Below, piece by piece: positions 1-49,056 of a stretch of 49,056 nt of DNA. The position numbers and the translations under genes were made by a program. The DNA lies in NCBI GenBank assembly GCA_949283785.1, contig CASDTR010000038.1, positions 1-49,056 on the forward strand. Direction: 5' to 3'. The notes beneath the pieces are model-generated. The model searched no databases and had not been told where the DNA came from. It saw nothing but the letters and a program-made list of their open reading frames with translations. The stretch's first letter is position 1, and the number at the start of each line of letters is the position of its first letter. Origin of the DNA: an uncultured Oscillospiraceae bacterium (GTDB lineage: Bacteria > Bacillota > Clostridia > Oscillospirales > Acutalibacteraceae).

Positions 1-586
1 ACCAGAATTCACGCTTATAGAGAGATTCCTCCATAATCTTTGCCGTAAAATATTCCGCCTGCTCGGTAACTGAGTCAAAAATCCTGATTTTCTCACTACA
101 CTGTGGCGGGATAATATCAGAAAAGGACTCAAAAATCTCAGCAGGGATAACCATTTTGAGAATGATATCATCTTTTCCGCCGGGCATAAGGCTATGGACA
201 AGGTCAGGATAAACAATACACGCCTGTTTTTCCTTTAAAACACATTCTGAGTCCTGAGAATCGATATGCTGGATGCATTTGCCCCTATGAACACAGATGA
301 GCTCATAAAAATTATGGCTGTGAAAATAAGGCTTCTGAGTGGAAGTGTGCTTTTTAATATAAAACTTATCGCTTTTCCGTATGGGGATAACAGGCCAGCG
401 GGACGGGAATTCACTCATTGTAAAGAAATCAACGGCATGCGCGGAATTTGAACTGAGTAATTCCAAAAGCTCCTGTGCATTCTCAAATTCATTCATCATA
501 CGGGTGATGATATCCTCTTCGCAGAAAATATATTTTTCATCCTCTTTTTCATGGAATCTGAGTATTTTTTCAAATTCTTTGCCCAC
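1..586 (-). CDS. AraC-family transcriptional regulator, N-terminal part (cut by window edge)
   Basis: Reading the minus strand from a GTG at 586, an open frame runs without a stop to the left edge, giving about 195 residues. Near residue 85 there is a cupin-type block (HSHNFYELICVHRGKC), the usual sugar-sensing jelly-roll of AraC-type regulators, preceded by a long helical N-terminus. The C-terminal helix-turn-helix domain would lie outside the window, so DNA binding is inferred from the family. A good ribosome-binding site (AAGGAG, 595-600) sits eight bases before the GTG. It lies just downstream of the GH36/GH2 operon on the same strand and is a plausible regulator of it; that link is inference. 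Confidence 0.72.
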   Translation of the reverse strand, partial: MGKEFEKILRFHEKEDEKYIFCEEDIITRMMNEFENAQELLELLSSNSAHAVDFFTMSEFPSRWPVIPIRKSDKFYIKKHTSTQKPYFHSHNFYELICVHRGKCIQHIDSQDSECVLKEKQACIVYPDLVHSLMPGGKDDIILKMVIPAEIFESFSDIIPPQCSEKIRIFDSVTEQAEYFTAKIMEESLYKREFW

Positions 587-686
587 TTCTTCTGCTCCTT
601 TATAAGTGAATTTGCCAGTAATGGCAGGTGGATTTTTTGTTTCATGCCTTCGGTTCAGATTTAACGTTCCCGCAGGTGCGGCAGCT

Positions 687-838
687 GCTTTTTACTGATA
701 GTCAGCGGAGAAAATTGGCGCAGCGTCACGCTGCCAGGCTCAGCTTGTTTAAACAAAATGCCTGCGAATAGGTTTTACCTTATACGCAGGCACTTGTAGT
801 TATTTTTTACTGTGAGTCGGTGTGCGGATTATGTGCAG
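687..838 (-). repeat. Copy of an intergenic repeat built around a terminator hairpin
   Basis: The stretch contains, on the plus strand, GCCTGCGAATAG, CGCAGGC, TTATTTTTTACTGT and GTCGGTGTGCGGATT in that order. The same blocks in the same order occur at 37850-37930 next to der. A shorter partial match (TTTTTACTG then GTCAG and GCGGA) lies at 690-708. It is not coding in any frame I can support. Confidence 0.5.
751..791 (-). terminator. Intrinsic terminator after the GH2 gene
   Basis: On the minus strand a GCCTGCG / CGCAGGC stem is followed by TTTTGTTT. It is the likely end of the GH36-GH2 transcript. The stem and its flank toward the gene resemble the terminator downstream of der (37839-37887). 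Confidence 0.7.
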
Positions 839-840
839 AT

Positions 841-3210
841 TTAATCTGCTTTCTCGGCTACAAAATCAACTCTGATATCGTCAAAGCCAGGTGACTTGAT
901 TGTGACAACGCCTTTGCCGCTTTGTCCCTTTGTCTTTACCCAGAAAGCGATGTCTCCGCCGATAAGGGATAGCTCCTTGGGTCCGATTACCTCAACCGCT
1001 CCCTTGACGGAAAGAGTCATTGCGTTACTCGCAAATGCAAGGCGGTTGCCGTTCTGGTCAACGGCGGTAATCTGTACCCTTGCGACGTCATAGGTCTCAT
1101 CCTCGCGGAGTGTGAGCTTATCCGCATCGACTTTCAGCTTCTCCTTTGTAACGGCTGTCTTGATAACGGTCTTTACCAGCATTCCGTCCTTATATCCCTC
1201 GAAACGGTAGGAAACCTGCTCGTCGCCCCAGTCGCCTACATACTTTTCAATTATATTAACAAGCCTGCCTATACCTATACCGCCCGCAACCATTCCGAGA
1301 CCTGCAAGGGCAAAATACTGAACGGGAATACCCATTCCCTTTTTGCATCCTTCAATAAGAGCGGGCTTAATGAGCTTGACGGCAGCCTTATTGAGCTTTT
1401 CATCCTTTTCGAGGACGTCTCCGATAAAGTCATCGGCGAAAATAGGCGGATGGGGAAGATTGGGGAAACGCTTGTGATTTGGGTAAGCGGTGCTTACATA
1501 TGCTCCGTTTTTATAGAGCTTTACATAATCGCAGTTTGTAAAAACGTATATCTGGCCTTTCTGACTGGCGGGATGCTCTCCGATATCCATTGAAGAGGAT
1601 ACCTCCATTACGGTGCGCTCATCCTGCTGTGAAGCGTAGACGGCCGCCGCAAGCTTCGGGACACGGAACATATCCGTTACGCCGTGATAACAGATTCTGT
1701 CGCCGCTGCCGAAGTCCTTATGGGTGTTGTAGTCGGCCATGCACCAGCCGATTGCGCCCGAGGTTCTGCCGCTGCCGTAGGCTTTATTGAGAACTCTCGC
1801 ATGGCGAAGAGCGTGCTCAACTCTCACGTCCTCTTTATCGAAGCTCTTTGTGGGATACATATGGCCGTTGTGCTCCGTCACAAGATAGGGAGCCGAGAAG
1901 CCCGCAACGATTTCGGGAGGCAGAAGCACCACTTTTCCGCCGCTGTGGATAAAGTCGTTATATGTATATACGTCTTCGAGCAGGTGGCTTCTGGGGAAAT
2001 TCCTTACGCCGCCCGTCTGACGGGTATTGTCCAGGGAATGTGCAAGGGCGTTCGTCTGAGTGTAGAGCTCGTCGCAGTCCTGACCCTCGTTGACTCTTAC
2101 GCCCCAGAGGATAACGCTGGGATGGTTTCTGTCGCGAAGTATCATGCTCCGGATGTTGTTGAGACAGTTTTCACGCCACTCGCCTTCGCCCGTAAACTGC
2201 CAGCTGGGCATTTCGGTGAAAACCAGAAGTCCGATTTCATCGCAGCGGTTGAGGAAGTGAACGGAATCGGGATAATGTGAGGTTCTCACAAGATTACAGC
2301 CCAGTTTGTATTTAAGGAGCTCTGCGTCGCTCTCCTGGGCGGACTTTGGCATGGCATAGCCCACATAAGGATAGCTCTGATGGCGGTTGAGTCCTCTTAT
2401 CTTTATTTTCTTTCCGTTGAGATAGAAGCCGTCTTTGCGGAACTGGGCCTCACGGAATCCGAAACGGACCGAAGTTTCATCCTCGCCGCCGTTAAGTACG
2501 ATTTTTAACGTATAAAGCTTCGGATTGTCAATATCCCACGGGGTAACGTTTTCCGCACGCCATTTGATTTTTATAACCTTGCCCTCAAAGGCGAATTTCT
2601 TTGTCTTGACGGTTTCACCGCCGTTCAGAAGGAAAAGCTCCATGACGCCCTTTGTACTCTTTGAAAAGGTGATGTCGGCGTCGATGAGCTTATTCGGCAT
2701 ATCCGCATACTTTGTGCGGACAAATACGTTTTCAATGTAAGTTTCGCTTACCTCTTCCAGCCAGACCTCTCTGTAAATTCCGCCGTAGCAAAGGTAGTCA
2801 ACCACTCTTCCGAAGGGCGGGATTTCGGGGCGCTCCGTTGAATCCAGCTCAACGGTAATGAGATTTTCGCCCTTTACGGCAGTATCTGTAATATCAAATG
2901 TAAATGGAGTGTATCCGCCCTTATGCTCTCCGATAAACTTTCCGTTCAGATAAACCTTTGAATAGTTGGCGGCGCCCTCAAAGTGAAGCAAATATTTTTT
3001 GCCATCTTTGGGTTCAAGGGTAAAAGCCTTTTTGTAGCAGCTTACAAACTGGTAATCCCTTTCGTCAAAGTAGTTAAAGGGAAGCTCCTTGTTTGTGTGT
3101 GGAATCTGCACCGTCTCAAAGGATGAATAATCGTAATCGGGTTTGAGATATTCCTCTTTGAAATCAGGGGAATATTTCCAGTCAAAGTTCAAATGCCATA
3201 CCTGTCTCAT
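841..3210 (-). CDS. Glycoside hydrolase family 2 (beta-galactosidase/beta-glucuronidase type)
   Basis: This 789-residue protein has the GH2 layout: an N-terminal sugar-binding jelly-roll (about 1-155), an immunoglobulin-like domain (about 155-255), a TIM barrel (about 258-540), and a C-terminal beta domain. The family signature NRHQSYPYVG is near 275. The acid/base is probably E375 in WGVRVNEG and the nucleophile E446 in VTEHNG. It should release a terminal beta-linked sugar; galactose is favoured because an alpha-galactosidase is its partner, but glucuronide or another beta-glycoside cannot be excluded. No signal peptide is seen, so it acts in the cytoplasm on imported oligosaccharides. Its ATG overlaps the stop of the upstream gene (TAATG), which implies translational coupling. 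Confidence 0.9.
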   Translation of the reverse strand: MRQVWHLNFDWKYSPDFKEEYLKPDYDYSSFETVQIPHTNKELPFNYFDERDYQFVSCYKKAFTLEPKDGKKYLLHFEGAANYSKVYLNGKFIGEHKGGYTPFTFDITDTAVKGENLITVELDSTERPEIPPFGRVVDYLCYGGIYREVWLEEVSETYIENVFVRTKYADMPNKLIDADITFSKSTKGVMELFLLNGGETVKTKKFAFEGKVIKIKWRAENVTPWDIDNPKLYTLKIVLNGGEDETSVRFGFREAQFRKDGFYLNGKKIKIRGLNRHQSYPYVGYAMPKSAQESDAELLKYKLGCNLVRTSHYPDSVHFLNRCDEIGLLVFTEMPSWQFTGEGEWRENCLNNIRSMILRDRNHPSVILWGVRVNEGQDCDELYTQTNALAHSLDNTRQTGGVRNFPRSHLLEDVYTYNDFIHSGGKVVLLPPEIVAGFSAPYLVTEHNGHMYPTKSFDKEDVRVEHALRHARVLNKAYGSGRTSGAIGWCMADYNTHKDFGSGDRICYHGVTDMFRVPKLAAAVYASQQDERTVMEVSSSMDIGEHPASQKGQIYVFTNCDYVKLYKNGAYVSTAYPNHKRFPNLPHPPIFADDFIGDVLEKDEKLNKAAVKLIKPALIEGCKKGMGIPVQYFALAGLGMVAGGIGIGRLVNIIEKYVGDWGDEQVSYRFEGYKDGMLVKTVIKTAVTKEKLKVDADKLTLREDETYDVARVQITAVDQNGNRLAFASNAMTLSVKGAVEVIGPKELSLIGGDIAFWVKTKGQSGKGVVTIKSPGFDDIRVDFVAEKAD

Positions 3211-5561
3211 TATTTTGTCTCCTTCCTTTCCTTTACATAATAAAGTCTTGAATCGTTATCAAGGAGCAGTCTCGTATCCCTGCCGAAGCCGCTGAGAGTA
3301 TAGCTCTGCTTGGGTCTGAAGCCCGCATACATAAGCCCCGCTCCGCTGACGGTAAACTCCTCCTTCTCCGTAGGCAGACGGAATCGGTCAACAATAAAGT
3401 CGTAGACCTTGCCCTCCTCAAGATCAAAGGTGAAAAGCGGCGTTCCGTTGAGTATCTCTCCGAGAGCCCTGAGATTAATTCCCTGTACCCTCGCCTTTAA
3501 ATCATAGACGGCGTTCTCTTTAAGGGAGGCGAATTTCACAATATCCTGGCTGCCGTTTGGCTGTATCCTGTTCTGGAAGAATCCGAGAACCGCTTCGCTC
3601 TTATCCTCGGAGGTAACCTGCCAGCAGAATTTATTATCCCTGAAGCAGTCGCCTATTCTGGTAAATTCACCGAATTGCAGAAGTTTCCTGTTTTCCTTAT
3701 AGAAAGCAATCTGCTTTTTGGCAACGGCTTTTTCAAAGGAGGTGAGGGCGGTTACGTCCATTTCATATCCCGTAAGACCGAAAGCCGCCACATTGAAGCG
3801 GTGCTCAAAGGACGCGGGACGCAGGCTCGCAAAACTGGGTGAACAGGAAACGTGCATCGTCATTACCGACTGCGGATATCCGTATGAGGTGCCGCTCTGA
3901 ATGTGGAGACGGTCAAGAGCGTCGGTGTTGTCGCTTGTCCAGCACTGGGGCATATAGCAGAACATGCCGAGATCGAATCTGTTGCCGCCGCTCGAGCAGG
4001 ATTCAAAAAGAATATGGGGGAATCTTCCCGTAAGGACCTCAAGTATCTCATAAAGGCCCAAAATGTAGCGGTGAAAATACTCGCCGTTATTAAAATTCTC
4101 GGTAAGTGAAAACACATCGGAAAAATGACGGTTCATATCCCATTTGATATACTGGATATTTCCCATTTTGAATACGTCCGTCATGGCGTCTATGACAAAA
4201 TCTCTGACGTCGCGGCGGGTAAGGTCCAGATAATACTGGTTTCTTCCCTCGCTGGGCTCGTATTTTGCGGTCTGCATGGCCCAATCGGGATGAGCTCTGA
4301 AGAGGTCGCTGTCACGGCTTATCATCTCGGGTTCCACCCAAAGGCCGAACATAAGGCCTAAATCGTTTACCTTTTTCGCAAGTCCTTCTATGCCCGAGGG
4401 AAGCTTCTTTTTATTCACATACCAGTCGCCCAGAGAGGATTTATCGCTGCTGCGCTTGCCGAACCAGCCGTCGTCAAGGACAAAAAGCTCCGCACCGATT
4501 TCCTTTGCGGACTTTGCAATTGACAGGATTTTCTTTTCGTTGAAGAAGAAATAAGTTGCCTCCCAGTTATTTACAAGGACGGGACGTTCCTTATACTTCC
4601 ACTCTCCTCTTACGATATTCTCCCTGACGAAATGATGCATATTGCGGCTCATGCCGTTAAGTCCCTCGCAGCTGTAGGTAATAACGGATTCGGGAGCATC
4701 AAAGCTTTCATTGGGAGCGATTTCCCAGCGAAATTCAAAGGGATTTATACCGTTTTGAACCCTCAGAATACCGTGGGGAGAAACCTCCGCCCTTGCAATA
4801 TGATTGCCCGAATAGACGAGGTTAAAGCCGTAGCATTCGCCCGCGTCTTCGGTGCAGTCATCTTTCTTGATAATAAAGAAGGGATTATGCCTGTTGGAGC
4901 TTCCGCCCGTAATTGAACCTACTGAAAATTCTCCCTGGCTGAGCTTTTTCTCATGCTTATATCGTTCTCTCGCCCATGTGCCGTCGAAAGTCACCATGGT
5001 GTAATCAGCGGGAGGCAAATCTATCTGAGCGCTCATAATATTTGTGAGCGTCACCTTTTCACTGCCCGAGTTCACAACCCTTACGCTTCTTGTAATTATG
5101 TCGCTCTCCTCAAAGACAGTATAGAAGAGGTTGAGAAAAACACCGATCGCTTTATCCTCAAGCACCACGGTCAGGGTCTGCGATTCGCCGTAGGAGGAGG
5201 GAAGTGAGTTAAGAGCAGGCTTTACGTTTGTGACATCCGCCTTGACGAATTTAAAATCCGTCGTAAAGCATCCGTCGGGAGTTGTCATCGAAATTGCGGG
5301 GTAACGATAATCGCCCTTGCCGTAGGACGAATACTCAAGAGCTATATGGTCAAGAGAGAAGTTTCCCGTCTCCTTGGAATAGGCGGTGGAATTGCTGTAA
5401 CCCGTTGCATGCTTATCATATATAAACGAGTAGTCCTCGCACGGCGGGATTTTCCTGCCATAATAAAGGGACTCAAGGTGTCCCGATTCAAGCACTCTCA
5501 AAAGATAGCTTGTCCTGTTTGTGGAAAGGTGAAATACATTGTTTTGCGTAACCTTAATCAT
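3210..5561 (-). CDS. Alpha-galactosidase, glycoside hydrolase family 36
   Basis: The 783-residue protein matches the usual size of bacterial GH36 enzymes. It has an N-terminal beta-sandwich (about 1-320), a TIM barrel (about 325-650) and a C-terminal beta domain. Diagnostic motifs are LDDGWFG (about 363), WVEPEM (about 408), YIKWDMNR with nucleophile D475, and CWTSDNTDA with acid/base D544. It hydrolyses terminal alpha-1,6-galactose from melibiose, raffinose or galactomannan oligomers. There is no signal peptide. The RBS GGAGGC precedes the ATG closely. It is the first gene of a two-gene operon with the GH2 enzyme, behind a near-consensus promoter. Confidence 0.94.
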   Translation of the reverse strand: MIKVTQNNVFHLSTNRTSYLLRVLESGHLESLYYGRKIPPCEDYSFIYDKHATGYSNSTAYSKETGNFSLDHIALEYSSYGKGDYRYPAISMTTPDGCFTTDFKFVKADVTNVKPALNSLPSSYGESQTLTVVLEDKAIGVFLNLFYTVFEESDIITRSVRVVNSGSEKVTLTNIMSAQIDLPPADYTMVTFDGTWARERYKHEKKLSQGEFSVGSITGGSSNRHNPFFIIKKDDCTEDAGECYGFNLVYSGNHIARAEVSPHGILRVQNGINPFEFRWEIAPNESFDAPESVITYSCEGLNGMSRNMHHFVRENIVRGEWKYKERPVLVNNWEATYFFFNEKKILSIAKSAKEIGAELFVLDDGWFGKRSSDKSSLGDWYVNKKKLPSGIEGLAKKVNDLGLMFGLWVEPEMISRDSDLFRAHPDWAMQTAKYEPSEGRNQYYLDLTRRDVRDFVIDAMTDVFKMGNIQYIKWDMNRHFSDVFSLTENFNNGEYFHRYILGLYEILEVLTGRFPHILFESCSSGGNRFDLGMFCYMPQCWTSDNTDALDRLHIQSGTSYGYPQSVMTMHVSCSPSFASLRPASFEHRFNVAAFGLTGYEMDVTALTSFEKAVAKKQIAFYKENRKLLQFGEFTRIGDCFRDNKFCWQVTSEDKSEAVLGFFQNRIQPNGSQDIVKFASLKENAVYDLKARVQGINLRALGEILNGTPLFTFDLEEGKVYDFIVDRFRLPTEKEEFTVSGAGLMYAGFRPKQSYTLSGFGRDTRLLLDNDSRLYYVKERKETK

Positions 5562-5643
5562 ATGTGCCTCCGAAATTTAAATTCTTAAATTTTAAGACGG
5601 GTCTTAAGCTCGTCTTTTAGCTTATGCAATTTTCACTAATGAG

Positions 5644-5671
5644 ATTATAACATTTGAGGAAATGTTGTCAA
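5644..5671 (-). promoter_or_regulatory. Sigma-A-type promoter of the GH36-GH2 operon with candidate operator
   Basis: On the minus strand TTGACA (5666-5671) and TATAAT (5644-5649) are 16 bases apart. An inverted repeat CAACAA-N9-TTGTTG (5669-5689) overlaps the -35 box and could be a regulator site. The promoter is seen directly; the operator role is inference. Confidence 0.75.
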
Positions 5672-5777
5672 CAAATACAGCAATTGTTGATTGTATATCT
5701 AAAACTATATGATACATATTAATTTTTGTCCTCAGACTTTTGAAATTTCTTCTACAAATCATACTTTTGCTTTCTCT

Positions 5778-5809
5778 GATGGGCACAGCCGCAGGCAGGC
5801 TGTGCCTGC
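5778..5809 (-). terminator. Hairpin after the deacetylase gene
   Basis: GGCACAGCC and GGCTGTGCC form a strong stem directly after the stop codon on the minus strand. There is no real T tract, so it may be a weak terminator or an mRNA 3'-end stabiliser. Confidence 0.4.
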
Positions 5810-6685
5810 CTATGCCACAGTCTTAAAAAACTCCTCCGAAGTTTTGCCGTGAGCGCGGTTAAATCTGCCGAGTGAATAAAGACTGCTTTCGTCTCTCTCA
5901 ATATAATTGACCTTTTCGCGGCAGGTAAATACAGCCTTAAAGCCCATGTCTTTTACTATCTCGACGGTTTCAGCACTGAAAGCGCCGAAGGGAAATACCA
6001 TTGTATCAGGTCTTCTGCCCGTGTGCTCGTAAAGGAGTTCCTGAAGCTTTTCTATATCCGTCTCAATGACCGCTTCGTAATGCTGAAGGCTTTCGCCCGA
6101 CTTTCTCATACATCCCTTTCGTCCGTTGTCGCTTGTGTGCAGGTCATAGGTGTGGTTTTGAAGCTCTACTCTGGGATTTTTACTCAGCTGCTCAATTTGC
6201 GGCCAGCTCAAATGAGAATAATCGAGATGATGATCCTCTACATTTGTAAAAAGATCCGCCGCAGAGCCTATTATGGCAAGGACCGCGCACATATCGTATT
6301 TTTCGAGCAGCGGCTCAACGATCGTCAAAAAACTTTCGTATCCGTCGTCAAAGGACAAAATTATGGGCTTTTCGGGCAGTTCCCCCTTTCCCTCACAATA
6401 AGCTATCAGCTGCGCCATTGTTACGGCGGTGTATCCTTTGTCCTTTATATACTTAAAATCCGATTCCAGCTGCGCAGAGCTTATTGCATACTTTCCCCAG
6501 AGCTTTGAGTTATCGGTTATCTGATGATACATTATTATGGGAAGCTCAATTTTATTTAAAGCGTTTGCAGCAGTATATTCGGACGTATCGGCTCTCTCAA
6601 TGAGGCCGGCGGCAAATATGGACGCCAATATCAAAACAAGGCTCAGCATAACTGCCGAAAATCTACTTTTAACCACTAAAACCAT
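5810..6685 (-). CDS. Secreted/membrane-anchored polysaccharide deacetylase (NodB domain, CE4)
   Basis: The 291-residue product starts with a basic residue group and a hydrophobic helix (about 6-27), a signal peptide or membrane anchor, so it acts outside the membrane. The NodB domain follows: SFDDGYE (the two metal-site aspartates) near 115, and the second motif with histidines in NHTYDLH near 187. FPFG is the later active-site strand motif. Such enzymes remove acetyl groups from peptidoglycan GlcNAc or other N-acetylated glycans. The RBS GGAGGG lies six bases before the ATG. It is 49 bases downstream of a GDPD gene and probably co-transcribed with it. Confidence 0.87.
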   Translation of the reverse strand: MVLVVKSRFSAVMLSLVLILASIFAAGLIERADTSEYTAANALNKIELPIIMYHQITDNSKLWGKYAISSAQLESDFKYIKDKGYTAVTMAQLIAYCEGKGELPEKPIILSFDDGYESFLTIVEPLLEKYDMCAVLAIIGSAADLFTNVEDHHLDYSHLSWPQIEQLSKNPRVELQNHTYDLHTSDNGRKGCMRKSGESLQHYEAVIETDIEKLQELLYEHTGRRPDTMVFPFGAFSAETVEIVKDMGFKAVFTCREKVNYIERDESSLYSLGRFNRAHGKTSEEFFKTVA

Positions 6686-6734
6686 AAAAATCCCTCCGTA
6701 TAGATTGTATGCCGAAGGGACTTTTAAAATGTGT

Positions 6735-7721
6735 CTATTCCTCTGCGTTAATTAAATCATATGCCTTTTCTGGATTATCGGTTATTATAGCGTCGGCTCC
6801 GCGGTTGTTGAGGGTCTTTATGTCCTCTTCGTCGTTTATGGTCCAGTACTGAACGGCAACGTTAAGGCTGTGGGCACGATTTATTATATCCTGAGTCCCG
6901 AGATTGAAAATAAAGGCCTTGTAGGGAATCTGCAAAGCGTCATACTTTATATCCTCAGCATCTAATTCAATGCCGAAGACCGATGAAAAATAAAATTTCA
7001 GCACCTCAGCTATACTCGCAGACCTGAGCATATCGTCGTACTTTTCATCAAAATATTCCGTTATCTCTCCGTTAAAGGTACCCGCTATCACACGGTCTAA
7101 AATATCGTGCTCTTTCAGTATCCGATACAGCTCATCAGCCGCTCTGCGGCCTATATCGCCTGAGTCCTTTATCTCAATTATAAAGCTGTATTCCTTCTCC
7201 TGACTGAGAATATAGTCGAGAATATCCTCAAGGCGCACCACCTTTAAATCCTGAGGGATATCTTCTCCTCTTAGACCACGGTAGGGATACGTTCCGTCGG
7301 GAGCCTGAAAATTTTCGCCTAAATTCAGTCCCTGAAGCTCATCAAAATTTTTCTCCGACGGCTCAACGCCCTCTTCCCCGAAAAATTCCTCCGAATTACT
7401 TGTTCGGTCAAAATTATCGTCGTGAAGCAAAATGAGCACGTTATCCTTCGTAAGATGAATGTCAAACTCAAAGATATCCGTCTCAAAGGTTTCACTGGTC
7501 ACGCAGTCCTTAAAGGCAAGAAAAGTATTTTCTGGGAAAAGACCTCCCCCCGAACGGTGAGCCGAAACGAGAGCGCCAGTGTACGTTATGTAAGGGTTTG
7601 TAGCGCCATAGTCCTCCACCGAAACGGTATCGTCGGAGCCGATAATCAGAAAAAACGAGAAGACGGCCGCAACGACCAGCAGAACTGCCGCTGACGAAAC
7701 AATGATTCTTTTCTTTTTCAT
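6735..7721 (-). CDS. Glycerophosphodiester phosphodiesterase (GDPD) with membrane anchor
   Basis: This 328-residue protein has an N-terminal membrane helix (about 6-26) followed by a GDPD TIM barrel. The diagnostic segments are SAHRSGGGLFPENT (about 54), the metal-binding EFDIHLTKD and the following LLHDD. The C-terminal part ends with a typical GADAIITDNPEKA. It would hydrolyse glycerophosphodiesters to sn-glycerol 3-phosphate and an alcohol, at the outer face of the membrane, with lipid or teichoic-acid breakdown products as likely substrates. It is the first gene of a pair with the polysaccharide deacetylase, suggesting a role in cell-envelope turnover. Confidence 0.9.
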   Translation of the reverse strand: MKKKRIIVSSAAVLLVVAAVFSFFLIIGSDDTVSVEDYGATNPYITYTGALVSAHRSGGGLFPENTFLAFKDCVTSETFETDIFEFDIHLTKDNVLILLHDDNFDRTSNSEEFFGEEGVEPSEKNFDELQGLNLGENFQAPDGTYPYRGLRGEDIPQDLKVVRLEDILDYILSQEKEYSFIIEIKDSGDIGRRAADELYRILKEHDILDRVIAGTFNGEITEYFDEKYDDMLRSASIAEVLKFYFSSVFGIELDAEDIKYDALQIPYKAFIFNLGTQDIINRAHSLNVAVQYWTINDEEDIKTLNNRGADAIITDNPEKAYDLINAEE

Positions 7722-8039
7722 AATTTTTCCTCCTGCATAAAAATCATAAATTTTAGAATGCTAAAATATTCGCATAACGAAGTTTAACCGCATCCTGATT
7801 CACAGGAACAGAAACCCCTTACAGGTTTCTGCGGTAATTATAGCATTATTCGACATAAAATTCTATACAAGCCTAGTTTTTTTGAGATATTTTTCATTCT
7901 CTTTCTCCCTTATCGGATTTTTTAAAATTGTTTAACAGCCTAAAAATAAATATGAAAAAAAGTTTTAAAAAATTTGCAGATTGCTATTGCATTTTGTCCT
8001 CAAGTGTGGTATTATTGTCAACGTTGCAGTAAGCAACAT
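7722..8039. other. Intergenic region with a minus-strand -10 box and a hairpin
   Basis: The region holds no gene. On the minus strand a TATAAT (7837-7842) without a clear -35 box probably serves the GDPD gene. Its transcript would contain a CAGAAACC/GGTTTCTG stem (7809-7831) without a T tract. The right end holds the tRNA promoter. Confidence 0.5.
7987..8015 (+). promoter_or_regulatory. Promoter of tRNA-Pro
   Basis: TTGCAT (7987-7992) and TATTAT (8010-8015) are separated by 17 bases and lie 24 bases before the tRNA. Confidence 0.7.
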
Positions 8040-8115
8040 CCGGGTGTGGCGCAGTTGGGAGCGCGCTTGACTGGGGGTCAAGAGGCCGTGAGTTCAAGTC
8101 TCGCCACTCGGACCA
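8040..8115 (+). tRNA. tRNA-Pro (anticodon GGG)
   Basis: The 76 bases fold as a full cloverleaf: acceptor CCGGGTG/CACTCGG, D stem GCGC/GCGC, anticodon stem CTTGA/TCAAG around loop CTGGGGG with anticodon GGG, T stem GTGAG/CTCGC around TTCAAGT, discriminator A and an encoded CCA. It reads CCC (and CCU) proline codons. An AT-rich gene follows, as often seen near tRNA integration sites, but no attachment repeat was found. Confidence 0.95.
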
Positions 8116-8120
8116 AAGAA

Positions 8121-8171
8121 AAAGCACAGCATTGTGGAGTTAAACAGCAACTCTCGTGTTGTGCTTTTTTT
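8121..8171 (+). terminator. Terminator of tRNA-Pro
   Basis: AAAGCACA pairs with TGTGCTTT across a loop of about 30 bases, followed by a run of T. Confidence 0.75.
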
Positions 8172-8209
8172 AATAAGTTGATAATATATTTGTACGGGAG
8201 GACGTAACA

Positions 8210-8860
8210 ATGAAAAAAGAATATTCAGCTGTTCCGGCGTCGATGCAGGAAATGGAAACCTATGGATTTTCATGGATGGATTTTGTTACAGCGATCCCTT
8301 CACCTTTATTTGTAATGACAACATACAAATCTAATGGAAAACCCAACGCCTGTTTACAATCATGGAGCTGTTTTAATGGTGATCCTAATGGGTTCTATGC
8401 AATTCTATCAAGCGTTAATAAGTCAGGTCATTTTTATCAAAGTATTAGAGAAAAAAAGGAAGCGGTTATTAATTTTCCAAATGACAAGTGTTATGATAAG
8501 TGCATAGCCACTATTAGTAACAATGGATTTGAAAATGATGAAATAACTATGTCCGGACTTACTGCTGAGCACGCATCAAAAGTTGATGCCCCTTTGATTA
8601 AGGAATGCTTTCTCAATTTAGAATGTCGTTATCTTTGGGAAAAAGAGATCAAGGAAGGCAGTACACATGTTTTAATGTGTTTAGAAGTAGTTAATGTTTG
8701 CATTGATGAAAATCATTTGGATGAAAGCGAAAATGGGCGATATGGAGCAGATGGATATTTATATAATATTCACTATCCGATAAATCCAGAAAAGTTTAAT
8801 GGAAAATCCCATGATTGGATTGCGATTTTAACCAAACAACGTGATATGGGAGAATATTAA
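8210..8860 (+). CDS. Flavin reductase-like, FMN-binding domain protein
   Basis: The 216-residue protein resembles the flavin reductase-like/flavoredoxin family. A split-barrel start (PSPLFVMTTYKSNGKPNAC, about 27-45) is followed by a central FMN-binding part with the characteristic AVINFPND. The substrate cannot be told from the sequence; these proteins bind FMN and move electrons from NAD(P)H or another flavoprotein. A GGAGG site precedes the ATG. The gene is clearly richer in A and T than its neighbours and stands alone behind a tRNA, which suggests horizontal acquisition. Confidence 0.75.
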   Translation: MKKEYSAVPASMQEMETYGFSWMDFVTAIPSPLFVMTTYKSNGKPNACLQSWSCFNGDPNGFYAILSSVNKSGHFYQSIREKKEAVINFPNDKCYDKCIATISNNGFENDEITMSGLTAEHASKVDAPLIKECFLNLECRYLWEKEIKEGSTHVLMCLEVVNVCIDENHLDESENGRYGADGYLYNIHYPINPEKFNGKSHDWIAILTKQRDMGEY

Positions 8861-9143
8861 AATAAAATTGCTTTTTAAATAAAATGACAACATATGCGAT
8901 AAATCATTTCCCGTTTTTTCTTAAATTTGGGTTTACCTCAAAAACCGCTGGTTCATTATAGTGTTCTGTTTTTTATTGGTAATCCGTTTTTATTCGGTCT
9001 TACAAATGTGTGCTTTTTTAGTCCCTATTTACAAAGAAAAACCGCATTGTATTGCAGAAATGTTGATATGATGCGTTTTTTTGTTTTGCTTTGCGTTCAC
9101 TATGTGCTAAAATCATATTACCGTTAAAACATATCTCAAAGGG
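8861..9143. other. AT-rich intergenic region, no gene
   Basis: No supported coding sequence. A 66-codon frame inside it has no recognisable domain and no RBS. The promoter of the GH3 gene lies at the right end. Confidence 0.5.
9086..9113 (+). promoter_or_regulatory. Promoter of the GH3 gene
   Basis: TTGCTT (9086-9091) and TAAAAT (9108-9113), 16 bases apart, lie just upstream of the start. Confidence 0.55.
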
Positions 9144-11264
9144 GTGTGCAGCCATAAAATGATTACGGAAGAAAATCGCAGGCTTCACAGAGAAAAAGGA
9201 GAGCTGACGGCTGAGAAATTAACCACTGTTCAGGCCGCTTCACAGCTTCTTCACACGTCAAGGGCTCTGCCTAAATACGGAATTAAAAAATACAACTGGT
9301 GGAACGAAAGCCTCCACGGCGTAGCAAGGGCGGGAATAGCCACTGTTTTCCCCCAGGCCATAGCCATGGCCGCCACTTTCAGCGACGATATACTTTTCCG
9401 AGTGGCGCAGATGATTTCCACCGAAGCCAGAGCTAAATTCAATTATAGCCAGAGTCATGGCGATTTCGGAATTTACAAGGGCCTTACCATGTGGTCGCCC
9501 AACATCAATATCTACCGTGACCCCCGCTTGGGAAGAGGCCATGAAACCTACGGCGAGGATCCCTATCTTACCTCGATTTTAGGCGTTGCCTTCATAAAGG
9601 GGCTTCAGGGTGACGACGAAAAATACATAAAGACCTCCGCCTGCGCAAAACATTTTGCCGTACACAGCGGTCCGGAACCCGAACGGCACACATTTAACGC
9701 AGAAGTGTCAAAAAAGGATATGTTTGAAACATATCTCCCCGCCTTTGAAAAAGCGGTCAGAGAGGCAAAGGTCAGCGGCGTTATGGGCGCTTATAACCGT
9801 ACTAACGGAGAGCCCTGCTGTGCCTCCCCTACACTCATGGAAAAGCTCCTGCGCAAAAAGTGGGGCTTTGACGGATATTATGTATCGGACTGCGGCGCCA
9901 TACTTGATATTGTTTTCAGACACCGCTACGAAAAAAATCCACTTAAAGGAGCTGCCCTCGCCCTCAACACAGGCTGTGACCTTGAGTGCGGCGCCCTTTA
10001 CAGGCTTATTCCCTTAGCCTGCGCTTTAGGATACACCAACAAGGAAACGATCAGGAAAGCGGCCGCAAGACTTATTTACATAAGAAGCCTTTTAGGCATG
10101 TTTGATCCCGAGTGTTCTTTCAACAAAATCGGCACCGAGGAAATAGCAAGCAGCGAGCATGAGAGCTTTGCCGTGGAGGTTGCGGAAAAAGGCATTGTAA
10201 TGCTCAAAAACAACGGTATTCTGCCTCTTAAAAAAAACGCTCAGAAAATATTCCTCACAGGCTACAACTCCGAAAATGAACTTGCATACTTAGGCAACTA
10301 CGCAGGAAGCCCTTCAAGCTATATAAAGATGCATGAAGCCATTCTCTCATGCAACAAAGACACCGTTTACGACCAAGGCATACATCTTTACAGCGAAAAA
10401 GAGAGCCCCTACCTTGACGCTGCGGTGAAAAAGGCCGAGGACTGTGACGTTATCATATTCTGCACGGGACTCGATTCATCAATCGAGGGCGAAGAGTCTG
10501 GCGGCGCCCTTAACGGAGGCGGCGGAAACATCGGAAAGCAGGGCGACAGGATCACCCTTGAGCTTCCCGAAATCCAGCAGCAGCTTTTAGATAAGCTCTT
10601 AAAGCTCGGCAAAAGAATAATTCTTCTCAACTTCTCGGGAGGATGCATCAGCTTCGGCAAATATGCGGAAAAGGTTGACGCGATTTTACAGTGCTGGTAT
10701 CCGGGAGCCAAGGGCGGAAAAGCTATCGGCAATATCCTTTTCGGCAAGGTTTCTCCCTCAGGCAAGCTTCCGATAACCTTTTACCGCGATATAAATGAAG
10801 TCCCCGATTTCAGGGATTACAGCATGGAAAACCGTACTTACAAATATTTCCTAGGAAAAGTTGACTATCCCTTCGGCTACGGTCTCACCTACACGAACTT
10901 TAAGCTTACAGAAAAGAATTTTGACGGCGAAAGCCTCTCCCTTTCCGTTAAAGTCAGGAATACGGGAAACACGGACTGCGACGAGGTTTTGCAGCTTTAT
11001 GTATCCTATCCGAAAACTCCTTACAGAAATCCCGTAAAATCTCTCATCGCCGTAAAGCGTTTCGGCACTAAGGCGGGAGAGGAAAAGGAGACAGAGTTTA
11101 TCCTCAAAGAGTCTGATTTTTATTCAGTAGATGACTGTGGAAACAAGGTATTTCTCAAAGGAGATTTTACCCTCTCTCTTTTCGACGGTCAGAACATTTC
11201 AGAAAACGCGGGAACATTCACTAATGAAAAAGATACTCGGATAATTGAAAAATGTCCCATCTGA
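9144..11264 (+). CDS. Glycoside hydrolase family 3 (beta-glucosidase/beta-xylosidase)
   Basis: The 706-residue protein has the GH3 (alpha/beta)8 barrel, the alpha/beta sandwich, and a C-terminal fibronectin-III-like domain (about 590-690). YNWWNESLHGVAR (about 50-62), GRGHETYGEDPYL (about 131) and AKHFAVHSGPE (169-) are typical of the branch containing bacterial beta-xylosidases. D249 in VSDCG is the nucleophile. No signal peptide is present, so it is probably cytoplasmic and acts on imported xylo- or gluco-oligosaccharides. The start is uncertain: a GTG at 9144 follows an AAAGGGG block with almost no spacing, while an ATG at 9159 has a 14-base gap. Confidence 0.92.
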   Translation: MCSHKMITEENRRLHREKGELTAEKLTTVQAASQLLHTSRALPKYGIKKYNWWNESLHGVARAGIATVFPQAIAMAATFSDDILFRVAQMISTEARAKFNYSQSHGDFGIYKGLTMWSPNINIYRDPRLGRGHETYGEDPYLTSILGVAFIKGLQGDDEKYIKTSACAKHFAVHSGPEPERHTFNAEVSKKDMFETYLPAFEKAVREAKVSGVMGAYNRTNGEPCCASPTLMEKLLRKKWGFDGYYVSDCGAILDIVFRHRYEKNPLKGAALALNTGCDLECGALYRLIPLACALGYTNKETIRKAAARLIYIRSLLGMFDPECSFNKIGTEEIASSEHESFAVEVAEKGIVMLKNNGILPLKKNAQKIFLTGYNSENELAYLGNYAGSPSSYIKMHEAILSCNKDTVYDQGIHLYSEKESPYLDAAVKKAEDCDVIIFCTGLDSSIEGEESGGALNGGGGNIGKQGDRITLELPEIQQQLLDKLLKLGKRIILLNFSGGCISFGKYAEKVDAILQCWYPGAKGGKAIGNILFGKVSPSGKLPITFYRDINEVPDFRDYSMENRTYKYFLGKVDYPFGYGLTYTNFKLTEKNFDGESLSLSVKVRNTGNTDCDEVLQLYVSYPKTPYRNPVKSLIAVKRFGTKAGEEKETEFILKESDFYSVDDCGNKVFLKGDFTLSLFDGQNISENAGTFTNEKDTRIIEKCPI

Positions 11265-11294
11265 TTTGCTTTATTTAAAAGAAAACATCAATAT

Positions 11295-11332
11295 GCCGCC
11301 GCAGACTTAAAGTTTGCGGCGGCTCTTCTTTT
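11295..11332 (+). terminator. Terminator after the GH3 gene
   Basis: GCCGCCGCA pairs with TGCGGCGGC, followed by TCTTCTTTT. The stem is strong enough to act in both directions between converging transcripts. Confidence 0.8.
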
Positions 11333-11369
11333 GCAGCACAAGCCGACTTGCTGCTGATACTTTAACCCT

Positions 11370-11924
11370 TTATCCCTGCCGTTCTTTTCTTATGATGCCG
11401 TATTCCGCTATATCCAAAAATTCTCCGCTGTTTGATTTGAATTTTTCCCTTTTGATTCCTTCCAACGTCAAACCACATTTTTGAGCCACTTTCCCTGATC
11501 CCGGATTTTTAACGACATGGCGTATTTCAACTCGGTTTACTCCTACCTCGGTGAAAAGATAACCAATAACAGCTTTTGCAGCTTCGGTCATAATGCCTTT
11601 ATTCCAGCAGTCAAAACCGATACAGTATCCAATTTCGGCATCTTCGCTTCTCTCATTTATTTTTACAACACTGATGCCGCCTATGGGTTTACCTTCATAC
11701 TCAATTGCCCAGTTATATGTATTTGATTTTCTGTATCCCATACACCACTTTCTCAAAAGCTTTTTTGTTTCTTTTGGTGATGTATGCGGAAACCATGACA
11801 TAAACCTGGTAACCCTTTCATCATTTGCCCAGTTTTCAAACATGGCCTGAGCGTCCGACACATAAAATCTTCTGAGAATAAGTCTTTCTGTCTTTATGGT
11901 TTGCGTTCCTTTATGGTTAAGCAT
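11370..11924 (-). CDS. GNAT N-acetyltransferase, RimJ/RimL type
   Basis: The 184-residue protein shows the RimL-like start (TIKTERLILRRF) and the acetyl-CoA-binding region around YCIGFDCWNKGIMTEAAKAVIGY, then VEIRHVVKNPGSGKVAQKCG. It transfers an acetyl group from acetyl-CoA to an amine of unknown identity, either a protein N-terminus or a small molecule. It is the third gene of a tight operon (3-base gap) behind a methyltransferase and a second GNAT. The attenuator upstream of the operon suggests an inducible protective role; that is inference. Confidence 0.85.
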   Translation of the reverse strand: MLNHKGTQTIKTERLILRRFYVSDAQAMFENWANDERVTRFMSWFPHTSPKETKKLLRKWCMGYRKSNTYNWAIEYEGKPIGGISVVKINERSEDAEIGYCIGFDCWNKGIMTEAAKAVIGYLFTEVGVNRVEIRHVVKNPGSGKVAQKCGLTLEGIKREKFKSNSGEFLDIAEYGIIRKERQG

Positions 11925-11927
11925 AAT

Positions 11928-12410
11928 TTATTCCTCCAATCTGTATTCCATTCTGATTTCGCGCTCCGTCATGGAGCAGCTCCTGTAAAAGGAAATTGCA
12001 TCTTTATTGAATGCCCAAACGCCGAGATCCACCATTTTACATTTTTGCTCTCGTGCTTCCATTTTGCACCGTTCAAAAAGAAGCGTCCCTATCCCCTGTC
12101 TCTGATATGCTTTCAGCACGCAAATATCATCAATATAGAAACGGTCGAAATCCACATATACGCAGTGGTTTCGGTAAGAGACAACCCAGGCAAAAGCGTA
12201 CCCGACTATATCTCCATTATCTGTTTCGGCAATAAAAACAAAATGCTTCGGGTCGCTGAGTATTTCTTCAAAAGCTTCTCTTGCAAAATAACGCGGTTCA
12301 TTTTTAAAAAGATCGGGTCTGCCGTCATGATGCAGCTGCGCTATTTCCTTCTGAATAGGACGGATATTTTCGCAGTCCGCCGAAACAGCCCTGCGTATAT
12401 TAATATTCAT
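11928..12410 (-). CDS. GNAT N-acetyltransferase
   Basis: The 160-residue protein has the GNAT fold. The acetyl-CoA loop is YQRQGIGTLLFER (about 102-114), preceded by the strand FYIDDICVLKAY; the family's C-terminal segment is GVWAFNKDAISFYRSCS. The substrate is unknown. It lies four bases after the methyltransferase and three bases before the next GNAT, so all three form one operon. Confidence 0.87.
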   Translation of the reverse strand: MNINIRRAVSADCENIRPIQKEIAQLHHDGRPDLFKNEPRYFAREAFEEILSDPKHFVFIAETDNGDIVGYAFAWVVSYRNHCVYVDFDRFYIDDICVLKAYQRQGIGTLLFERCKMEAREQKCKMVDLGVWAFNKDAISFYRSCSMTEREIRMEYRLEE

Positions 12411-12414
12411 ATTT

Positions 12415-13203
12415 TTATTCCTTTCTGAAAATATCTAGGGTATGAAATGAGTACCCAATCAGATCCTTCCTTTCGCATACGGAGAGATGATACTTTAAAT
12501 ACATCTCGTATATTGAACTATCCATTTTATCAACTGTGTCGCACAAAAGCTCTGTCAGACCGTCCGCTGAAACAAAATGAAGCCGTGTCACATTAAAATT
12601 GCTTCTCAGCTCATCTATATCCTCTTTTCGGCAAAGCTCAAATATATCTCCCGGATTTGAATGAGTATCAAAGGTTTCCGTGTTTATCATAGACTTTTCA
12701 ATCAGATTGAAAATTTCACCTTTCACAAATCCGAAATTGATTACGCTGGGATCTACCATACAGTAAGCGACAAAAACAATTCCGCCTTTCTTTGTGACCC
12801 GGATCGCCTCCGACAAGGCTTTCAGCTTATCCTCCTGATTAAACAGATGATACATGGGGCCGAGAAGCAAAGTGATATCATAAGTGTCGTTTTTAAATTC
12901 TGCCAAATCGACAGCGTTGCCCTGTGTGATTGTGACGTCCTCGCCCTTTTTGGTATTTTTGATGAATATTTCAATATTGTGCTCTGTAAGTTCCACGGCG
13001 TCCACGCGATAGCCCTTCCTTGCCAAAGCATGGCTGTATCTGCCTGTGGCAGCTCCGATTTCCAGAATCCGCATATCGGGCTTCAAATATTTCTCTATAT
13101 ATTTCATAGTTGTGATATACTCTACCATCCCGTGCTTTGAAAGTAGCCTATTGTCCTCGTCGTAATTTTCATAATAGTTTTTTACATACTCTTGCGCTTT
13201 CAT
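12415..13203 (-). CDS. Class I SAM-dependent methyltransferase under leader-peptide attenuation
   Basis: The 262-residue protein has a class I Rossmann methyltransferase core. Motif I is MRILEIGAATGRYSHALA (about 44-61), and DAVELT and TYDITLLLGPMYHL are the later SAM-site strands. The substrate is not identifiable: it could be RNA, a protein or a small molecule. A strong RBS (GAGGAGG, 13211-13217) lies close upstream. Ahead of it are a consensus promoter, a short translated leader and an intrinsic terminator, an arrangement known from antibiotic-inducible rRNA methyltransferase and efflux genes. A role in resistance to a ribosome-targeting compound is therefore plausible but not shown. Confidence 0.85.
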   Translation of the reverse strand: MKAQEYVKNYYENYDEDNRLLSKHGMVEYITTMKYIEKYLKPDMRILEIGAATGRYSHALARKGYRVDAVELTEHNIEIFIKNTKKGEDVTITQGNAVDLAEFKNDTYDITLLLGPMYHLFNQEDKLKALSEAIRVTKKGGIVFVAYCMVDPSVINFGFVKGEIFNLIEKSMINTETFDTHSNPGDIFELCRKEDIDELRSNFNVTRLHFVSADGLTELLCDTVDKMDSSIYEMYLKYHLSVCERKDLIGYSFHTLDIFRKE

Positions 13204-13222
13204 TTTAAAACCTCCTCTAAAT

Positions 13223-13260
13223 AAAAAAACAGCGCAGGCTATAAATTATAGCTTGCACTG
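13223..13260 (-). terminator. Attenuator terminator before the methyltransferase gene
   Basis: On the minus strand a stem of about 14 pairs (CAGTGCA...GCTATA against TATAGC...TGCGCTG) is followed by seven T residues, ending only a few bases before the RBS of the methyltransferase gene. Its 3' arm (AGCCTGC) can alternatively pair with GCAGGCT inside the leader (13319-13326), the hallmark of attenuation. Confidence 0.85.
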
Positions 13261-13287
13261 TGTATATCTTATCAATATAAATTTGGT

Positions 13288-13398
13288 CTATTTACACCGA
13301 TAAGGGTACAACAATGTAAGCCTGCTTTTCTGCCAATACACGACAGCTGCAAACTGCATAGGGAACATATAAAATTTATGTCCGAATCGGTTGAGCAT
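13288..13398 (-). CDS. Leader peptide (36 aa) of the methyltransferase operon
   Basis: Too short for most gene finders. On the minus strand an AAGGAGGTG site (13404-13412) lies five bases before an ATG that opens a 36-codon frame ending in TAG. The peptide begins MLNRFGHKFYMFPM and ends with a basic tail. Codons 25-27 contain the GCAGGCT segment that can pair with the 3' arm of the downstream terminator. A ribosome stalled upstream of these codons would leave this segment free and favour read-through, so the peptide's translation, not its product, is probably what matters. The stalling signal (drug or amino acid) is unknown. Confidence 0.75.
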   Translation of the reverse strand: MLNRFGHKFYMFPMQFAAVVYWQKSRLTLLYPYRCK

Positions 13399-13425
13399 TG
13401 TTGCACCTCCTTACTGTTTTGCATC

Positions 13426-13454
13426 ACTATAAACCTAAATATAACGGTTGTCAA
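13426..13454 (-). promoter_or_regulatory. Consensus promoter of the leader-methyltransferase-GNAT-GNAT operon
   Basis: TTGACA (13449-13454) and TATAGT (13426-13431) with a 17-base spacer. A strong promoter ahead of a terminator fits control by attenuation. Confidence 0.85.
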
Positions 13455-13556
13455 GGGCTGTTATGAATAAAATTTTAAAAACACGGATTTTTTATTATCT
13501 CACTGCCGAAATAACGGTGTGAAAAATGAAAGCAAGGGGTATATTAAAGTCTTTGC

Positions 13557-13763
13557 TTACTCGACGGAAACCACTTCATATCCCGCGTCGGTTACAGCCT
13601 TGGCGAGAGCTTCGTCGCTTACATCCTGCGTGAGAGTTACAAACGCTGTTTTCTTCTCAAGGTCAACCTTCGCGCTTACTCCCTCAAGGTCGTTAAGAGC
13701 CTTTTCCACTCTCGCGCTGCAATGACCGCAGGCCATTCCTTCAATAATCATTTTCTTTTCCAT
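13557..13763 (-). CDS. copZ: Possible internal translation product: CopZ-like copper chaperone
   Basis: Within the copA frame an ATG at 13763 (Met791) is preceded by AAAGGAGG (13774-13781) with a 10-base gap. Initiation there would give a 68-residue protein, the normal size of CopZ, with the Cu(I) site GMACGHC near its N-terminus and a complete beta-alpha-beta-beta-alpha-beta ferredoxin-like length. The sequence is the C-terminal domain of CopA, so this would be a second, soluble product of the same frame. The site is seen directly; its use is inference. A former separate copZ fused by loss of the copA stop codon would explain it. Confidence 0.5.
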   Translation of the reverse strand: MEKKMIIEGMACGHCSARVEKALNDLEGVSAKVDLEKKTAFVTLTQDVSDEALAKAVTDAGYEVVSVE

Positions 13764-16133
13764 TTTTATTTTTCCTCCTTTAAGCTTTATATCTACGGAC
13801 GAAACAGCCGCTTTCGGCTTTTCGCCGCTGATTTTATTGCCGCCCGGCAATATTTTACTGTTTTTAAAGAATTTGAGCCTTAAAGCGTTTGTGACAACGC
13901 ACACTGAGCTTAAACTCATGGCTCCCGCCGCTATCATGGGATTGAGCTTTAATCCGAATACATTATAAAACAATCCTGCCGCTACAGGAATACATACGGC
14001 GTTATAAATCAGCGCCCAGAAAAGGTTTTCCTTGATATTCCTGATGACCGCTTTGCTGAGCTTTACCGCTGCAACAGCTTCATTAAGATCGCCTTTCATA
14101 AGCACGATATCCGCCGACTCTATGGCGATGTCAGTACCCGCTCCGATTGCGATTCCCACATCTGCCGCGGCAAGGGCGGGGGCGTCGTTGATTCCGTCGC
14201 CTATCATGGCGGTGACGCCTTTTTCTTTAAGTGAGCTTACTACCCTTTCCTTATCCTGAGGCAGCACTCCCGCTGAAAACTCAGTGACACCCGCCTGTGA
14301 AGCTATGGCCTTTGCCGTTACTTCATTATCGCCGGTAAGCATCATTGTACTGATGCCCATTGACTTAAACTCCTCAATTGCTGCCGGACTTGTGGGCTTT
14401 ATGGTATCGGATACTGCAATTATACCTATTACCGTATTGTCATCGGCAAAGAAAAGTGGTGTTTTTCCCATTTCGGCAAGGCTCTGCGCTTTGGCTTTTG
14501 AAACTTCCTCAAAAACGCCAAGCTCCTCCATATAAGCTCCGTTGCCGCCGTAAATCCTTCTGCCGTCTACAAGAGCGGAAATTCCACGTCCTGCTTTTTG
14601 GGTATACCCTTCTGCTTCGGGGATTGCAATATTCCTTTCCTTCGCCTCCTCGAGCACTGCACCCGCCAGAGGATGCTCCGAAAGCTTCTCCACTGCGGCG
14701 CAGATTCCGAGAAAGTCATCGGCATCAGCTTGGGGGTTTGAATTGATTATAATATCCGTTACAACAGGTTTACCTTCTGTGATTGTGCCGGTTTTATCGA
14801 GAGCTATATTCTTTATGCTGTGAGCGGTTTCCAAAGCTTCGGCACTCTTAATGAGAATACCCAGCTCCGCACCTTTTCCCGTACCTACCATAATCGCCGT
14901 AGGTGTTGCAAGTCCCAGAGCACAGGGACAGGAAATTACAAGTACCGATATACCAATGGACATTGCAAATTCAAATTCGGCTCCCGAAAGAAGCCATGCT
15001 ATAACCGAAACAATGGCAACAGCAATAACTGCCGGAACGAAAATCCTGCTGACTTTATCGGCAAGCTTCGCAATGGGCGCTTTCGATGACGACGCCTCTT
15101 CCACAAGCTTTATTATCTGCGAAAGTGCTGTATCCTCGCCCACATTTGATGCTTTCATTTTAAAGTATCCACTCTTATTTATAGTGGCTCCTGTGACTTT
15201 ATCTCCGGGCTCCTTATCTGCCGGCATACTCTCGCCTGTTATGGCGGATTCATCCACTGATCCGTTTCCGATGATTATAACTCCGTCGGCGGGGATTGTC
15301 TCTCCCGAACGGACTATGAGTATATCTCCCACAGCTATTTCATCGGCGGAAATTATCTTTTCCTCACCGTCACGCTCAACACATGCTGTTTTCGGCGCAA
15401 GGGAAATAAGCCTTGAAATCGCCTGACTGGTCTTGCCCTTGGCTCTCGCTTCGAGAAGCTTTCCCAGGGAAATAAGAGTCAGAATCATTGCAGCCGATTC
15501 AAAATACAAATCCATTGAATACTGCTCGATTATGCCGTAATCCGAAACGGAAAAGCCGTAGGATATTTTATATATTGCGTAAATCCCGTAAAGGACGGAA
15601 GCGCCCGAACCTATCGCGATAAGTGAATCCATATTGGGCGCCCCTTTAAACAGGGACTTGAATCCGTTTTTAAAGTAATGGAAATTTACAAACACCACAG
15701 GAATACACAAAATGAACTGAGTAAAGGTAAAGGTCATAGCGTTATTGACCGAGTGGAAAAATGACGGCAAAGGAAAACCCATCATATGACCCATGGAAAT
15801 ATAGAAAAGCGGAACGGTAAATATTATGGATATAATAAGCCGCTTTTTCATATCGGAAATATGCTTTTCAACCTCTGAAATTCCCTTTTCGGCAGAAACA
15901 CTTTTGCTCTTTTCGCCGCTGCTCTGAGGAGTGGCTCCGTATCCGCCGCTCTCAACCGCTTTCACAATTTCACCGCTGCCTGTTTTGCTCTCATCATAAG
16001 TTACGGTCATTGAATTAGTAAGGAGATTTACCTCCGCCTTTTCTACTCCCTCAACACCGCACACGCTCTTTTCAACATGAGCGCTGCAAGCTGAACAGGT
16101 CATGCCCGTTACCGTATATTTTTCAGTTTTCAT
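13557..16133 (-). CDS. copA: Copper-translocating P-type ATPase with a C-terminal CopZ-like domain
   Basis: The 858-residue membrane protein is a P1B-type copper pump. Order: N-terminal heavy-metal domain with GMTCSAC (C13, C16), membrane helices from about 100, the A domain with a TGES-like segment (near 299), the ion-site SCPC (401-404), phosphorylation site D446 in DKTGT, the nucleotide-domain SEHP, and GDGINDAP. It exports Cu(I). Unusually, a second metal-binding domain (GMACGHC, C802 and C805) is attached at the C-terminus after a linker of about 35 residues without clear structure. That linker encodes a Shine-Dalgarno site in front of Met791. No CopY or CsoR gene is adjacent. The RBS is an AGGTGAT block identical to that of the next upstream gene. 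Confidence 0.95.
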   Translation of the reverse strand: MKTEKYTVTGMTCSACSAHVEKSVCGVEGVEKAEVNLLTNSMTVTYDESKTGSGEIVKAVESGGYGATPQSSGEKSKSVSAEKGISEVEKHISDMKKRLIISIIFTVPLFYISMGHMMGFPLPSFFHSVNNAMTFTFTQFILCIPVVFVNFHYFKNGFKSLFKGAPNMDSLIAIGSGASVLYGIYAIYKISYGFSVSDYGIIEQYSMDLYFESAAMILTLISLGKLLEARAKGKTSQAISRLISLAPKTACVERDGEEKIISADEIAVGDILIVRSGETIPADGVIIIGNGSVDESAITGESMPADKEPGDKVTGATINKSGYFKMKASNVGEDTALSQIIKLVEEASSSKAPIAKLADKVSRIFVPAVIAVAIVSVIAWLLSGAEFEFAMSIGISVLVISCPCALGLATPTAIMVGTGKGAELGILIKSAEALETAHSIKNIALDKTGTITEGKPVVTDIIINSNPQADADDFLGICAAVEKLSEHPLAGAVLEEAKERNIAIPEAEGYTQKAGRGISALVDGRRIYGGNGAYMEELGVFEEVSKAKAQSLAEMGKTPLFFADDNTVIGIIAVSDTIKPTSPAAIEEFKSMGISTMMLTGDNEVTAKAIASQAGVTEFSAGVLPQDKERVVSSLKEKGVTAMIGDGINDAPALAAADVGIAIGAGTDIAIESADIVLMKGDLNEAVAAVKLSKAVIRNIKENLFWALIYNAVCIPVAAGLFYNVFGLKLNPMIAAGAMSLSSVCVVTNALRLKFFKNSKILPGGNKISGEKPKAAVSSVDIKLKGGKIKMEKKMIIEGMACGHCSARVEKALNDLEGVSAKVDLEKKTAFVTLTQDVSDEALAKAVTDAGYEVVSVE

Positions 16134-16149
16134 ATTATCACCTGCCGTT
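16131..16149 (-). repeat. Duplicated translation-start segment, copy at copA
   Basis: On the minus strand AACGGCAGGTGATAATATG is identical to the segment at the start of the GNAT gene (16755-16773). Both contain the RBS and the ATG. Confidence 0.85.
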
Positions 16150-16268
16150 ATGCTTTTATTTTATTTTCATAATACGCTTTATACGCTTTTGCCTGCGGCA
16201 ATAAAGCGATTTCGTTTTATGCAATTCTCACATACACTTTTGCAAATCTCAATTTTCCGACACATTTA

Positions 16269-16757
16269 TTATTTCAATTCTTTTACATACAATCGGTCTG
16301 TTCCGTTTCCGTAATTGGTTATATCCTTTAAATATCGGTATCCGAATTTCTCATATAAACCCACATGTTCCGACGGAATATAGGTTCTTGTAAATCCACA
16401 TTCTTTGGCATATTCATTTGCAAAATCAATAAGCTTTTCGCTGATTCTATTGCCGCGATAATCCTCCGCCACAAAGACACTCGATATCCACGGATATATT
16501 TCGGGCAAGGGATAATAATCCGTCTTCATTATGGTGGCCATTCCCACTACCTGACCGTTTATTTCCGCCGCAAAGGGAGCTTCCCAATCGGTAAACTCCC
16601 ATGTTCGCAGTATTCGGAGCATATGTTCCTTTACTTCTTCCCATGAAAAATTTTCCACAAAATAAATCAGTCTGTCCGCCAAGTCCGTGTTTTTATCTAC
16701 CTTTTTAATCTCCAACTCATCCATGCTTAAATTCTTACAGGTCATTCCTGTTTCCAT
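16269..16757 (-). CDS. GNAT N-acetyltransferase with a copA-like 5' end
   Basis: The 162-residue protein is a GNAT acetyltransferase: EINGQVVGMATIM (about 75-88), then ISSVFVAEDYRGNRISEKLIDFA with the acetyl-CoA loop, and HVGLYEKFGYRYL near the C-terminus. The substrate is unknown. The first seven codons (METGMTC) and 19 bases around the start match the start of copA almost exactly, including the TGMTC metal-binding motif, which makes no sense in a GNAT. The original start was perhaps Met12. It lies between the GH16 gene and copA on the same strand. Confidence 0.82.
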   Translation of the reverse strand: METGMTCKNLSMDELEIKKVDKNTDLADRLIYFVENFSWEEVKEHMLRILRTWEFTDWEAPFAAEINGQVVGMATIMKTDYYPLPEIYPWISSVFVAEDYRGNRISEKLIDFANEYAKECGFTRTYIPSEHVGLYEKFGYRYLKDITNYGNGTDRLYVKELK

Positions 16758-16773
16758 ATTATCACCTGCCGTT
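16755..16773 (-). repeat. Duplicated translation-start segment, copy at the GNAT gene
   Basis: Same 19 bases as at copA. Inside the gene the similarity resumes at AAC(A/G)GG(A/C)ATGACCTGT, as expected if about six codons of a copA 5' copy had been lost in frame. Confidence 0.85.
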
Positions 16774-16844
16774 TCGTTTATTTATAACCGAAGCGGCACA
16801 TAAGTCTGCGCCGCCTCAAAACATTTTTTCAGTTTAAGGGACAC

Positions 16845-17822
16845 TCATGCCTTCCTTTCATAGACCCTTACATAGTCCACAAGGAATTCATAGGAGGTGT
16901 TTTTGTCATTTCCGTCAAGACTGCCGCTCCAGGCTGTGACAAGCTCTCCTTCGTCATTAAATTCCTGACCCGGATAGACCTTGCCGTCTTTCGCTGTGCC
17001 CGATACCTCGCATGAAAGTATTATGTACTCTGCCACATGGGAAACATTATTATACACCTTTGAGGAATCCTCTTTATCGGGCGTTTCGCTGACTCTCCAT
17101 GTCTCAATTCCGTCAATGTAGAAGATATACTCGTTCTCATTCCACTCCAAGCCGTAGGTGTGATATGTATCATATAAATCCTCCATTGAAAAATGCTTTG
17201 AACCGAGGCTCTTGAGATTATCGCCGTAGCCGTCGATATGTACGGCATGGGTAACACTGTTCTGGTAATCAGTATCCTCCATATACATATACATGGACTC
17301 GAAAATGTCTATTTCGCTTCCGTCTGCACCGCTGCCCGGTACATCATCCTTAAAATTATTGACGGGCATCAGCCAGAAGGCCGCCCATGCGCCGCAGATT
17401 TTCGGCACCTTGCACCTTGCTTCAAAATATCCGTACTTCCGGGAAAAGCCCGTGGCTCCGCTTTCCGACGCAGTAGATTCGATCGCTCCCGTATACCAGC
17501 CTGCTCCGAGCTCGCCGTCCTCACGGTACTCGACCGCTATGCGCAGATTGGAGTCCTTTACGCTTACGGCGTCGTCAATCCAGTAGCCGCCCCTTCTGAG
17601 GCCTCCTTCGTCGCAATAGGTCCATACCTTTGTGTCAAGAGTGTCGCCGCCGAAATCATCCTCAAAAACAAGCTCGTATCCAGAAAGGTCAATTTTATTG
17701 CTCTCAAGCTCCTTCATGTATACAAGATTCTCATCTGCACCGCACCCCGAAAACAGCACCGCCGCCGCGCATGTGCAGGCCGCCGCGGAAAATGCCGCTT
17801 TGAAAGCTTTCTTTCTGTTCAT
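16845..17822 (-). CDS. Glycoside hydrolase family 16 lipoprotein (beta-glucanase/laminarinase type)
   Basis: The 325-residue protein has a lipoprotein signal peptide with the lipobox LFSGC (lipidated C27), so it is tethered to the outer face of the membrane. The GH16 jelly-roll follows, with the catalytic signature GSEIDIFES: E170 nucleophile, D172, and E175 acid/base. The bulged E-I-D-I-F-E form is that of laminarinase-like members. It should cut internal beta-1,3 or mixed beta-1,3/1,4-glucan, with other beta-galactans possible. It is divergent from kdgK. Confidence 0.92.
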   Translation of the reverse strand: MNRKKAFKAAFSAAACTCAAAVLFSGCGADENLVYMKELESNKIDLSGYELVFEDDFGGDTLDTKVWTYCDEGGLRRGGYWIDDAVSVKDSNLRIAVEYREDGELGAGWYTGAIESTASESGATGFSRKYGYFEARCKVPKICGAWAAFWLMPVNNFKDDVPGSGADGSEIDIFESMYMYMEDTDYQNSVTHAVHIDGYGDNLKSLGSKHFSMEDLYDTYHTYGLEWNENEYIFYIDGIETWRVSETPDKEDSSKVYNNVSHVAEYIILSCEVSGTAKDGKVYPGQEFNDEGELVTAWSGSLDGNDKNTSYEFLVDYVRVYERKA

Positions 17823-17896
17823 ACTTATCCTCCGATTTTTAAGCCGATACCGACATTTTTTTCTTTCGGCAATAAATTTTCCCGTTGTTTTTTAAT

Positions 17897-17924
17897 ATTA
17901 TAACACGGATTCAATTATAAACAA
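17897..17924 (-). promoter_or_regulatory. Promoter of the GH16 gene
   Basis: TTGTTT (17919-17924) and TATAAT (17897-17902) on the minus strand, 16 bases apart. Confidence 0.65.
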
Positions 17925-17995
17925 GTTAGTCCTGACAAATTCATTAATTTTTCTAAAAAATAAGCAGGTTTTCTGTAAAACTAAAAAATTTGTTA

Positions 17996-18023
17996 TTGAA
18001 TGAATCAGAAAATGTGATAAAAT
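17996..18023 (+). promoter_or_regulatory. Promoter of kdgK-eda
   Basis: TTGAAT (17996-18001) and TAAAAT (18018-18023), 16 bases apart, about 40 bases before the start codon. It faces away from the GH16 promoter. Confidence 0.6.
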
Positions 18024-18064
18024 TTATCTTGTAAGTTCAATTTGCTTTTTGGAGGTATTTATTT

Positions 18065-19162
18065 ATGGAACTTAATCTTCGTCCAAAAGAAGAATGTATG
18101 TTTGACGAGATATCTCTCGGTGAAATTATGCTCAGACTTGACCCGGGCGACGCGAGAATCAAAACTGCCCGCAGCTTCAGAGTCTGGGAAGGCGGCGGAG
18201 AATACAACGTTGCAAGAGGTCTGAGAAGATGCTTCGGACTTAAAACCTCTGTTGTAACGGCTCTGGCTGACAATGAGGTGGGCAGACTTGTTGAGGATTT
18301 CGTTTTACAGGGCGGCGTTGACGCTTCCCTCATCAAGTGGAGCAAATACGACGGAATCGGCAGAACCGTGAGAAACGGCCTCAACTTTACGGAAAGAGGC
18401 TACGGCATCAGAGGAGCCGTCGGCGTTTCAGACAGAGGCAATACCGCCGCTTCTCAGCTCAAGCCCGGCGACATCGACTGGGACTATATTTTCGGAACCC
18501 TCGGCGCAAGATGGCTTCATACAGGCGGAATTTTCGCCGCTCTTTCAGAGACGACGACCCAGGTTGTAATCGAGGCCGTAAAGGCCGCCAAGAAATACGG
18601 CACGATCGTTTCCTACGACCTTAACTATCGTCCCTCCCTTTGGAACGACATCGGCGGCATCGAAAAGGCAAGAGAAGTCAACAAGGAAATCGCAAAGTAC
18701 ATAGACGTTATGATAGGCAACGAAGAGGATTTCACCGCCTGCCTCGGATTTGAAATCGAAGGCAACGACGAAAACCTCAAGGAGCTGAATATCGACGGAT
18801 ATTTCAAGATGATTGAAAAAGCCGTCAGGGTATATCCCAATTTCAAGGCCGTTGCCACCACTCTCAGAACAGTTAAGACCGCGACGGTAAACGACTGGAG
18901 CGCAATCTGTTGGGCAGACGGCAAGATCTACAAAGGCCTTGAGCTTCCCGGACTTGAAATTTACGACAGAGTCGGCGGCGGCGACTCCTTTGCCTCAGGT
19001 CTCATCTACGGCCTCATGGAGACAGGCGACGCTCAGAAGGCCGTCAACTACGGTGTTGCGCACGGCGCCCTCGCCATGACAACACCCGGTGACACCTCCA
19101 TGGCAAGCCTTAAAGAGGTTGAGAGAATAGTCGGCGGCGCAGGCGCAAGAGTTCAGAGATAA
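18065..19162 (+). CDS. kdgK: 2-keto-3-deoxygluconate kinase, PfkB family
   Basis: The 365-residue protein is a ribokinase-like sugar kinase. EGGGEYNVARGLRR (near 43) is the sugar-binding glycine-rich region. VSYDLNYRPSLW and DRVGGGDSFASGL (PfkB signature 2, with the catalytic Asp) are in the C-terminal half. It phosphorylates KDG to KDPG using ATP. The assignment to KDG rather than another sugar rests mainly on the KDPG aldolase gene 28 bases downstream. The RBS GGAGG precedes the ATG. Confidence 0.88.
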   Translation: MELNLRPKEECMFDEISLGEIMLRLDPGDARIKTARSFRVWEGGGEYNVARGLRRCFGLKTSVVTALADNEVGRLVEDFVLQGGVDASLIKWSKYDGIGRTVRNGLNFTERGYGIRGAVGVSDRGNTAASQLKPGDIDWDYIFGTLGARWLHTGGIFAALSETTTQVVIEAVKAAKKYGTIVSYDLNYRPSLWNDIGGIEKAREVNKEIAKYIDVMIGNEEDFTACLGFEIEGNDENLKELNIDGYFKMIEKAVRVYPNFKAVATTLRTVKTATVNDWSAICWADGKIYKGLELPGLEIYDRVGGGDSFASGLIYGLMETGDAQKAVNYGVAHGALAMTTPGDTSMASLKEVERIVGGAGARVQR

Positions 19163-19190
19163 CCAAACTCAATAAAAGGAGATATATACA

Positions 19191-19847
19191 ATGGATAAAG
19201 AGAAAGTAATTACCAGAATACTTGACGCAGGTATCGTCGCAGTTGTAAGAGCCGATTCGACAGACACTGCAAAGCGCATCACAGAAGCCTGCATCGAAGG
19301 CGGCGTTGCTGCAATCGAGCTTACATTCACAGTTCCCGGAGCTCAGAGAGTTATCGAGGAGCTTGCAGCTACATATTCCCCCGAGGACATCATCCTCGGA
19401 GCTGGCACTGTCATGGACAGCGCAACGGCAAGAATCGCCATGCTTTCAGGCGCCGAGTACATCGTAAGCCCCTATCTTGACCTTGATACCGTTAAGATGT
19501 GCAACCGCTACCGCGTGCCTGTAATGCCCGGCGTTATGAGCGTAAAAGAGTGCGTAACCGCTATGGAAGCGGGAGCCGACATCCTCAAGGTATTCCCTGG
19601 AGACCTTTTCGGACCGAAGATCATCAAGGCAATTCACGGACCTATCCCCTACGCCAAGATGATGCCCACAGGCGGCGTTGACGTTGACAACGTTGCACAG
19701 TGGATTAAGGCCGGCGCCGTTGCAGTAGGTGCGGGAAGTTCCCTTACAGCTGGCGCAAAGGAAGGCAACTACAAGAAGATTACCGAGACAGGCAAGCTTT
19801 TCGTAGAGCGCATCAAGCTTGCAAGAGCCGAAATGGCAGGCAAATAA
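19191..19847 (+). CDS. eda: KDPG / 4-hydroxy-2-oxoglutarate aldolase
   Basis: The 218-residue protein has the usual length of class I KDPG aldolases. E43 in IELTFTVPG and the Schiff-base lysine K133 in DILKVFPG are in the expected places, and PTGGVDVDN is the phosphate-site segment. It cleaves KDPG to pyruvate and glyceraldehyde 3-phosphate. It follows kdgK with its own AAAGGAG site; together they form the last two steps of hexuronate/pectin-type sugar acid breakdown. Confidence 0.95.
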   Translation: MDKEKVITRILDAGIVAVVRADSTDTAKRITEACIEGGVAAIELTFTVPGAQRVIEELAATYSPEDIILGAGTVMDSATARIAMLSGAEYIVSPYLDLDTVKMCNRYRVPVMPGVMSVKECVTAMEAGADILKVFPGDLFGPKIIKAIHGPIPYAKMMPTGGVDVDNVAQWIKAGAVAVGAGSSLTAGAKEGNYKKITETGKLFVERIKLARAEMAGK

Positions 19848-19859
19848 GAATAACCAAAA

Positions 19860-19891
19860 CCTCCATGTGCAAAAACGCATGGAGGCTTTTT
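19860..19891 (+). terminator. Terminator of kdgK-eda
   Basis: CCTCCATG pairs with CATGGAGG, followed by CTTTTTAG. Confidence 0.85.
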
Positions 19892-19975
19892 AGTTGCAAA
19901 GCATATAAAGCCCAAAGCCTGTATGATAAAAATACCGCAGTCAAATTAAGATTTAACGGTGATAAAATTAGAAAC

Positions 19976-20113
19976 ATGGAAAATAAACACTTAGGAATTG
20001 AAGTTAAACCGGAGCTGCACAGAAAACTCCACTATATCGCAAAATATGAGGGACGCTCGGCCAACGGACAGATACTGTATTTAATCCGTCAGTGCATACG
20101 GGAATTTGAATAG
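19976..20113 (+). CDS. Small ribbon-helix-helix (Arc-like) protein
   Basis: A 45-residue protein beginning MENKHLGIEVKPELHRKLHYI. The strand (LGIEVK) followed by two helices, with GRSANGQILYLIRQCIREFE, is the Arc/MetJ ribbon-helix-helix pattern. It is probably a dimeric DNA-binding protein of unknown target. A longer in-frame start at 19865 would run through the terminator hairpin and is unlikely. The RBS is weak. No toxin gene is next to it, so a toxin-antitoxin role is unsupported. Confidence 0.7.
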   Translation: MENKHLGIEVKPELHRKLHYIAKYEGRSANGQILYLIRQCIREFE

Positions 20114-20167
20114 AAGAACGGTCCCATTGAAAATGATGCCGAAATAAAATAGTCAATTATCAAAAGC

Positions 20168-20201
20168 AAAACCCGCCTGACTTTCAGGCGGGTTTCATTT
20201 T
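20168..20201. terminator. Bidirectional terminator between the Arc-like gene and serA
   Basis: AAACCCGCCTGA and TCAGGCGGGTTT form a near-perfect stem with T-rich sequence on both strands. Confidence 0.85.
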
Positions 20202-20230
20202 TTGCATAAAATTGGTATTAGTATAACTGA

Positions 20231-21397
20231 TTACTTTATAACTCTTACTCTGAGAACACCGTCAACGGCGCTGATAGCTGCAATGACGTCGTCTGTGACG
20301 TCGCCGTCGGTATCAATTGCGGTGTAAGCATAAGCCTTTCTTGACTTATTTACCATATTGTCGATGTTTACGTTCTCTGCGGTAATTGCGGCTGTGATCT
20401 GGCTGATCATCGTGGGAACATTGCGGTGGATGACGCAGATTCTCGTTCCGTTTACCGCGCCCAGCTCAACAGCGGGCATATTGACGGAGTTTTTTATTTC
20501 GCCTCTCTCAAGATATGCCTTAACTTCATCGGCTGCCATTCTCGCACAGTTGTCCTCAGATTCAGGAGTCGAAGCGCCCAGGTGCGGAATTGCGATAACT
20601 CCGTTTACTCCGATAATATCGTCGGATGGGAAGTCTACAACATAGGCCGCTACCTTTCCCGTGCCGATAGCTTCAATGAGGTCAGCGTTATTTACAAGTC
20701 CGCCTCTTGCGAAGTTGAGGATCCTTACGCCGTCCTTCATCTTTTTGAGGGTTTCGGCGCAGACAAGGTTCTTTGTCTCGTCTGTAAGGGGAACGTGAAT
20801 CGTAATGTAATCGCAGTTTTCATATATCTCGTCAAGAGTTTTTGCATGGTGGATTGAGCGTGAAAGATTCCATGCGGCGTCAACCGAAAGATAGGGGTCA
20901 TAACCGTAAACCTCCATGCCCAGGCTCTTTGCAGCGTTAGCTACAAGGATACCGATTGCGCCAAGGCCGATAACGCCCAGCTTCTTGCCGCTGATTTCGG
21001 GTCCCGCAAAAGCAGACTTACCTTTTTCAACGAGCTTGCCCACTGCGTCACCCTCGCCTTTGAGGGTCTTGCACCAGTCGATTGCGGGAACGATCTTTCT
21101 TGAGGAAAGAAGCAGTCCGCATATTACGATTTCCTTAACGGCGTTTGCGTTTGCACCGGGTGTGTTGAAAACAACAACTCCCTTTTCGCTGCAAGCGTCA
21201 ATGGGAATATTGTTAACTCCTGCGCCTGCTCTCGCGATTGCGACAGTCTTTTCGGAAAGCTCCATTTCATGCATGGACGCCGAACGAACCATAATTGCAT
21301 CGGGGTTTTCCATCTCATTTGCATAGTTGTAAGTTGCAGGGTCAAGGCGGCCGAGGCCTACCTGTGAAATCTTATTCAAAGTCAGAATATTGTACAT
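20231..21397 (-). CDS. serA: D-3-phosphoglycerate dehydrogenase
   Basis: The 388-residue enzyme oxidises 3-phosphoglycerate to 3-phosphohydroxypyruvate with NAD+, the first step of serine synthesis. The NAD site is GVIGLGAIG (about 140), and the catalytic dehydrogenase elements NFARGG and IPHLGAST are present. A C-terminal ACT domain (about 315-388) suggests feedback control by serine. I chose the ATG at 21397 (MYNILTLNKIS); an in-frame GTG at 21406 adds three residues but would remove the AAAGTG block that serves as RBS. It follows serC by a short gap, in an operon. Confidence 0.95.
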   Translation of the reverse strand: MYNILTLNKISQVGLGRLDPATYNYANEMENPDAIMVRSASMHEMELSEKTVAIARAGAGVNNIPIDACSEKGVVVFNTPGANANAVKEIVICGLLLSSRKIVPAIDWCKTLKGEGDAVGKLVEKGKSAFAGPEISGKKLGVIGLGAIGILVANAAKSLGMEVYGYDPYLSVDAAWNLSRSIHHAKTLDEIYENCDYITIHVPLTDETKNLVCAETLKKMKDGVRILNFARGGLVNNADLIEAIGTGKVAAYVVDFPSDDIIGVNGVIAIPHLGASTPESEDNCARMAADEVKAYLERGEIKNSVNMPAVELGAVNGTRICVIHRNVPTMISQITAAITAENVNIDNMVNKSRKAYAYTAIDTDGDVTDDVIAAISAVDGVLRVRVIK

Positions 21398-21431
21398 TTC
21401 AATCACACTTTCTGTATTGTTAAATTAAAAA

Positions 21432-22514
21432 TCAGGAATTTTCCTCTTCAAACTTCTTCATGAAAGCTACAAGCTTCTCAACACCCTCGATGGGCATCGC
21501 GTTGTAGATTGAAGCTCTCATTCCGCCGACGGTTCTGTGACCCTTAAGGTTTACAAAGCCCTGAGCCTCAGCCTCTTTGATGAACTTGGCGTTAAGCTCG
21601 TCGCTGTCCGTTACGAAGGGTACGTTCATAAGTGAGCGGTCCTCGGGAACAACGGTGCCTCTGAACATCTTGCTGGAATCGAGGAAATCGTAAAGAATCT
21701 TTGCCTTCTTCTCGTTTCTCTCCTTCATCTTCTCAAGGCCGCCGAGAGATTTGATCCACTCGAGAACAAGCTTACAGATATAGATTGTGTAGCAGGGAGG
21801 AGTGTTATAAAGAGAATCGTTATCTGCCTGAATCTTGTAATTCATCATTGTGGGAGTGATGTCTCTCTCCTGACCGAGCATATCCTCGCGGATAATAGCG
21901 ATTACAAGTCCTGCGGGAGCTACGTTCTTCTGGGCTCCGCCGTAAACCATGGCGAACTTTGAAACGTCAAGGGGCTCCGAAAGGAAGCAGGATGAAATAT
22001 CGGCAATGAGCGGAACGTCGCCCGTATCGGGAAGCTCATGGTAAACGGTGCCGTAAATTGTGTTGTTCATGCATATGTATGCATAGTCTGCCTCGGGGTC
22101 AAAATCCTCTCGCTTTGTCTTGGGGATATATGAGAAGGTCTTATCCTTTGAGGAAGCTACCACTCTCGCCTCTCCGTATTTACAGGCCTCCTTGTAAGCC
22201 TTGTTTGCCCACTGGCCTGTGATGATGTAATCAGCCTTGCCGTTTTTATTCATAAAGTTGAGGGGAATGGCTGAGAACTGAGCAGAAGCGCCGCCCTGAA
22301 GGAAAAGCACCTTGTAATTATCGGGGATATTCATAAGCTCTCTGAGAAGAGCCTCCGCGTCCTTGATAATCTTGTCAAACACCTTTGAACGGTGCGACAT
22401 CTCCATTACGGACTGGCCGCTGCCCTCGTAATCGAGCATTTCGGAAGCTGCTTTTTTAAGCACCTCCTCGGGAAGCATTGAAGGACCCGCAGAGAAATTG
22501 TAAACTCTTGACAT
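21432..22514 (-). CDS. serC: Phosphoserine aminotransferase
   Basis: The 360-residue PLP enzyme makes O-phosphoserine from phosphohydroxypyruvate and glutamate. The start VYNFSAGPSMLPEEV is characteristic, the PLP lysine lies in GGAQKNVAPAG, and the C-terminal GHRTVGGMRASIYNA is typical of SerC. RBS GGAGG. It is the first gene of serC-serA; no phosphoserine phosphatase (serB) is in this window. Confidence 0.97.
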   Translation of the reverse strand: MSRVYNFSAGPSMLPEEVLKKAASEMLDYEGSGQSVMEMSHRSKVFDKIIKDAEALLRELMNIPDNYKVLFLQGGASAQFSAIPLNFMNKNGKADYIITGQWANKAYKEACKYGEARVVASSKDKTFSYIPKTKREDFDPEADYAYICMNNTIYGTVYHELPDTGDVPLIADISSCFLSEPLDVSKFAMVYGGAQKNVAPAGLVIAIIREDMLGQERDITPTMMNYKIQADNDSLYNTPPCYTIYICKLVLEWIKSLGGLEKMKERNEKKAKILYDFLDSSKMFRGTVVPEDRSLMNVPFVTDSDELNAKFIKEAEAQGFVNLKGHRTVGGMRASIYNAMPIEGVEKLVAFMKKFEEENS

Positions 22515-22596
22515 AGTGTAAAACCTCCGGTTTTAATAATTGTTTCGCAAACATATAATATGCGACTTAAAGAATAATGTTTTGCGCGTTGGATTT

Positions 22597-22626
22597 ATTA
22601 TAGGCTTTTTCGTTTGCCAAAGTCAA
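22597..22626 (-). promoter_or_regulatory. Promoter of serC-serA
   Basis: TTGACT (22621-22626) and TATAAT (22597-22602) on the minus strand, 18 bases apart. No T-box or riboswitch fold is evident in the 80-base leader. Confidence 0.7.
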
Positions 22627-22835
22627 TAGATTGTTAAATTATTAACATCAAAATTTGAATTTTTTTAAATTTTTCGATATACTTGTTTATGTTTTTAACG
22701 ATCTTTAGCGGTGCCGCCTTATATTTTTTCTTTTTCAGCAAAATATTCGCCGTTTTATTTTCTCTTACCTTTCATAATTTGTATTGTTTTCTGTCAAAAG
22801 GCAAAAATGCCGATGCTCGTTTTTGCATAAAAAGA

Positions 22836-22864
22836 TTGTAAATCTTATTTTTTTATTATACAAT
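22836..22864 (+). promoter_or_regulatory. Promoter of the sensory hydrogenase operon
   Basis: TTGTAA (22836-22841) and TACAAT (22859-22864), 17 bases apart. Confidence 0.6.
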
Positions 22865-22912
22865 ATATTCAAAATAATTTTATCCTTTTAACTCAAAAGC
22901 GGAGGTAAATAT

Positions 22913-23263
22913 ATGACAGTTGATAAAATAAGAGAACTCCTTTCGGCACAGGTAATCTGCGGTGAAGAAAGCCTTGGTCACGACGTACACACCGCCTGCG
23001 GCAGCGATATGATGAGCGACGTTTTGGCATTCGTCAAAGATCAGGCCGTACTGCTTACGGGTCTTGTGAACCCACAGGTTGTAAGGACTGCGGAAATGAT
23101 GGATATGTGCTGCATCGTGTTCGTAAGAGGCAAAAAGCCAGATGACTCAATAATCAAGCTTGCCCGTGAAAGGGATATAGTGCTTTTGTGCACGACCTAT
23201 GAGATGTTTACCTCCTGCGGCATCCTCTACCTTAACGGTTTAAGAGGAGGCAGCGGAAAATAA
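22913..23263 (+). CDS. DRTGG-type domain protein of the hydrogenase operon
   Basis: The 116-residue protein resembles the small DRTGG-domain proteins found beside clostridial [FeFe]-hydrogenase genes. The assignment rests on overall pattern (an alternating alpha/beta fold with LLTGLVNPQVVRTAEMMD and IVFVRGKKPDD) and on context. Function is unknown; a ligand-sensing or regulatory role is usually suggested. Its stop overlaps the next start (TAATG). A related protein, 115 residues, occurs two genes downstream. Confidence 0.68.
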   Translation: MTVDKIRELLSAQVICGEESLGHDVHTACGSDMMSDVLAFVKDQAVLLTGLVNPQVVRTAEMMDMCCIVFVRGKKPDDSIIKLARERDIVLLCTTYEMFTSCGILYLNGLRGGSGK

Positions 23264-23685
23264 TGAATTCGGTAAAGCTTCACTATGACGTGCCCGGAGA
23301 CGATTTTACCCGCGCAGGCGAAGCCTCGGGCTGCGTTAAAAAAATGCTCAAAGAGATAGGCTTTGAGCCTGATATTATCAGAAACGTTTCCATTGCCATG
23401 TATGAGGCTGAAATCAACATGGTTATCCACGCAGGCGGCGGACGCGCCGACGTCGAAATAACGCCCGATTACATAGAGGTTATCCTCTCCGATGACGGCC
23501 CCGGCATAAAGGACGTTGAGCTCGCCATGCAGGAGGGCTATTCAACCGCCCCCGACAACGTCCGTTCACTGGGCTTCGGCGCAGGCATGGGTCTGCCTAA
23601 TATCAAAAAGTACAGCGACGAAATGAAAATAGATACCGAAATAAACGTGGGCACCACTATTACTCTAAGGTTCTATCTTCATTGA
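23263..23685 (+). CDS. RsbW-like ATP-binding (anti-sigma/serine kinase) protein
   Basis: The 140-residue protein is a stand-alone GHKL ATPase domain. The N box is YEAEINMVIHA (E and N for Mg-ATP), the G1 box is DDGPGI, and the G2 region is GFGAGMGLPNIKKY. Members act as anti-sigma factors or serine kinases. Its place between a DRTGG protein and a hydrogenase-like iron-sulfur protein suggests that it relays a redox signal. It overlaps the upstream gene by one base, and the next gene starts 18 bases later. Confidence 0.85.
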   Translation: MNSVKLHYDVPGDDFTRAGEASGCVKKMLKEIGFEPDIIRNVSIAMYEAEINMVIHAGGGRADVEITPDYIEVILSDDGPGIKDVELAMQEGYSTAPDNVRSLGFGAGMGLPNIKKYSDEMKIDTEINVGTTITLRFYLH

Positions 23686-23702
23686 CTCTACGGAGGTATA
23701 AA

Positions 23703-25004
23703 ATGGACCAGTTTTTCCACTCGGTCCGCCTTGACGCGGATAAGTGCAAGGGCTGCACCAACTGCATAAAGCGATGCCCTACGGAAGCTATCAGGGTGCG
23801 TGCGGGAAAGGCAAGCATAATTTCCGAAAGGTGCATCGACTGCGGCGAGTGCATAAGGATTTGTCCCCACCATGCAAAGCGCGCTCAGACGGATCCCTTT
23901 AACACGATTCTCGAATATAAATACAGGATAGCTCTCCCCGCCCCTACCCTCTACGGTCAATTCAACAACCTTGAGGATGTGGATTATGTGCTCACTGCCA
24001 TGAAGTCCCTGGGCTTTGACGACGCCTTTGAGGTATCGGCGGGCGCAGAGCTTATAAGCGAAGCCACAAGGGTGATGATGAACAGCGGAGAGCTCAAGCG
24101 CCCAGTTATTTCCTCGGCCTGCCCCGCCGTGTGCAGGCTTATCAGGGTGCGCTTTCCGAAGCTGATTTCCCATGTGCTGCCCCTTACCTCCCCTATGGAG
24201 GAGGCGGGAAGAATAGCAAGGGAAGAGGCTGTTAAGAAAACAGGACTAAAACCTGAAGAAATCGGAGTATTTTTCATAACGCCCTGTCCGGCAAAAATAA
24301 CGGCTTCAAAATCTCCCATATGCCTCGACAAATCCAACATAAACGGCGCTTTTGCAATTAAAGACCTTTATCCCGTGCTCTTCCAGATCATGGATAAAAT
24401 CGAAGAGCCTGAGCCCATGAAAAAATCGGGACTCATAGGCGTGAGCTGGGCGGGCAGCGGCGGAGAATCCGCCGCACTAATAAGGGAGCAGTACCTTGCC
24501 GCCGACGGAATAGAGAACGTCATAAAGGTTTTGGAGCAGGTTGAGGACGAAAAGCTCAACGACCTTGACTTCATCGAACTCAACGCATGTTCGGGCGGCT
24601 GCGTGGGAGGTCCACTAACCGTTGAAAACCCGTATGTGGCGAAAGCAAGAATTCAGAAGCTGAGAAAATATCTGCCAGTTTCCTGCAATCATCTGGAAAA
24701 CGGCGAAGTGCCCGACGAGATGAGGTGGAGCAAGCCCCTTGAGGGCCTTTCGGTGCTGCGCCTTGCAGATAACGTAATTGAAGCCATGACAAGGCTCAAC
24801 GAGCTCAACGAAATACACGCTTCCCTGCCCGGCCTCGACTGCGGAACCTGCGGCGCCCCTTCATGCCGTGCTTTGGCGGAAGATATAGTAAGAGGTACCG
24901 CCAGCATAAACGACTGCGTTTTCAGAATGGGCGAAAACATGGATAAAGCGGAGCGGGACAGCTTTATGCCCGCGCCGTTCAGGAGCAACACACAGGAGGA
25001 ATGA
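23703..25004 (+). CDS. Sensory-type [FeFe]-hydrogenase-like iron-sulfur protein (group D-like)
   Basis: The 433-residue protein has an N-terminal double [4Fe-4S] ferredoxin (C15, C18, C21, C25; C44, C47, C50, C54), then an H-cluster domain. The four cluster ligands of catalytic hydrogenases are present: C140 in SSACPAV, C195 in TPCPAK, and C296 and C300 in NACSGGC. The adjacent proton-transfer cysteine is replaced by A139, as in putative sensory HydS proteins. A C-terminal four-cysteine motif (C380, C383, C388, C405) probably binds a further [4Fe-4S] cluster. No PAS domain is present. I infer an H2 or redox sensor rather than a bulk hydrogenase. The true ATG is at 23703 behind CGGAGG. Confidence 0.83.
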   Translation: MDQFFHSVRLDADKCKGCTNCIKRCPTEAIRVRAGKASIISERCIDCGECIRICPHHAKRAQTDPFNTILEYKYRIALPAPTLYGQFNNLEDVDYVLTAMKSLGFDDAFEVSAGAELISEATRVMMNSGELKRPVISSACPAVCRLIRVRFPKLISHVLPLTSPMEEAGRIAREEAVKKTGLKPEEIGVFFITPCPAKITASKSPICLDKSNINGAFAIKDLYPVLFQIMDKIEEPEPMKKSGLIGVSWAGSGGESAALIREQYLAADGIENVIKVLEQVEDEKLNDLDFIELNACSGGCVGGPLTVENPYVAKARIQKLRKYLPVSCNHLENGEVPDEMRWSKPLEGLSVLRLADNVIEAMTRLNELNEIHASLPGLDCGTCGAPSCRALAEDIVRGTASINDCVFRMGENMDKAERDSFMPAPFRSNTQEE

Positions 25005-25006
25005 AA

Positions 25007-25348
25007 ATGACCGTAAGAGAACTGGCTGAAAGACTTGATTATACAATTTTAACGGAAGGCAGAGGCCTTGAGAACGAGGTCACGGGCTGCTACTGCGGCG
25101 ACCTTTTGAGCTGGGTCATGGCAAAAGCTCAAAGCGGCGACGTATGGCTCACGGTAATGGGCAACGTAAACAGCATTGCCGTGGCAATGCTCACCGACTG
25201 CGCCTGCATTGTGCTAACGGAGCTTGCCCCCCTTGACACCGACGCACGCCTTAAAGCGGAAAGCCACGGCATAACGATTCTTACAACCCACAAAAACTCC
25301 TGCGAGGGAGCAGTTGAAATCTGCTCCTTTCTCAAAAACGAGCCATGA
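25007..25348 (+). CDS. Second DRTGG-type domain protein of the hydrogenase operon
   Basis: A 113-residue protein similar in size and pattern to the first gene of the operon (MTVRELAERLDY, then a glycine and valine-rich core and a long C-terminal helix). The ATG at 25007 is chosen because AGGAGGA ends only six bases before it; an in-frame ATG at 25001 would be too close. It overlaps the PHP gene by four bases (ATGA). Function unknown; probably regulatory. Confidence 0.68.
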   Translation: MTVRELAERLDYTILTEGRGLENEVTGCYCGDLLSWVMAKAQSGDVWLTVMGNVNSIAVAMLTDCACIVLTELAPLDTDARLKAESHGITILTTHKNSCEGAVEICSFLKNEP

Positions 25349-26055
25349 GTATTTTCTACGACTTTCACCTTCACTCCTGCCTCTCCCCCTGCGGCGACGA
25401 CGAAATGACGCCTTTCAATCTTGTAAATATGGCGGCTCTTTTAGGCTATGACGCCGTAGCCCTTACCGACCACAATTCTGCCCTTAACTGTCCCGCCGCC
25501 CTAAAGGCGGGAGAAAAGGCGGGGATAACGGTCATACCGGGAATGGAACTGTGTACCTGTGAGGAAATTCACACGATCTGCCTTTTTGAGACACTTGAAG
25601 GCGCAATTGAGTTTTCCGATTACGTTCACACCACCATGCCGCAAATAGAAAACAGGCCCGAAATTTTCGGCAATCAGATTGTGACGGACTCTGAGGATAA
25701 CCCCATTTCCGAGGAAAAGCTGCTGCTTACGACGGCTTCTTCAATTTCCATAGGAGAGGTTTCGGATTCAGTAAAGGAATACGGCGGAATATGCTATCCC
25801 GCCCATATTGACAGAGCTTCTTACAGCATTATTTCCGCTTTGGGAGATTTTCCGCCCGAATACGGCTTCAAGTTTGCGGAGATAACCGAAAAGGGAGATA
25901 AAAATGAATTCCGCGAAAAGTATCACGCCCTTAAAAACACGGAATTTATAGTTTCGTCGGACTCACACTATCTTGAAAATATGCCCGACCCGAAATACAA
26001 ACTCCCCTGCGGAAATTCCGCAAGGGAGATAATTGAGTATTTCAGGGGAAGGTAA
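25345..26055 (+). CDS. PHP-domain phosphoesterase of the hydrogenase operon
   Basis: The 236-residue protein has the PHP motifs: DFHLHSCLSPCGDD (7-), ALTDHN, GMELCTCEEIHT, PAHIDR and SDSHYL. These provide the metal ligands of a trinuclear phosphoesterase site. The natural substrate is unknown. PHP genes often occur in clostridial operons with sensory hydrogenases. It is the last gene here; no hydABC genes follow. Confidence 0.88.
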   Translation: MSIFYDFHLHSCLSPCGDDEMTPFNLVNMAALLGYDAVALTDHNSALNCPAALKAGEKAGITVIPGMELCTCEEIHTICLFETLEGAIEFSDYVHTTMPQIENRPEIFGNQIVTDSEDNPISEEKLLLTTASSISIGEVSDSVKEYGGICYPAHIDRASYSIISALGDFPPEYGFKFAEITEKGDKNEFREKYHALKNTEFIVSSDSHYLENMPDPKYKLPCGNSAREIIEYFRGR

Positions 26056-26243
26056 AGTTATTTGGAATTAAAGAACTTTTAATTTACATATTCGAATAAA
26101 TCTTGACTTATTGATACAGAAACTCATCAGCATTTTCTAATTACCGACAATAAATACAGCAATTTCTCGAACATCCATGCGAAATGTTATGTGAACTAAT
26201 AAACTGCAATATTAAAGTAGTTTTGTAACAGGGAAGTGTTGGC

Positions 26244-27212
26244 ATGAAATATCAAATAGATGTATCTGAAAAAATTAATGTAAAAAATAATGATTATTAC
26301 ATAAGAATACGCACCAAAGATGAAAACAATCCCGTTGTTTTATTTTTGCACGGAGGTTGTGGTGCAGCAGACCGTCCGTTTATTATGAAATGGAACTCTC
26401 AACTTGCAGATGTGGCAACACTTGTATGCTGGGATCAGCGAGGTGCAGGTATTGCATATAACAGCAAAACTGCGAAATATGAAGTTTTAACCAAAGAATT
26501 ATACGTTGATGATTTAAATAATGTTATTCAGTATCTCAAAGAAAGATTTCATAAAGATAAAATAATTCTTGTCGGACATTCGTTCGGATCTGAACTTGGT
26601 GTTTGGTATGTTCAAAAGCATCCCGAAAATGTTGAAAGCTATGTTGGAATCGGTCAAGTAGTTGATGCTGTTAAAAATGAACAAATGTCTTTTGATTACA
26701 CTTTGCGTGAAGCAAAAAGAAAAAATGATAAAAAGGCAATTAAAGTTTTACTTGAAATAGGGCCTCCCATTAACGGTTTTTACAAGGATGATAAAATGCT
26801 GGTCCAGCGTAATTACCTTAATAAATTTGGAGGAATTCTTTATGGTAAATATGGCAACAGTATTATAAACACTTTGCCTAAAATTCCATGTATGTTCAAA
26901 GAATATTCGCTTATGACCATGCTTAATTACGTGAAAGCAAACGTCTATTGCCTTTTACAACCGATCGGACAAGAAAAAGTTGATTTTTTTAAAGATGTAA
27001 AATCACTTGATGTCCCTGTTTATCTTTTTATGGGCAAATTCGACTATAATACTGTACATGATTTAGCAAAAGAGTGGCTTGACGGTCTCAATGTACCGTA
27101 TAAAAAATTCATCAGTTTTGATAAATCTGGACATACACCTCAATGGGAAGAATCAGAAAAATTCAATTTGATATTTGCAAAAGAAGTATTAAAAGCTGAA
27201 CTTAAATTTTGA
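26244..27212 (+). CDS. Alpha/beta hydrolase
   Basis: The 322-residue protein has the oxyanion segment LFLHGGCG (near 32), the nucleophile elbow GHSFG (near 112, Ser), and a C-terminal catalytic histidine in SGHTPQWE. The opening WDQRGAG is typical of proline iminopeptidase-like and related hydrolases; the substrate is unknown. The base composition is markedly more A and T rich than that of neighbouring housekeeping genes, so it is probably acquired. Confidence 0.85.
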   Translation: MKYQIDVSEKINVKNNDYYIRIRTKDENNPVVLFLHGGCGAADRPFIMKWNSQLADVATLVCWDQRGAGIAYNSKTAKYEVLTKELYVDDLNNVIQYLKERFHKDKIILVGHSFGSELGVWYVQKHPENVESYVGIGQVVDAVKNEQMSFDYTLREAKRKNDKKAIKVLLEIGPPINGFYKDDKMLVQRNYLNKFGGILYGKYGNSIINTLPKIPCMFKEYSLMTMLNYVKANVYCLLQPIGQEKVDFFKDVKSLDVPVYLFMGKFDYNTVHDLAKEWLDGLNVPYKKFISFDKSGHTPQWEESEKFNLIFAKEVLKAELKF

Positions 27213-27518
27213 ATTTTGTCAGGTCAATAAGTTAAATAACATAAAAATTGCAGTTATCAGACTTAAATTCGCCTGTTAAAAAGGGCTGCCCATGTGGCTT
27301 TGACATCTAAACAAAATCATTGAATTAATTAAACTGTGCAGCCATATCGGTTATGCTGTTTTTATGCTTATTTTCGGGTGTATCGTTATCTTTTATTATG
27401 CAGCATTTAGTGTGTAACCCATTATGACACTTTCAGCTTTATGGCTGCAAAGTGCCAGTTGGCTCTGAGGTTCGATTGCTGCTGAGATTTTGCTTGTTCA
27501 GTAAACCGGAATTTATCT
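27213..27518. other. Intergenic stretch with no intact gene, possible mobile-element debris
   Basis: About 300 bases. Short broken frames on both strands, no supported start or domain. It sits between two AT-rich accessory genes. I could not identify it with confidence. Confidence 0.3.
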
Positions 27519-28070
27519 CTACTTATCAAATTCAATAAATTCTTCTTTTAGCAGTCCTGTTATACATTCATCAGTATATTCATTTGTTGCCAAGCATAAA
27601 TACTTTTTTCTTCTTATTCCTTCATCTTTATATCCTAATTTATGTTGCATAGATTTAGACTTTTCATTACCAGTAAAATATCCATTTTCCATTCTACGTA
27701 GTCCTAAAACTTCAAAAGCATATTTTATTCTTGCACTAAATGCTTCTGTTCCATATCCATTTTTTTGATATTTTTCATTTAACCATATACCACCACCTGC
27801 TGTTTTATCTTTCTTATTGATAGATTCTATTGAAGTTCCACCAATAACTTTATTATTTTCTTTTAAAACTATTGCTAACATAATGTCTTTGGAATTTTCA
27901 TTTAATTGTTTTGCATAAGAAATAAAATTTTCTGCATCTTCTTTTGTATATGGATATGGAACACCTGCTAACCATTTTGAAACACTTATATTATTTAATC
28001 CTTCCAATAAATCATCTATATCTTCATCTTTCCAACTTCGTAAAATTATTCTTTTGCTCTCAATGATCAT
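27519..28070 (-). CDS. GNAT N-acetyltransferase, RimJ/RimL type
   Basis: The 183-residue protein starts IIESKRIILRSWKDEDIDD and has the acetyl-CoA loop in GIWLNEKYQKNGYGTEAFSARIKYAFEVLG, followed by NEKSKSMQHKLGYKDEG. Substrate unknown. The base composition is as AT-rich as the neighbouring hydrolase, in line with an acquired accessory patch. Confidence 0.87.
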   Translation of the reverse strand: MIIESKRIILRSWKDEDIDDLLEGLNNISVSKWLAGVPYPYTKEDAENFISYAKQLNENSKDIMLAIVLKENNKVIGGTSIESINKKDKTAGGGIWLNEKYQKNGYGTEAFSARIKYAFEVLGLRRMENGYFTGNEKSKSMQHKLGYKDEGIRRKKYLCLATNEYTDECITGLLKEEFIEFDK

Positions 28071-28157
28071 AAATAAATGCCTCCATAAATATCAATTTGT
28101 CTCACAGATATAAAATGATTATACCGTAGATTTGTGAAAATACAACTGCATAGATAG

Positions 28158-28193
28158 GAAAAAGAAGCTGTATGAGTAATACCATACAGCTTC
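28158..28193 (-). terminator. Terminator between ispH-rpsA and the GNAT gene
   Basis: GAAGCTGTATG pairs with CATACAGCTTC, followed on the minus strand by TTTTT. Confidence 0.7.
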
Positions 28194-28302
28194 AAAAATG
28201 TGTTATGAGTAAATTATGTCTGTATCGGCAGACCGCTATACCAACAGTAAGGATAAGCTGCTTCTTTATGTAGGCTCTCAGTTCGGACAGCTTTCTTTTA
28301 CT

Positions 28303-28335
28303 ATGCAAAAACAGGGAAAAGCAAATGCTTTTCCC
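28303..28335 (-). terminator. Terminator of the RpiR-BaiN-cmk-plsC-ispH/rpsA transcript
   Basis: GGGAAAAGCATTTGCTTTTCCC on the minus strand, followed by TGTTTTTG. Confidence 0.75.
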
Positions 28336-28354
28336 TATCGCTTAATATTTAAAA

Positions 28355-30358
28355 TTATTCAGCGTCTGTTGCCTCTTCTGCTGCTTCCTCAGCGGGAGCC
28401 ACAGCCTCTTTCATTGAAAGGCTTACGCGCTTCTTGTCAAAGTCGATGTTTGTAATCTTAACCTTAACAATGTCGCCGCCCTTAACAACATCCTGGGGCT
28501 TCTCAACATGCTCTGTTGAAAGCTGAGAAATATGGATAAGTCCGTCAATGCCGGGGATTACCTGTGCGAATGCGCCGAAAGCTGTGATGCCGACGATCTT
28601 AGCGTCAACAATTGAGCCAACGGGATAGTCACGGCGAAGGATCTCCCAGGGATTGTCCTCAACCTTTCTGTAACCGAGAGAAATCTTCTTGTTCTCTCTG
28701 TCAAGAGCCTTGATGTAAACCTCAACTGTATCGCCCACATTTACAACCTCTGAGGGATGCTTGATGCGGCCCCATGAAAGCTCGGAGATGTGGATCATTC
28801 CGTCAACGCCGCCGATGTCTACGAATGCGCCGTAGGATGTAAGGGACTTAACTGTACCTGTATATTTGCGTCCCTCTTCGGCGTCTGCCCAGAAAGCTTC
28901 CTCGGCAGCCTTGCGCTCTTCCTTGAGGACAGCTCTGATTGAGCCGACGGCACGTCTGCGCTGCTTGTTTACCTCGATTACCTTGAAGCGTACCTTTGTC
29001 TTGAGAAGGTTCTCAAGGGGCTCGCCTCTGGAAGCGGTTGCAAGAGATGCGGGAACAAATACGCGAAGGGCTCCTGTTACAACAAGAACGCCGCCCTTAA
29101 TTACGTCAGTTACCGTACCCTCGAGGATTGTGCCCTCTTCGCTTGCCTTTACAACATCGTCCCAGGCCTTTATAGCGTCATAGCGGCGCTTTGAAAGCAT
29201 CACGGTGCCCTCTGCGTCGTTTGTCTTCATGATGATAAGGTCGATAACGTCGCCGACCTTTACAACATCCTCAGGTGAAAGGCTGGGGTCGTTTGTAAGC
29301 TCGCTGAGGGGAACATATCCGGCATGCTTTCTGCCGATGTCAACCTGTACCTCGTTGGGAGAGATTCCGACAACTTCACCCTTAACGGTCTGGTCGGTTG
29401 TAAGATTCTTCAGGGACTCTTCAAGAGCCTCAGAAAAACTCATCTCATCCATTGATACGGCTTCCTCCTTTTTATTTTCAGCATCTGCTTCGATGACTTC
29501 TTTGTTTTCTACGATTTCGGACATGGTTTGAAGTACCTCCTTTATAATGCACGCAGGTGTGGATGCACCCGCAGTAACGCCGATTTTTTCAAATCCCGCA
29601 AAGTCCAGCGACTTTAATTCATCAGCGGTTTCAACGTGATATGTTTTGCAGTTCGCCGAACACACTTTTACAAGCTTCGCCGTGTTTGAGCTGGCTCTTC
29701 CGCCGACTACCACCATCAGGTCGCACTCCTTGGAAAGCTCCGCGGCTTCAGCCTGCCTTTCTTCAGTCGCATTACATATTGTATCAAAAACAACGGCATT
29801 TGTATATACCAATTTTATTTTTTTTACGCATTTTTGCCATTCTTTAACACTAAAAGTGGTTTGAGATACCACGGAAACCGCTTTTTCGGCAAATTCCGGA
29901 TGCGCTTCCATTATTTTATCAAGGTGCTTGCAGTCGCTGAACACAAAAGATTCTGAAACGCAGTGCCCCTTTATTCCCTCAACCTCGGGATGCTTGTCGT
30001 CTCCCGCAATGAGAACCACGTTGCCCTTTTCGCTTTCGCTCTTTACGATTTTATGGATTTTCTGCACAAAGGGACAGGTGGCGTTTACATATCCTCCCGA
30101 ACACTTTTCGGCACGCTTTATTATATCCTCGCCGACGCCGTGGGTCCTTATCACGAGAGTGCAGCCCTCGGGGACCTCCTCGGGAGAAGAGCATATAACG
30201 GCTCCCTTGCTTTTAAGGTCGTTTACAACGCTGTCGTTGTGGATAATGGGGCCGAGTGTTGCAACCTTTTTGCCCTCTGCAAGCATTTTATATATCATAT
30301 CAACCGCTCTGTTGACTCCGAAACAGAAGCCTGCGGTCTTTGCAACCTTTATTTGCAA
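28355..30358 (-). CDS. ispH: IspH-ribosomal protein S1 fusion
   Basis: About the first 280 residues are 4-hydroxy-3-methylbut-2-enyl diphosphate reductase, the last enzyme of the MEP isoprenoid pathway, with cluster cysteines in AGFCFGV, NATCPFV and TICNATEE. The remainder (about 315-650) holds four S1 RNA-binding repeats, e.g. GTVKSLTSYGAFVDIGGVDG and AKIVGITAFGAFAQVIPGIDG. An acidic linker joins them. Such fusions are known in many Clostridia. I prefer a TTG at 30358, close behind GGGAGGAAGG; an upstream TTG at 30373 lies inside that site. The gene overlaps the end of plsC. Confidence 0.93.
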   Translation of the reverse strand: MQIKVAKTAGFCFGVNRAVDMIYKMLAEGKKVATLGPIIHNDSVVNDLKSKGAVICSSPEEVPEGCTLVIRTHGVGEDIIKRAEKCSGGYVNATCPFVQKIHKIVKSESEKGNVVLIAGDDKHPEVEGIKGHCVSESFVFSDCKHLDKIMEAHPEFAEKAVSVVSQTTFSVKEWQKCVKKIKLVYTNAVVFDTICNATEERQAEAAELSKECDLMVVVGGRASSNTAKLVKVCSANCKTYHVETADELKSLDFAGFEKIGVTAGASTPACIIKEVLQTMSEIVENKEVIEADAENKKEEAVSMDEMSFSEALEESLKNLTTDQTVKGEVVGISPNEVQVDIGRKHAGYVPLSELTNDPSLSPEDVVKVGDVIDLIIMKTNDAEGTVMLSKRRYDAIKAWDDVVKASEEGTILEGTVTDVIKGGVLVVTGALRVFVPASLATASRGEPLENLLKTKVRFKVIEVNKQRRRAVGSIRAVLKEERKAAEEAFWADAEEGRKYTGTVKSLTSYGAFVDIGGVDGMIHISELSWGRIKHPSEVVNVGDTVEVYIKALDRENKKISLGYRKVEDNPWEILRRDYPVGSIVDAKIVGITAFGAFAQVIPGIDGLIHISQLSTEHVEKPQDVVKGGDIVKVKITNIDFDKKRVSLSMKEAVAPAEEAAEEATDAE

Positions 30359-30990
30359 TATCCTTCCTCCCAAAGCTCGGTTATCTTTGCCATAATTTTT
30401 CTTGTAGCTTCACGAAGCTCTGAGGATGTTCCCTTTGTAAGACCTAAATCCTCATACTTAATTACCTCGCCGAAGCGTACAACAACCTTGGTTTTAAAGG
30501 GAGAAAGCTTCTTTTCTCCGCTGTAAATGGCAACGGGTATGACATCCGCCCCCGTAGCCTTTGAAATAAGGGCGACGCCCGCCTTGCCCTGACCGGGTCT
30601 ATAATCCTTTGACCTTGTGCCCTCGGGGAAAATTCCGATATTCTCCCCCTGCTTTACGCAGTCTATTGCGTACTCCACGGCCGACTTATCGCTCTGACCT
30701 CTCTTTACGGGGAAAGCGTTGAGATGCACAAGAAGCCATCCGAGAACGGGCTTTTCAAAAAGCTCCGCCTTGCCCATGCAGTGGATTCTTCTCACTCCGC
30801 TCGCTCCGATAATGACCGGGTCGAAAAAGCTGATGTGATTGCTCGCAACCACATATCCGCCCTCTTTGGGAACGTTTTCAAGACCTATGTACTTTACCCC
30901 GTACATCGCCTTTACCACTATCTTGGCCAAGGGCATAAGAAAGGGGTAAAGCTTATAGTTGTTCACCTTGGAATAATCAAACTTTTTCAT
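30349..30990 (-). CDS. plsC: 1-acyl-sn-glycerol-3-phosphate acyltransferase
   Basis: The 213-residue enzyme acylates lysophosphatidic acid to phosphatidic acid at the membrane. The catalytic HX4D motif is in NHISFFDP (about 52) and the substrate-binding motif is FPEGTRSKD (near 118). It overlaps the cmk stop (ATGA) and the ispH start, and belongs to the conserved cmk-plsC-ispH/rpsA order. Confidence 0.93.
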   Translation of the reverse strand: MKKFDYSKVNNYKLYPFLMPLAKIVVKAMYGVKYIGLENVPKEGGYVVASNHISFFDPVIIGASGVRRIHCMGKAELFEKPVLGWLLVHLNAFPVKRGQSDKSAVEYAIDCVKQGENIGIFPEGTRSKDYRPGQGKAGVALISKATGADVIPVAIYSGEKKLSPFKTKVVVRFGEVIKYEDLGLTKGTSSELREATRKIMAKITELWEEGYCK

Positions 30991-31670
30991 TGCTGCTCCT
31001 GCCTTGCTTGTATTTTTTCTTTGATAATATCAATAACAGCCTGTACGGAACCGTCAAAATCAAGATCATCCGTCACGACAAGCACCGCATCCTCAGCCTG
31101 TTTAAGAGGGGCAGTCTCACGGTGGGAATCGTCGTAATCTCTCTTGATAATGTCTGACAAAATGTTCTCGTAAGGCTCGTCGATACCTTTTTCCTTGAGC
31201 TGCTTCTGTCTTCTCTCGGCTCTCACCTCGGGGGAGGCCGTAAGGAATATCTTTACGTCGGCATTGGGAAGCACCACGGTGCCTATATCCCTGCCGTCCA
31301 TAAGGCAATTGTTTTCTGCTGCGATGTTTCGCTGCAAATCAAAAAGAAAGGCACGGACCTCTGGAATTGCCGAAACCCCCGACGCCGCCATTGAAACCTC
31401 GGGAAGCCTTATATCCTCGGAGACGTCCTCTCCGTTTAAAAATACTCTCTGCTCACCGTCCGCATAGCGAAGCTCAACTTTGATAAAATCAAGCATGGGC
31501 ACAACCTTGCCGCTGTCCTTGGAGTCGAAGCCGCTGCGCACCGCCGCGAGTCCCACTGTACGGTACAAAGCGCCCGTATCAACATACACATAGCCCAACT
31601 TTGAGGCAATTTGTTTTGCAATGGAGCTTTTCCCCGCTCCGCTGGGGCCGTCTATGGCAACGTTTATCAT
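30987..31670 (-). CDS. cmk: Cytidylate kinase
   Basis: The 227-residue enzyme phosphorylates CMP and dCMP. The P loop is AIDGPSGAGKSSIAK at the N-terminus, followed by YVDTGALYRTVGL; DGRDIGTVVLPNAD and the arginines of the LID region (AERRQKQL, KRDYDDSHRE) are typical of Cmk. It starts 17 bases after the flavoprotein gene. Confidence 0.96.
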   Translation of the reverse strand: MINVAIDGPSGAGKSSIAKQIASKLGYVYVDTGALYRTVGLAAVRSGFDSKDSGKVVPMLDFIKVELRYADGEQRVFLNGEDVSEDIRLPEVSMAASGVSAIPEVRAFLFDLQRNIAAENNCLMDGRDIGTVVLPNADVKIFLTASPEVRAERRQKQLKEKGIDEPYENILSDIIKRDYDDSHRETAPLKQAEDAVLVVTDDLDFDGSVQAVIDIIKEKIQARQEQQ

Positions 31671-31687
31671 TTTCTTCTCTCACTTTC

Positions 31688-32917
31688 TCACACTGATTTT
31701 CCCGCAAGGGCGCCCGTCGAAAACGCTATTTGCAGGTTGTAGCCGCCCGTATAGGCGTCCACATCTATTATTTCGCCGGCAAAGAAAAGTCCCGGCTGTA
31801 TTTTCGATTCCATTGTCTTGGGATTTATCTCTTTAACGCTGACGCCCCCCGAGGTGACTATGGCCTCCCTTATGGGACGAAAACCCGTAACGGTGAGCTT
31901 TAAATCCTTAATGAGGGACACAAGCTCCCCTCTCTGCTCCCTTGTTATCTGATTGATTTTAAGGGACGGCTTTATGCCGCTGAGCTTTACTATAACGGGA
32001 ATGAGCTTTCTCGGAAGCAGAGCTCCCAGAGAATTTATAAAATCCCTGTTGAGGTTCTCGGAAAAATCACGGAGTATTCTCGCATCAAGCTGTTCATGGG
32101 TAAGGCCCGGCTTTAAGTCGATATGGATTTCATATCGGCCCTTTTCCATTTCTCGCATATGAGAGCTGGCGCTTAAAATCAGCGGTCCCGACACGCCGTA
32201 ATGGGTGAAAAGCATCTCCCCGAGACCCGAAAATATCTCTTTGAATTTTTTATTATCGTAGACGGTGACCGAAGAATTCCTCAGGGAAAGTCCCTGCAAA
32301 TCTGAGCACCAGCCCTCGTGTACATTGAGCGGCACAAGGGAAGGCTTCGGCTCTACAACGGTATGGCCGAAGGATTTCGCAATTTCGTATCCGTCGCCCG
32401 TTGAGCCCGTCTGAGGATAGGAGACTCCGCCTGTGGCTAAAATCACCTTAGCGGCGGTGAATTTGTCTCCCCTTTCGGAATAAAGGGAAAATTCTCCGTT
32501 ATCACAAGTAACAGCAAGTATTCTTTCGTTTATAATTCTCACGCCTTTTGAAAGGACAAGGCTTCTCATGGCGTCAACTATATCTGAGGCTTTATCGGAA
32601 ACGGGAAATACCCTGTTTCCTCTCTCTATTTTAAGGGGTACACCCAGTTCCTCAAACATATCCATAACGTCATAAGGCATGAGCCTTGAAAGAGCACCGA
32701 ACATAAACCTGCCGTTTACGGGTATGTTTGAAATAATTTCGCTTATCTCTCCGCAGGCGTTGGTGACGTTGCACCTGCCCTTGCCCGTTATCATCAGCTT
32801 TCTGCCCACTTTTTCATTGCGCTCGAATAAAATTACTTTTTCATGGCTGTCTGCGGCACAGGCGGCCGCAAGCATTCCCGCAGGTCCCGCGCCGATTACT
32901 GCTGCAATATCATTCAT
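31688..32917 (-). CDS. BaiN/HI0933-family FAD-dependent flavoprotein
   Basis: The 409-residue protein binds FAD by its N-terminal AAVIGAGPAGMLAA Rossmann motif, with GRKLMITGKGRCNVTN as the family signature, and ends with GGVSVKEINPKTMESK and TGGYNLQIAFSTG. The reaction is unknown for most members; some act on bile acids. The start at 32917 is chosen because its ATG overlaps the end of the RpiR gene and is preceded by GAGGAGAG; upstream frames would lie inside the RpiR gene. Confidence 0.88.
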   Translation of the reverse strand: MNDIAAVIGAGPAGMLAAACAADSHEKVILFERNEKVGRKLMITGKGRCNVTNACGEISEIISNIPVNGRFMFGALSRLMPYDVMDMFEELGVPLKIERGNRVFPVSDKASDIVDAMRSLVLSKGVRIINERILAVTCDNGEFSLYSERGDKFTAAKVILATGGVSYPQTGSTGDGYEIAKSFGHTVVEPKPSLVPLNVHEGWCSDLQGLSLRNSSVTVYDNKKFKEIFSGLGEMLFTHYGVSGPLILSASSHMREMEKGRYEIHIDLKPGLTHEQLDARILRDFSENLNRDFINSLGALLPRKLIPVIVKLSGIKPSLKINQITREQRGELVSLIKDLKLTVTGFRPIREAIVTSGGVSVKEINPKTMESKIQPGLFFAGEIIDVDAYTGGYNLQIAFSTGALAGKSV

Positions 32918-33785
32918 TGGGCACGCTCTCCTCAGTGGTATCGTAGACTTTATACTGTTCCCAGATTTCCTCAAGCTCATCGAAATTTTTGGCAACCTCC
33001 TCGCGGCGGCTCAGTGAGACCGCCACAATAAGGGCATTTATAAGGCTCAGGGGAGCTACCAGGGAATCCACCACGGACGCTATATTGCTCTTTGCAATAA
33101 GCAGATTTGTGGCGTAGGGAGCCATGGGGGAATGGCTGCTGTCGGTTATGGCGATAACCTTGGCGCCTCTGTCGGAAATAAATTTAATTGCGTTTATAAT
33201 CTGCCTCGAATATCTCGGAAAGCTGATTGCTATGCACACATCCCCTTCGCCTATGCGGAAGGTCTGCTCGAAAATCTCGCTTTCGCTGGTGGTATCAACA
33301 ATTACCACATTATCGAATATCAGATTGAAATAATAGGCCAGGAAGCTTGCAAGGGGTGCGGAGCTTCTCACACCTAAAATATAGATTTTCTTAGCCTTAT
33401 TTATATTCTCAACGGCTTTGTTAAAATCCTCATGGGAGGTCTGCTCAATTGTATCCCTTATCATTTCCGCATCGCTCAAAAGCTCGTTGGTGAGGATATC
33501 GTCGCCTATCCTTATGGCGGTAACGTCCATTCGCTGAACGGCGGTGAGCTTGCTGCGTATCATCTCCTGAATGGCCTTCTGAAGCTCAGGATAACCGTTA
33601 AAGCCCAGCTCCGTTGCAAAGCGAACTACGGTGGATTCGCTTATACCCACTGTTTCGCCCAGCTTTGACGCAGTCATGAAGGCCGCCCTGTCATAGTGCT
33701 CCGCAATATACTTAGCTACTCTTTTATGTCCTTTTGAAAGGCCCTGATATTCCTCTTCTATTTTTCTCAAAAGTGAGTGTGACAT
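32910..33785 (-). CDS. MurR/RpiR-family transcriptional regulator
   Basis: The 291-residue protein has an N-terminal helix-turn-helix of the RpiR type (ASKLGETVGISESTVVRFATELGF, about 38-61) and a C-terminal SIS sugar-phosphate-binding domain (IYILGVRSSAPLASFLAYYF, about 132). Sugar phosphate regulators of this kind control sugar or cell-wall amino sugar use. The target is unknown. It is the first gene of a long operon of lipid, isoprenoid and nucleotide genes, an unusual context. Confidence 0.92.
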   Translation of the reverse strand: MSHSLLRKIEEEYQGLSKGHKRVAKYIAEHYDRAAFMTASKLGETVGISESTVVRFATELGFNGYPELQKAIQEMIRSKLTAVQRMDVTAIRIGDDILTNELLSDAEMIRDTIEQTSHEDFNKAVENINKAKKIYILGVRSSAPLASFLAYYFNLIFDNVVIVDTTSESEIFEQTFRIGEGDVCIAISFPRYSRQIINAIKFISDRGAKVIAITDSSHSPMAPYATNLLIAKSNIASVVDSLVAPLSLINALIVAVSLSRREEVAKNFDELEEIWEQYKVYDTTEESVPNE

Positions 33786-33874
33786 TTATATTCATCCTGC
33801 CTTCGCCTTTGAAATTGCAGTCTTAAAATACCGTTTTTTGTCCGTTAATACGGAAACAAAGACATACACATAAT

Positions 33875-33904
33875 ATTTTATCGCATCAAATCGCCCTAAG
33901 TCAA
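33875..33904 (-). promoter_or_regulatory. Promoter before the RpiR gene
   Basis: TTGACT (33899-33904) and TAAAAT (33875-33880) on the minus strand, 18 bases apart. The -35 box is just outside the metH stop codon. Confidence 0.55.
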
Positions 33905-33907
33905 GGA

Positions 33908-36289
33908 TTATTCGCAGCCGAAAACCCTTTTGGCGTACTCGACGCTGGCCATTGCGTCCTTGCCGTAAAAATCAGCTCCTATGGAATCGGCGTACTCCTG
34001 AGTGAGCACCGCTCCTCCCACCATCACCTTGCACCAAGGGCATTTTTCATTGAGAAGCTTTATTGTCTCCTCCATGTACGGCACAGTGGTGGTCATAAGG
34101 GCGCTGAGTCCCGCAAGCTCAATTTTATTTTCATATACATAATCAGCAATGGTTTCGGGCGGTACGTTTTTGCCCAGATCCATAACCTCAAAGCCGTAAT
34201 TGTCCAGCATTACCCTGACTATATTTTTACCTATATCGTGGTTGTCGCCCTTTACGGTGGCAATTACGATTTTTCCGTTTTTCTTTCTCTCTCCGCCCTT
34301 CTCCTTATAGTATTCGCTTATGGCGTCAAAAGCTTTTTCCGCCGCTCTGGCACAGGCCATAAGCTGGGGAAGAAAGATTTTCAGAGTATCAAAGCGCTTG
34401 CCCGCTTCGTCGAGAGCAGGGGCAAGGTGCTCCTTTATAACGTCCTCGGGAGCCTTTGATTTAAGCTCCTCTTTCGCCGCTTCATAGGCTTTATCCTCAA
34501 CGCCGCCCAAAATGAGGTCATAAAGCTTTGCTTTCTTTTCCTCTTTAGGCTTATTCTCACTGCCCGTAAGAGCCGCGATATAATCGGCGCAGTTTTCGTC
34601 AAAGCCATTCAAAGCGCACCACGAAAGATATGCGTTCATCATGGCCTCCGATTTGGGATTTATGATGCAGCAGTCAAGACCCGCTCCGAGAGCGAGAGTG
34701 AAGAAAGCGGAATTTATTACCTCTCTGCCCGGCAGTCCGAAGGAGACGTTTGAAACGCCTAAAATCGTCGAAACACCCAGTCTTTCCTTAATCATTTTAA
34801 GGGCTTCCAATGTGATTTTCGCAGCGTCCGCCGAGGAGCTTACGGTCATGGTCAGAGCGTCCACAACTATATCTTTACGGCTTATGCCGTACTTCTCGGC
34901 TGTGAGTACGATTTTTTCCGCAATTTTAAAGCGTTCCTCGGGGGTATCGGGTATGCCCTTATCGTCAAGGGTAAGGGCAACTAAAACGCCGCCGTATTTC
35001 TTTACCAGCGGAAAAACCGCTTCCATTATCTCCTCTTTGCCGTTGACGGAGTTTACCATGGGCTTGCCGTTATAAAGGCGCATGGCCTTTTCCAGAACCT
35101 GCGGATCGGCGGAATCTATCTGCAAGGGAAGAGCAATTGAGGACTGGAGGGTTTCTATGGCCTTTGCCATCATCTCTTTTTCGTCTATTCCCGGAAGTCC
35201 CACATTTACATCGAGAACGTGTGAACCTTTCTCCGCCTGTGTAAGTCCTTCTGAAAGGATGTAGCCCATATCCGAATCTATGAGAGCCTGTTTAAAAAGC
35301 TTTTTGCCTGTGGGATTTATCCTTTCGCCGATTATAACGGGCTTATCCCCTATAATCTGAGCCTTTGCGTAGGATGAAACTACGGTAATGCCCTTATCGG
35401 TTAAGGGCCTCGGTGCTATTTTCCCGCAAAGAGCGGTGAGCTTTGCTATATGCTCGGGGGTGGTGCCGCAGCATCCGCCCATTACTGCCGCGCCGTTTTC
35501 CGCAAAGAATCTGCATTTTTCGGCAAAGTCATCGGGGGAAACGTTATAGACGGTATTACCGTCAACTAAAACGGGAAGGCCCGCATTGGGATTTATGACA
35601 ATAGGAAGGGATGCATATTTCGCGTACTGCAAAAACACCTCTCTCATTTCCTCGGGACCCGTTGAGCAGTTTATGCCGAGGGCATCAACACCCAGTCCCT
35701 CAAGAAGAGCTATTGCAGCAAGGGAATCGGCTCCTGTGAGAAGCTTTCCCTTATCGTCGAAGGAGCAGGTGGCGAAAACAGGAAGGGAGGTGTTTTCCTT
35801 TGCCGCCAATACAGCCGCTTTAAGCTCATAGGTATCGGTAAAGGTTTCAAGCAGAATCAAATCCGCTCCCGCCTTTTCCCCCGCTATGGCGATTTCTCTG
35901 AAAATCTCATAGGCCTCCTCAAAGGAGGTATCCCCGTTGGGTTTAAGAAGCTTTCCCGTAGGGCCTATATCGAGAGCGGCATATTTTTCCCTGTCGCCTC
36001 CAAACTCCTTTATGGCAGCTTTTGCACATTTTATTCCCGCAGCGGCAATCTCACCCGCCGTATAGCCCAGAGGCTCCATTTTGCAGCGGTTTCCGCCGAA
36101 AGTGTTGGAAGTGAGTATATCGGCTCCCGCCTTCAAATATTCAAGATGAATTTTCTTTATTTCATCGGGCTTTTCAATGCACCATGGCTCAGGCTGCGCC
36201 CCTGCGGCAATTCCTCTCTTCTGAAGCAGGGAGCCCATTGCGCCGTCAAAAAACAGCAGCTCATTACCGAGTTTTTCCATATTAAACAT
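33908..36289 (-). CDS. metH: Cobalamin-dependent methionine synthase without activation domain
   Basis: The 793-residue protein has three modules. Residues about 1-290 are the homocysteine-binding barrel with zinc cysteines in GINCSTG and GGCCGTTPEH. Residues about 315-560 are the pterin-binding barrel (VIGERINPTGKK). The C-terminus is the cobalamin cap and Rossmann domain, with the B12 lower ligand in GDNHDIGKNIV. It methylates homocysteine using methyl-tetrahydrofolate. The C-terminal AdoMet activation domain of the E. coli enzyme is absent, as is common in Clostridia. RBS GGAGG lies before the ATG. metF is 46 bases upstream, in the same operon. Confidence 0.95.
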   Translation of the reverse strand: MFNMEKLGNELLFFDGAMGSLLQKRGIAAGAQPEPWCIEKPDEIKKIHLEYLKAGADILTSNTFGGNRCKMEPLGYTAGEIAAAGIKCAKAAIKEFGGDREKYAALDIGPTGKLLKPNGDTSFEEAYEIFREIAIAGEKAGADLILLETFTDTYELKAAVLAAKENTSLPVFATCSFDDKGKLLTGADSLAAIALLEGLGVDALGINCSTGPEEMREVFLQYAKYASLPIVINPNAGLPVLVDGNTVYNVSPDDFAEKCRFFAENGAAVMGGCCGTTPEHIAKLTALCGKIAPRPLTDKGITVVSSYAKAQIIGDKPVIIGERINPTGKKLFKQALIDSDMGYILSEGLTQAEKGSHVLDVNVGLPGIDEKEMMAKAIETLQSSIALPLQIDSADPQVLEKAMRLYNGKPMVNSVNGKEEIMEAVFPLVKKYGGVLVALTLDDKGIPDTPEERFKIAEKIVLTAEKYGISRKDIVVDALTMTVSSSADAAKITLEALKMIKERLGVSTILGVSNVSFGLPGREVINSAFFTLALGAGLDCCIINPKSEAMMNAYLSWCALNGFDENCADYIAALTGSENKPKEEKKAKLYDLILGGVEDKAYEAAKEELKSKAPEDVIKEHLAPALDEAGKRFDTLKIFLPQLMACARAAEKAFDAISEYYKEKGGERKKNGKIVIATVKGDNHDIGKNIVRVMLDNYGFEVMDLGKNVPPETIADYVYENKIELAGLSALMTTTVPYMEETIKLLNEKCPWCKVMVGGAVLTQEYADSIGADFYGKDAMASVEYAKRVFGCE

Positions 36290-36335
36290 CTTTTTCCTCC
36301 GAGTTTATGTTAATCGTTAAATCTGCCGCAGTGGA

Positions 36336-37202
36336 TTACTTGAGAATCTCCGAAAGGCTCTCCATAATCTGCCGCGCTACTTCGGGCTTGTTCATTGTGT
36401 AAATATGTATTCCCTTTACGCCGTTGGCGATAAGATCCACAATCTGATCTATGGCGTAGGCAATCCCCGCCTGCTTTAACGCAGCGTCGTTATCGCCGAA
36501 TTTGTCGAGTATCATTCTGAATTTGGGAGTCAGCGAAGTACCCGACAGCTCGGTTATGCGCTTTATCTGACGTGAATTTGTAACGGGCATAACCCCCGCA
36601 AGCACGGGAACATCTATTCCCTTGGCAAGGGCGCGGTACAGGAAGCTGTAAAGGACGCTGTTGTCAAAGAACATCTGAGTTGTAAGGTAATCGCAGCCGC
36701 AGTCAACCTTGGATTTCAGATAGTCAAGATCGCGGCTCTGGCTCTCGCACTCAACGTGTCCTTCGGGATAACAGGCGGCTCCGATGCTGAATCCGCCTCT
36801 CTCTTTAAGCTCTTCAACAAGCTGATAGGCGTATTTATAATATCCCGCTCCCGGGAAAGTACCCTCCTTCGGCAGGTCGCCCCTGAGGGCAAGCACATTT
36901 TCTATCTTCGCTTCCTTCATCTCGTCGATAAGCTGTGATATTTCCTGCCTCGAGGATGAAACGCAGCTCAGATGCGCCAGTGCGCTTGTTCCAAGCTCAT
37001 CCTGTATATAGGAAGCTATTTTAATGGTATTCTTCGACGTTCCGCCTCCAGCGCCGTATGTGACGCTTATAAAATCAGGCGAAAGTTCGGAGAGCTCCTT
37101 AATGGCCATTTTCGTGCTCTCAAATGCATCGGATTTCTTCGGAGGGAAAACCTCAAAGGATACCGTAACATCTTTGCTTCTAAGTCTTTCAGTAATATTC
37201 AT
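36336..37202 (-). CDS. metF: 5,10-methylenetetrahydrofolate reductase
   Basis: The 288-residue FAD enzyme makes 5-methyl-tetrahydrofolate for MetH. The start VTVSFEVFPPKKSD has the catalytic Glu, followed by FISVTYGAGGG; HLSCVSSSR, LRGDLP and DYLTTQMFFDN are typical. It is the first gene of metF-metH. Confidence 0.96.
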   Translation of the reverse strand: MNITERLRSKDVTVSFEVFPPKKSDAFESTKMAIKELSELSPDFISVTYGAGGGTSKNTIKIASYIQDELGTSALAHLSCVSSSRQEISQLIDEMKEAKIENVLALRGDLPKEGTFPGAGYYKYAYQLVEELKERGGFSIGAACYPEGHVECESQSRDLDYLKSKVDCGCDYLTTQMFFDNSVLYSFLYRALAKGIDVPVLAGVMPVTNSRQIKRITELSGTSLTPKFRMILDKFGDNDAALKQAGIAYAIDQIVDLIANGVKGIHIYTMNKPEVARQIMESLSEILK

Positions 37203-37240
37203 AAAGCTTCATCCCTATCTTATGTCGTTTCATTTTTTCT

Positions 37241-37269
37241 ATTATACATTTTTGCCCCTTTAATTACAA
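37241..37269 (-). promoter_or_regulatory. Promoter of metF-metH
   Basis: TTGTAA (37264-37269) and TATAAT (37241-37246) on the minus strand, 17 bases apart. The transcribed leader is about 30 bases and has no room for a SAM or cobalamin riboswitch. Confidence 0.7.
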
Positions 37270-37351
37270 CGAATTATGTGTTAAAATATATGGGCAGAAA
37301 TTAAAAAGCGCATATTCTCCAAAAATCGCCGTAGTTTTGTTAAAAAAATCC

Positions 37352-37380
37352 TTGCATTTTTTGTAAGAATATGATAGCAT
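37352..37380 (+). promoter_or_regulatory. Promoter of rpmB
   Basis: TTGCAT (37352-37357) and TAGCAT (37375-37380), 17 bases apart. Confidence 0.5.
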
Positions 37381-37424
37381 AGTTACGTTATTCTGTTAGT
37401 CACACCAGAAGGAGGTGCCTAAAA

Positions 37425-37613
37425 ATGGCAAAATGTCAGTTCTGCGGTAAAGATGTTTCTTTCGGCATCAAGGTTTCCCACTCACACAGACGTTCAAACA
37501 GAACATGGAAGCCCAACATCAAGCGCGTTAAGGCTGTTGTAAACGGCTCACCCTGCCGTGTTTATGCATGCACACGCTGCCTTCGTTCAGGTAAGGTTAC
37601 ACGTGCTGTCTAA
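37425..37613 (+). CDS. rpmB: Ribosomal protein bL28
   Basis: The 62-residue protein of the large ribosomal subunit begins AKCQFCGKDVSFG and ends CTRCLRSGKV; the two CxxC pairs form a zinc ribbon. A strong AGAAGGAGG site precedes the ATG. It is a single-gene unit with its own terminator. Confidence 0.97.
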   Translation: MAKCQFCGKDVSFGIKVSHSHRRSNRTWKPNIKRVKAVVNGSPCRVYACTRCLRSGKVTRAV

Positions 37614-37649
37614 TCCTTCCTCAACGGTTTGAAAGAGGATAATAAATAA

Positions 37650-37683
37650 GAGGCTGCTCTTTTTAGCAGTCTCTTTTTATTTT
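37650..37683 (+). terminator. Terminator of rpmB
   Basis: GAGGCTGCT pairs with AGCAGTCTC, followed by TTTTTATTTT. Confidence 0.85.
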
Positions 37684-37753
37684 GCAAATTAAGTTTACGC
37701 AGACGCCCCATAACAAACGGCGGCAGTCATTAAATATAAACGCCTCTACCGAC

Positions 37754-37810
37754 AATCCCTCTGTCAAAGCTTCGCTTTGCCGCCTCCCTTTACATAAAGG
37801 AGGCTTTGAC
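37754..37810. repeat. Palindromic intergenic repeat (MITE-like)
   Basis: GTCAAAG (37763-37769) pairs with CTTTGAC (37804-37810) and GCCTCC with GGAGGC, with an inner hairpin AAAGCTTCGCTTT. The block AATCCCTCTGTCAAAGC followed by CTCCCTTTACATAA resembles dispersed repeats I know from gut Firmicutes genomes. Only one copy is in this window. Confidence 0.5.
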
Positions 37811-37838
37811 AAAGACGTTAGTTAATAAATAATAGTAT

Positions 37839-37887
37839 AAAATAAAAAAGCCTGCAAACAGAGTTTAAATTAACCCTGAACGCAGGC
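37839..37887 (-). terminator. Terminator after der
   Basis: On the minus strand a GCCTGC/GCAGGC stem with extra pairing, followed by TTTTTTATTTT. It is the second copy of the element at 751-791. Confidence 0.8.
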
Positions 37888-37935
37888 CGATTTGCTTATT
37901 TTTTACTGTCCGTCAGTGTGCGAATTGAAAGCGGA
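37839..37935 (-). repeat. Second copy of the terminator-containing intergenic repeat
   Basis: GCCTGCAAACAG, CGCAGGC, TTATTTTTTACTGT and GTCAGTGTGCGAATT match in order and spacing the copy at 760-830. Confidence 0.5.
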
Positions 37936-38011
37936 TATGTCCGCCGCAGGAACTTACAGCTGTTTCATTCCGCTGCTCAGTGTGCGACATGTATGCAAAC
38001 TCAGTTTGCTG

Positions 38012-39343
38012 CTAATTCTTGCTTTTGTCTTCTCTTTCCCTTATGACAAAACGCACAGGTGTTCCCTCAAGGCCGAAAACCTCTCTGATCTGGTTTTCCA
38101 GATAACGCTGATAGCTGAAATGGAAAAGCTCCTTGCGGTTTACAAAAGAGACAAACGTCGGCGGCCTTGTGGATGCCTGAGTCATGTAGTAAATCTTAAG
38201 GCGCTTGCCCTTATCCGTGGGAGGCTGTACTCTCGCAGTAGCAGCCGCAAGGATGTCGTTGAGCTTACCTGTTGAAATCCTCATTGCGTTCTGGGAATCA
38301 ACATACTTTATAAGCTCGTAAAGACGCTCTATCCTCTGACCCGTCTTTGCCGAGATGAATATAATGGGCGCATAGCTCATAAATGAAAAATCGTTCATAA
38401 GCTTTTTGCGGTATTTATCCATGGTGTTGCCGTCTTTTTCAACGGCATCCCACTTGTTAACTGCTATAATACACGCCTTGCCTAAATCATGGGCAATACC
38501 CGCAACCTTAGAATCCTGCTCCGTAAAGCCCTCTACGGCGTCAATCATTATAACACATACCTGTGCTCTTTCAACGGCCATGCGTGCTCTTATTACGCTG
38601 TATTTTTCGATAGCGTCGTCTACTTTGCTCTTTCTTCTCAGTCCCGCAGTATCAATGAACACAAACTTTCCGTGAGCATTCTCAACATAAGTATCCGTAG
38701 CGTCTCTTGTCGTACCTGCAATGTTTGAAACAATTGCCCTTTCCTCGCCCGAAATGGCGTTCACAAGGGAAGATTTGCCCACGTTCGGCTTTCCGATAAT
38801 TGCAACGGAGGTTGTGTCATCCTCCTGCTCTTCGCTTTCATCGTCGGGGAGATATTTAAGCACTTCGTCGAGAAGGTCCCCCGTACCGTGTCCATGGACT
38901 GCGGAAACCGCTATGGGATCCCCTAAGCCGAGATTGTAAAACTCATAGAAATCCATGGGCAGATCGCCTATGCCGTCGCATTTATTGACACACAGGACAA
39001 TAGGCTTTCCGCTTTTCTGAAGCATAGCGGCAACTTCGCTGTCGGTAGCCACAACGCCGCTTTTTACATCGGTCACAAGGATTATGACATCGGCACTGTC
39101 TATGGCAAGCTGCGCCTGACGTCTCATCTGTGAAAGGATCACATCATCCGACTGAGGCTCTATACCGCCTGTATCCACAAGCAGCAAATGATGTCCCAGC
39201 CACTCGCAGTCGCCGTAAATGCGGTCACGGGTGACGCCGGGGGTGTCGTCCACAATCGAAAGGCGCGTGCCCACAAGCTTATTGAAAAGGGTCGATTTTC
39301 CCACATTGGGCCTTCCTACAACCGCAACAATGGGTCTTGCCAT
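38012..39343 (-). CDS. der: Ribosome biogenesis GTPase Der (EngA)
   Basis: The 443-residue protein carries two consecutive GTPase domains and a C-terminal KH-like domain, the unique layout of Der. Domain 1: GRPNVGKST, DTPGVTRD, DTGG, NKCD. Domain 2: GKPNVGKSS, NIAGTTRD, DTAGLRRKSKV, NKWD. It acts in 50S assembly. It begins four bases after the DUF512 radical SAM gene. Confidence 0.97.
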   Translation of the reverse strand: MARPIVAVVGRPNVGKSTLFNKLVGTRLSIVDDTPGVTRDRIYGDCEWLGHHLLLVDTGGIEPQSDDVILSQMRRQAQLAIDSADVIILVTDVKSGVVATDSEVAAMLQKSGKPIVLCVNKCDGIGDLPMDFYEFYNLGLGDPIAVSAVHGHGTGDLLDEVLKYLPDDESEEQEDDTTSVAIIGKPNVGKSSLVNAISGEERAIVSNIAGTTRDATDTYVENAHGKFVFIDTAGLRRKSKVDDAIEKYSVIRARMAVERAQVCVIMIDAVEGFTEQDSKVAGIAHDLGKACIIAVNKWDAVEKDGNTMDKYRKKLMNDFSFMSYAPIIFISAKTGQRIERLYELIKYVDSQNAMRISTGKLNDILAAATARVQPPTDKGKRLKIYYMTQASTRPPTFVSFVNRKELFHFSYQRYLENQIREVFGLEGTPVRFVIREREDKSKN

Positions 39344-39347
39344 TTTT

Positions 39348-40661
39348 TCACTCTCCTATCATTGCCGAAAGCAGCGCGTATCCGTCGTTGTCAACAGGTG
39401 TAACCTTTACTTTCAGCCTTTCTTCCAAATCCTTCGGGGACAAATCATCAAGGAAAATATCTCCCTCGCTTCTGAGCATTGCGGAAGGTATGAGCAGCTC
39501 CTCGCCTAAATCTTTGTCGTTAAGCTGATCTATAAGATCCGTTCCCGTAAGAAGCCCGGCAACGTTTATAGTCTCTCCGAAAAATTTATTTTTTATGGGT
39601 GTAACTTCAATATGAAGATTTTTAAACTTCTCCTGAGCCTTCTGAGCTAAGGAATCTATAAGAGGATAAGCGGAGGTTCCCGTAGCCATGGAGATTTTTC
39701 TCTCCCTGCCGTCTGGGCTTTGCTCTGTTTCCGAAAGAGCTTTTGCAAAAGAATCACGAAGATCCGCCCAGAGTCCTACGCCGTTTTCGAGCTGGGCAAA
39801 CTCCTCATAATACTCTCCGTCGGGAATGGGTCTGCCCGCTTTGAGATAAAATTCATCCGCAGCAAAGGCAAGGCGCGTGCCGTGCTCCTTCTTAAACTCG
39901 TTTCCGAACTGCTCTATAATATCCACGGTTTCGGCTGCCTGCTCCCTTGTGTAGGGCTCAATATGACAGAGTCCCTCTCGGAATTTTGTTATTCCCACAG
40001 GCACCGCCGCAACGCTCTGTACGCTGGGATAAAGAGCCGCCAGCTCCTTCAGGCTGTATCTGAGCTCCTCGCCGTCATTGACTCCCGGGCAGAGGACAAG
40101 CTGGGTATTTATGGAAATTCCCGCCTCCGCAAGGCGCTTTACTATTTTCAGAGCCTCGCCCGCATGAGGATTCGCCATCATCCTGACTCTCAGCTCCGGA
40201 TTCATTGTATGAACAGATATATTAACGGGGCTTATGTGCATTTCCATAATGCGCTGTACCTCACGTTCAGTAATGTTCGTAAGGGTAATATAGTTGCCGA
40301 AAAGGAATGAAAGCCTTGCATCGTCATCCTTAAAGTAAAGGCTTTCTCTGAGGCCTTTCGGAAGCTGGTCTATAAAGCAGAACATACACTTATTTTTGCA
40401 GCTTCTCCTTTTATCCATAAGGTAGGTTTCAAAAATAAGTCCTAAATCCTCGCCCTGTTCCTTCTTCACCTTTACCCTATGAGCTTTTCCGTTTTTGCAG
40501 CGGATTATATCCACCTTCAGCTCACTGTCATCAGCATAAAAGCTGTAATCGAGAACATCGGCTATGTCGTGGCCGTTTACAGAAACGAGAGTATCCCCGG
40601 GCTTTATCCGTTTTTTATCGGCAGACGAGCCTTTTGCAACATCACTGATTATTACCGACAC
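39348..40661 (-). CDS. DUF512 PDZ/radical SAM protein
   Basis: The 437-residue protein has an N-terminal PDZ-like domain (SSADKKRIKPGDTLVSVNGHDI), the radical-SAM-type cluster CKNKCMFCFIDQLPKG, and a C-terminal DUF512 domain. The reaction is unknown. A GTG at 40661 is favoured: GGGGAGGTG lies ten bases upstream, and earlier in-frame codons would run into rpmF. It sits directly upstream of der, a conserved order in Clostridia. Confidence 0.9.
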   Translation of the reverse strand: MSVIISDVAKGSSADKKRIKPGDTLVSVNGHDIADVLDYSFYADDSELKVDIIRCKNGKAHRVKVKKEQGEDLGLIFETYLMDKRRSCKNKCMFCFIDQLPKGLRESLYFKDDDARLSFLFGNYITLTNITEREVQRIMEMHISPVNISVHTMNPELRVRMMANPHAGEALKIVKRLAEAGISINTQLVLCPGVNDGEELRYSLKELAALYPSVQSVAAVPVGITKFREGLCHIEPYTREQAAETVDIIEQFGNEFKKEHGTRLAFAADEFYLKAGRPIPDGEYYEEFAQLENGVGLWADLRDSFAKALSETEQSPDGRERKISMATGTSAYPLIDSLAQKAQEKFKNLHIEVTPIKNKFFGETINVAGLLTGTDLIDQLNDKDLGEELLIPSAMLRSEGDIFLDDLSPKDLEERLKVKVTPVDNDGYALLSAMIGE

Positions 40662-40747
40662 CGAAAACGCACCTCCCCTGTTTTCTACATAATAAGCAAA
40701 AAAGGCAGAGAAGACCACTTCCCTACCTTTGCCTGTGTGTAAAGGAC

Positions 40748-40930
40748 TTATGCTTCCTTGCTTATAACTGTCTTGCCGTTGTAGGAACCGCAGTTGCCAC
40801 AAACTCTGTGAGGTCTCTTGTACTCACCGCAATTGGGACACTTTACAAGGGTGGGAGCCTCCAACTTCCAAACGTTGGAACGTCTCTTATCGCGTCTTGC
40901 CTTTGAAACTCTTCTCTTTGGTACCGCCAT
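40748..40930 (-). CDS. rpmF: Ribosomal protein bL32
   Basis: A 60-residue ribosomal protein beginning [17 protein letters not shown], with two CxxC zinc pairs (CPNCGEYK and CGNCGSYNG). It follows yceD by 43 bases, the common bacterial order. Confidence 0.98.
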
Positions 40931-40973
40931 GTCAGCACCTCCTTAGATTAGTGAAAATAAACTGAAAACTAAA

Positions 40974-41468
40974 TTATTTATCCAAAAGCTGCTTGAGCGC
41001 ATCCCATCTGGGATCAATAGGCTTTTCGCAGCTACAGGAGCCTTCATTGAGATTCTTGCCGCACACGGCGCAAAGTCCCTTGCAGTCCTCCCTGCAAAGC
41101 AGCTTTGTGGGAAATGATAAAATCACTTCGCTGCGCACCAGCTCTTCAAAATCGAGCTGCATGTTTTCAGCAAGAATAAATTCGTCGTTATCTGAATCAT
41201 TGAGCTCATACACGACAACGGAGGAAAGAACCACCGAATAATTTCTCTCAACATCCGCCGCACATCTGTCACAGGGAGCACAGTAGGTGTACTGCGCTTT
41301 CGCATTAAGAGTTACAACACCCGTCCTGTTTCGGATTTCACCCGTCACCTTAACGGGAGCGGCAACCGGATGCACGCCGGAAACCTCCACATCGGAGAAA
41401 TCGTACTCAAAATCAAGGGGAAGAACCTCACCCTCATTCCGAAATATGTTTTCAAGATTAATAAGCAT
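40974..41468 (-). CDS. yceD: YceD family (DUF177) protein
   Basis: The 164-residue protein has the DUF177 pattern: CDRC in the middle and a C-terminal CREDCKGLCAVCGKNLNEGSCSC that probably binds zinc. It is linked to rpmF in most bacteria and related proteins have a role in 23S rRNA processing in some organisms. The C-terminus PIDPRWDALKQLL is typical. Confidence 0.92.
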   Translation of the reverse strand: MLINLENIFRNEGEVLPLDFEYDFSDVEVSGVHPVAAPVKVTGEIRNRTGVVTLNAKAQYTYCAPCDRCAADVERNYSVVLSSVVVYELNDSDNDEFILAENMQLDFEELVRSEVILSFPTKLLCREDCKGLCAVCGKNLNEGSCSCEKPIDPRWDALKQLLDK

Positions 41469-41497
41469 AGCTACACCCCTGATATTGTGCGGAAATT

Positions 41498-41526
41498 ATT
41501 ATACATTTTCCGAACCGCTTTGTCAA
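41498..41526 (-). promoter_or_regulatory. Consensus promoter of yceD-rpmF-DUF512-der
   Basis: TTGACA (41521-41526) and TATAAT (41498-41503) on the minus strand with a 17-base spacer, a perfect sigma-A consensus. Confidence 0.9.
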
Positions 41527-41560
41527 CACATAGTGACATATTTTTTTGAAGGACACAAGA

Positions 41561-41591
41561 TTTTGACCGGAGAGAAACCCTCCGGTCAAAA
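41561..41591. terminator. Terminator after the P-loop gene
   Basis: TTTTGACCGGA and TCCGGTCAAAA form a symmetrical stem with A and T flanks, so it could act on both strands. Confidence 0.7.
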
Positions 41592-41614
41592 TAAGCTGTT
41601 CATTTGAGCGGTTT

Positions 41615-42031
41615 TCAGATTTTCTGGCAGTACTCGTAAATTCTTTCGGGAAGAACTGACTCATCTGCGGAAATTGTAAAAGTGAACTTAGCGTCCGTAA
41701 GCTTCGAAAGGGCGTCAACCTTTTTAAGGAAGTCGGCGAGCTCTTCGTAATCTCTTGTTCCGATTCTCAGTGTGGCGTCTACAAGAATATCTGTAATGTC
41801 ATGGTCGCCTGCACAGATTCCGCTGAGGAAGCCGTAAAAAGCGTCATAACCGTGAACATCAAAGTAATCAGCGGCAACAAGCCTTGCGCGGGAGTTAACG
41901 TCGTAAGTGAGCTTTGTCTCCTTCTCAACGCACACAACGTGTCCGTTGGACTTTTCAACAGCAGCGTTAACCTCTGCGATTAAATGCTTTGTTTTTCCTG
42001 AGCCTTTGCATCCGATAATAAGAGAAATCAT
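41615..42031 (-). CDS. Small P-loop protein of unknown function
   Basis: The 138-residue protein starts with a Walker A motif (LIIGCKGSGKTK, about 4-15). It is acidic, has a DITDILVDATLRIG strand-helix region that could act as Walker B, and ends with a segment rich in charged residues. It is too small for a motor ATPase. The function is unknown to me. It follows pgi by about 50 bases on the same strand and has a good AGGAGGAG site. Confidence 0.75.
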   Translation of the reverse strand: MISLIIGCKGSGKTKHLIAEVNAAVEKSNGHVVCVEKETKLTYDVNSRARLVAADYFDVHGYDAFYGFLSGICAGDHDITDILVDATLRIGTRDYEELADFLKKVDALSKLTDAKFTFTISADESVLPERIYEYCQKI

Positions 42032-42082
42032 TGCTATCTCCTCCTGTATATTTAATCTCCGCCAAAGCGGTTACATCCTTTT

Positions 42083-43426
42083 TCAGTTTGCTCCCAGTCT
42101 CTTTTCGAGAGCTTCCTTTTCGCTCTCATAGCTGGGCTTGCCGAGAAGGGCAAACATATTCTTCTTGTAGCTTTCAACGCCGGGCTGGTTGAAGGGATTT
42201 ACTCCCAGCACATAACCTGAAACGGCGCAGGCCTTCTCAAAGAAGTAAATGAGGTATCCCAGCTCATACTCGTTCATTTCGGGAACCGAGAGCACAAGGT
42301 TCGGCACTCCGCCGTCGTTATGGGCAAGCACAGTGCCCTGGAAAGCCTTCTTGTTGACGTAATCCATGGTCTTTCCCGCGAGGAAGTTAAGGCCGTCAAC
42401 GTTTTCGGGGTCTGTGCCGATAGTAATTTCATACTTGGGCTTATCGAAAGTCACAACCGTCTCAAAGAGAAGCCTCTCACCTTCCTGAATGTACTGGCCG
42501 AGAGAGTGGAGATCCGTTGAGAAAACGGCCGAGGTGGGGAAAAGTCCCTTTCCGTCTTTGCCCTCGCTCTCGCCGAAGAGCTGCTTGAACCACTCGTTCA
42601 TCATTGTGAAGGAAGGCTCATAGCTTACAAGCATCTCCGTGCTCTTGCCCTTGCGGTAGAGAATGTTTCTGATAGCCGCGTACTTGTAGCAATCGTTTCC
42701 GTCAAACTCATCCCCTGCAAGAGCGTCCTGAGCAGCCTTTGCGCCGCTCATAAGAGCGTCGATATCGGCTCCGCTTACTGCGATGGGAAGAAGTCCCACT
42801 GCTGTGAGAACGGAATAACGTCCGCCTACATCGTCGGGAACTACGAAGGTTTCATAGCCCTCGCGGTCGGAAAGTGATTTCAGGGTACCCTTTTCCTTAT
42901 CGGTGGTAACATAAATTCTTCCCGCTGCGCCCTCCTTGCCGTATTTCTTTTCAAGAAGCTCACGGAAGACTCTGAAAGCTACCGCAGGCTCAGTTGTTGT
43001 GCCTGACTTTGAAATAACGTTGATCGAAAAATCACGTCCGTCGCATATATCAACAAGCTCTTTAAGAGCGGTTGAACTGATGCTGTTTCCGGAGAAGTAA
43101 ATGTCCGGAGTATCCTTTTTCATTGCGTTGTAGTTGGGTGACTTGATGAACTCGATAGCCGCTCTCGCTCCGAGATAGGAGCCGCCTATACCTATAACGA
43201 TGAGAACCTCCGAGTCGGACTTGATTTTTGCAGCCGCCTTTTTGATTCTCGCAAACTCCTCTTTATCATAATCAGTGGGAAGAGTCAGCCAGCCGAGGAA
43301 ATCATTTCCCTCTCCCGTCTTGCTCTCGAGAACCTGCGCCGCCTTTTTGACCTCGGGCGCGATTTTCTCAATGTCGGCAGGTGTTACAAGCTCGCCCACA
43401 TATCTGTCGATAAGTTTTACGCTCAT
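42083..43426 (-). CDS. pgi: Glucose-6-phosphate isomerase
   Basis: The 447-residue enzyme interconverts glucose 6-phosphate and fructose 6-phosphate. It has the short Gram-positive form of Pgi, with [34 protein letters not shown] and the C-terminal [14 protein letters not shown]. It is probably co-transcribed with the small P-loop gene downstream. Confidence 0.97.
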
Positions 43427-43504
43427 AATTGTATTCCTCCATTTTCAGACCCCGTTTGTGCAAAATATCTGTTTTAAACGTCTTTTGCCCATTCGGTTGT
43501 ATAT

Positions 43505-43533
43505 ATCTTACCTTATAAACCGAATTTTTTCAA
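43505..43533 (-). promoter_or_regulatory. Promoter of pgi
   Basis: TTGAAA (43528-43533) and TAAGAT (43505-43510) on the minus strand, 17 bases apart. Confidence 0.6.
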
Positions 43534-43588
43534 TACAATATCACCATATTTAAAAATAATTTTCAGTCTGTTCTTATTTCGTCCAAGG

Positions 43589-44794
43589 TTAAGCCGCCGC
43601 CCTTAAAAGCATGGCGAGAGCGTCCAAAAATCCTATCTTCTTTACCGCCTCCGCCGCCGTCAAATTATATTCTCCTATTTTTTCCCCGTCCAGAGTAAAG
43701 GTGACCGTGCCTATTACCTGCCCCTTCTCAACGGGCGCCTCAACGTCCACGGGAATATTTATCTCCTGCTTTACGTTTTCCTGAGAGCCTTTCTTTATTA
43801 TTGTACCCGAGGTTTCGGGAATTTCAGGGGTAATTGAGGATTTTATTCCGTGGATAACGTTTACGTCGGTAATGAGCTCACTGTTTATCTCAGGCTTATA
43901 GCTCACCATGTTGGAAAATCCCCAGTTGAGCATGGCTTTGGCTCCGTTAAAGCGGTCATCGCTGGTTTCACAGCCCAGCACAACGGCTATAAGATGCAAC
44001 GAATCCCTTTGAGCTGACGCCGCAAGGCACTGGCCCGCCTTGGATGTGGTACCCGTCTTAAGCCCCGTCGTGCCCTTATAGAATCGCACAAGCTTGTTTG
44101 TGTTTACAAGCTCCGTCTTTCCTTCGCGAAGGGTATCCATCCAGACTGTGGTATAGTTCTGAATAAGGTCGTGTCTTAAAAGCTCCCTTCCCATAAGGGC
44201 TATGTCATAGGCGCTGGTGTAGTGATTCGTGACAGTATCGTCGAGTCCCGTACAGTTTTCAAAATTGGTGTTTTTCATGCCGAGCTCCTGCGCCCTTTCA
44301 TTCATCATGGCCACAAAGCCCTCTTCGCTGCCTCCTATCCTCTCGGCAAACACCGCGCAGGCGTCGTTAGCGCTGGCTATGCACGCCGCTTTCAAAAGCT
44401 CGTCAACAGTCATGGTCTCCCCTTCCTTCAGCCATATCTGGGAGCCCCCTTTGGAGACCGCGTCCTTTGAAGCGGTGAGCTCTTCGGTAAGGGACAGCTC
44501 GCCTGCGTCTATGGCTTCGCATACAAGGAGCAGAGTCATTATCTTAGTGATAGAGGCAGGCGGGAGCCTTTCGTTTTCGTTATTTGCCATGAGCACTTTT
44601 CCCGTGGTTACATCCATTAAAACAGCCGCTTTCGCCTTTACCTCGACAGGCATCGTCTCAGACGCTGCTGCCTGAGTTTCCTGAGCCTGTACGTCTGTTT
44701 CCTCCGCTGCAAACACATGTCCCGAAAAGCTCACGCAGCAGAGCATGACGGCTCCTGCCGCTATAATAGCCGTAGTTCTTCTTATCTTTTTCAT
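43589..44794 (-). CDS. dacF: D-alanyl-D-alanine carboxypeptidase
   Basis: The 401-residue protein has a signal peptide (MKKIRRTTAIIAAGAVMLCC...), a penicillin-binding transpeptidase-like domain with SITK, SAN and KTG motifs (LKTGTTSKAGQCLAAS), and a C-terminal beta domain. It removes the last D-alanine of peptidoglycan pentapeptides outside the membrane. The start at 44794 follows GGAGG; upstream codons in frame would add a non-signal extension. The last residues are hydrophobic (LDALAMLLRAAA), a membrane-associating tail. Confidence 0.93.
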   Translation of the reverse strand: MKKIRRTTAIIAAGAVMLCCVSFSGHVFAAEETDVQAQETQAAASETMPVEVKAKAAVLMDVTTGKVLMANNENERLPPASITKIMTLLLVCEAIDAGELSLTEELTASKDAVSKGGSQIWLKEGETMTVDELLKAACIASANDACAVFAERIGGSEEGFVAMMNERAQELGMKNTNFENCTGLDDTVTNHYTSAYDIALMGRELLRHDLIQNYTTVWMDTLREGKTELVNTNKLVRFYKGTTGLKTGTTSKAGQCLAASAQRDSLHLIAVVLGCETSDDRFNGAKAMLNWGFSNMVSYKPEINSELITDVNVIHGIKSSITPEIPETSGTIIKKGSQENVKQEINIPVDVEAPVEKGQVIGTVTFTLDGEKIGEYNLTAAEAVKKIGFLDALAMLLRAAA

Positions 44795-44861
44795 TTCAGG
44801 CACCTCCATATACTTAAATCTATGCCGAAAAATCCCAAAATACCACCTCATACAGCGGTTA

Positions 44862-44890
44862 TTGATTTTTTGAACCCTTTGGAATATAAT
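44862..44890 (+). promoter_or_regulatory. Promoter of mtaB
   Basis: TTGATT (44862-44867) and TATAAT (44885-44890), 17 bases apart. Confidence 0.7.
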
Positions 44891-44922
44891 TTTCCCATAC
44901 ATTCAGAGAACGGAGAAAACAG

Positions 44923-46218
44923 ATGAAAGCTGCTTTTTATACACTCGGCTGCAAGGTCAACCAGTATGAATCCCAGGCCATGGGCGAGTTTTTGAAGAGA
45001 AATGGGTTTGAAATAGTGCCGCATACCGAACAGGCCGATATATATATAATAAATTCCTGCACCGTAACGGGAACGGGAGACAAAAAAAGCCGTCAGACGG
45101 TAAGGCGCTTTAAGCGTCAGTGTCCCGACTGCATAACGGTTTTAACGGGCTGTATGCCCCAGGCGTACCCCGAAAAGGCAAAGGAGCTCACTCAGGCGGA
45201 TATTGTTATGGGAAACCGCAACAACACGGAGCTTTTAAAGCTGATAGAGGAGTACGTCAGGCAGGGAAAGCGTATTTTTAATGTCCGCACTCATGAAATA
45301 GGTGAAAAATTCTCAGGGGATACCATCACCTCCTTCGAGGAACGGACAAGGGCCTTTCTCAAAATCCAGGACGGCTGCAACCGCCGATGTTCATACTGCA
45401 TAATCCCCACCTCGAGAGGCTTTGTCCGCTCCAAGCCCATTGAGGAAATAAAGAAAGAGGCAAAAAATTTGGCAAAATCGGGGTACAGGGAGATAGTCCT
45501 TGTGGGAATAAACCTATCCTCATACGGAAGGGACCTTGAAAATGCGACCTTCCCCATGGCAGTAAAATCGGTATGCGAAACCGAAGGCATAGAGCGCGTG
45601 CGCTTAGGCTCCCTTGAGCCCGACCACATAACCGACGAGGTCATTGACGCTCTCGCTTCCCTCAAAAAATTCTGCCCTCAGTTCCATATTTCCCTTCAGA
45701 GCGGCTGCGACAAAACCCTCAAAGCCATGAACCGCCACTACACCGCTCAGGAATACTATGACCTTTGTCTAAAGCTTCGTGAAAAATTTAAAAATGCCTC
45801 TCTCACCACCGATCTTATGGTAGGCTTTCCCGGGGAAACCGATGAAGATTTTGAGGAATCCCTTCGCTTCTGCAAAAAGGTGGGCTTTGAAAAGGTTCAC
45901 ATTTTCCCCTATTCAAGACGTCCGGGCACAAAGGCTGACAAAATGGAAAATCAAATTGAGAAAAGCGAAAAGGAAAGAAGAGCCGCAAGGGCCATTGAGG
46001 AGTGCGAAAGAATAAGGGAAGAAAAAATCCGCAAAGCTCTCGGCACAACTCAAGAGGTGCTTTTCGAGTCGAGAACCCACGACGGATTTTCGGAAGGGTA
46101 CACGGAAAACTACACTCCCGTAAGGGTAAAAGCCGATGAGAGCCTCATGGGAGAAATCGTAAAAGTAAAGCTCAACGAATACCGTGACGGGTTCTGCTGC
46201 GGTGAAATTGAGGAATAA
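44923..46218 (+). CDS. mtaB: tRNA t6A37 methylthiotransferase MtaB
   Basis: The 431-residue radical SAM enzyme converts t6A to ms2t6A at position 37 of tRNA. The N-terminal domain carries the first cluster cysteines (LGCKVNQYES, NSCTVT, GCMPQ); the radical SAM motif is CNRRCSYC near 145. A TRAM-like domain ends the protein. It is divergent from dacF. Confidence 0.93.
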   Translation: MKAAFYTLGCKVNQYESQAMGEFLKRNGFEIVPHTEQADIYIINSCTVTGTGDKKSRQTVRRFKRQCPDCITVLTGCMPQAYPEKAKELTQADIVMGNRNNTELLKLIEEYVRQGKRIFNVRTHEIGEKFSGDTITSFEERTRAFLKIQDGCNRRCSYCIIPTSRGFVRSKPIEEIKKEAKNLAKSGYREIVLVGINLSSYGRDLENATFPMAVKSVCETEGIERVRLGSLEPDHITDEVIDALASLKKFCPQFHISLQSGCDKTLKAMNRHYTAQEYYDLCLKLREKFKNASLTTDLMVGFPGETDEDFEESLRFCKKVGFEKVHIFPYSRRPGTKADKMENQIEKSEKERRAARAIEECERIREEKIRKALGTTQEVLFESRTHDGFSEGYTENYTPVRVKADESLMGEIVKVKLNEYRDGFCCGEIEE

Positions 46219-46229
46219 AAACAGACCAT

Positions 46230-46278
46230 AAAAAGCCCAAAATCGATCTGCACAAAGCTGATTGATTTTGGGCTTTTT
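46230..46278. terminator. Bidirectional terminator between mtaB and hxlR
   Basis: AAAAAGCCCAAAATC pairs with GATTTTGGGCTTTTT, giving T runs on both strands. Confidence 0.88.
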
Positions 46279-46620
46279 CTATTCAGCACACTCTCTGTGA
46301 TTTTCACCCCAAACACATAGCTGATCCAATATCTCCATAAGCGACTGCCCTTTTTCCGACAGGCTGTATTCCACCTTTGGGGGGATTTGCGGATATTCTT
46401 TGCGGACAATAAGCTTATCTCTCTCCAACTCTTTCAGGGAACTGCTGAGGGTTTTATGAGAAATAGATTTTATATATCGTTTAAGCTCATTATATCGAAC
46501 CACCTTAAACTCCATCAAACAGTAAAGAATTACCATTTTATATTTTCCGCTGATCAAAGACAGTGTATAACTGAACCCTGTATCCTCAAAATTAGCTTTT
46601 TCAATATAATCCTTAAACAT
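46279..46620 (-). CDS. HxlR-family transcriptional regulator (copy 1)
   Basis: The 113-residue winged-helix protein shows the HxlR pattern: SLISGKYKMVILYCL, then ELKRYIKSISHKTLSSSLKELERDKLI (recognition helix) and PPKVEYSLSEKGQSL. Family members often sense reactive electrophiles or redox stress. The operator at 46644-46669 lies between it and a truncated flavoprotein gene, so it probably controls both directions. It is clearly related to the second HxlR gene at 47665-47997. Confidence 0.92.
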   Translation of the reverse strand: MFKDYIEKANFEDTGFSYTLSLISGKYKMVILYCLMEFKVVRYNELKRYIKSISHKTLSSSLKELERDKLIVRKEYPQIPPKVEYSLSEKGQSLMEILDQLCVWGENHRECAE

Positions 46621-46643
46621 TATGTTACACTCTCCTTTCAGAT

Positions 46644-46669
46644 AGTATCTAACAAAAATGTGCGTACTT
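46644..46669. promoter_or_regulatory. HxlR operator candidate, copy 1
   Basis: AGTATCTAAC, six bases, GTGCGTACTT. One of three 26-base sites with identical spacing in this region. Confidence 0.75.
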
Positions 46670-46726
46670 TATTTTGATTATGCGTGTTGTTATAATTATA
46701 CCATAATCTTAGGAGGTGCATAGTGT

Positions 46727-46831
46727 ATGGGTAAAAAAATATGTATTTTAAACGGCAGTCCACGTCCAAACGGCAACACAAAGGAGCTCATAAAAAGCTT
46801 TATGAGAGGAGCAGATGCTCATGTGCCATAA
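46727..46831 (+). pseudogene. N-terminal remnant of an NADPH-dependent FMN reductase/flavodoxin-like gene
   Basis: After GGAGGTG, an ATG opens 34 codons starting GKKICILNGSPRPNGNT, the flavin phosphate-binding loop of the family, then stops at TAA. About 140 further residues of a normal member are missing and no continuation is seen downstream in any frame. It is the truncated counterpart of the intact gene at 48144-48689. Confidence 0.75.
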
Positions 46832-46911
46832 AGTAACACACAAGAATTAGGTAGACAGCAGCCCCTCTATTCCGAACATTTAGCTACTTTTCAATTTATT
46901 ACTTTGAGGTA

Positions 46912-46937
46912 AGTATCTTACGCTAAAGTGCGTACTT
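46912..46937. promoter_or_regulatory. HxlR operator candidate, copy 2
   Basis: AGTATCTTAC, six bases, GTGCGTACTT. Its right half overlaps a TTTACA (46936-46941) that is 17 bases before TATGAT (46959-46964), so binding would block the DUF1349 promoter. Confidence 0.8.
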
Positions 46938-46997
46938 TACAAAGGTTTTCTATGGGACTATGATAAAATTATAGCTTTCAACAAGGAGGACGTTTCT

Positions 46998-47588
46998 ATG
47001 GATTTTAAATGGTTAAATGAAGGGCAGATAAAAACAGACGGGAACAAAATAGAAATATTTGCTCCCGCACAAAGCGATTTTTTCTTTAACAACGGCGCAA
47101 TCGGAGAAGAAGGAATTACACCAGAATCTTTGTGTAACGCTCCGTTTTATTACACAGAGATTACAGGCGATTTTGTAATGAGAGTAAAGGTATCACACGA
47201 CTTTAAAGATACCTATGATTCTGCTTCCATTATGGTAATGCAGGACATGAAAAACTGGGCGAAAACGTGCTTTGAAATGACGGACTTTGGAACACACGCC
47301 GCAGTCAGCGTTATCGCACGAAATGGAGAATCAGACGACGCAAACGGGTGTAATATTGACGGTAACACAGCATGGTTGCAGGTGTGCAGATGTGGAAACT
47401 CTTTTGCGTTTCATTATTCCGTTGACGGAAAGAATTTTTACATGATGAGGTTCTTCAATCTTCCTGTGAGTGACACTGTAAAAGTAGGACTTCTTGCACA
47501 AGCGCCTGTTGGAAACGGAGGAAACCGAGTTTATTCAGACCTCACATTTGAGCAGAAAACAGTAAAAAATATCCGTATGGGCCAATAA
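46998..47588 (+). CDS. DUF1349 domain protein
   Basis: The 196-residue cytoplasmic protein has the concanavalin-like beta-sandwich pattern of DUF1349 (NAPFYYTEITGDFVMRVKV, SASIMVMQD, WLQVCRCGNSFAFHYSVDGKNFYMMRFF, VKVGLLAQAP). Its ligand is unknown. The promoter overlaps an HxlR operator, so it is probably derepressed by the same stress signal as the neighbouring flavoproteins. RBS AAGGAGG. Confidence 0.85.
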   Translation: MDFKWLNEGQIKTDGNKIEIFAPAQSDFFFNNGAIGEEGITPESLCNAPFYYTEITGDFVMRVKVSHDFKDTYDSASIMVMQDMKNWAKTCFEMTDFGTHAAVSVIARNGESDDANGCNIDGNTAWLQVCRCGNSFAFHYSVDGKNFYMMRFFNLPVSDTVKVGLLAQAPVGNGGNRVYSDLTFEQKTVKNIRMGQ

Positions 47589-47627
47589 ATAATTATATGC
47601 CGCTATCACAAGCGAAAGGCAATGAAG

Positions 47628-47666
47628 AAGCAGACCGAAACCGTTTCAGATTTCAGTCTGCTTTTT
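47628..47666. terminator. Terminator between the DUF1349 gene and hxlR copy 2
   Basis: AAGCAGAC pairs with GTCTGCTT, then TTT; it overlaps the last bases of the converging hxlR gene. Confidence 0.65.
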
Positions 47667-47997
47667 ACAATCTGTTTTCTTCTCCCCAATCGCACATTGT
47701 TTCCAGTATAGGAATAAGTGATTTTCCGCGTTCTGTAAGGCTGTATTCGACTTTTGGGGGAATTTGCGGATATTCTTCTCTATGGACTAATTTATCTGCT
47801 TCTAATTCTTTCAAGGTAGAGCTTAATGTTTTGTAGGAAATTTCATCAATGTATTTTTTCATCTCATTGAAACGTACAACTCCAAATTCGGCCAGAACAT
47901 AGAGTATCGTCATTTTGTATTTTCCGTTAATCAAAGATAAAGTATAACTAAATCCCGTACTTCTAAAGCACTCATTTGAAATATTGCGTTCGCTCAT
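47665..47997 (-). CDS. HxlR-family transcriptional regulator (copy 2)
   Basis: The 110-residue winged-helix protein is closely similar to copy 1 (GFSYTLSLINGKYKMTILY, YKTLSSTLKELEADKLV, EEYPQIPPKVEYSL). It is divergent from the intact flavodoxin-like gene, with operator copy 3 between them, and probably represses it. Both HxlR copies may recognise the same site. Confidence 0.92.
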   Translation of the reverse strand: MSERNISNECFRSTGFSYTLSLINGKYKMTILYVLAEFGVVRFNEMKKYIDEISYKTLSSTLKELEADKLVHREEYPQIPPKVEYSLTERGKSLIPILETMCDWGEENRL

Positions 47998-48036
47998 TTT
48001 ACACTTTCCTTTTCGTAAGTATATTACTCTGATTTT

Positions 48037-48062
48037 AGTATCGCACTTAATTGTGCGTACTT
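48037..48062. promoter_or_regulatory. HxlR operator candidate, copy 3
   Basis: AGTATCGCAC, six bases, GTGCGTACTT. This is the most symmetrical copy; the right half abuts a TTGATT of the flavodoxin-like gene's promoter. Confidence 0.8.
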
Positions 48063-48143
48063 GATTTCTGTTTCATTCTTGTTATTATGATAATATCGAA
48101 AGAGGGAAAAGTCAATCCCGCTATCATAAGGAGGACAAATTTT

Positions 48144-48689
48144 ATGAGCAAAAAAATTGTTGTAATCACAGGTAGCCCCCGCAAAAAAGGAAACAGTTTT
48201 GCAATGACAGAGGCTTTTATCCAGGCGGCGAAAAAAAAAGGGCATACGGTAAAGCGGTTTGACGCTGCTATGATGAATGTAAGCGGTTGTCATGCCTGCG
48301 AAACTTGCTTCAAGACAGGAAAAGCCTGTTCGTTTGATGATGATTTCAATGTGATTGCCCCAGCTATTCAGGAAGCCGACGCTGTTGTTTTTTCTATGCC
48401 GGTTTACTGGTACACGATTCCGTCACAGATAAAGGCGGTCATTGATAAGCTATTCTCATTCTATCATGCAGAAGTAGATATTTCTGGAAAAGAGTGTGCC
48501 ATCATTACTTGTTGCGAGGAAGATGATAAATCTGTTATGGACGGTATTCGGAATCCTATTGAACGGTCTGCTGCATTATTGAAATGGAAAATGATTGGTG
48601 CAGTAATGATTCCAGCAGTTGTAAATACAGGCGATATTGACAAGACAGATGGGTGTGTGCAGGCGGCAGCTTTAGCTGATAAGTTTTAA
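48144..48689 (+). CDS. NADPH-dependent FMN reductase/flavodoxin-like oxidoreductase
   Basis: The 181-residue protein begins KKIVVITGSPRKKGNS, the FMN phosphate loop, followed by SGCHACETCFKTGKACSF with several cysteines and FSMPVYWYTIPSQIKAVID, a typical segment of this family. It probably reduces quinones, nitro compounds or metals with NAD(P)H. The ATG at 48144 follows AAGGAGG. It is divergent from hxlR copy 2. Confidence 0.88.
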   Translation: MSKKIVVITGSPRKKGNSFAMTEAFIQAAKKKGHTVKRFDAAMMNVSGCHACETCFKTGKACSFDDDFNVIAPAIQEADAVVFSMPVYWYTIPSQIKAVIDKLFSFYHAEVDISGKECAIITCCEEDDKSVMDGIRNPIERSAALLKWKMIGAVMIPAVVNTGDIDKTDGCVQAAALADKF

Positions 48690-48737
48690 TATCATATGAG
48701 AAAAACTTTCTGCACTGTTCAGAAATAGCAAAGCCAG

Positions 48738-48780
48738 CCGAGCCAGTCAACGGTCAAGATGAACGGCGCATTGCGCCGTT
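48738..48780. repeat. Left arm of a long palindrome (mobile-element scar)
   Basis: A perfect inner palindrome AACGGCGCA-T-TGCGCCGTT (48762-48780) follows GTCAACGGTCAAGATG. As far as I recall, this sequence in other gut Firmicutes is the left arm of a longer hairpin whose right arm is missing here. Confidence 0.4.
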
Positions 48781-48900
48781 GTGCACCTGCCGGAAATCGG
48801 CGTTACCGGCAACACGCATTTCCCGTTCAGCGATTTAAACAATGTGCAGATTGCCGACTTAACCGAAGCATGGCTCCACGAAAAAGACCTCGATAAATAA
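48766..48900 (+). pseudogene. C-terminal remnant of an alpha/beta hydrolase
   Basis: A frame with no start runs into TAA at 48898-48900 and reads VVHLPEIGVTGNTHFPF, then DLNNVQIADLTEAWLHEKDLDK. The GNTHFPF segment carries the catalytic histidine of an alpha/beta hydrolase and the rest resembles its last helix. The upstream body of the gene is absent; the join lies at the palindrome. Confidence 0.6.
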
Positions 48901-48936
48901 ACCGATAACAAATCTCCAATATACGCAAAACGGCAC

Positions 48937-48964
48937 AGCCATTACAGCTGTGCCGTTGTTATTC
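48937..48964. terminator. Terminator after purA
   Basis: AACGGCACAGC pairs with GCTGTGCCGTT. It serves the minus-strand gene at the right edge. Confidence 0.75.
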
Positions 48965-48977
48965 AGTTAAGCCAATA

Positions 48978-49056
48978 TTAAAACAGTTCTTTTAAAATCA
49001 TGGTCTGTTCGCGGTCGGGGCCTACGGAAACAATGCCTACTTCAACGCCTGCTACT
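48978..49056 (-). CDS. purA: Adenylosuccinate synthetase, C-terminal end (cut by window edge)
   Basis: Only the last 25 codons are present on the minus strand. They end GIVSVGPDREQTMILKELF, matching the conserved C-terminus of PurA (GPDR...T-M-I-L). The enzyme joins IMP and aspartate in AMP synthesis. Confidence 0.75.
   Translation of the reverse strand, partial: VAGVEVGIVSVGPDREQTMILKELF

Follow-up and report, generated by a model that had tools for sequence, protein, structure and literature searches.

Known attenuators and layout of the locus

In ermK and similar genes, an antiterminator is favoured once a drug stalls a ribosome in the leader ORF, and the same source describes such an attenuator for a Listeria ABC-transporter gene (PMC5418344). 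In hflXr / rli80 of Listeria, a short ORF is combined with alternative terminator and antiterminator structures, and lincomycin and erythromycin act as inducers (PMC6310831). The tet(M)/tet(W)-type attenuators of ribosomal protection genes have, before a resistance gene, a leader ORF and a T-tailed terminator like those of the locus studied here. In ermK, mef/mel, vmlR and lmo0919 (the Listeria ABC-transporter gene above) the mechanism is likewise that of a stalled ribosome leading to an antiterminator; as far as the available descriptions go, these are treated gene by gene, whereas the present case is a single element, conserved in sequence, that stands before many unrelated modifying enzymes. 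Homology to their leaders was compared through Rfam scans. The plan of hflXr / rli80 is also that of the present locus, but its leader has 14 codons with an RLR motif, whereas the leader found here contains SRLTLL and no RLR.

The locus lies on the minus strand of the window (the whole stretch of 49,056 nucleotides that was analysed), where a promoter, a 36-codon leader, a terminator and the genes of a methyltransferase and two GNATs follow one another. Segments 1 to 4 are predicted pairing partners in the RNA:

13426 to 13454, minus strand: sigma-70-type promoter (TTGACA at 13454-13449, 17-base spacer, TATAGT at 13431-13426)
13396 to 13407, minus strand: segment 1, GGTGCAACAATG, end of the leader Shine-Dalgarno (SD) sequence and start codon, paired with segment 2 in the minimum-energy fold
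13288 to 13398, minus strand: 36-codon leader ORF, MLNRFGHKFYMFPMQFAAVVYWQKSRLTLLYPYRCK, with GGAGG upstream and an in-frame Trp at codon 22
13304 to 13322, minus strand: segment 2, GGCTTACATTGTTGTACCC, leader codons 26-32, pairing with segment 1 or segment 3
13248 to 13261, minus strand: segment 3, ACAGTGCAAGCTAT, terminator 5' arm, from the fold and pair counts
13229 to 13242, minus strand: segment 4, ATAGCCTGCGCTGT, terminator 3' arm, from the fold and 3:4 pair counts
13223 to 13229, minus strand: T-tract of the intrinsic terminator, recovered as a terminator hairpin
13221 to 13347, minus strand: covariance-model match from segment 2 to the T-tract (R1, 105.8 bits; R2, 105 bits, E 2.4e-19)
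12415 to 13203, minus strand: class I SAM-dependent methyltransferase, 262 aa, family MT1 (Methyltransf_25, 53.8 bits)
11928 to 12410, minus strand: GNAT acetyltransferase, 160 aa (Acetyltransf_1, 66.6 bits)
11370 to 11924, minus strand: GNAT acetyltransferase, RimJ/RimL-like, 184 aa (Acetyltransf_3, 121.6 bits)

Most of this layout had been recognized in the initial annotation, and the strongly initiated leader ORF, the position of GCAGGCT in leader codons 25-27 and the short gaps before the two acetyltransferase genes (4 and 3 bases) were all confirmed. The terminator had been placed just before the methyltransferase ribosome-binding site; its stem spans 13261-13229, the T-tract runs to 13223, and GAGGAGG starts 6 bases on. 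The promoter had been called a perfect -35/-10 pair, which is true of the -35 hexamer; the pair falls short of perfect because the -10 hexamer TATAGT matches at five of six positions. The terminator was not listed by a consensus scan of the window, and a second method did recover its hairpin.

The leader-terminator structure exceeds chance, and the layout is kept in relatives. Folding of the 200-nt leader gave -67.8 kcal/mol, whereas 200 dinucleotide shuffles averaged -42.0 (z -6.2) and none of them was as low. In set A, which comprises 31 leaders including those of the window and L004, a promoter match of at least 9/12 was present within 61 bases upstream of every leader SD, vs 15.8% of shuffles.

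Mutually exclusive RNA pairings

Comparison of aligned sequences shows that the four segments and their predicted pairings are conserved, and covary, between the promoter and the first gene. Across 31 aligned elements, 84.7% of cells were paired in the 1:2 helix, 91.0% in the 2:3 helix and 89.8% in the 3:4 helix, vs at most 52.2%, 43.6% and 43.4%, respectively, when the segments were slid. Cells changed on both sides were above all 500 shuffles in each helix (for 2:3, 20 cells vs a shuffle mean of 9.4). Double-changed pairs and pair types in 1:2 (193 and 75 of 500), and pair types in 2:3 (239 of 500), were not above shuffles. The 3:4 helix, an intrinsic terminator before the first gene, covaries across the 31 sequences, and the 2:3 helix would supply a mutually exclusive antiterminator formed from leader codons. 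An SD-preceded ORF is found in all 31 elements of set A, and Trp remains in its frame even where the frame of segment 2 shifts. The leader SD and start codon pair with the same segment 2, a feature absent from the initial annotation.

That annotation had paired GCAGGCT with the 3' arm of the terminator. Such a pairing is possible in the window, and 74.7% of its cells pair in relatives; no measure exceeded shuffles, and the relatives support pairing with the 5' arm (2:3) instead. By the same annotation, failure of relatives to conserve the leader and the alternative pairing would have refuted the proposal; relatives do keep a leader and an alternative pairing, although the named 3'-arm pairing does not rise above shuffles.

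Distribution of the element

Within this group of mostly gut bacteria, covariance models located the element in 43 of the 325 genomes sampled from the order, and the record of Negativibacillus massiliensis strain Marseille-P3213T (locus L041) is one that contains it; the window element belongs to the training set of both R1 and R2, and segment 1 falls outside these models. Among 56 model matches, 47 had an SD-preceded ORF crossing segment 2 and a 1:2 duplex of -9 kcal/mol or lower, vs 1.6% of shuffles, and nine failed this check. Weak R1 matches with E from 3.3e-5 to 0.01 (L150-L165 and others) were left out of the 56 places. L150 (E 3.3e-5) is a likely false positive, and L150-L155 and L168 looked on inspection like ordinary terminators without a leader; two matches of the family search (L183 and L184, E 6.7e-4 and 9.3e-4), which look like ordinary terminators, were also excluded. 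A leader profile run against 394 genomes of the order gave two more weak matches (E 0.003 and 0.01). The leader peptide had no match in plasmids, and its two matches in phages, at E 1, were uninformative.

Assigned genes follow the element at 52 of the 56 examined places, and encode methyltransferases, GNATs, GNAT-methyltransferase fusions, nucleoside phosphorylases, kinase-like proteins, an S66 peptidase (the family of MccF), an ANT(6)-type adenylyltransferase (PF04439, 348 bits; NCBIfam ANT_6, 248.9 bits vs a cut-off of 420) or a MetRS-like protein. All three protein families of the window operon were found again behind the element elsewhere.

In an Rfam scan of the whole window at gathering score, the sole match was a tRNA at 8040-8112, and at five element loci (L001, L040, L171, L048 and L009) no family covered the element at E up to 1. 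Text searches of the literature listed no description of it. The leader of tet(M)/tet(W)-type attenuators, ATGCGGCAAGGTATTCTTAAATAA, is unlike that of the window, although four tet-type loci (L126, L127, L129 and L130) contain GGGCTT(A/G)G...TGTACCC, by eye reminiscent of segment 2. R2 gave sub-threshold scores at L129 (25.3 bits, E 0.005), L126 (23.1 bits, E 0.015), and L127 and L128 (18.4 bits, E 0.14), and no match up to E 1 at L130. For comparison, R2 scored 25.0 bits on the antisense strand of the terminator in the window itself; kinship with the tet(M)/tet(W) attenuators is not supported, since their R2 scores are no better than this value.

Methyltransferase and acetyltransferases

Proteins 50-74% identical to MT1 are encoded directly behind 19 further elements. 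MT1 is patchy in its spread (21 of the 200 genomes of the family at E 1e-40), and it is not of the Erm type (NF000499, 22.5 bits vs an NCBIfam cut-off of 212). Its AlphaFold2 model (pLDDT 92.3) showed a generic class I fold when compared with the PDB, which is not decisive; the best folds include CmoM, a tRNA enzyme, so that its substrate may be an RNA. MccD, at ranks 6 and 8 among the fold matches, was discounted because the class I fold is too common. A search of plasmids with MT1 gave 25 records with one near-full-length close match, in a Subdoligranulum record, where no such leader was seen upstream and R2 had no match up to E 1. Viral contigs held seven relatives (L119-L125); at L119-L121 R2 likewise had no match up to E 1.

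The 160-aa GNAT has a 56% identical counterpart directly behind the same element in L220. For the 184-aa GNAT, a 60% identical protein occurs in L220, and the N-terminal part of a GNAT-methyltransferase fusion in L219 is 45% identical. Against NCBIfam, every listed AAC and streptothricin model was far below its cut-off for both GNATs.

Proposed mechanism

The element is probably a ribosome-mediated transcription attenuator of four mutually exclusive RNA segments, with the window operon as one module of a dispersed detoxification regulon, because the same element precedes many such genes in the same bacterial order. Without a ribosome, segment 1 would pair with segment 2 and the 3:4 terminator would form, leaving the operon off. 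In normal translation the ribosome would enter segment 2 and block its pairing, again allowing 3:4 to form. Stalling or slowing in the first part of the leader would cover segment 1 and leave segment 2 free to pair with segment 3; the terminator would then fail, and the methyltransferase and both GNATs would be transcribed. The gene content suggests that the signal may be impairment of translation by small molecules (ribosome drugs or inhibitors of tRNA charging), which the enzymes may inactivate or whose target they may shield.

Folding of the nascent transcript with a ribosome footprint was calculated for 31 elements, the antiterminator being counted when above 0.5. A ribosome placed on the start codon brought 30 of the 31 elements above this value, and one at codon 5 all 31; none exceeded it when the ribosome covered segment 2, and this last outcome is nearly built in. 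The antiterminator was favoured in 19 of 31 elements with no ribosome, so the ribosome-free state is not clearly off in every element; 13 of the 31 were still above 0.5 when the ribosome had reached the stop codon. The dependence on stall position is not smooth, since the window element reached only 0.11 with the ribosome at codon 10.

The leader and exclusive pairings conserved in relatives support the initial proposal of a ribosome-mediated attenuator before the methyltransferase-GNAT-GNAT operon. The further suggestion of an inducible resistance operon stands as to its resistance-like setting, the element also preceding the ANT(6)-type adenylyltransferase and S66 peptidase genes; its scope was too narrow, the operon being one member of a widespread set.

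Alternative explanations and inducer

An ordinary promoter, small ORF and terminator with no regulatory role, where partial read-through sets a low level of expression, is very improbable in view of the two mutually exclusive pairings conserved with covariation, the conserved sequestration of the start codon and the repetition of the layout ahead of unrelated genes. It is equally improbable that the leader peptide is itself the functional product, a small protein to which RNA pairing is secondary: Trp does stay in the leader frame while segment 2 is read in two frames, but the peptides diverge strongly between gene classes and their C-terminal third is read in both frames. A real attenuator could also serve a housekeeping modification set (acting on tRNA, ribosomal proteins or metabolites) that is tuned by translation rate and is not concerned with resistance. 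The best-scoring NCBIfam models for the GNATs, none of which reaches its cut-off, include those of the RimI/RimJ/RimL type, whose namesakes act on ribosomal proteins, and the CmoM fold neighbour of the methyltransferase points the same way; this reading is nevertheless unlikely given the patchy spread of both MT1 and the element, the interchangeable first genes, and the position of the element before ANT(6)-type and S66 peptidase genes.

A closer competitor is an attenuator of the amino-acid or tRNA-charging kind, in which lack of a charged tRNA would halt the ribosome at the matching codon (Trp in the case of the methyltransferase operon), for example through a synthetase inhibitor and not a ribosome-bound drug. 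Trp occurs in all 31 set-A leader peptides, by eye ahead of segment 2 in each, and is kept even though the frame through segment 2 differs (22 leaders in one, 9 in the other). Among the leaders found with the covariance models, Trp is present in 19 of 20 MT1 leaders vs 9 of 31 others; the Fisher test of this difference takes no account of relatedness, and outside MT1 the start of several leaders is uncertain. Genes behind the element also include those for the MetRS-like protein (L226), S66 peptidases (first gene in L171, second in L226), an S51 peptidase (second gene in L198) and RimL-like GNATs, with a class II synthetase (D/K/N type) gene beginning about 160 bases past the GNAT in L173. MccF (an L,D-carboxypeptidase), MccG (an S51 peptidase) and MccE2 (a GNAT) inactivate the AspRS inhibitor microcin C (PMC9239234); the likeness to this immunity is at family level only, and none of its peptidases is in the window operon itself. 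Against this explanation, the leaders lack codon runs of the trp/his-operon kind (the longest single-residue run is at most 3 in 50 of 51 leaders, 5 in L226 and 2 in the window), Trp is missing from most non-MT1 leaders, L226 holds the one synthetase among 52 assigned first genes, and a footprint at Trp raised the antiterminator above 0.5 in only 19 of 31 elements. Trp starvation as the whole explanation was set aside, and stalling at uncharged tRNA is retained as a possible, though somewhat doubtful, rival to the attenuator of the detoxification regulon. A ribosome-targeting drug and a block of tRNA charging are about equally good candidates for the inducing signal. A single drug-specific arrest peptide is not evident, because the leader peptides vary widely between elements.

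A broader and distinctly tentative proposal is that of a modular sensing chassis, one attenuator re-used before dozens of detoxification genes in Clostridia, in which the codons just before segment 2 would be swapped to set the inducer (Trp for MT1). The regulon might then serve as an inducible defence against natural compounds, microcin C-like nucleotide peptides among them, that inhibit translation and tRNA charging, and its unassigned methyltransferases, GNATs and kinase-like proteins might be unrecognised resistance enzymes. In the descriptions available, attenuators of this mechanism have been reported for individual resistance genes; one element kept in sequence and pairing, found in 43 of the 325 genomes sampled from an order and standing ahead of many different modifying enzymes, would delimit a translation-stress regulon, provide a tag for finding unrecognised resistance-type genes and make the question of the inducer directly testable with a simple reporter. 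Asp-Asp stands just before segment 2 in three of the four nucleoside phosphorylase leaders, all from one genus, and the leader of the ANT(6)-type gene is Arg-Trp-rich at this position.

Structure of the leader region

Comparative evidence gives good support to the proposal, made in the initial annotation from the sequence alone, that the operon is preceded by a ribosome-mediated attenuator, which would be a conserved one. Segment 1 of this putative element comprises the Shine-Dalgarno (SD) sequence and start codon of the leader, segment 2 leader codons 26-32, and segments 3 and 4 the 5' and 3' arms of the terminator. The annotated methyltransferase-GNAT-GNAT order with gaps of 3-4 bases was also borne out, the gaps being 4 and 3 bases.

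Features of the operon in the window
13454-13449, minus strand: promoter -35, TTGACA, 17 bases from the -10
13431-13426, minus strand: promoter -10, TATAGT, 17 bases from the -35
13398-13288, minus strand: leader ORF of 36 codons, GGAGG upstream
13261-13229, minus strand: terminator stem
13203, minus strand: methyltransferase start (Pfam Methyltransf_25/11)
4-base gap after the methyltransferase, minus strand: second gene, GNAT (Pfam Acetyltransf_1)
3-base gap after the second gene, minus strand: third gene, GNAT (Pfam Acetyltransf_3)

None of the three proteins reached the cut-off of any listed NCBIfam model (for the methyltransferase, the best 25 of 44 matches). Another GNAT is encoded at 16269-16757 (minus strand), past a long gene (13557-16133), without an element match nearby.

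The leader RNA folded much more strongly than shuffled sequences (z -6.2). In the minimum-energy fold, segment 1 (GGTGCAACAATG, covering the SD and start codon of the leader) was paired with CATTGTTGTACC, a stretch of segment 2 at codons 28-32, and segments 3 and 4 formed the terminator. When segment 4 was removed, a long helix of segments 2 and 3 appeared, and the piece folded at -26.9 kcal/mol. Segment 2 therefore has two partners, segment 1, or segment 3 when segment 4 is absent; a single leader segment with alternative partners is the likeness to classical attenuators.

Conservation of the competing helices

In an alignment of 31 elements (set A), 84.7% of cells were paired for helix 1:2, 91.0% for 2:3 and 89.8% for 3:4, compared with 52.2, 43.6 and 43.4% in the best slid controls. 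Cells changed on both sides numbered 16, 20 and 73, respectively (shuffle means 7.8, 9.4 and 28.8), exceeding all 500 shuffles for each helix. The terminator showed the strongest covariation. For 2:3, the double-changed pairs were reached by 21 and the pair types by 239 of 500 shuffles; for 1:2 neither measure went beyond the shuffles (193 and 75 of 500). The pairing originally suggested, GCAGGCT (leader codons 25-27, at segment 2) with the terminator 3' arm, was not upheld, with 74.7% of cells paired and no measure above shuffles.

Start codons of set A were chosen with the help of the duplex energy itself, so the evidence for 1:2 in that set is partly circular. Segment 1 lies outside the covariance models, which span segment 2 to the terminator, and the 1:2 check on model matches is thus independent. 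An SD-preceded ORF crossing segment 2 together with a 1:2 duplex of -9 kcal/mol or better was found in 47 of 56 model matches (shuffles, 1.6%), the check being failed by L177, L204, L208, L214, L221, L222, L226, L228 and L230. A promoter match of 9/12 or better lay ahead of all 31 set A leaders (shuffles, 15.8%).

Predicted effect of ribosome position

Folding was computed for the nascent transcript of each of the 31 elements, ending at the terminator loop and carrying a ribosome footprint of 30 nt. With the footprint at the start codon, 30 elements gave an antiterminator value above 0.5; at codon 5 the number was 31, at codon 10 it was 21, at the Trp codon 19 and at the stop codon 13, and 19 elements exceeded 0.5 when no ribosome was present. 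With the ribosome in segment 2 none did, an outcome nearly built into the calculation. Values for the window element were 0.10 without a ribosome, 0.65 with the ribosome at the start codon and 0.80 with it at codon 5; they fell to 0.11 at codon 10 (a dip without explanation) and were 0.50 at Trp and 0.04 at the stop. The modelled values support a switch that would be ON through early stalling and OFF through normal ribosome passage. The predicted ribosome-free state is clear for the window element and mixed across the set.

All 31 set A leader peptides contain Trp, by eye shortly ahead of segment 2 in each. Since Trp is kept while segment 2 falls in two reading frames (22 and 9 leaders), RNA-level conservation alone would probably not hold it in frame. 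Among model-found elements, Trp occurred in 19/20 leaders ahead of MT1, the family of the window methyltransferase, versus 9/31 others (Fisher 2.3e-6, kinship ignored); this comparison excludes L222 and also the four elements that lack an assigned gene (L172, L194, L202, L230), and for several leaders outside MT1 the start is uncertain. An earlier by-eye tally gave 18/19 versus 10/33 with L188 counted among the GNATs; L188 was then moved to MT1, its first gene being a broken copy of that family.

Distribution of the element

With a cut-off of E 1e-40, MT1 was found in 21 genomes of the family, own genome counted, out of 200 searched. A similar leader was seen by eye in the upstream DNA of 10/24 loci (window and own-genome second copy included); a profile from those 10 found leaders in 9/200 genomes, exclusively at the same loci. 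The second copy in the own genome (L002, G000:C15:2171-2292) precedes a 47% identical methyltransferase paralogue.

Of 583 methyltransferase relatives in a named collection, the 80 best were retained. Segment 2 near GGGCTTGCATTGTCGTACCC (a hand-made motif, score 19 or more required) was present in 30 of these, in the window and in L004. Dropping L042, without a leader crossing segment 2, from these 32 gave set A; all 32 trained the covariance model R1. The tool itself describes the E-values of such models as rough. R1 gave sense matches at E 1.1e-4 or better in 37 of the 80 loci (30 training members, 7 new, of which 5 had a diverged RLIPLY-type leader), and also antisense matches from the palindromic terminator, two at this level. 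In 391 genomes of the class, 20 had matches at E 0.01 or better, with five strong places (G247, the window, two in G212, and G636 from another family of the class); in 200 genomes of the family, 16 had E 0.001 or better. The training set of model R2 comprised 56 sequences, about ten of which were non-MT1 or newly found. R2 matched 43 of 325 genomes of the order at E 1e-4 or better (54 places, at most three per genome). As a specificity check it was run on 134 genomes of the phylum, where three matched: the own genome, another genome of its order, and an outsider at E 3.6e-4. A T-box leader match at L048:3854-4125 (minus strand) scored 75.6 bits, under the gathering score of 93.

Attenuators are known for ermK, mef/mel, tetM and vmlR (PMC5418344) and for hflXr (PMC6310831). 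Leaders of tet(W) type (L126, L127, L129, L130) contain, by eye, GGGCTT(A/G)G...TGTACCC resembling segment 2; their R2 scores were at noise level and did not exceed that of the antisense strand of the window. No Rfam family matched the element, and no description was found in the literature searched (listings and abstract openings, subscription papers being mostly beyond reach).

Genes behind the element

The 56 places examined were 52 from the R2 search of the order outside the own genome, plus L149 from the R1 search of the class and L172, L176 and L177 from the R1 search of the family; the window, its paralogue, known MT1 loci (L004, L008-L011, L013, L014) and weaker matches were excluded. 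L150 (R1 E 3.3e-5), by eye an ordinary terminator, was left out. First-gene assignments drew on clustering, on similarity to the window proteins, and on Pfam scans covering 20 of the genes or relatives of these.

First genes behind 56 elements (the MT1 share is biased upward because R1 had only MT1 leaders in its training set; R2 adds ten elements that R1 found elsewhere)
MT1: 20 (19 intact, with 50-74% identity to the window protein across 261 residues or more; one broken, L188)
Second methyltransferase family: 5
Other methyltransferases: 4
GNAT-methyltransferase fusions: 5
GNATs: 9
Phosphorylase superfamily: 4
Kinase-like (named by eye; L192 and L205 without Pfam match): 2
S66 peptidase: 1
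ANT(6)-type adenylyltransferase: 1
MetRS-like: 1
None assigned: 4 (L172, L194, L202, L230)

The first gene lies 99-251 bases past the element in L197, L203, L208, L213, L222 and L223. L230, without a recognisable leader, may be a false match; L222 also lacks one, yet it encodes a GNAT with 68% identity to the third window gene. L172, without a recognisable gene behind it, is perhaps a remnant.

A RimL-like GNAT and an MT1-like methyltransferase form single polypeptides behind the element in L206, L207, L210, L219 and L224 (Pfam domains from the L219 scan). The L219 fusion shares 45% identity with the third window gene in its N-terminal part and 37% with the window methyltransferase in the rest; since it matches both proteins, the two activities are physically joined elsewhere. 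L220 has the same GNAT pair behind the element without the methyltransferase (56 and 60% identical to the window GNATs). In L188 the broken MT1 copy is followed by an intact GNAT 71% identical to the second window gene. A protein with a P-loop-like start (II.GPHAVGKMTVGQEL) recurs with the element in L192, L205, L171 and L213; no Pfam match was found in L192, L205 or the L171 fragment scanned. The gene content suggests that the element may sense translation inhibitors, which the enzymes would detoxify.

The S66 family, to which MccF belongs, is represented by the first gene of L171 and by the second of L226, where it follows the MetRS-like gene; an S51 member is second in L198. One report lists the L,D-carboxypeptidase MccF, the S51 peptidase MccG and the GNAT MccE2 as immunity enzymes against microcin C, the processed form of which inhibits aspartyl-tRNA synthetase (PMC9239234). 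The L226 element is a variant with a Gln-rich leader, and its divergent MetRS-like protein (L226:875-2803, minus strand) scored 204 bits for tRNA-synt_1g, under the listed NCBIfam cut-offs. At L173:2-766 (minus strand), a class II aminoacyl-tRNA synthetase gene (D/K/N type) starts about 160 bases past an element-controlled GNAT.
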